A DNA stretch of 12,861 nt from contig JAFGPZ010000025.1 of assembly GCA_016935935.1 (NCBI GenBank), positions 1 to 12,861 on the forward strand, in the 5' to 3' direction. The notes under the pieces were generated by a model. It worked only from the letters and a program-made list of their open reading frames with translations, did no database searches and was not told where the DNA came from. The position numbers were made by a program, and so were the translations under genes. Each line of letters begins with the position of its first letter. Position 1 is the first letter of the stretch. This stretch comes from Deltaproteobacteria bacterium (GTDB lineage: Bacteria; Desulfobacterota; Syntrophia; Syntrophales; UBA2210). Below are positions 1 to 12,861 of this stretch, in pieces.

Positions 1-720
1 CATTTTCATGGCAACCTGCTCAATATGGTAATTAATTCAGGCCCCATGATTCAGTTTGTTCTCTTATTGCTCATCTTCTTTTCCGTAATTTCCTGGGCGA
101 TTATTCTTGTCAAATACAGGGCAATAAGAAGATCGAGGAGAGAGAATGAAATGTTTCTCGATATATACATGCGGAGCAACAAGTTGTCCCTTATTTTTCC
201 TGAGTCTAAAAAATTCAGGCACTCAACGATTGCAGAGGTATTCAGGGCGGGCTACACGGAGTTAGGCAAGATTGCCAGATTAAAAAGAGAAAGTATGCCG
301 GGATCAGAAGTTGCTGAAGATGGTCTATGGTCACTGGAAATGAGGGGCTTGGATAATGTCGAAAGAGCGTTAAACAGGGCCTGTGATTCCGAAGCATCGA
401 AACTGGAGAGTGCGCTCGGGTTCCTGGCCACAACCGGGAGCGCCAGTCCTTTTATCGGTTTGTTCGGCACCGTTTGGGGTATAATGAACGCGTTCAGGGG
501 GATAGGGATCAAGGGTTCAGCAACTCTGGCCGTTGTCGCTCCTGGAATTTCGGAGGCCCTTATAGCGACTGCTGCGGGACTTGCCGCCGCGATTCCTGCC
601 GTTATATTTTACAATTACTATCTCAACAAAATAAAGACAATTTCAGTAGAAACAGACAGTTTCGCATCGGAATTTCTCAATATAGTAGAAAGATATCATG
701 TGAAAAGTATTCAGACATGA
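1..720 (+). CDS. tolQ: TolQ, proton-channel subunit of the Tol-Pal motor (5' end at or beyond window edge)
   Basis: This inner-membrane MotA/TolQ/ExbB-family protein forms, with TolR, the proton channel that energises TolA. The first in-frame ATG is at 25 and gives 231 residues. The frame is open from base 1, there is no Shine-Dalgarno before 25, and the eight codons upstream read like family sequence, so the true start is probably off the window. Numbered from the ATG at 25, membrane segment 1 is about residues 8-29. Segments 2 and 3 are in the glycine/alanine-rich region 130-200, which carries the family signature SPFIGLFGTVWGIMNAF (141-157). T149 and T182 fall where the channel threonines of TolQ/ExbB lie. 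The stop overlaps the tolR start as ATGA. Followed by tolR, tolA, tolB and pal, it is TolQ rather than ExbB. Confidence 0.95.
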   Translation, partial: HFHGNLLNMVINSGPMIQFVLLLLIFFSVISWAIILVKYRAIRRSRRENEMFLDIYMRSNKLSLIFPESKKFRHSTIAEVFRAGYTELGKIARLKRESMPGSEVAEDGLWSLEMRGLDNVERALNRACDSEASKLESALGFLATTGSASPFIGLFGTVWGIMNAFRGIGIKGSATLAVVAPGISEALIATAAGLAAAIPAVIFYNYYLNKIKTISVETDSFASEFLNIVERYHVKSIQT

Positions 721-1136
721 GAAACTCAGGAAGGCGAAGAATCACAGCCAGCAGACCGGTAGCTGAAATCAATGTGACACCCCTGGTTGATGTCATACTG
801 GTGCTTTTGATTATATTCATGGTAACGGCCCCTATGCTGCAGATGGGGATAGATGTCAATCTCCCAAGGGTTAAGGCAAAGACATTAGATGTTGGGGAGG
901 AAAAGCTCATACTTACCATAAACAACGAGCAGGATATTTTTATCAACCGTTACAAGACGTCCATAGATGACTTGAAGATTAAGCTTGAAAACATCTTTGC
1001 AAACAGGATCGACAGGGAACTCTTTATGCGCGCCGATGAAAAGGTGCCCTATGGGTTTGTTGTTAAGGTTATGTCCGAGGTAAGAAAGGCCGGAGTCGAT
1101 AAGCTTGGAATGATTACCGAGCCGCCCAAGGGATAA
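717..1136 (+). CDS. tolR: TolR, proton-channel and peptidoglycan-binding subunit
   Basis: This ExbD/TolR-family protein of 139 residues has a single membrane segment and a periplasmic domain. It works with TolQ to convert proton flow into TolA movement. The start at 717 overlaps the tolQ stop in an ATGA junction, typical of translational coupling. A longer reading of the same frame back to 474 lies inside tolQ and has no family similarity. A basic cytoplasmic leader (residues 1-13) is followed by the signature AEINVTPLVDVILVLLIIFM (16-35). D25 is the conserved membrane aspartate thought to carry protons (D23 in E. coli TolR). The periplasmic part (about 45-139) ends with the typical V-x5-A-G-V-x3-G-hydrophobic pattern. 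Length is normal for the family. Confidence 0.96.
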   Translation: MRNSGRRRITASRPVAEINVTPLVDVILVLLIIFMVTAPMLQMGIDVNLPRVKAKTLDVGEEKLILTINNEQDIFINRYKTSIDDLKIKLENIFANRIDRELFMRADEKVPYGFVVKVMSEVRKAGVDKLGMITEPPKG

Positions 1137-1139
1137 GAT

Positions 1140-1865
1140 ATGGTTTTTTCAAAGCCGGGAAATAGGGTACGCGATGAAGGCCTGAAATTATATAACATGA
1201 TTGTGTTTTCCTTTTTGCTCCACGCCCTTTTACTCTCAATACTGTTCTTTTCCCCCAGCTGGCCAAGCCCGAAATGGACCTTTGGTCCCGTATATACGGT
1301 AGATCTCGTAAGCCCGCCATTAAATTCAGCAAGCAACAAGTCTACGAGCGCCATTTCTGAGCAAGTTGCAGTGAAGAGTTCGAAGGAACATTCAGTCGTT
1401 ATGAAAAAAAATATTGATAAGATATCTTCGGTTCCAATAACGGAAATAAAGACCAGAAAGAGAGAGGTTTCCGATAGCGTTGATCAGGCGATAAAAGGCA
1501 TAAAGCAGAAGGTTTTGTCTGAAACTGAAGAAAAATCCCGTTCAGCTTCATCAACGGGAAATGTTGAGATGAGCATGCGGATGAAGGTGTATTATTCGCT
1601 CATATGGACAAAGATACGGGAGCAATGGGTTCTTCCAAAGGGTATCATCCCTGATGATAGTCTTGAAGCCGTCATCGATGCGAAGATATTGAGTAACGGA
1701 AACCTCGCGGACTGGAGTTTTGAAAAGAATTCGGGTAACAGATACTTTGATGAGTCAGTTGTCAAGGCGATAAAGAAAGCAAGTCCTTTCCCTCCTTTGC
1801 CGGAATGGTTTGATGAAAGCGTTATAGAGATTGGAATAAGGTTTCATTCGTCGGAACTGCAATAG
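1140..1865 (+). CDS. tolA: TolA/TonB-family periplasm-spanning energy transducer, short form
   Basis: This 241-residue protein links the TolQR motor to the outer-membrane side. The ATG at 1140 follows tolR by three bases, and AAGGGA at 1128-1133 inside the end of tolR is a well-spaced ribosome binding site. A single N-terminal membrane helix (about 20-38) contains S24, H28 and L35 in the spacing of the S-x3-H-x6-L motif that TonB and TolA use to contact their motor proteins. A low-complexity Ser/Lys/Glu linker spans about 60-145. The C-terminal TonB/TolA domain (about 150-241) contains IREQWVLP, an I-L-S-N-G-N-L turn and an SPFPPLPEWF motif. The long Ala/Lys/Glu-rich helix of E. coli TolA (about 421 residues) is missing, so the linker is much shorter. 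Operon position favours TolA over TonB. Confidence 0.88.
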   Translation: MVFSKPGNRVRDEGLKLYNMIVFSFLLHALLLSILFFSPSWPSPKWTFGPVYTVDLVSPPLNSASNKSTSAISEQVAVKSSKEHSVVMKKNIDKISSVPITEIKTRKREVSDSVDQAIKGIKQKVLSETEEKSRSASSTGNVEMSMRMKVYYSLIWTKIREQWVLPKGIIPDDSLEAVIDAKILSNGNLADWSFEKNSGNRYFDESVVKAIKKASPFPPLPEWFDESVIEIGIRFHSSELQ

Positions 1866-1910
1866 CCCTGCTTAAAAAAATAGATAAATCAGAGATTGAG
1901 AGATGCCAAG

Positions 1911-3230
1911 ATGCGTAAAATAGTCGGTTTAATTGTGATTGTGCTGATACTCTTAGCGAGTCTTGAAGCGCGGAGTAAGGTATATATCGACATAAACGCC
2001 CCTGGCCTGCAAAAGTATCCTATAGCAATAACCAATTTTAAGAATCTGGGCACTGGGAAAGACGAAAACAATCTTTCCCTGTGGTTTGCCAGCCAGTTGT
2101 CCCACTATCTCAAACTCACGGGATTTTTCAATATAATCGATAGGAGAGCCTTTCTTGAGGATTCTGAACAGTCTGGAATAACTATTGTGGGTATAAATTT
2201 TTCCGACTGGTCGAGCATCGGCGCCGATTTCCTTATTAAAGGCGGTTTTAATAATGATGGGAAGGAATTTTCTTCCGAGTTTCGTATCTTCGATGTGGTA
2301 GAGGGAAAGTTGATAGTTGGGAAGAGGTATGAGGACAGGTATGATAAGAGAAATATAATGGTCCTTAAATTTGTCAACGAGATTCTCCTTGCCTTGACTG
2401 GAGAAAAGGGTGTTTTTGACACGAAGATTGCCTTCGCGGCAAAAGACGGAGACTCATCTGAAATATATACCATCGATTTTGACGGGACAAATCTGGTCAA
2501 AAAAACAAAACTCGAGTCGCTTACCATGTTACCCCGATGGTCTCCCGATGGGAACAACATTTTTTTTACTTCTTATTTAAATGGCAATCCTGATTCATAT
2601 ATTATGAATCTTACCACAAACAAGGTCATTGAGATGACCAGTTACAGGGGTCTAAATCTGGCCTCTTCATGGTCTCCCGATGGAAATAAAGTGCTGCTGG
2701 TTCTAAGCAAGGATGGAAATGAAGAAATCTATGTGAAGGATATCAAAAAAAACACTCTTCAGCGTCTGACAAACAATCCTTCCATTGATGTATCTCCCAG
2801 CTGGTCTCCCGATGGTAAAATGATTGCCTTTGTATCCAACCGGTCAGGTTCTCCTCAGATATTCACTATGGATTCAGACGGGAAGGGCGTAACGAGATTG
2901 ACCTATGAAGGTTCCTATAATACTTCTCCCGACTGGTCGCCAGCGGGCAGGAGGATAGCCTATGAAGGCTCTTCCAAGGGACGGTTTCAGATATTTTCCA
3001 TCGATGAGGATGGCAGCAATTTTATGCAGTTGACCTTCGAAGAGGGAGGAGGAGAATCTCCTTCATGGTCTCCCGGAGGGATGTATCTCACTTTTATTTC
3101 GAGAATTGCCGGCAAAAAAAAGGTTTGCATAATAAATTCAAATGGATTAAACTTGCGCGTATTAGGAGCGCCGGGAGGGTCATATTCACTGGATAGCCCT
3201 TCTTGGTCCCCCCACTTGAATTTGTATTAA
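1911..3230 (+). CDS. tolB: TolB, periplasmic beta-propeller of the Tol-Pal system
   Basis: TolB is a periplasmic protein that binds Pal and signals to TolA. I chose the ATG at 1911 (439 residues) because it opens directly into a signal peptide: MRK, a hydrophobic core at 4-15, and a likely cleavage after SLEA (17-20). A TTG at 1896 would only add five residues (MRDAK) before it. GAGAG lies about 8-10 bases upstream of 1911. The N-terminal domain (about 21-160) has the NFKNLG and SQLSHYLKLTGFF patterns of TolB. The propeller shows six W-S-P repeats starting at residues 210, 254, 298, 342, 386 and 432. Spacing is exactly 44 for the first four intervals and 46 for the last. The last repeats deviate (SPAG, SPGG, SPHL). 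It lies 45 bases after tolA. Confidence 0.96.
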   Translation: MRKIVGLIVIVLILLASLEARSKVYIDINAPGLQKYPIAITNFKNLGTGKDENNLSLWFASQLSHYLKLTGFFNIIDRRAFLEDSEQSGITIVGINFSDWSSIGADFLIKGGFNNDGKEFSSEFRIFDVVEGKLIVGKRYEDRYDKRNIMVLKFVNEILLALTGEKGVFDTKIAFAAKDGDSSEIYTIDFDGTNLVKKTKLESLTMLPRWSPDGNNIFFTSYLNGNPDSYIMNLTTNKVIEMTSYRGLNLASSWSPDGNKVLLVLSKDGNEEIYVKDIKKNTLQRLTNNPSIDVSPSWSPDGKMIAFVSNRSGSPQIFTMDSDGKGVTRLTYEGSYNTSPDWSPAGRRIAYEGSSKGRFQIFSIDEDGSNFMQLTFEEGGGESPSWSPGGMYLTFISRIAGKKKVCIINSNGLNLRVLGAPGGSYSLDSPSWSPHLNLY

Positions 3231-3249
3231 CGTGGGTGCTATATTTTGT

Positions 3250-3277
3250 TTGACAATCCAAAGGTATCCATTAAAAT
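3250..3277 (+). promoter_or_regulatory. Possible internal sigma70-like promoter ahead of pal
   Basis: TTGACA at 3250-3255 is a perfect -35 hexamer. After 16 bases comes TAAAAT (3272-3277), five of six matches to TATAAT. It lies in the 65-base gap between tolB and pal and could give extra pal transcription. Against it, the start point would fall near 3284, inside the pal Shine-Dalgarno, leaving a leader of only about 12 bases. Confidence 0.3.
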
Positions 3278-3280
3278 TTT

Positions 3281-3288
3281 AAAGGAGG
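3281..3288 (+). promoter_or_regulatory. Near-perfect Shine-Dalgarno for pal
   Basis: AAAGGAGG, seven bases before the pal ATG at 3296. An ATG at 3291 is followed at once by TAA and is only two bases from the Shine-Dalgarno, so 3296 is the real start. The strength of this site fits the high copy number known for Pal lipoproteins. Confidence 0.8.
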
Positions 3289-3295
3289 ATATGTA

Positions 3296-3889
3296 ATGAA
3301 GAGAAATGTATGGATTATCGGTTCATTGACAATTATTTGCAGTTTTATGTTCATTTTTGCATCCGGATGCGCAAAGACTCCCGTAGTGAAGGAAGAGGTT
3401 GCTCTTAAGGAGGCTGAATCTGTCATTTCTACTGCTAAAACTGCTCCTGTGGAAGTGGCTCCCAAGGAAGAAGTCAAGAAGGCAGTTGAAGACACGGGCA
3501 TGAAAGAAAAGCAACTGTGGGAGCAATTACTTGCTCAGGCAGCTGAGTTCAAAAATAAGGACATTAATTTTGCCTTCGACCGCTATGATCTTAATGCCGA
3601 TGCCCGGCAGAAACTGGAGAGACTTGCTGACTGGTTACTTGCGCATAGTGAATTTGAAGTGACGATTGAAGGACACTGTGATGAGAGAGGCACAACGGAG
3701 TACAACCTGGCTCTCGGGGAAAGGCGTGCGGAGGCTGCCAAGGCCTATATCGTCAATCTCGGCGTGGATGTTAATAGAATATCAACAATCAGTTATGGTG
3801 AAGAACTGCCACTGGATCCACGTTCTAACGAAGAAGCCTGGGCAAAAAACAGGAGAGATCATTTTCTCGTATATCCCTCTAAGAAATAA
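3296..3889 (+). CDS. pal: Pal, peptidoglycan-associated outer-membrane lipoprotein
   Basis: This 197-residue lipoprotein anchors the outer membrane to peptidoglycan and is the target of TolB and TolA. A signal peptide (basic MKRN, hydrophobic 5-22) ends in the lipobox FASGC with the acylated Cys at 25. Residue +2 is Ala, so by the E. coli rule it is not retained in the inner membrane. A Glu/Lys/Ala/Val linker (26-75) leads to the OmpA C-terminal domain (about 88-194). That domain carries INFAFDRYDL (90-99), GHCDERGT (126-133), NLALGERRA (137-145) and NRR (185-187), the diaminopimelate-binding signature of this family. Length and linker are normal for Pal. It is in the tol operon between tolB and the cpoB-like gene. 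Confidence 0.97.
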   Translation: MKRNVWIIGSLTIICSFMFIFASGCAKTPVVKEEVALKEAESVISTAKTAPVEVAPKEEVKKAVEDTGMKEKQLWEQLLAQAAEFKNKDINFAFDRYDLNADARQKLERLADWLLAHSEFEVTIEGHCDERGTTEYNLALGERRAEAAKAYIVNLGVDVNRISTISYGEELPLDPRSNEEAWAKNRRDHFLVYPSKK

Positions 3890-3906
3890 TTAGGAGTCAG
3901 ACCCGC

Positions 3907-4779
3907 TTGAAAAGATTCTTTAGTCTCTTAATTATATTGCTTTTAGTATGTGTGTGGGGATGTGCGACCAGGGAAGACCTGGATCGATTCTATCTGACCC
4001 TTAATCAAAAGGTCAGTGACAATGCAGATAATTTGTCGAGAGTAAAAAGTGATTTTGAGCGTTTTAAGGAAGAAAGCTCTTTAAACTTTTCTCAAATTCA
4101 GGAATCGGTTTCGAAGAATGGAGAGTTCAATAAAGCAATACGGAAGAGTCAGGCAGATTTTGGAGAAAATCTCAATAATCTGAGATCAGATATTCAGGAT
4201 CTGAGAGGAGCCGTAGAGGAAATGAAGGTGAGCGCGGATGCTCTCAAAACGAAAACTGAGAGTGGCAACGCCAAAGATATTGATATTAAAATTAAGGAAA
4301 TTTCAACAAGACTTGGTTACATCGAGACCTATCTGGAGATAGAAAAGAAAGAGTCTGTTACAAAAGATGCAGCAGAGACTGCTGCAATCTCTCCTTCGGA
4401 ACAGGTTGACAAGGAGGAGGCCTATTCGGAGGCCTATAATGCCTTTAAAAATGGTAAATATGGCAGAGCAAGAGCGGAATTTCAGAAATTTCTGAAGGTC
4501 TTTCCAAGCTCGGAATATTCCGATAACGCTCAGTACTGGATCGGAGAGTGTTACTACCTTGAGGGTGCCTATGAAAAGGCTATTCTTGAATACGAGAAAG
4601 TGATCAAGAACTACCCGGAAGGCAATAAGGTTCCTAATTCCATTTTAAAACAGGCCTTTTCCTTTCTGAAGATTGGGGATCAGTCAAGCGCGAAGTTGCT
4701 GTTACAGAGGGTCATCAAAGACTATCCCGGCACGACGCCCGCAAGCATAGCAAGACAACGGCTGGTCGATATAAAATAG
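3907..4779 (+). CDS. cpoB: CpoB/YbgF-like TPR lipoprotein of the Tol-Pal operon
   Basis: CpoB couples Tol-Pal activity to peptidoglycan synthesis at the septum in E. coli. This 290-residue version starts with TTG at 3907. AGGAG at 3892-3896 lies ten bases upstream, and the resulting MKRFF leads straight into the signal sequence. Unlike the soluble E. coli protein it has a lipobox (VWGC, Cys19, Ala at +2), so it should be membrane anchored. Residues 20-145 are rich in Asp/Glu/Lys/Ser with heptad-like spacing, the expected N-terminal coiled coil. Residues about 170-290 hold three TPR-like units (EAYSEAYNAFKNGKYGRARA, then the units around 208-240 and 245-277), matching the C-terminal YbgF domain. 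It is the last gene before the 4783-4830 terminator. Confidence 0.9.
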   Translation: MKRFFSLLIILLLVCVWGCATREDLDRFYLTLNQKVSDNADNLSRVKSDFERFKEESSLNFSQIQESVSKNGEFNKAIRKSQADFGENLNNLRSDIQDLRGAVEEMKVSADALKTKTESGNAKDIDIKIKEISTRLGYIETYLEIEKKESVTKDAAETAAISPSEQVDKEEAYSEAYNAFKNGKYGRARAEFQKFLKVFPSSEYSDNAQYWIGECYYLEGAYEKAILEYEKVIKNYPEGNKVPNSILKQAFSFLKIGDQSSAKLLLQRVIKDYPGTTPASIARQRLVDIK

Positions 4780-4782
4780 AAT

Positions 4783-4830
4783 AGCTGACGGTAAGTAATT
4801 GACGTATTCGACCGTCAGCTGTTTTTTATT
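4783..4830 (+). terminator. Rho-independent terminator of the tol-pal operon, possibly bidirectional
   Basis: A perfect 10-bp stem, AGCTGACGGT (4783-4792) with ACCGTCAGCT (4811-4820), encloses an 18-base loop and is followed by GTTTTTTATTT. It starts three bases after the cpoB stop. Read on the minus strand the same stem is followed by the weaker T-rich ATTCTATTTTAT, so it may also stop transcription from the converging operon, whose last gene ends at 4886. Confidence 0.88.
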
Positions 4831-4885
4831 TACAGATTTTCAGTTCAGTCAATTGAAGCCTTGAGTTGTGTTGGTTGCTTGCTCT

Positions 4886-5731
4886 TCAATTCAGAAATAC
4901 GGGTTGCAACCCGCCAGGAACAGGTAAATCAAAGGCGTCAGTGTCAACTTCCTTCGAAATTTCAAGGTCGGTATATTTTATTGTTACGTCTATCTTTTCC
5001 ATCCCCTTCATGGAGATCCTCACTCTTTGAGGATACGCCCTCTTCCCAAGTAAAATAAAATCATCAAAGAGAGCATTATAGCTGCTGTAGCCGTCTTTTC
5101 CAAGAACTTCGGCTTTTATCAGAGAGTTGTCAGCAGCATCAATCCAGAGAGATTGAATATGCACATCGCCGGATAGAATATCTATGCGATCATGACGATT
5201 TCCATCGCTGTATCCCCCCGTGACATGGAGTTTATCTGTTATAGAAATGGGAGGCATCCCCATTAGAAGAGATACCATCTGATATGTGGGAATTGGTATC
5301 CTGAAAAAGCGCTCAAGATTTTCCTTTGTCGGTTTGCCTGCATAATACACGCCTTCCCCGGGTAGGAATACTTTAATAAAACTTTCGTTCACCGACATGA
5401 AAAAATCCGATGGGCCAAAAAGAGGGATAGCATCTACTCGTAAAGAAAAAGGCCTTTGTGCCAAAATGGCTACTTTTCTCGTGTATTTACCGCCGGGGTG
5501 ATCTATGTTTATATGTGCCATCGCCTTTAGCAGGGACTCCTGCCCTGAATCCATTGCAAGGCGGGACAACAGATACTGAACCCTATCGTGTGGAAGGGGG
5601 TGTCTTTCTGTCACTGGTATGCTTTTCCATTCTGCGCATCCCCAAAGGGAAAGAATATATAATAGAATCAGCGCAGAGAATTTCAATGCCTTAATCGGTG
5701 ATTCATCCCGTTCAAACAGTGAAAAGTACAT
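4886..5731 (-). CDS. LolB-like outer-membrane lipoprotein
   Basis: This 281-residue lipoprotein ends its operon. The ATG at 5731 abuts the TAA of the TPR gene (TAAATG). GGAG a few bases upstream, inside that gene, supports it. The signal peptide is long (hydrophobic about 18-30) with lipobox LWGC at Cys32. A TTG at 5686 would give a neater leader (MKFSALIL) but has a poor ribosome binding site. The mature part resembles LolB/DUF4292 proteins: a strand-rich core around 84-130, then GKPTKENLERFFRIPIP (132-148) and LLMGMPP (155-161). This parallels the K-L-T-G-M-P-I-P and I-L-G-L-P segments of E. coli LolB. LolB accepts lipoproteins from LolA and inserts them in the outer membrane. P. aeruginosa lolB also follows a TPR lipoprotein gene. 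Fold assignment is likely; the LolB function is inferred. Confidence 0.72.
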   Translation of the reverse strand: MYFSLFERDESPIKALKFSALILLYILSLWGCAEWKSIPVTERHPLPHDRVQYLLSRLAMDSGQESLLKAMAHINIDHPGGKYTRKVAILAQRPFSLRVDAIPLFGPSDFFMSVNESFIKVFLPGEGVYYAGKPTKENLERFFRIPIPTYQMVSLLMGMPPISITDKLHVTGGYSDGNRHDRIDILSGDVHIQSLWIDAADNSLIKAEVLGKDGYSSYNALFDDFILLGKRAYPQRVRISMKGMEKIDVTIKYTDLEISKEVDTDAFDLPVPGGLQPVFLN

Positions 5732-7441
5732 TTAGTCTCCGCTCAACTGATTGATTTTTTCTTGCAGGGTCTCTTTGCTGAGTTGTTTGAGATCAAGCGC
5801 CTTCAGATACATTTTCTTTGCCGCTGTGTCCATGCCCGCCTTTCTGTAGGCATCGCCAAGGTGTTCCGCTATGGTGGGATCATCGGGAAGCATTTCCGAA
5901 GCCTTTTCAAGATATTTTATGGCAAGATCGATCCTGCCAGTCTTGAAATATAACCAACCCAGGCTGTCTGTTATGAAACCATTGTCCGGTTTCAGCTCAA
6001 GAGCCTTCTTTATTAGTCTTTCGGCTTCATCAAGTTTTATGCCCCTGTCTGCGTATCCATATCCTATGAAATTGAGTGCTTCCGCATTATTCTTGTCTAT
6101 TTTCAGAAGTTTTTTCATTTCTATAACACTTTCGCTGAAACGATCCGTCTTCTCGTAAATGACGGCCAATTTATAGCGGAGATCGATGTCGTCGGGGAAA
6201 ACTTTAATAGCCTCTATCAGTGTATTTTCCGCCAAGTCGATCTGATTGTCTGCATCATAGAGTGATGCGAGGAGACCATAGAGGTCGGCCTCTCCTTCTT
6301 TGCCGGCAACTGCTCCCCTTATCAGTTCTATTGCCTCTTTACTGCGACCAGCATCTTTCAAAATCAGGGCCATGTGAGTGAGCGCACTCGGATAAAGCTT
6401 CGAATTCTGTGATACGGTTTTAAATTCATTAAAAGCCTCCATGTGCTGCCCATTTTTGTCGTAGGACGAGGCAAGGAAATACCGAGTACGGTTGTCATCC
6501 GGAAATTTACTTAAAACAAGCAGGAATTCTTCAATAGCCTTGTTGTAGTCCTTGCCCTCAAAGAAATAGGCAAGGCCGAGAGAATATCTTGCTTCCATAT
6601 GTGAGGCGTTCTCATCCAGTATTTTGCTGAATTCCCTTGCTGCATCTTTGTATTTTTCCTGTCTTAACATTATCTTTCCAAGGTGAAGTCGCGCTGTTGC
6701 TGCGGAAGGGTTGCGTCGTACAAAGTCGCTGAAGAATTCCAGGGCGTCTTCCTCTTTTCTCTGGACTTCATAAAGCATGGCCAGATCTGTTATGGCTGAT
6801 TCGAAGGACGGGTTTATGGCCAGAGACTTTTTAAAAGACTTTTCAGCTTTATCGTATGACGCCATATCCATGTATATCTTGGCAATGTAGTAGTTCCCCA
6901 TCAGATTATCGGGATCGATGTTCAGAAGGCTGTTCAGTGCGCCCACAGCTTTTTCGTATTCGCTGGTTTCCCTGTATAGAAGGCCCAGAAAAAGGTATGA
7001 TTCAAGGTTATTGCTATCCAGCTTTATTACCTTTTTATAGGACTCTAAGGCATTGTCGTATTCTTTCAGTCTGCTGTATACAGCTCCCAGCAAGAGGTGC
7101 GTGTCAGCGTAATCGGGGTCGTGAATTAGAGACTGCTTCAATAGCTGTAACGCGCTAGTTATATTATTTTTTCTCATATACAGCGTTGCCAGTTGTGTCA
7201 TCAGATAAGAAGAGCCTGGGTCAAGGGAAAGTGCCTTCTCGTATTCCTTTATTGAATTGTCGAGATTTCCGCGCAGATCTGCCTTTACTCCCAGAGAATA
7301 ATGATAGTAGGCGTCAGAGTATTCGACTTTACCGTACGCAGAAGGCTCAGGCACGGTCGGTTTTGAGCTTTCTCTGCCCATGTGAGTGCAAGCGACAGTA
7401 GAAACAAGAAACATGATTATGATAATCCGTATAAGTTTCAT
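5732..7441 (-). CDS. TPR-repeat outer-membrane lipoprotein, LbcA-like candidate adaptor of CtpA
   Basis: This 569-residue lipoprotein has signal residues 1-17 and lipobox TVAC with Cys18 (Thr at +2). After a short Ser/Pro linker, fifteen TPR units of 33-35 residues tile residues about 41-558 almost without gaps, for example YSLGVKADLRGNLDNSIKEY and HLGDAYRKAGMDTAAKKMYL. The TPR superhelix should be a protein-binding surface in the periplasm. Two context points suggest a role. It is co-encoded with a CtpA-type protease, and it sits directly upstream of a LolB-like gene, as does P. aeruginosa PA4667 (LbcA), the TPR lipoprotein that binds and activates CtpA. The LbcA assignment is an inference from architecture and context. 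A general assembly or secretion TPR protein is the alternative. The start is 25 bases after yibQ, with GGAAG about ten bases upstream. Confidence 0.85.
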   Translation of the reverse strand: MKLIRIIIIMFLVSTVACTHMGRESSKPTVPEPSAYGKVEYSDAYYHYSLGVKADLRGNLDNSIKEYEKALSLDPGSSYLMTQLATLYMRKNNITSALQLLKQSLIHDPDYADTHLLLGAVYSRLKEYDNALESYKKVIKLDSNNLESYLFLGLLYRETSEYEKAVGALNSLLNIDPDNLMGNYYIAKIYMDMASYDKAEKSFKKSLAINPSFESAITDLAMLYEVQRKEEDALEFFSDFVRRNPSAATARLHLGKIMLRQEKYKDAAREFSKILDENASHMEARYSLGLAYFFEGKDYNKAIEEFLLVLSKFPDDNRTRYFLASSYDKNGQHMEAFNEFKTVSQNSKLYPSALTHMALILKDAGRSKEAIELIRGAVAGKEGEADLYGLLASLYDADNQIDLAENTLIEAIKVFPDDIDLRYKLAVIYEKTDRFSESVIEMKKLLKIDKNNAEALNFIGYGYADRGIKLDEAERLIKKALELKPDNGFITDSLGWLYFKTGRIDLAIKYLEKASEMLPDDPTIAEHLGDAYRKAGMDTAAKKMYLKALDLKQLSKETLQEKINQLSGD

Positions 7442-7466
7442 GGTGTTATAACTTCCGCAGCGTAAT

Positions 7467-8300
7467 TCAGGATATCTGCTTGACTAAGACAGACAGGGGA
7501 ACAATATCGATTCCTTTCGACTGGAACAGAGGTATTGTCTCCCTCACAGCCTTGAGTGTGCTCTCATAGGGATGCCCAATAACGATCAAGGTATGCCATT
7601 GCTCCCGTTTTTTTATAAGATCAGCCAGTATCTTGAAAGTGTCTCTATACTGACCGCTGTTGTCTATAAAGACATCTCTTGATGCGTATACTAGGCCTAC
7701 CTTTTTTGCAACCGCTCTTCCCATCGAATTGCTGGTCGTATAACTATCGACGAAAAAGAGGTTCTTCCTCTTCAACTCTTTGAAAACGATAGTCAATTTT
7801 TCTTCACTTTCCATAAAGAGAGACCCCATATGGTTGTTTGCACCCAGTATCCCCGGGAGGGTATCAATATGCTCTTCAAGAGTAACAATTATCTCTTCCT
7901 TCGTCATGCCAGTTAACAACGCTCCTTTGCCAGGATTCTTTTTTGGGTATCCATGGGGTTCCATGGGAAGATGAAGAATGGTTTCCAACCCATTGAGCGC
8001 CGCTTTTTCAACAGCTTCTCTGGAATAGGGGCAATTGGGAAGTATGGAAAATGTGACAGGAATGCCCATCTGTACAATACTCCGTATAGGCGCAGTATCA
8101 TAACCGATATCATCAATGATGATGGCTATCATGTTACTTCTTGTTTTTTGTGTGACATAACTAGCCGGTTTCAAAGAACTTTTATGAGGCTTCTCTTCCT
8201 GTGTCAGGATGGAGATGGGAACTGGCGTAAGCAGCAGAAAGAGGATACCGAGACATATGATAATTCTTTGAGTGATTAGAGAATGCTTCCGCTTCTTCAC
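7467..8300 (-). CDS. yibQ: YibQ-type divergent polysaccharide deacetylase, exported or membrane-anchored
   Basis: This 277-residue protein belongs to the divergent polysaccharide deacetylase family (DUF610/YibQ, NodB-like barrel). It starts with GTG at 8300, 13 bases after ctpA, with GAGGA nine bases upstream. A basic leader and hydrophobic segment (about 12-33) target it to the periplasm. Visible family motifs are AIIIDDIGYD (59-68) with the paired aspartates D63-D64, LHLPMEP (109-115), GANNHMGS (153-160), FFVDSYTT (182-189) and IGHPYEST (241-248). The conserved Asp and His residues fit a metal-dependent hydrolase site, but the substrate is unknown for the family; peptidoglycan or another envelope glycan is usual speculation. 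Adjacency to a ctpA-type protease is a recurring arrangement in proteobacteria. Confidence 0.9.
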   Translation of the reverse strand: MKKRKHSLITQRIIICLGILFLLLTPVPISILTQEEKPHKSSLKPASYVTQKTRSNMIAIIIDDIGYDTAPIRSIVQMGIPVTFSILPNCPYSREAVEKAALNGLETILHLPMEPHGYPKKNPGKGALLTGMTKEEIIVTLEEHIDTLPGILGANNHMGSLFMESEEKLTIVFKELKRKNLFFVDSYTTSNSMGRAVAKKVGLVYASRDVFIDNSGQYRDTFKILADLIKKREQWHTLIVIGHPYESTLKAVRETIPLFQSKGIDIVPLSVLVKQIS

Positions 8301-8313
8301 CTCTTACATTCCT

Positions 8314-9618
8314 CTATCTCTTATTCATTCGGGAGAATATTTCCCAACTTTTCAATATGTCTATGGCACGGCTCAACTGGTTGTCATCTGTTAAATCATC
8401 AGGTTTCCTTTCCGGCTTTTTCGCTTCTTCCGTTTCTTTATCCCCCTCAATATGTCCCTTGAGATCACTTTCTCTGATCTGCTTCGGCCGCTCTTTGTTC
8501 CCATCGGGACTTGCATATTCAATCTCGATATCGGGACTGATGCCTTTAGCTTGAATCAATCTTCCGCTGGGTGTATAATATTTTCCAGTTGTCAATTTCA
8601 GGGCGGCGCCGTTGTTTAAGGGAATTATTACCTGCATGGATGCCTTCCCGAAGGTCTGTGTTCCCAGCAGCAGTGCCCTCTCGTTATCCTGAAGTGCTCC
8701 CGACACTATTTCTGATGCACTCGCGCTCGCTCCATTTATTAACACGATTATTGGGCATTCAGGTTCATCTCCGTCATTTTTTGCAGTGTAGACTGTCCCA
8801 GATTTCTTAGCTCTTCCCTTTGTAGAAACAATCACTCCCGATTTCAGAAATGCGTCCGAGACCTTTATGGACTGTTCCAGAACACCACCGGGATTGTTTC
8901 TCAGGTCGAGGATAAGTCCCTTGAGAGGGACAACTTCTTTGATTAAGGAATTCAACGCTTTATTGAGTTCCGTGGTCGTCGTTTCCTGGAAGTTCGATAT
9001 TCTCAAGTATCCAATATTGTCATGATAGACTTTGTGCTTTACGCTCTTGATCTCGATAACAGCCCGCGTGATTATGAAATCTTTGGGCTTGTCCAGACCT
9101 TTTCGCCTGATTGTAATGGTTACCTCTGTTCCAGCCTTGCCTCTCAGTTTATGAACGGCATCTTCAAGGGTTAACCCCTTGATTGTTTTTCCGTCTATGC
9201 CGATAATCTGGTCCCCAGATTTGATTCCAGCTGTAAATGCCGGCGTGTCTTCAATAGGCGATACTACAGTAACAACCTCATTGACCATGGTAATTTCTAT
9301 ACCCAAGCCGCCGAAGGCCCCCTTCGTATTGATCCTCAATTCCTTGTATGTCTCTGCCGACATATAAGCGCTGTGAGGATCCAGAGTTTTTATCATACCC
9401 GTGATTGCGCCGTCTATTATGACGCCAGGGTCGACCTCTTCAACGTAGTTAGTTTCTATAAGATCAAGGATTTCATTGAACAGCTTCAAATTTTTATAGG
9501 TATCATTCCCAGCTGAAAAAGCAGACTTGTCCTCATAAAATCCAGGCAATATCAGCAGGGTTATAAATAGGATGATAATAAAAGAAAAGACACCTTTTTT
9601 GATAAATGTGGTCCTCAT
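8314..9618 (-). CDS. ctpA: S41 carboxyl-terminal processing protease, CtpA type
   Basis: This periplasmic serine protease of 434 residues cleaves proteins near their C termini. A hydrophobic segment (about 9-27) followed by AFSA at 33-36 may be a signal peptide or anchor. The order is N-terminal helical part (40-95), PDZ domain (about 98-175, starting GAFGGLGIEI), then the S41 core with LDLRNNPGG (237-245), NGASASASEIVSGAL (295-309) and GTQTFGKASMQ (319-329). By alignment with Prc and P. aeruginosa CtpA the catalytic pair is S300 and K325 (25 apart, as in those enzymes), with Q329 nearby. A charged linker (about 370-412) leads to a C-terminal helix, the region used for oligomerisation in CtpA. 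The start at 9618 has GGAGG five bases upstream. All key residues are present. It is the first gene of the operon. Confidence 0.94.
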   Translation of the reverse strand: MRTTFIKKGVFSFIIILFITLLILPGFYEDKSAFSAGNDTYKNLKLFNEILDLIETNYVEEVDPGVIIDGAITGMIKTLDPHSAYMSAETYKELRINTKGAFGGLGIEITMVNEVVTVVSPIEDTPAFTAGIKSGDQIIGIDGKTIKGLTLEDAVHKLRGKAGTEVTITIRRKGLDKPKDFIITRAVIEIKSVKHKVYHDNIGYLRISNFQETTTTELNKALNSLIKEVVPLKGLILDLRNNPGGVLEQSIKVSDAFLKSGVIVSTKGRAKKSGTVYTAKNDGDEPECPIIVLINGASASASEIVSGALQDNERALLLGTQTFGKASMQVIIPLNNGAALKLTTGKYYTPSGRLIQAKGISPDIEIEYASPDGNKERPKQIRESDLKGHIEGDKETEEAKKPERKPDDLTDDNQLSRAIDILKSWEIFSRMNKR

Positions 9619-9627
9619 GTGGTCCTC
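9606..9627 (-). repeat. Exact 11-bp tandem duplication across the ctpA start
   Basis: On the minus strand GAGGACCACAT occurs twice head to tail. The upstream copy (9627-9617) supplies most of the Shine-Dalgarno and the first two bases of the ATG. The downstream copy (9616-9606) supplies the G of the ATG and codons 2-4. Perfect short tandem repeats like this can change copy number by slippage. Confidence 0.85.
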
Positions 9628-9628
9628 C
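9624..9628 (-). promoter_or_regulatory. Shine-Dalgarno of ctpA
   Basis: GGAGG on the minus strand, five bases before the ATG at 9618. It fixes the ctpA start and overlaps the 11-bp tandem repeat. Confidence 0.75.
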
Positions 9629-9652
9629 GCTCAGATGCGTTAATATTGAAGA

Positions 9653-9687
9653 AGCATAACACTTTTCGTGCAGTGATTTCCATCACT
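9653..9687 (-). promoter_or_regulatory. Candidate ctpA operon promoter with Crp/Fnr-type dyad
   Basis: On the minus strand an extended -10, TGT followed by TATGCT (9658-9653), lies 18 bases downstream of a -35-like TGGAAA (9682-9677). Overlapping the -35 is the dyad AGTGAT-TTCC-ATCACT (9672-9687). It fits both the Crp core GTGA-N6-TCAC and the Fnr-like TGAT-N4-ATCA. A further AAAGTGA at 9703-9709 can pair imperfectly with TCACTTTTTAC (9683-9693). The rest of the 193-base gap between patatin and ctpA shows nothing else definite. The dyad is visible in the sequence; promoter and regulator are inferred. Confidence 0.4.
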
Positions 9688-9811
9688 TTTTACAGGTATC
9701 GTAAAGTGAGGGTCTGTTTCGTTCTCTGAGAGGCCTTGCTGGAACCGAGAATGATGTATCAAGAATAGTTTTTTATAGGGCGCGTATTTTTCAGGGGAGC
9801 GTGAAAAATTG

Positions 9812-10723
9812 TCACTTGAAGAAATTCCTGACCCGCGCGTAGAACGAAGACGAGAGCACCTTTTTGATCGATTCTATGCTGTCCCTGGTTGCTCTTTCAC
9901 CTTCGTATATCAAATCCTTTGCATGCAGGTAATCAGACCAGTCAAGACTGCCGACGCGAGGTCGTATGACGATATCTGCTTCCTTGAGAGCATGATTCAT
10001 AAGGTGATAGGACATTATATCTGCCGCCCTGCTGTAGACAGAAAGGGCGGTTTGAAAATCCTCCCGAAAGATAATATCCTGCGCCACAGTAACTGCAATT
10101 ACAATGTGGGCACCCGCTTCCCGGGCTGCATGGATTGGGACGGAAGATACGATTCCGCCATCGGAGAGGATCCGTTCACCGCTTTTCATCGGTTCTATCG
10201 CGCCGGGAACGGCGCAGCTTGCAATAACAGCCTGGCGCAATGATCCCTCGGAAAAGACTATCTCTTCTCCGCTCATGAGATCTGTGGCGACTGGTCTGAA
10301 TGGGATAGATGTGTCCTCGATGTTAATATCAGGAATGAAATGATTAATCATTACTTCAAAATTTTCAATAGAAACTATACCGGGTTTGAACATCATCTGT
10401 ACGAGGTAAAAGCGGTTTTTCAGGTACTGCTGGACTTTTCTGGTGATTCCGATGTCTTCTTTGCTCTGGGCTTCCGATATGGCCCGCATTGCCGATGATT
10501 GAAATTCATCGCTGCTCAGATATTCGTCCACAATCTCTATGAGTTTTTGCGGTTCCGTACCGCCGGCATAGGCTCCGCCGATAAGCGCTCCCACACTGGT
10601 TCCGGTAATGATATCAACGGGAATCGATTCTTCTTCCAATACTTTCAGTACGCCTATATGTGCAAAACCCCGGGCGCCTCCTCCCCCAAGGGTGAGGGCG
10701 ACGGGCTTCTTCTTATGTTTCAT
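9812..10723 (-). CDS. Patatin-like phospholipase family protein, RssA type
   Basis: This cytoplasmic-looking 303-residue hydrolase has no signal peptide. It has the full patatin signature: the oxyanion-hole loop GGGGARG (13-19), the nucleophile elbow GTSVG (41-45) with Ser43, and DGG (188-190) with Asp188 completing the Ser-Asp dyad. Additional family marks are FRPVATDL (142-149) and ASCAVPGAIEP (168-178). The family hydrolyses acyl esters of lipids; the real substrate of RssA-type proteins is not settled. Length is normal for this subgroup. The ATG at 10723 is preceded two codons upstream by an in-frame TAG, so no longer start is possible. The Shine-Dalgarno is weak. It lies 85 bases downstream of the flavoredoxin-like gene on the same strand and may be co-transcribed with it. 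Confidence 0.92.
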   Translation of the reverse strand: MKHKKKPVALTLGGGGARGFAHIGVLKVLEEESIPVDIITGTSVGALIGGAYAGGTEPQKLIEIVDEYLSSDEFQSSAMRAISEAQSKEDIGITRKVQQYLKNRFYLVQMMFKPGIVSIENFEVMINHFIPDINIEDTSIPFRPVATDLMSGEEIVFSEGSLRQAVIASCAVPGAIEPMKSGERILSDGGIVSSVPIHAAREAGAHIVIAVTVAQDIIFREDFQTALSVYSRAADIMSYHLMNHALKEADIVIRPRVGSLDWSDYLHAKDLIYEGERATRDSIESIKKVLSSSFYARVRNFFK

Positions 10724-10808
10724 AATCTACAAGTCATCAAAGCCTTTTGAAATGATAATGCTTTTCATCTTTAAGAAAATTGAAAATTGGAAGTCCCCAT
10801 GACTTTGA

Positions 10809-11381
10809 TTATTTTATGAGTTCTCTTCCCGTTGAAAATGCCTTTCCCAGGCAGTTGCCGAAACCAAAATATTCTCCATGCCCAGGTTCGTATATAAGAG
10901 GCCTCATCTTACTGACATCAGGAAGCCCTCTTTCATCCAGATATTCTTCATCAACCGTTATATCGATTATTTCACCCGTGAACTGTGTGTGCAATCCTAT
11001 CTCAAAGGTTTGTATAACCCTGCACTCGAGGATAAGTGGGAACTCCTTTACGTATGGCGCGTCAACCTTATCGCTTTTTACCGGTGTCAGTCCTGTGACG
11101 GCAAACTTGTCCGCCTTACTTCCCGATTCGATACCGCAATAGTCTGCCTCCCTCATGTGATGGTCGCCGGGTATGCTTATGGTATAGGCCATCTTTTCCA
11201 TAATGTTGCCATATGTATGTGTGGCCTTTCTGAGAGATATGGTAACGCAGGGCGGTACGGAGCAGCATATTCCTCCCCAGGCGACAGTCATGATGTTTGG
11301 CTTGCCTAGGGAATCATAGGTGCCCACTACAAAAACAGGCGTGGGGTATGCAAGTGTCTTGGCTCCTATCGATTTTTTCAT
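10809..11381 (-). CDS. Flavoredoxin-like FMN-binding flavin reductase domain protein
   Basis: This 190-residue cytoplasmic protein is of the flavin reductase-like FMN-binding family, in the subgroup called flavoredoxin in sulfate reducers. I chose the ATG at 11381 because GAGGAGG lies six bases upstream; the ATG at 11396 would add five residues without a good site. Family features are PTPVFVVGTYD (13-23), NIMTVAWGGICCSVPPCVTI (29-48), SLRKATHTYGNI (49-60), the phosphate/flavin-binding region of this group, and YFGFGNCLGKAF (171-182) near the C terminus. C39, C40, C45 and C177 are notable but are not a known metal motif. Such proteins bind FMN and transfer electrons in anaerobes, and partners vary. 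It stands behind its own strong promoter. Confidence 0.88.
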   Translation of the reverse strand: MKKSIGAKTLAYPTPVFVVGTYDSLGKPNIMTVAWGGICCSVPPCVTISLRKATHTYGNIMEKMAYTISIPGDHHMREADYCGIESGSKADKFAVTGLTPVKSDKVDAPYVKEFPLILECRVIQTFEIGLHTQFTGEIIDITVDEEYLDERGLPDVSKMRPLIYEPGHGEYFGFGNCLGKAFSTGRELIK

Positions 11382-11387
11382 GATTAA

Positions 11388-11394
11388 CCTCCTC
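11388..11394 (-). promoter_or_regulatory. Shine-Dalgarno deciding the flavoredoxin start
   Basis: GAGGAGG on the minus strand with a six-base spacer to the ATG at 11381. This rules in favour of the shorter reading over the ATG at 11396. Confidence 0.8.
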
Positions 11395-11413
11395 ATGTAA
11401 TCGTATGAAAGTC

Positions 11414-11442
11414 ATTCTATGATGGACTCTACAAAATGTCAA
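11414..11442 (-). promoter_or_regulatory. Near-consensus sigma70 promoter of the flavoredoxin-like gene
   Basis: On the minus strand the -35 is TTGACA (11442-11437, perfect), the spacer is 17 bases, and the -10 is TAGAAT (11419-11414, five of six). The start point would fall near 11407, leaving a leader of about 25 bases with the Shine-Dalgarno. No operator-like dyad is obvious, so expression may be constitutive. Confidence 0.75.
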
Positions 11443-11540
11443 ATACCTGTCTTTTGATTGCTGGCGATACTTTATTTAATGGATGCGTCAGAAAACAATC
11501 CACGTAGTTTATCGCTCTTCACACCAAAATTTGAAAAACT

Positions 11541-11569
11541 TTGACTTTCTGATCAGGATACAATATAGA
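11541..11569 (+). promoter_or_regulatory. Candidate sigma70 promoter of the polyprenyl synthase gene
   Basis: TTGACT (11541-11546), 17-base spacer, TATAGA (11564-11569). The start point would be near 11576, with a leader of about 38 bases. The 232-base region 11382-11613 also holds the divergent flavoredoxin promoter; I see no small gene in the remainder. Confidence 0.45.
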
Positions 11570-11583
11570 TATCAACTCACACT

Positions 11584-11595
11584 GACCGGACGGTC
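11584..11595 (+). promoter_or_regulatory. Small dyad GACCG-GA-CGGTC in the polyprenyl synthase leader
   Basis: A perfect 5+5 inverted repeat with a two-base centre lies just downstream of the proposed start point and 18 bases before the ATG at 11614. It has the shape of an operator half-site pair of TetR-like type. A repeat this short could be chance. Confidence 0.25.
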
Positions 11596-11613
11596 TATGC
11601 CATTTATACGGAA

Positions 11614-12612
11614 ATGCAGTCAGAAGAACGGGAACATGTTATGCAGATACAGGATATTTTCCACCGCTATGAAAAAGACCTCGACATGGTGGAAAAATTC
11701 ATAGAGGAACAACACCGGTCTTATGTAGACCTGATTCCTGAGATAACGGGCTATATAATAAACAGCGGCGGGAAGAGGTTGCGGCCACTCTTGCTGATGA
11801 TATCTTCGGACCTTTGTGGCTATAAAGGTGACAGGCGTTACGCGATGGCCGCGATTCTTGAATTCATTCATACCGCATCGCTCCTTCATGACGATGTGGT
11901 GGATCGCGCGACAATAAGACGTGGCAGACTGTCGGCAAACAGCGTGTGGGGTAATTCCGCGGCCGTTCTGGTGGGCGATTATCTCTATTCAAAGGCCTTC
12001 AAGGTGCTTGCCGAGGATGAAGACCCTGCCATACAGAAACTTCTTGCGATAACGACCACGACCATGAGCGAAGGGGAGATCATACAACTGGTTAAGATGG
12101 GTCAAATTAATACCAGCGAAAAGGAATACCTTTCTGTCATAGAAAAGAAGACGGCAATACTAATCTCGGCAGCCTGCGCAGTAGGCGCCCTGCTGGCAAA
12201 GAAGTCGGAGACAGAGGTCGAGGCGTTGACGAGATTCGGAATGAGACTGGGTATGGCCTATCAGCTGACCGATGATTCCCTCGACTATGTCGCCGAAGAG
12301 GAATTTGGCAAGACAATAGGGATGGACATCAGAGAAGGTAAGACAACACTTCCTCTCATAAGGACATTGAAAAAGTGTTCCACTGCCGAAAAGGAGTTGA
12401 TCAGGAGGGCAATGGTAAACAAGGACATCAAGGAGAATGAAATCACTGAGATCGTTTCTCTAATCGACCGGTACAGAGGCATAGAATACGCCATGGATAA
12501 GGCGAAGGAGTATATCGGCGAGGCAAAGAAATTTATCGACTCTTTTGAAGATACCATGCCGAAAAAGGTTCTTTTGGCGATTTCGGAGTATATCATTGAA
12601 AGGAAATTGTAA
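11614..12612 (+). CDS. ispB: Long-chain trans-polyprenyl diphosphate synthase (IspB/octaprenyl type)
   Basis: This enzyme condenses isopentenyl diphosphate units into the side chain of respiratory quinones in the cytoplasm. The 332-residue reading has all family motifs: SGGKRLRP (51-58), the first Asp-rich motif DDVVD (93-97), GDYLYSKAF (121-129), KKT (178-180) and the second Asp-rich motif TDDSLDY (219-225). The residue five before the first aspartate is Ala88. A small residue there is associated with long products, whereas aromatic residues stop chains at C15-C20. Exact chain length cannot be read from this. The start is uncertain: ATG at 11614 or at 11641 (MQIQDIFHRYEKDL, closer to typical homologs); neither has a strong Shine-Dalgarno. 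It is transcribed away from the flavoredoxin gene. Confidence 0.93.
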   Translation: MQSEEREHVMQIQDIFHRYEKDLDMVEKFIEEQHRSYVDLIPEITGYIINSGGKRLRPLLLMISSDLCGYKGDRRYAMAAILEFIHTASLLHDDVVDRATIRRGRLSANSVWGNSAAVLVGDYLYSKAFKVLAEDEDPAIQKLLAITTTTMSEGEIIQLVKMGQINTSEKEYLSVIEKKTAILISAACAVGALLAKKSETEVEALTRFGMRLGMAYQLTDDSLDYVAEEEFGKTIGMDIREGKTTLPLIRTLKKCSTAEKELIRRAMVNKDIKENEITEIVSLIDRYRGIEYAMDKAKEYIGEAKKFIDSFEDTMPKKVLLAISEYIIERKL

Positions 12613-12699
12613 GGCAGGAATCGGTCAACTCGGAACAACTCTCCTGATTTTACCAACGCACATCCTGTGTTCAATACTGCTCAAATTTGAAATAAAAAC

Positions 12700-12731
12700 A
12701 GGGCCGGACACCGATGGCCGCGGCCCTTTTT
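12700..12731 (+). terminator. Probable bidirectional terminator after the polyprenyl synthase gene
   Basis: The stem AGGGCCG (12700-12706) pairs with CGGCCCT (12721-12727) around a 14-base loop and is followed by TTTTT. On the minus strand the same stem is followed by G-TTTTT-ATTT, so it can serve the minus-strand gene entering from the right as well. The 87 bases between the stop at 12612 and the hairpin show nothing recognisable. Confidence 0.8.
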
Positions 12732-12769
12732 ATGGAAAGAGAGGGCTGTCGCCGGAGTTAGAGAAAAAC

Positions 12770-12861
12770 TCAGTGCGGTGACTGTTGTCCATAGAATATA
12801 CCAGTCGCTCCTTCGCCGTTTGTTTTATACATGCCCCAGGCGCCCCCAATGGCCTGAGCCG
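12770..12861 (-). CDS. 3' end of an unidentified minus-strand gene entering from the right
   Basis: Reading the minus strand from the right edge, one frame is open for 29 residues to a TGA at 12772-12770. The residues (AIGGAWGMYKTNGEGATGIF, then YGQQSPH) are glycine- and aromatic-rich and look like real protein, perhaps a beta-rich secreted or surface repeat. The stop lies about 40 bases before a terminator that works in this direction. I do not recognise the family, and the call rests on composition and context only. Confidence 0.45.
   Translation of the reverse strand, partial: AQAIGGAWGMYKTNGEGATGIFYGQQSPH

What the first reader, a model, noticed from the sequence alone, without database searches (positions are those of the whole stretch)
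4886..9618. One operon joining a CtpA-type protease, YibQ, an LbcA-like TPR lipoprotein and a LolB-like lipoprotein
Seen: four minus-strand genes with gaps of 13, 25 and 0 bases; a complete S41 protease (S300/K325, PDZ) at the front, a 15-TPR lipoprotein third and a LolB-like lipoprotein last. Known: in P. aeruginosa the TPR outer-membrane lipoprotein LbcA (PA4667, next to lolB) binds and activates CtpA for degradation of cell-wall hydrolases, while ctpA lies elsewhere beside a YibQ-type gene. Inference: this operon merges both neighbourhoods, so the TPR protein is probably the protease's adaptor, and YibQ and the LolB-like protein may belong to the same envelope-remodelling module. No M23 peptidase, the usual CtpA substrate type, is encoded in the window.
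Basis: partly seen in the sequence, partly recalled or inferred. Interest (0 to 1): 0.75.

Follow-up and report, generated by a model that had tools for sequence, protein, structure and literature searches.

The report
CtpA protease, TPR partner, LolB operon
In an uncultured bacterium that looks related to Syntrophus, the gene for a cell-wall-controlling type of protease sits in one operon with the gene for its probable outer-membrane partner protein; in Pseudomonas these genes lie in two separate operons, so the arrangement predicts, but does not prove, that the two proteins also work together in this other group of bacteria.

Summary
In detail: four minus-strand genes (CtpA-type S41 protease, YibQ/SddA-type deacetylase, 15-TPR lipoprotein, LolB-like lipoprotein), gaps 13, 25 and 0. 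The interpretation largely holds. Among the 10 without YibQ, five have both ctp and TPR, and there ctp abuts TPR (gaps -8 to 55 bp). P. aeruginosa LbcA picks the cluster TPR protein as best hit in 10 of 10 cluster-bearing genomes tested. In 15 genomes from outside the cluster, ctp lies away from the TPR-lolB pair, behind an M23 gene in 8 of 9 tested. So the (envC-)ctpA-yibQ and lbcA-lolB operons appear recombined into one. The last gene encodes a LolA/LolB-superfamily protein that keeps LolB's hydrophobic loop residue. Against a plain copy of LbcA-CtpA: the N-terminal adaptor by which LbcA binds CtpA is not recognisable; ordinary TPRs stand there. One genome (G043) has a ctp-like gene without TPR. 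Interaction and activation are untested. Verdict: new variant of a known kind, a well-supported genomic prediction.

The parts
8314..9618 (-). CtpA-type S41 C-terminal processing protease (434 aa; PDZ; H82, S300, K325, Q329; trans-interacting-loop motif RESDL at 382-386)
   Evidence: best PDB sequence match P. aeruginosa CtpA 7rpq, E 2.5e-109
7467..8300 (-). YibQ/SddA-type peptidoglycan deacetylase (277 aa, PF04748), probable metal ligands D63, D64, H110, H157
   Evidence: ligands assigned by eye from motifs, after SddA D31/D32/H78/H123 in PMC11870482 (passage)
5732..7441 (-). LbcA-type TPR lipoprotein (569 aa, about 15 TPRs, lipobox Cys18)
4886..5731 (-). LolB-like lipoprotein (281 aa, Cys32, loop residue F105 aligned to E. 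coli LolB Leu68)

Best explanation
The four genes form one envelope-remodelling operon built from two operons that are separate in Pseudomonas: (envC-)ctpA-yibQ and lbcA-lolB. Most likely mechanism: the TPR lipoprotein and the LolB-like protein are lipidated; [quoted passage not shown] the TPR superhelix there holds the soluble CtpA-type protease and presents peptidoglycan hydrolases to it for degradation, as LbcA does in P. aeruginosa; the SddA-type deacetylase acts on denuded septal glycan. Shown here: gene content, order and its conservation, homology and predicted folds, catalytic residues, LolA and M23 genes elsewhere in related genomes. Inferred: co-transcription, lipidation, outer-membrane location, the TPR-protease complex, its activation and its substrates.
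For: Order ctp-yibQ-TPR-lolB in 32 of 40 YibQ-bearing genomes (50 searched); of the other 8, five are cut by contig ends, two lack lolB, one has ctp inverted. Of the 10 genomes without YibQ, five have both ctp and TPR, always adjacent (gaps 21, -8, 14, -1 and 55 bp by the ORFs); locus L013, also without yibQ, shows the same. LbcA as query hits the cluster TPR gene first in 10 of 10 cluster-bearing genomes (98.9-150.1 bits; any other gene there at most 69.9). Nine columns invariant in 102 aligned TPR proteins are all matched in LbcA; a pattern from them is in 137 of 149 high-scoring and 0 of 64 low-scoring TPR ORFs of three partly overlapping locus sets. Protease: best match CtpA; catalytic and TIL E385 positions identical in 56 of 56.
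Against: The LbcA N-terminal adaptor, needed for CtpA binding (PMC8764530, PMC11021448), scores 5.6 bits against the TPR family's N-terminal profile, no better than shuffles (best 6.8). LbcA L57, a key contact, aligns to Ser and L61 to Lys in the window protein (by eye). G043 has a ctp-like ORF (500 bits, no lower than the 457 of G031's TPR-linked copy) with no TPR beside it and none in the genome at 1e-60. NDR hydrophobics and TIL are not specific: the NDR also serves dimerisation, and another CTP (9jr1, taken to be H. pylori CtpA; the tool does not show the organism) has the TIL motif. TPR-lolB linkage is far wider than TPR-ctp linkage (61 of 79 against 19 of 65). PDB sequence and fold matches of TPR proteins are unspecific: OGT ties with LbcA by sequence and outranks it by Z.
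Confidence: 0.65

Rival explanations
1. The TPR protein's true partner is the LolB-like protein: it serves lipoprotein sorting or outer-membrane assembly, and the ctp-yibQ pair was placed in front of it in one order without a physical link.
For: LolB-like ORF directly downstream of TPR in 61 of 79 loci, ctp upstream in only 19 of 65; LolB-anchored search: TPR upstream in 29 of 30 loci as printed (25 by the script's distance rule); in 15 genomes from outside the cluster ctp is not near the TPR-lolB pair; the adaptor segment is not recognisable.
Against: In five genomes without YibQ, ctp and TPR are in direct contact, two of them overlapping; the TPR protein is the best LbcA match, and LbcA is a demonstrated CtpA activator (PMC6050968, PMC11021448); in 10 Nitrospirota loci the TPR gene has ispE, not lolB, directly behind it (lolB elsewhere in those genomes was not looked for).
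Confidence: 0.21
2. A co-regulated envelope gene cluster without a complex: the protease is self-contained, as the title of a 2025 paper says of H. pylori CtpA (PMC12749690, search listing), and the TPR protein does something else.
For: The chain taken to be H. pylori CtpA shares the TIL motif; G043 has a ctp-like gene but no TPR hit; co-location alone does not show interaction.
Against: ctp and TPR stay neighbours in five genomes where yibQ is missing; LbcA kinship by best hit.
Confidence: 0.13

Closest known systems
P. aeruginosa LbcA-CtpA complex (PA4667 and CtpA)
   Same: CtpA-type protease with conserved catalytic and TIL residues; TPR lipoprotein with the same C-terminal signature; lbcA followed by lolB
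   Different: Genes for both partners in one operon; about 15 TPRs instead of 11 plus a non-TPR extension; the adaptor sequence is not recognisable
envC-ctpA-PA5135 (yibQ/sddA) operon of P. aeruginosa
   Same: ctp followed by yibQ
   Different: No M23/EnvC gene in front; lbcA-lolB behind
E. coli NlpI-Prc
   Same: Outer-membrane TPR lipoprotein as adaptor of a periplasmic CTP (as described in PMC11021448)
   Different: Another CTP subfamily and a non-homologous, much smaller TPR protein, according to that paper
LolB of E. coli, and LolB/LolB1 of Bacteroidota (9tpm, a DUF4292 protein; F. johnsoniae LolB1)
   Same: Superfamily fold, lipobox, hydrophobic residue at the loop tip
   Different: Window protein below the curated cut-offs; LolA-superfamily structures (3bk5, 3buu, LolA3) match about as well; no ispE behind it here
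E. coli SddA (YibQ)
   Same: PF04748 with the four metal-ligand motifs
   Different: Linked to ctp and TPR genes, not to envC

Membership tests
CtpA (CTP-3, S41A) | Ser-Lys dyad, PDZ, N-terminal dimerisation region | tested here: met
CtpA (CTP-3, S41A) | Trans-interacting loop with E385/L388, absent from CtpB | tested here: met
   E 56 of 56, L 54 of 56; also in 9jr1, taken to be H. pylori CtpA
CtpA (CTP-3, S41A) | Activity depends on a TPR lipoprotein | not testable with these tools
   needs biochemistry
LbcA | Lipidated TPR superhelix with the C-terminal N..GY..AD / DS.GW / H signature | tested here: met
   lipobox Cys; 9 of 9 invariant columns matched in LbcA; pattern. Lipidation itself not tested
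LbcA | Mutual best match with P. aeruginosa LbcA | tested here: inconclusive
   LbcA to cluster TPR: best in 10 of 10 genomes. Back direction only against the PDB: LbcA 122.6 bits, OGT 121.8, a designed TPR protein higher; with profile A1 OGT is slightly above LbcA. The P. aeruginosa proteome was not searched
LbcA | N-terminal adaptor (H1) that binds the CtpA NDR | tested here: inconclusive
   No sequence similarity (5.6 bits, shuffles up to 6.8); ordinary TPRs predicted there; an equivalent docking surface was not tested
SddA/YibQ | PF04748 with Asp-Asp-His-His metal ligands | tested here: met
   motifs by eye; ligands from PMC11870482
LolB | LolA/LolB superfamily fold | tested here: met
LolB | Fold closer to LolB than to LolA-type proteins | tested here: inconclusive
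   VIA: 9tpm LolB 19.1, 3bk5 18.1, 1iwm LolB 17.3, 4z48 17.3, LolA3 17.1, 3buu 15.2, other LolA 14.0 or less; Foldseek ranks 3buu and LolA3 above both LolB; profile A4 scores 3bk5, 3buu and LolA3 above LolB by sequence
LolB | Hydrophobic residue at the protruding loop (E. coli Leu68) | tested here: met
   F105 in the window; F/I/W/L/M in 56 of 63
LolB | Reaches the curated LolB models | tested here: not met
   Window protein: none over cut-off; 7 of 63 aligned proteins match PF03550 at E <= 0.01; PF03550 finds 0 of 10 genomes. Hence called LolB-like, not LolB
LolB | Inserts lipoproteins into the outer membrane | not testable with these tools
   needs complementation or reconstitution; LolA found in 9 of 10 genomes

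The most novel reading that the evidence does not exclude
An LbcA-type TPR protein and a divergent LolB form an old gene pair spread through Desulfobacterota (with lbcA-ispE-prs-rplY-pth kept in Nitrospirota), so the LbcA-CtpA control of cell-wall hydrolases predates Pseudomonadota; in one order it was fused with ctp-yibQ, and its TPR protein docks on CtpA through four extra TPRs rather than through the LbcA adaptor helix.
Probability: 0.37. Interest if true: 0.68.

Novelty: new variant of a known kind. Interest (0 to 1): 0.55.

Why it matters
The papers seen here study LbcA-CtpA in P. aeruginosa. A conserved single operon in another group makes the adaptor idea directly testable, offers a second version whose docking end differs, and links lipoprotein insertion (LolB-like) with hydrolase turnover and glycan deacetylation. 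It also supplies a concrete LolB candidate for genomes in which the standard LolB model finds none (0 of 10 tested).

Tried and rejected
TPR fold and PDB searches were too unspecific to prove LbcA kinship; signature and best-hit tests were used instead. The TIL motif was first thought LbcA-specific; another CTP has it. The idea that a LolB in delta-proteobacteria is unreported was dropped: a 2015 review (PMC4623201, passage) says LolB homologs occur in beta-, gamma- and delta-Proteobacteria, while PMC13103446 (passages) says beta and gamma only. Library searches, open-licence papers only: LolB with Desulfobacterota 0 papers, with Deltaproteobacteria and LolA 1, with delta-proteobacteria 4, with DUF4292 0, YibQ with CtpA 1, LbcA with CtpA 16; in the listings and passages seen I met no description of this operon. 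Promoter scan: 18 sigma-70-like sites against 9.1 expected, one weak one (9 of 12) at 9815-9786 ahead of ctp, most inside genes; not used. A signature pattern was faulty (it matched nothing) and was replaced by a looser one; a strict one fits 109 of 120 listed homologs and LbcA, the loose one 117 of 120. In one search the flanks (about 0.9 kb upstream, 1.2 kb downstream) cannot show a TPR gene behind yibQ, so the 'apart' statement rests on coordinates instead. No complex was predicted: the structure tool takes single chains.
Full report
Observation. Searches confirm four minus-strand genes with gaps of 13, 25 and 0. Pfam gives S41 + PDZ, PF04748 and TPRs; the fourth protein has no Pfam hit. 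TolQ, TolR, a TonB/TolA-like protein, TolB and an OmpA-domain Pal and ybgF lie on the plus strand and run towards the cluster. No whole genome is held for the window. Its source is unknown; named relatives are Deltaproteobacteria, Syntrophales, Syntrophaceae and Syntrophus MAGs.

Families. The protease's best solved relative is P. aeruginosa CtpA (E 2.5e-109). In an alignment of 56 distinct ctp ORFs from the fetched loci plus CtpA, H84, S302, K327, Q331 and E385 are identical in 56 of 56, L388 in 54; the NDR contact positions L46, F49 and L53 stay hydrophobic except for one Thr, whereas A50, K57 and D66 mostly differ. The TPR protein's top natural PDB hit is LbcA, 122.6 bits, with OGT at 121.8 and a designed TPR protein far above both; the profile A1 aligns to LbcA over 34-567 against 11-541 (225 bits), with OGT at 228. 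More telling: columns N457, G460, A480, P485, D492, S493, W496, A514 and H527 are invariant in 102 aligned proteins, and LbcA has the same residue at all nine (read by eye). A loose pattern from them is present in 77 of 82, 35 of 38 and 25 of 29 high-scoring TPR ORFs of three partly overlapping locus sets, and in 0 of 21, 0 of 34 and 0 of 9 low-scoring ones; three of the twelve misses are gene pieces. With LbcA as query, the best hit is the cluster TPR gene in 10 of 10 cluster-bearing genomes (8 from the order sample, plus G002 and G010 from loci L001 and L020), 98.9-150.1 bits, any other gene there at most 69.9.

Gene order, TPR-anchored. 80 loci were kept out of 574 confirmed matches, so they are those most like the query. 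In one search, clustering without a prior model put 53 first-downstream ORFs (window included) into one family and 4 into a second. One search, with a profile built from an alignment that includes 50 of these ORFs and counting hits down to 25 bits, finds the LolB-like gene within 400 bp downstream in 61 of 79 loci with room, ispE in 10 of 79, and ctp upstream in 19 of 65 with room (window included each time). The 10 ispE loci all bear Nitrospirota-type titles; 9 show prs, 8 rplY (L25) and pth (Pfam on examples). lolB is followed by ispE-prs in E. coli, and lbcA by lolB-ipk in P. aeruginosa (PMC6050968).

Gene order, YibQ-anchored. From 50 genomes of the order of G001 (which holds L006, titled Syntrophus sp.; the tool does not name the order; 80% completeness was asked for, but no values are shown), 40 have YibQ at 44 places. 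Four places are second copies elsewhere. Of the 40 cluster copies, 32 have ctp-yibQ-TPR-lolB on one strand; 3 end after yibQ, 1 begins at yibQ and 1 ends within TPR, all at contig ends; 2 lack lolB (G013, G033); 1 has ctp on the other strand (G039). In two of the 32 a gene reads in two pieces (TPR in G026, yibQ in G054). Convergent ybgF follows in 33 of the 40.

Genomes without YibQ. Of the 10, TPR is found in 6 at 1e-60 and S41 in 6. In the five with both (G027, G031, G049, G053, G058), ctp and TPR are neighbours, with a lolB hit behind (in G053 in two pieces). G019 has TPR at a contig end and no S41 hit. G043 has a ctp-like ORF, scoring 500 bits, with another ORF behind it and no TPR in the genome at the threshold: a case against strict coupling. 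G018, G037 and G057 have neither; they may be incomplete.

Outside the cluster. In 15 genomes chosen by me (6 from loci, 9 from the phylum sample) the main ctp is followed by yibQ in 7. In five (G004, G073, G088, G110, G113) ctp and the TPR or lolB gene lie on one contig, about 64 kb or more apart; in nine they are on different contigs; for G009 the 13-kb TPR locus L062 shows no ctp. The gene in front of ctp has an M23 domain in 8 of 9 tested of the 15. In 10 cluster-bearing genomes M23 genes exist (2-5 each), none on the cluster's contig except in G045, over 300 kb away. Hence the reading: envC-ctp-yibQ was split and ctp-yibQ set in front of lbcA-lolB.

Docking. LbcA H1 inserts between two CtpA NDR helices (PMC11021448), and H1 is needed for binding (PMC8764530, passages). 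The profile of the TPR family's residues 38-160 gives 5.6 bits against LbcA's N-terminal part, with shuffles up to 6.8, while the C-terminal profile gives 103.6 against LbcA's C-terminal part. The model shows ordinary TPR hairpins at the N-terminal end. So the C-terminal superhelix looks conserved and the docking end does not; this is the main reason for not claiming the same mechanism in detail.

Papers: PMC11021448 abstract, sections 8, 9, 10 and 14, and part 1 of section 15; passages only of PMC6050968, PMC12569750, PMC11885536, PMC13103446, PMC11784454, PMC11870482, PMC4623201 and PMC8764530; PMC12749690 search listing only.

Noticed in passing
25-4779: tolQ-tolR-tolA-like-tolB-pal-ybgF on the plus strand, convergent with the cluster; convergent ybgF also follows in 33 of 40 cluster copies
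   Followed up: partly
9812-11396: Patatin-like (RssA-type) gene and flavin reductase gene upstream of ctp, same strand; nine of the 80 loci have cysS upstream of ctp instead
   Followed up: no
L024, L026, L029, L031, L033, L034, L036, L042, L043, L063: Nitrospirota-type loci: the TPR gene is followed by ispE (and mostly prs, rplY, pth) without lolB between
   Followed up: partly
L038, L050, L054 and others (17 loci): A sigma-70 family gene lies directly upstream of the TPR gene in these loci, many titled Desulfobacterales or Desulfobacteraceae
   Followed up: no
L171 6715-7463: The LolB-like gene reads as two pieces in one genome; possible frame break
   Followed up: no
L089, L101, L120, L127: Second YibQ copies away from the cluster in four genomes, scoring lower with the cluster-trained profile
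   Followed up: no
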